Positions 1-6,759 of a DNA stretch of 6,759 nucleotides are shown in pieces; position 1 is the stretch's first letter, and every line of letters begins with the position of its first letter. The notes under the pieces were generated by a model. It was not told where the DNA came from, did not search any database, and saw nothing but the letters and a program-made list of their open reading frames with translations. A program made the translations under genes and the position numbers. The DNA is from Candidatus Eiseniibacteriota bacterium (GTDB lineage: Bacteria > Arandabacterota > Arandabacteria > JAGLYR01): NCBI GenBank assembly GCA_023132135.1, contig JAGLYR010000125.1, positions 1-6,759 of the forward strand. Reading direction: 5' to 3'.

Positions 1-130
1 TCGTCACACGGACGGGGCGCTGGCCTTAACCAAGTGACAGGTGACAGGGTGACAGGCGACTGGGATTGGGGAATGCTGCTGTCCGCCGCTTGCGCTCTCC
101 ATGAATCACCCCACTCCTAGCCTGCATTTC
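1..130. other. Non-coding flank downstream of the VWA gene
   Basis: No convincing reading frame is seen on either strand. Apart from the GTGACAGG tandem array there is no recognisable feature. I looked for an intrinsic terminator for the minus-strand operon that ends at 131 and found no GC-rich stem followed by a T-run, so termination may be factor-dependent or lie outside the window. Confidence 0.5.
34..56. repeat. Short tandem repeat of about 8 bp, three copies
   Basis: Three consecutive near-identical units of GTGACAGG are seen (GTGACAG, GTGACAGG, GTGACAGG), followed by a degenerate fourth that begins CGAC. They lie about 75 bp beyond the 3' end of the VWA gene, in non-coding sequence. 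The units are head-to-tail and have no spacers, so this is a microsatellite-like array and not a CRISPR. No function can be read from it. Confidence 0.6.
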
Positions 131-2323
131 TCACCAGTCCTCGTCGCGCTCGTCCCGCCACTCGTTGCCGAAGATCTCGTCCTTCCACTCCCGGCGGGCC
201 TCTTTGACCAAGTCCAGAAGCTCCAGGGTCTCGCGGTCGGCCTTCCGGTCGCCGGCAAGGCGGTCCAGCAAATCCTCCACATCCCGGAGATGCCCGTCCC
301 TGGCCCAGTAGCTGTGGCGGAGGATCTCAGCGAACTCGGCTACGGCGCCGTCCCGCTGGAAGCTCCAGGAAGCATGCTCAAAGCGACGACGGACATCGGA
401 TCCATCGAAGCGCTCTTTGATCTCCGTCACCTTCCCGGTTTCTGGGTTCTCCCAGCGCAGGTGGACCGTAGCCAGTTTCTTCTCATCCGCGTCGTCGTGG
501 AGACGGAGCTCATACAATGCCGTCACCTTGTGGCCCGAACCTATCTCGCCGGCGTCCACCTTATCGTTGCGGAAATCCTTATCGGCCACATCCCTGTTCT
601 CGTACCCGATCAGACGATAGCGCTTGACTGCTTGGAGGTTAAATTCCACCTGGACCTTCACGTCCCGGGCAATGGTCTGCAGCGTGCCCGTGAGGTTCTC
701 GGTGAACACCCGGCGGGCCTCCTTCATGTCATCCACGTAGCAATAGTGGCCGTCGCCGTGGTCGGCCAGCTTCTCCATCAGGATATCGTTGTAGTTCCCC
801 ATTCCGAATCCGACGACCGTGAGGTAGATCCCGCGCCGGGCTGCGTTCTTCATGGTGTCCAGGATCCCTTCGGCTCCGGTGCGGCCGACATTGGCCACGC
901 CGTCCGAACAGAGAATCACCCGGTTGTTGTAGTCGCTGTCGTAGTTCCGATCCGCCATTTCGTAGCCCAGCCGGAGGCCCTGTTCGGCAAAGGTCGACCC
1001 GTGGGCGCGCAGATTCTCGATAGCATCAATGATCTCCTCCCGGTACTTGACGGATGTGGGGCGGAGAACCACCCGGCCGGTCGAGCCGTACTCAACGATC
1101 CCTACCCGGTCCCGCCGGTCCATCTCATCCAGGAGCCTTGTCAGCGCACGCTTGACCAGACCCAACCGGTCTTCCCTCTGCATGGACCCCGATGTGTCGA
1201 TCACGAACACCAGGTTCGACGGCTTCCGGTCCCTCTCGGCGACGACCCGGCCCTGGAGACCAACTCGGAACAGGACCAGATCCTCTCCGAACTCCGAGGG
1301 CGCCGCTTCCAGATGGATCGAGAAATCGCCCTTCCTCGGCGGCTCGTACTCGTGGGGGAAGAAGTTGATGAACTCCTCGACGCGTACAGCTTCCTTTGGA
1401 GGCAGATACCCGCCGTTCAGATACCCGCGGCAGACGGTGTACGAGCCGGTGTCCACATCAATCGCGAAGGTCGACAGATTGTCGTCCTCCGAGGCGATGA
1501 AGGGATTCACACCGTAGTGCTCGAAGAACATGGCGTCCACCGGCTCACCATTCGGAGGGACGACCCCGCCGTGGGCCATGCGGTGGTAGCCATTATCACC
1601 GGCGGGGGGCGGTGACATGGCCTTGGCTCCGTCGGTGCCATACATGACCTTTGAAGAACGTCCTCCGCGAACGCTAACTCCCTGGTGATGAAGACCGGCT
1701 GTCGTCGAGATGGCTTCCTCGACGGTGTCGATGGCGCGGACCTTCAGGTCCTTCTTCTCCACCTGGGCACCCCGCTCCAGTACGCTCATGTTCTTGGGTT
1801 CAGGAATGACTTCCGCCTCCGTGCCCTCCGGTTTCACCCGGGGCCTCATGACTTCCATGGGAGGCTCGGCGGGAACTTCCTCACGCACCAGATCAAGACG
1901 CCCTGCTCCGGAGGGTTCGGCCGCGGGCTCCTCGAGCGCCCTTGTACTGGTAGGCTCCCCCGCTGCGTCAATGACGTCCCGCTTCCCTTCCACCTGAACC
2001 TTGTCCAGCACAATGCCCTCGGTTCCCGCACCCTTCTCCTTCATGAGCATGGTCGTGGCGGTTGGCCCCTCCTTGGGAGCCGCCAGCTCCTTCATCGCAG
2101 GCGCTTGGACCTGAACATCCCTGGGAATAACATCCAGATCCGGTCCCCGTCCGATTACAAAGATCAGGAGCGCCGCGGCGGCCACGGCTACAGGGATCCC
2201 GATGGCCCAGACAGGCTTCCATGATCTACGGGTGCGAAATACCCGGGCACGGATTCCTCGCCAGACGTACTGTGCCTCTTTCTCGCTCAGTCGATCTCTG
2301 TGGCGCTTCAGTTCGTCCTTCAT
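131..2323 (-). CDS. Membrane-anchored VWA-domain protein (YfbK-like) with TonB-plug-like segment
   Basis: A 730-residue protein of the YfbK-like von Willebrand factor A family. Residues 1-36 form a short, basic, probably cytoplasmic tail. Residues 37-57 are one clear transmembrane helix, so the rest should be periplasmic. Residues 105-130 (LDKVQVEGKRDVIDAAG) and 193-236 (TVEEAISTTAG, then SVRGGRSSKVMYGTDG) resemble the N-terminal and plug region of TonB-dependent receptors, split by a Pro/Glu-rich linker. Residues about 270-360 match the family's conserved pre-VWA segment (STFAIDVDTGSY, LPPKEAVRVEEFINFF). The VWA fold spans about 369-545 with a complete MIDAS: D376-x-S378-x-S380, T444 and D474. 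Residues about 552-715 match the usual C-terminal domain of the family (DUF3520-type). The start at 2323 was chosen because it has a GAGGAG site 8 bases upstream; the longer open frame back to 2530 only overlaps the sigma gene. Metal-dependent protein binding is likely, and the partner is unknown. Its position directly after an ECF sigma gene suggests that it signals to, or restrains, that sigma factor. Confidence 0.9.
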   Translation of the reverse strand: MKDELKRHRDRLSEKEAQYVWRGIRARVFRTRRSWKPVWAIGIPVAVAAAALLIFVIGRGPDLDVIPRDVQVQAPAMKELAAPKEGPTATTMLMKEKGAGTEGIVLDKVQVEGKRDVIDAAGEPTSTRALEEPAAEPSGAGRLDLVREEVPAEPPMEVMRPRVKPEGTEAEVIPEPKNMSVLERGAQVEKKDLKVRAIDTVEEAISTTAGLHHQGVSVRGGRSSKVMYGTDGAKAMSPPPAGDNGYHRMAHGGVVPPNGEPVDAMFFEHYGVNPFIASEDDNLSTFAIDVDTGSYTVCRGYLNGGYLPPKEAVRVEEFINFFPHEYEPPRKGDFSIHLEAAPSEFGEDLVLFRVGLQGRVVAERDRKPSNLVFVIDTSGSMQREDRLGLVKRALTRLLDEMDRRDRVGIVEYGSTGRVVLRPTSVKYREEIIDAIENLRAHGSTFAEQGLRLGYEMADRNYDSDYNNRVILCSDGVANVGRTGAEGILDTMKNAARRGIYLTVVGFGMGNYNDILMEKLADHGDGHYCYVDDMKEARRVFTENLTGTLQTIARDVKVQVEFNLQAVKRYRLIGYENRDVADKDFRNDKVDAGEIGSGHKVTALYELRLHDDADEKKLATVHLRWENPETGKVTEIKERFDGSDVRRRFEHASWSFQRDGAVAEFAEILRHSYWARDGHLRDVEDLLDRLAGDRKADRETLELLDLVKEARREWKDEIFGNEWRDERDEDW

Positions 2324-2328
2324 CACAA

Positions 2329-2901
2329 TCACTCCTCGGCGCACAGGGCTCCGGTCCCGGAAACCCCTGGTTTCAGCAAAGCCTGCATTCTCTCCCGCGC
2401 CCTCAGGTGATGGACTCTCGCCGTCGCCTCCTTGCAACCCAGCGCTTCGCCGATCTCCGCAAAGCTGAGTTCCTGGAATTCGCGAAGCAGGAGTGCTGTT
2501 CGCTGGCGATGTGAGAGCCGCGCAAGGCATTCCTTGAGTCGCCGTCCCTCCCCCGTGAACTCTACATCGCGGGGATTGGCGACGGCGATCGCGCGGGCTT
2601 CTTCGAAGGGTACCATCCGTTTGAGCCGGGGCAGGAACCGGCGCTTCCAGTCCGTGGCCCGCCGGATGGCAATGACGGCCAGCCAGCCTTCGAGGGAGCC
2701 CTCACCGGAGAATCTGTGAATACCCTGGATCGCGTGAACGAAGGTGTCCTGCAGCACATCCATCGCCTCATCACGATTGCCAAGGTGGTAGGACAGGAGG
2801 GCGAAGAGCCGGTCCCGGGTTCGATCGTATATTTCCCGCCAGGCCTTCTCTTCCCCAGCCGCCGCGCGTCCGGCCAGTTCTCTGTCCTCAGTCGTTCCCA
2901 T
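2329..2901 (-). CDS. ECF-family RNA polymerase sigma factor
   Basis: A 190-residue sigma-70 family protein of the extracytoplasmic function (ECF) type. It directs RNA polymerase to a dedicated promoter set. Region 2 spans about residues 18-90, with DEAMDVLQDTFVHAIQ and the promoter-contacting stretch GSLEGWLAVIAIRRATDWKRR. A short linker (about 91-119) leads to region 4 at about 120-176, with LSHRQRTALLLREFQELSFAEIGEALGC and the helix-turn-helix recognition helix KEATARVHHLRARERM. The length is typical and there is no region 1, region 3 or C-terminal extension domain. The ATG at 2901 was chosen because AGGAGG lies 6 bases upstream; the GTG immediately before it is too close to that site. It is the first gene of a two-gene operon with the VWA protein, 5 bp apart. 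ECF genes are usually followed by their anti-sigma factor, so the VWA protein may play that part. The exact ECF group cannot be assigned by eye. Confidence 0.95.
   Translation of the reverse strand: MGTTEDRELAGRAAAGEEKAWREIYDRTRDRLFALLSYHLGNRDEAMDVLQDTFVHAIQGIHRFSGEGSLEGWLAVIAIRRATDWKRRFLPRLKRMVPFEEARAIAVANPRDVEFTGEGRRLKECLARLSHRQRTALLLREFQELSFAEIGEALGCKEATARVHHLRARERMQALLKPGVSGTGALCAEE
2332..2337 (-). promoter_or_regulatory. Ribosome binding site of the VWA gene inside the sigma gene's end
   Basis: On the minus strand GAGGAG lies 8 bases before the ATG at 2323. It is made of the last two glutamate codons of the sigma gene, just before its TGA stop. This decides the VWA start against the longer open frame and points to translational coupling: ribosomes ending on the sigma gene finish on top of the VWA initiation site. 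A GTG directly before the ATG is a possible alternative start but is spaced less well. Confidence 0.7.
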
Positions 2902-2907
2902 CACATT

Positions 2908-2930
2908 CCTCCTGGTGAGGCCTTCTCACC
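2908..2930 (-). promoter_or_regulatory. Sigma gene ribosome binding site with an abutting perfect hairpin
   Basis: Reading the minus strand, GGTGAG (2930-2925), a five-base loop, then CTCACC (2919-2914) forms a perfect 6-bp stem, and AGGAGG (2913-2908) follows with no gap, 6 bases before the ATG. If it forms in the mRNA the stem would stack directly against the Shine-Dalgarno sequence and could affect ribosome access. The same inverted repeat in DNA could instead be a protein-binding site. The sequence is direct observation; the regulatory role is inference. Confidence 0.4.
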
Positions 2931-3197
2931 CATGGAGTCGCAAGAGGGGGCAGCGGCGTTTACATCTGCCGAGGATGTTCCGCAATCGCCTCCCACACCT
3001 ATGCCTTACGAGGTTCCCACGGCGTTGTCAAGGGTGCCGCTGCCTGCGAGTGGGCGCAAAGCAGGCCACTTGGCCAGTTGCCGGAGTCAGAATCCTTACC
3101 TTCGAGCCGACACGGTGGCCATGCCGCGGGGTCCTCAATACCATGGACAGCCCTTGCTGCCCGGATCACTTGCGGTCTTGGACTCTAACGCAGAATC
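2931..3197. promoter_or_regulatory. Divergent intergenic region with presumed promoters for both operons
   Basis: The whole gap between the sigma ATG and the sppA ATG is 310 bp, and open frames through it do not read like protein. It must hold the promoters for both operons. The best element seen is a perfect TTGACA on the minus strand at 3031-3026, pointing toward the sigma gene, but the hexamer 17 bases further on (TAAGGC, 3008-3003) is a poor -10. Two GGAAC motifs, the classic ECF -35 core, occur on the minus strand (2981-2977 and 3017-3013), neither with a convincing -10 partner. A small palindrome, GGCCA-CT-TGGCC, lies at 3064-3075. No good promoter was found for sppA. The specific sites are candidates only. 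Confidence 0.35.
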
Positions 3198-3211
3198 GGA
3201 GGGAAGCTTCT

Positions 3212-4945
3212 ATGAAAGGATTCTGGAACGCGTTCTTCGGAACGCTCGTGGCTGTTGTGGTCCTGGTCTTCGTGATTTCCGGCGTTGTCTACTGGAAGAT
3301 CAACGAGCAGAGCAAGATCGAGAAACACTCGTATCTGGTGATCGACCTCTATGGATCGATTCTCGAGTACACTCCCCCCGGCGACATCATGAGCAAAGTC
3401 ATGGGCGGCGAGGCGGAGACCCTTCAGCGGATCCTCGATAACCTGGAAAAAGCGAGTGTCGATGACCGTATCGAGGGCGTCATTGTCAAGATGTCGTCGA
3501 ACGTGCACGCCGGCGGAGCCATGCTGGGGGAAATGCGCGGGGCTATCAGGAAAGTCAGGGAGGCGGGGAAGAAAGTCTACGGTTTCGCAGACTCCATGAA
3601 CCGGAGCACGGTTTACCTGGCGGCGGCGTGTGATTCCGTCTTCGCGCCCAGGGATGCCTACATTGATTTCAGGGGTTTCGGGGCAACGACGACGCACGTC
3701 CGGGGAACCCTGGACAAATTGGGAATCAAGCCGAATCTCCACAAGATCAAGGACTACAAGAGTGCTGCGGAAGTTATTCTGCGAGAGGATCTGTCGCCGG
3801 AGGCGAAGGAGAACCTGGGATGGGTGCTGGATGAGGTCTGGGAGAACATGATGAGCGTACTCCGGGAGGATCGCGGGCTGAACGAGGACGATGTTCTTGC
3901 GCTCATGCGACACGCTGCCTTCACGTCGGAAGAAGCCAGGGAGGGCGGTCTCATCGATGAGGTTCTGTACTGGGATGAGCTGGAAAACCGTCTCATGCGG
4001 GAAGACGATGACGAGCTTCGCACCGTTTCGCAGGGCCGCTATGCCGACGAAGCCCGCGAGGACCTCGATCTCAAGGGAAAGAAGACGATAGCGGTTGTTC
4101 ACGCCCAGGGCTTGATCGCCGGGCGACAGAACAAGATTGATCCGCTTTTCGGGATCATGATGGGGCATGAGACCATCGTTCGAGAGCTCCGGCGGACTCT
4201 GGAGGATGAGGATGTCGCCGCCATCGTCTTCCGCGTGGACAGCGGAGGTGGGGATGCCCTGACCAGCGACCTGATTGGGCACCAGGTGGAAGTCACATCG
4301 CATGAGAAGCCTGTCGTGGTTTCCATGGTGGACGTGGCGGCTTCCGGCGGGTACCACATTGCCTATCGCGCCAGCAAGATTGTTGCCGATCCGATGACCC
4401 TGACCGGGTCCATCGGATCCATCAGCGGCAAGCTCAACATCAGGGGGTTCCACGACAAGTTGGGAATCACGCACGACTGCGTTACCAGGGGGCCCATGGC
4501 CCTGATGTGGTCGAGCTACCAGGATTTCACGGATGAAGAGCGGAAACGCTTCGAGCAGAATCACTGGGACGGCTTCAACACATGGTTGGCGGATATCGCA
4601 GATCACAGGGGAATGACCTTCGAGGAAGCGGAAAAGCTGGCTCACGGGCGCGTGTGGATGGGGACGCAGGCGAAGGCAAACGGCCTGGTCGATGAGCTGG
4701 GCGGCCTGGACAAGGCGATTGAAGTTGCGAAGCAACTGGCCGAGATCCCGGAGGACGAGAAAGTTACGATCGTGCACTACCCGGAGGAGCAGGGCTTCGT
4801 CGAGACGGTGTTGGGTGGAGGAGGGGATATGACCGCGGCCGTGCGCTATCTCATCTATCGCTTCATCCGGGATGATCTGGCGGAGACGTGGCACATGATT
4901 GGTCAGCGGAACATGTATATGATGGAACCGGTGGACATCTGGTAG
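3212..4945 (+). CDS. sppA: Signal peptide peptidase SppA, 67K type (peptidase family S49)
   Basis: A 577-residue inner-membrane serine protease with a Ser/Lys dyad that degrades signal peptides left in the membrane after secretion, and some other membrane-bound peptides. Residues about 10-28 are the N-terminal transmembrane anchor, with the catalytic part on the periplasmic side. As in the E. coli enzyme there are two tandem S49 domains: the N-terminal one (about 42-255) supplies the general base K183 in DYKSAAEVILRED, and the C-terminal one (about 290-515) supplies the nucleophile S378 in VDVAASGGYHIA. The spacing of 195 residues is close to that of K209 and S409 in E. coli. ADPMTLTGSIGSISGKLNIRG is also a family hallmark. 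An oddity is DSGGGD at 343-348, where most members have NSPGGS. The start was chosen from GGAGGG at 3198-3203, 8 bases upstream; the open frame reaching back to 2915 has no protein character. It is followed after 70 bp by a secreted dipeptidase and is probably co-transcribed with it. Confidence 0.95.
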   Translation: MKGFWNAFFGTLVAVVVLVFVISGVVYWKINEQSKIEKHSYLVIDLYGSILEYTPPGDIMSKVMGGEAETLQRILDNLEKASVDDRIEGVIVKMSSNVHAGGAMLGEMRGAIRKVREAGKKVYGFADSMNRSTVYLAAACDSVFAPRDAYIDFRGFGATTTHVRGTLDKLGIKPNLHKIKDYKSAAEVILREDLSPEAKENLGWVLDEVWENMMSVLREDRGLNEDDVLALMRHAAFTSEEAREGGLIDEVLYWDELENRLMREDDDELRTVSQGRYADEAREDLDLKGKKTIAVVHAQGLIAGRQNKIDPLFGIMMGHETIVRELRRTLEDEDVAAIVFRVDSGGGDALTSDLIGHQVEVTSHEKPVVVSMVDVAASGGYHIAYRASKIVADPMTLTGSIGSISGKLNIRGFHDKLGITHDCVTRGPMALMWSSYQDFTDEERKRFEQNHWDGFNTWLADIADHRGMTFEEAEKLAHGRVWMGTQAKANGLVDELGGLDKAIEVAKQLAEIPEDEKVTIVHYPEEQGFVETVLGGGGDMTAAVRYLIYRFIRDDLAETWHMIGQRNMYMMEPVDIW

Positions 4946-5015
4946 TGCCAAAGCGCAAAGGGTAGAACGATGCACTCGTCGAATGCTGTTCTGCTCTGAC
5001 CTGGAGGAAGCGTTC
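4946..5015 (+). other. Short spacer between sppA and the dipeptidase gene, no terminator seen
   Basis: Seventy bases lie between the TAG of sppA and the ATG of the next gene. There is no GC-rich stem with a T-run, and no clear promoter. A strong GGAGGAAG ribosome binding site ends the spacer at 5003-5010. The spacing fits two genes on one transcript, but a weak internal promoter cannot be excluded. Confidence 0.45.
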
Positions 5016-6677
5016 ATGCGTACGGTGAAAATCATCATTGCTGCGGGCCTGCTGGTCCTGGGGATCATCACATTTCTCGTTTTCACCACTGGTGATGATG
5101 CCGCTGCCTGCACCAACCTGATCGTGACCAAGGGTGCATCGGAGGACGGCTCGGTGATGGTCACGTATACGTGCGACGGGGAGTTCCATCCGCGTCTGCG
5201 ACTCACACCGGCGGCGGACCACGAACCGGGCGAGATGATCGAAATCGTGGATTGGGGCGGCAAGATGCGGGGGCATGTGAAGCAGGTGTCCCATACGTAC
5301 GCCGTTCTCTACAACCTGATGAACGAGCACCAGGTGGTCATTGGAGAGACGACCTTCGAGGGACGGCTGGAGCTCCAGAATCCCGACGGGGTTCTCCACT
5401 ACTGGAAGTTGATGGCGCTCACCCTTCAGAGGGCCGGGACGGCGAGGGAGGCCGTCGAGGTGATGACGGACCTGGTGGAGGAGTACGGGTACTCGAGCAC
5501 GGGGGAGATTTTTTCCATTTCCGATCCGGAAGAAGCCTGGGTTGTGGAAATGATCGGCTCCGGACCGGGAGGGAAAGGGGCGATCTGGGTGGCCCTCAGG
5601 ATCCCGGACGGCTACGTCTATGGCCACTCCAACATGTCCCGGATTCGTGAGTTTCCGACGGACGATCCCAAGAACTGCCTGTACTCCGCAAACGTGACTG
5701 CCTTGGCCATCGAGAAGGGGTACTACGATCCCGATTGCGGGGAACCGTTCCGCTTCTGCGATGCGTATTGCCCTCGGGCGGAGCAGTGGGTGCGGTACAC
5801 CGAGACCCGGACGTGGAGTATGTACCGGAGGATTGCCCCGTCGAAGGAGTGGGAATCCGGCTGGCATCGCGGCATCCAGGATGCGGAACCTTGGCCCCTC
5901 TGGGTCAAACCCGACGAGAAGTTGTCCCTCAGGGATGTCTTCGATGTGATGCGCGACCACTATGAGGGAACGGAGTACGACATGACCCAGGGTATGGATG
6001 CGGGACCCTTCGGATGTCCGTACCGCTGGCGGCCCATGATGTGGGAAAGCGATGGCGTTCAGTATTCCTGGGAGCGCCCCATCTCCACCCAGCAGACGGG
6101 GTTCTCCATGGTGACCCAGTCGAGATCCTGGCTCCCCGACCCGGTGGGCGGAGTTCTGTGGTACGGGGTTGATGATACGTACTTCACCTGCTATGTCCCG
6201 CTCTACTGCGGGATCGATGCACTTCCGGAATCCTACACACGGGGCGGCATGCAGGAGTTCTCCTGGGATTCGGCGTGGTGGGTATTCAACTTCGTGTCAA
6301 ATTACGCCTGTCTCAAGTACTCGTACATGATCGAGGACGTCCGGAAGGTGCAGGGGGAACTGGAGGGGAAAGCCATCGCTCTGCAGCCCGCCGTGGAGAA
6401 GACTGCGAAGGAGCTGGCCAGGTCGGATCCTGAGCTCATGACGCGCTACCTGACCGATTACTGCGTAAGCCACGCGGAGCGTGTGGTTGATCGATGGCGC
6501 GATCTGGGCGAGTTCCTGCTCACGAAGTACAACGACGGATATGTCAAGGACGAGAATGGGCGACCGCAGGAGGTCGGCTATCCCGAATTGTGGTTGCGCG
6601 ATGTGATCCGGTTGCGGCCGGATCGCTTCCGACTCCGGGCGGATAAAGACACCGTGGAGACGGAGTTACCGTATTAG
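5016..6677 (+). CDS. Secreted C69-family dipeptidase (PepD-like, Ntn hydrolase)
   Basis: A 553-residue member of peptidase family C69, which cleaves dipeptides using an N-terminal cysteine uncovered by processing. Residues 1-31 form a signal peptide: MRTVK, a hydrophobic core (about 6-23), then TTGDDAAA. The Ala-x-Ala before C32 fits signal peptidase I, and cleavage there would leave C32 (CTNLIVTKGASEDGSVM) as the free N-terminal nucleophile. Other family stretches are GETTFEGRLEL (110-120), LQRAGTAREAVEVMTDLVEEYGY (137-159), WVVEMIGSGPGGKGAIWVALRIPDGY (175-200), APSKEW, MPLW-like PLWVKPDEKLSLRDV (294-308), MRDHYEGTEYDMTQ (312-325), GCPYRWRP (333-340), STQQTGFSMVTQSRSWLPDPVGGVLWYGVDDT (357-388) and EFSWDSAWWVFNFVSNYA (414-431). 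The length is usual for the secreted subfamily. The ATG at 5016 has GGAGG 8 bases upstream; the upstream ATG at 4983 would put polar residues before the signal peptide. It holds 11 cysteines, several more than I expect. It probably works in the periplasm or outside the cell, following SppA or other proteases in peptide breakdown. Confidence 0.93.
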   Translation: MRTVKIIIAAGLLVLGIITFLVFTTGDDAAACTNLIVTKGASEDGSVMVTYTCDGEFHPRLRLTPAADHEPGEMIEIVDWGGKMRGHVKQVSHTYAVLYNLMNEHQVVIGETTFEGRLELQNPDGVLHYWKLMALTLQRAGTAREAVEVMTDLVEEYGYSSTGEIFSISDPEEAWVVEMIGSGPGGKGAIWVALRIPDGYVYGHSNMSRIREFPTDDPKNCLYSANVTALAIEKGYYDPDCGEPFRFCDAYCPRAEQWVRYTETRTWSMYRRIAPSKEWESGWHRGIQDAEPWPLWVKPDEKLSLRDVFDVMRDHYEGTEYDMTQGMDAGPFGCPYRWRPMMWESDGVQYSWERPISTQQTGFSMVTQSRSWLPDPVGGVLWYGVDDTYFTCYVPLYCGIDALPESYTRGGMQEFSWDSAWWVFNFVSNYACLKYSYMIEDVRKVQGELEGKAIALQPAVEKTAKELARSDPELMTRYLTDYCVSHAERVVDRWRDLGEFLLTKYNDGYVKDENGRPQEVGYPELWLRDVIRLRPDRFRLRADKDTVETELPY

Positions 6678-6705
6678 CCTAGCCTGGATTATTCATGAAT
6701 CCCTG

Positions 6706-6720
6706 CTGCGAGGGTCGCAG
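6706..6720 (+). terminator. Possible hairpin terminator after the dipeptidase gene
   Basis: CTGCGA, a three-base GGG loop and TCGCAG form a perfect 6-bp stem starting 28 bases after the stop codon. An upstream imperfect dyad (GGATT at 6686-6690 region with AATCC) precedes it. No T-run follows, so it is not a classic intrinsic terminator; it may act as an mRNA 3' end stabiliser or mark factor-dependent termination. The rest of 6678-6759 shows nothing coding before the window ends. Confidence 0.3.
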
Positions 6721-6759
6721 GATGTGTCTAGACTGCGTTGCGGCGCCGATTTCGATCCT

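Follow-up and report, generated by a model that had tools for sequence, protein, structure and literature searches.

Receptor-like domains in sigma factor regulators are already known. The FecR/PupR-type regulators (FecA-FecR-FecI and PupB-PupR-PupI) are single-pass membrane proteins that hold a piece related to the N-terminal region of the receptor (PMC7186176) and, as at the locus described here, stand next to an ECF sigma factor. In the YfbK family (PF12450/PF00092/PF12034), the E. coli member has been described as a free periplasmic protein, and IM-tethered vWA force transducers combine a membrane helix, a Pro-rich linker and a VWA domain (PMC12204202). The role of membrane-anchored YfbK proteins is obscure, and our literature search found no description of a plug in YfbK proteins or of an integrated decoy involving an anti-sigma factor.

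The locus lies in a 6,759-nucleotide stretch of a Candidatus Eiseniibacteriota genome (the window, which is the whole stretch analysed) and encodes an ECF sigma factor together with a VWA protein (Table 1). This protein shares with the YfbK family the complete core and the intact VWA metal-site residues, and with the force transducers the membrane helix, Pro-rich linker and VWA domain. It differs from the former in its membrane anchor, sigma partner and apparently receptor-derived linker, and from the latter in having a sigma partner, with no motor genes alongside the VWA gene in the window and no SHLS motif in its membrane helix, WKPVWAIGIPVAVAAAALLIFVIG.

Table 1. Features of the sigma factor–VWA operon in the window, with the evidence on which each rests
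Feature	Position	Strand	Basis
YfbK-type VWA protein, 730 aa, presumed membrane-anchored regulator of the sigma factor	131..2323	(-)	PF12450, PF00092 and PF12034 over cut-offs; ATG at 2323, stop at 131
YfbK core	194..1528	(-)	PF12450 (residues 266-350), VWA (370-539), YfbK_C (546-710)
Receptor copy: TonB-box-side stretch and N-half of plug, residues 171-242	1598..1813	(-)	tblastn matches in receptors C289 and C288 of the same genome
Second TonB-box-like stretch LDKVQVEGKRDVIDAAG, residues 106-122, unproven	1958..2008	(-)	best match at a TonB-box position, not significant
Membrane helix, about residues 38-58	2150..2212	(-)	hydrophobic run read from the sequence
ECF sigma factor, directly upstream of the VWA gene	2329..2904	(-)	TIGR02937 over cut-off; Sigma70_r2, r4_2
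Promoter-like motif GTAAACG-N16-CGAC, 32 bp before the sigma reading frame	2937..2963	(-)	common to most such sigma operons

The VWA protein and its receptor-like linker

The VWA protein consists of a short N-terminal helix, a membrane helix (placed at residues 42-56 by a low-confidence structure model), a linker of about 200 residues and a complete YfbK core, in which PF12450, VWA and PF12034 follow one another with scores of 85.7, 79.2 and 137.6 bits. The metal site (DxSxS, T, D) is intact, with D376, S378, S380, T444 and D474 invariant in five relatives. No FecR or STN domain was matched in Pfam at E values up to 1, and the match to RskA_C was weak (E 0.055). Gene order, together with the relatives, in which the N-terminal helix is conserved, suggests that the protein may act as an anti-sigma factor. 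The divergent neighbours on the plus strand encode an SppA signal peptide peptidase (S49; 3212-4945) and a C69 dipeptidase (5016-6677).

The original prediction had placed two TonB-receptor plug-like parts in this linker, with no beta-barrel behind them. The strings lie where it put them, TVEEAISTTAG at residues 200-210 and SVRGGRSSKVMYGTDG at residues 217-232 (window 1628-1675), and a profile of the N-termini of 45 receptors scored 32.3 bits against the protein, compared with at most 7.0 bits in 1000 shuffles of the same protein. In tblastn, residues 170-242 matched the receptor C289 of the same genome with 49% identity (E 6e-12), and the plug-like half matched a second receptor of that genome, C288, with 53% identity (E 8e-10). 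By this homology, residues 171-242 are the N-terminal half of a TonB-receptor plug. No barrel family was matched after the plug piece, where the YfbK core stands instead. The Pfam Plug profile (PF07715), also expected to match, stayed below its cut-off in the window fragment, which is a half plug only (14.2 bits against 23.9, E 0.063), and exceeded it in the relative L014 (27.6 bits). Of the two predicted parts, the one nearer the membrane (residues 106-122) was overstated: its best match is indeed to a TonB-box position, yet its score was equalled in 147 of 5000 shuffles, and windows from the unrelated core outscored it. On the alignment, the better TonB-box candidate is the stretch at about residues 171-187, which directly precedes the plug piece. 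The best single 17-residue window of the protein is KVRAIDTVEEAISTTAG, against KVRSIDTVEEAIATTAG in the genome's own receptor, and the TonB box of the window protein is not well preserved. The full-length structure prediction that had been proposed, made from five sequences, gave pLDDT below 50 across residues 55-292, and is thus uninformative on the fold of the copy.

Relatives were compared in another phylum (L012-L014), at L015 and in 41 genomes with YfbK members in the phylum of L015. Their common layout is a carboxypeptidase-like domain, a TonB box, a half plug, which ends after about the first half of a plug, and the YfbK core; the window protein has kept the half plug but no longer has the carboxypeptidase-like domain, and in many relatives the half plug is eroded or lost. 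Conservation of the RGGRS/DG motif among homologues, on which the prediction had been staked, was found in part of the family, the literal RGGR being kept in 17 of 33 sigma-linked relatives, with the copy eroded or lost in others. In one lineage the VWA protein combines the membrane anchor with the short helix at its N-terminus and is encoded downstream of an ECF sigma factor; in another it has a signal-peptide-like start and no adjacent sigma gene. Members of this second lineage (L182, L183, L185, L186, L188) also carry the carboxypeptidase-like domain and a half plug resembling their own receptor. In four sister genomes (L076, L078, L079, L081) the sigma factor ends in ...VIRGGRS, as in the plug motif, which is possibly a coincidence. 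Among annotated matches in plasmid records, only receptors and carboxypeptidase-like proteins were found, and no VWA protein with this N-terminus.

Repeated derivation from each genome's own receptor

With a profile built from the VWA half plugs (A1), almost all genomes yielded a single receptor, about 1030-1100 residues long (E down to 1e-32), which carries a TDDFG...DKTY-like motif behind the plug. The receptor genes are unlinked to the sigma factor–VWA operon, being on other contigs or far away. In several phyla the receptor belongs to a conserved cluster (L170, L172-L174, L176, L177, L180, L181) of, by reading of the genes, oligopeptide-transporter-like genes, the receptor, a large secreted protein with a T9SS-like tail, a PorV-like barrel and a GWxTD-like protein, followed by ExbB- and TonB-like genes.

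In 40 genomes the VWA piece was closest to the receptor of its own genome in 23 cases, with a mean rank of 3.5 of 45; the permutation p is at most 5e-5, a value that is too small because related genomes are not independent. The piece from TonB box to plug shows 63% identity to the own receptor against 32% to others, and ranks first in 71%, whereas the adjoining carboxypeptidase-like domain tracks much less (44% own-receptor identity, rank 1 in 27%), with best matches to another VWA protein averaging 53%. A tree built from 38 VWA pieces and 45 from receptors needs 19 label changes, 11 of them forced by well-supported branches. A single ancient fusion, which would place the VWA pieces in one clade, was rejected by the tree and an AU test (delta lnL 587, p 1e-55). 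These tracking and tree results come from short pieces, with some VWA branches long and a few receptors in the matrix probably wrong paralogues (those of G076 and G008, the true G076 receptor being cut by a contig end). Taken together, the comparisons indicate that the copy was derived repeatedly and follows each genome's own receptor in about 40 related genomes.

The VWA pieces sit on long branches of the tree, those of the receptors on short ones. Identical residues share a codon in 54% of cases, compared with 45% expected from codon usage, and codon identity exceeds background in only a few pairs (G059, G065, G032 and G047). As it is near background in most pairs, most copies are old yet residue-preserving, and recent gene conversion is unlikely as a general cause. 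Between sister genomes, the copy evolves faster than the core, with dN/dS mostly 0.4-1.2, near that of the remaining linker; this pattern is one of moderate constraint and turnover, rather than of strict conservation.

Macroglobulin carriers and the promoter-like motif

Profile searches for other carriers covered about 55 genomes, with receptor-length frames read in part. Besides VWA proteins and receptor-length hits, a single further family emerged, an alpha-2-macroglobulin of about 2000 residues (PF01835, PF00207 and PF17973, with PF07703 in one), with copies in four genomes (G066, G068, G080 and G058). In the first three, an RGGRS piece and a VEGAEYMVE piece stand in reversed order; in G058 they follow the order of the receptor and show AARYMVEVR, the variant found in the receptor group of that genome. 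Compared with the own receptor, the pieces scored 129-240, with shuffles reaching at most 80. The receptor pieces directly precede the PF00207 domain and would lie in the bait region, which is expected at this place. To our knowledge, which includes a limited literature, TonB-receptor pieces have not been reported in a macroglobulin bait. A fifth orthologue, in G077, has no clear receptor copy, and such a macroglobulin was missing in 35 of the 40 genomes searched. In G058, the string TFVEF is common to the VWA linker (L098) and the macroglobulin bait (L234), without a counterpart in the own receptor, and perhaps comes from a second copied target.

The motif before the sigma gene has a chance expectation of 0.01 in the window, and GTAAA-N18-CGTC occurs upstream of the sigma gene in 20 of 27 regions, compared with 3-4 in shuffles. 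Across 12 genomes the exact form GTAAACG-N16-CGWC has few occurrences each, with 14 in G009; outside G009 it is about as frequent as a reversed control, and many of the hits are therefore due to chance. Among 30 loci examined, well-placed hits before recognised genes comprised ten sigma operons, the macroglobulin in two genomes (71 bp before the gene in G066 and 41 bp in G068) and one serpin, in the window's own genome (PF00079, E 1e-119), where the motif lies 47 bp before the gene. The remaining hits, as far as resolved, fall within other reading frames or on the strand opposite them, or lack a suitably placed gene. The motif is absent before the G080 macroglobulin gene, and none was seen in the upstream stretches of receptor genes. 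The serpin loop was compared with the receptor and showed no likeness. The placement of the motif suggests that the sigma factor may regulate the serpin and macroglobulin genes.

Candidate roles of the copy and known systems

That one stretch tracks the own receptor, has arisen on many occasions and is met again in an otherwise unrelated trap for proteases points to a common recogniser of the plug start. Since receptor copies are found both in the sigma regulator and in the bait of a protease trap, the most economical reading is that a protease recognises the start of the receptor plug. We therefore propose, tentatively and with somewhat less than even confidence, that the linker of the VWA protein is an integrated decoy, a copy of the TonB-box and plug-start stretch that was kept as bait for proteolysis and would serve an ECF sigma factor, the presumed inducer of protease traps. 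The short N-terminal segment of the VWA protein would tether the sigma factor to the inner membrane; a protease acting on the periplasmic plug segment of the receptor, whether an intruder or misdirected cargo of the cell itself, would cut or bind the matching VWA segment; and the freed sigma factor would transcribe its own operon together with protease traps, presumably the serpin in the window's genome and, in some relatives, the macroglobulin with the same receptor pieces in its bait. The control of anti-sigma factors by periplasmic proteolysis is established (compare PMC11637429), and the proposed cleavage of the bait in the VWA regulator would free the sigma factor in the same way. As for the trigger, the protease PopC of Myxococcus xanthus is secreted by Oar, a TonB-dependent transporter, and its Ton system (PMC6434023), which makes a jammed exporter one possible source. 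The pattern suggests that the cell may use a dummy receptor piece to notice attack or failure at its receptor. The fuller scheme, in which the ECF/anti-sigma pair guards one outer-membrane receptor through a copy of its plug start that evolves along with it, and the cut copy calls up protease traps, some with the same bait, is possible and held with more doubt.

In favour of the decoy we count the half-plug homology, the own-receptor tracking, the rejection of one VWA clade, the outlasting of codon identity by residue identity, the macroglobulin pieces and the placement of the motif. Against it stand the erosion of the copy in many relatives, its dN/dS near the linker rate between sisters, the G077 orthologue without a clear copy, the G080 gene without the motif, the rarity of such macroglobulins, the serpin loop unlike the receptor, the chance nature of most motif hits, and the fact that proteolysis itself is predicted only.

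The copy might instead contact the receptor or a shared periplasmic partner, as in cell-surface signalling of the FecA-FecR or PupB-PupR type, and pass the state of the receptor to the sigma factor without its own cleavage as the signal. We regard this as unlikely: an ECF sigma factor with a membrane regulator bearing a receptor-like piece would fit such signalling, and direct contact would itself produce own-receptor tracking, but the operon is unlinked to the receptor gene, the sigma motif was not seen upstream of receptor genes, and the copies in macroglobulin baits would be left unexplained. It is likewise improbable that the copies have no function, and that pieces of the receptor gene repeatedly enter disordered linkers that tolerate them, only to decay there later, with the likeness to the own receptor showing merely which gene was the donor. 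The long VWA branches beside short receptor branches, the frequent erosion and the raised dN/dS between sisters would all follow from such decay; however, among the profile hits examined the copy occurs in only two non-receptor families rather than in linkers at large, in most pairs the residues have stayed alike for longer than the codons, and in two genomes the VWA and macroglobulin carriers share the sigma motif. That TonB binds the copied TonB box, with the VWA protein competing for TonB or being pulled by it and so reporting load or transport, is quite unlikely, for although the mirrored piece that tracks the receptor starts at the TonB box, and TonB- and ExbB-like genes (assigned by reading) lie downstream of the receptor gene in several genomes, the box is poorly preserved in the window protein and lost, with RGGRS retained, in many copies (G077, G084, G086, G087), and protease traps would not be predicted as targets.

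The original prediction had named a decoy, a binding module for TonB or receptor barrels, and a fusion relic as possible meanings of the plug-like part. The plug homology is real, and a decoy is supported over a plain relic by the own-receptor tracking, the repeated derivation and the recurrence in the bait region of a protease trap.

The window VWA protein is not a member of the FecR/PupR family, as it has no STN or FecR domain, its receptor gene is unlinked and no motif was seen at that gene; in place of an STN domain it holds a TonB box and half a plug, its periplasmic part is the YfbK VWA core, and the motif is carried by protease-inhibitor genes. Like bacterial alpha-2-macroglobulins (ECAM) and serpins in general, the traps found here are protease traps with a bait and candidate members of the same regulon; the four macroglobulins differ in holding TonB-receptor pieces in the predicted bait region. 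With the decoy reading, membrane-anchored YfbK proteins would gain a testable function, and a conserved receptor family is singled out for study. In plant immunity, integrated-decoy NLR sensors carry a copy of the target of an attacker. The VWA protein would resemble them in holding a target copy within a sensor, with the differences that the proteins and the kingdom are unrelated and that the attacker is hypothetical here; if the copy does serve as proteolysis bait, bacteria would be using the integrated-decoy logic known from plant immunity.
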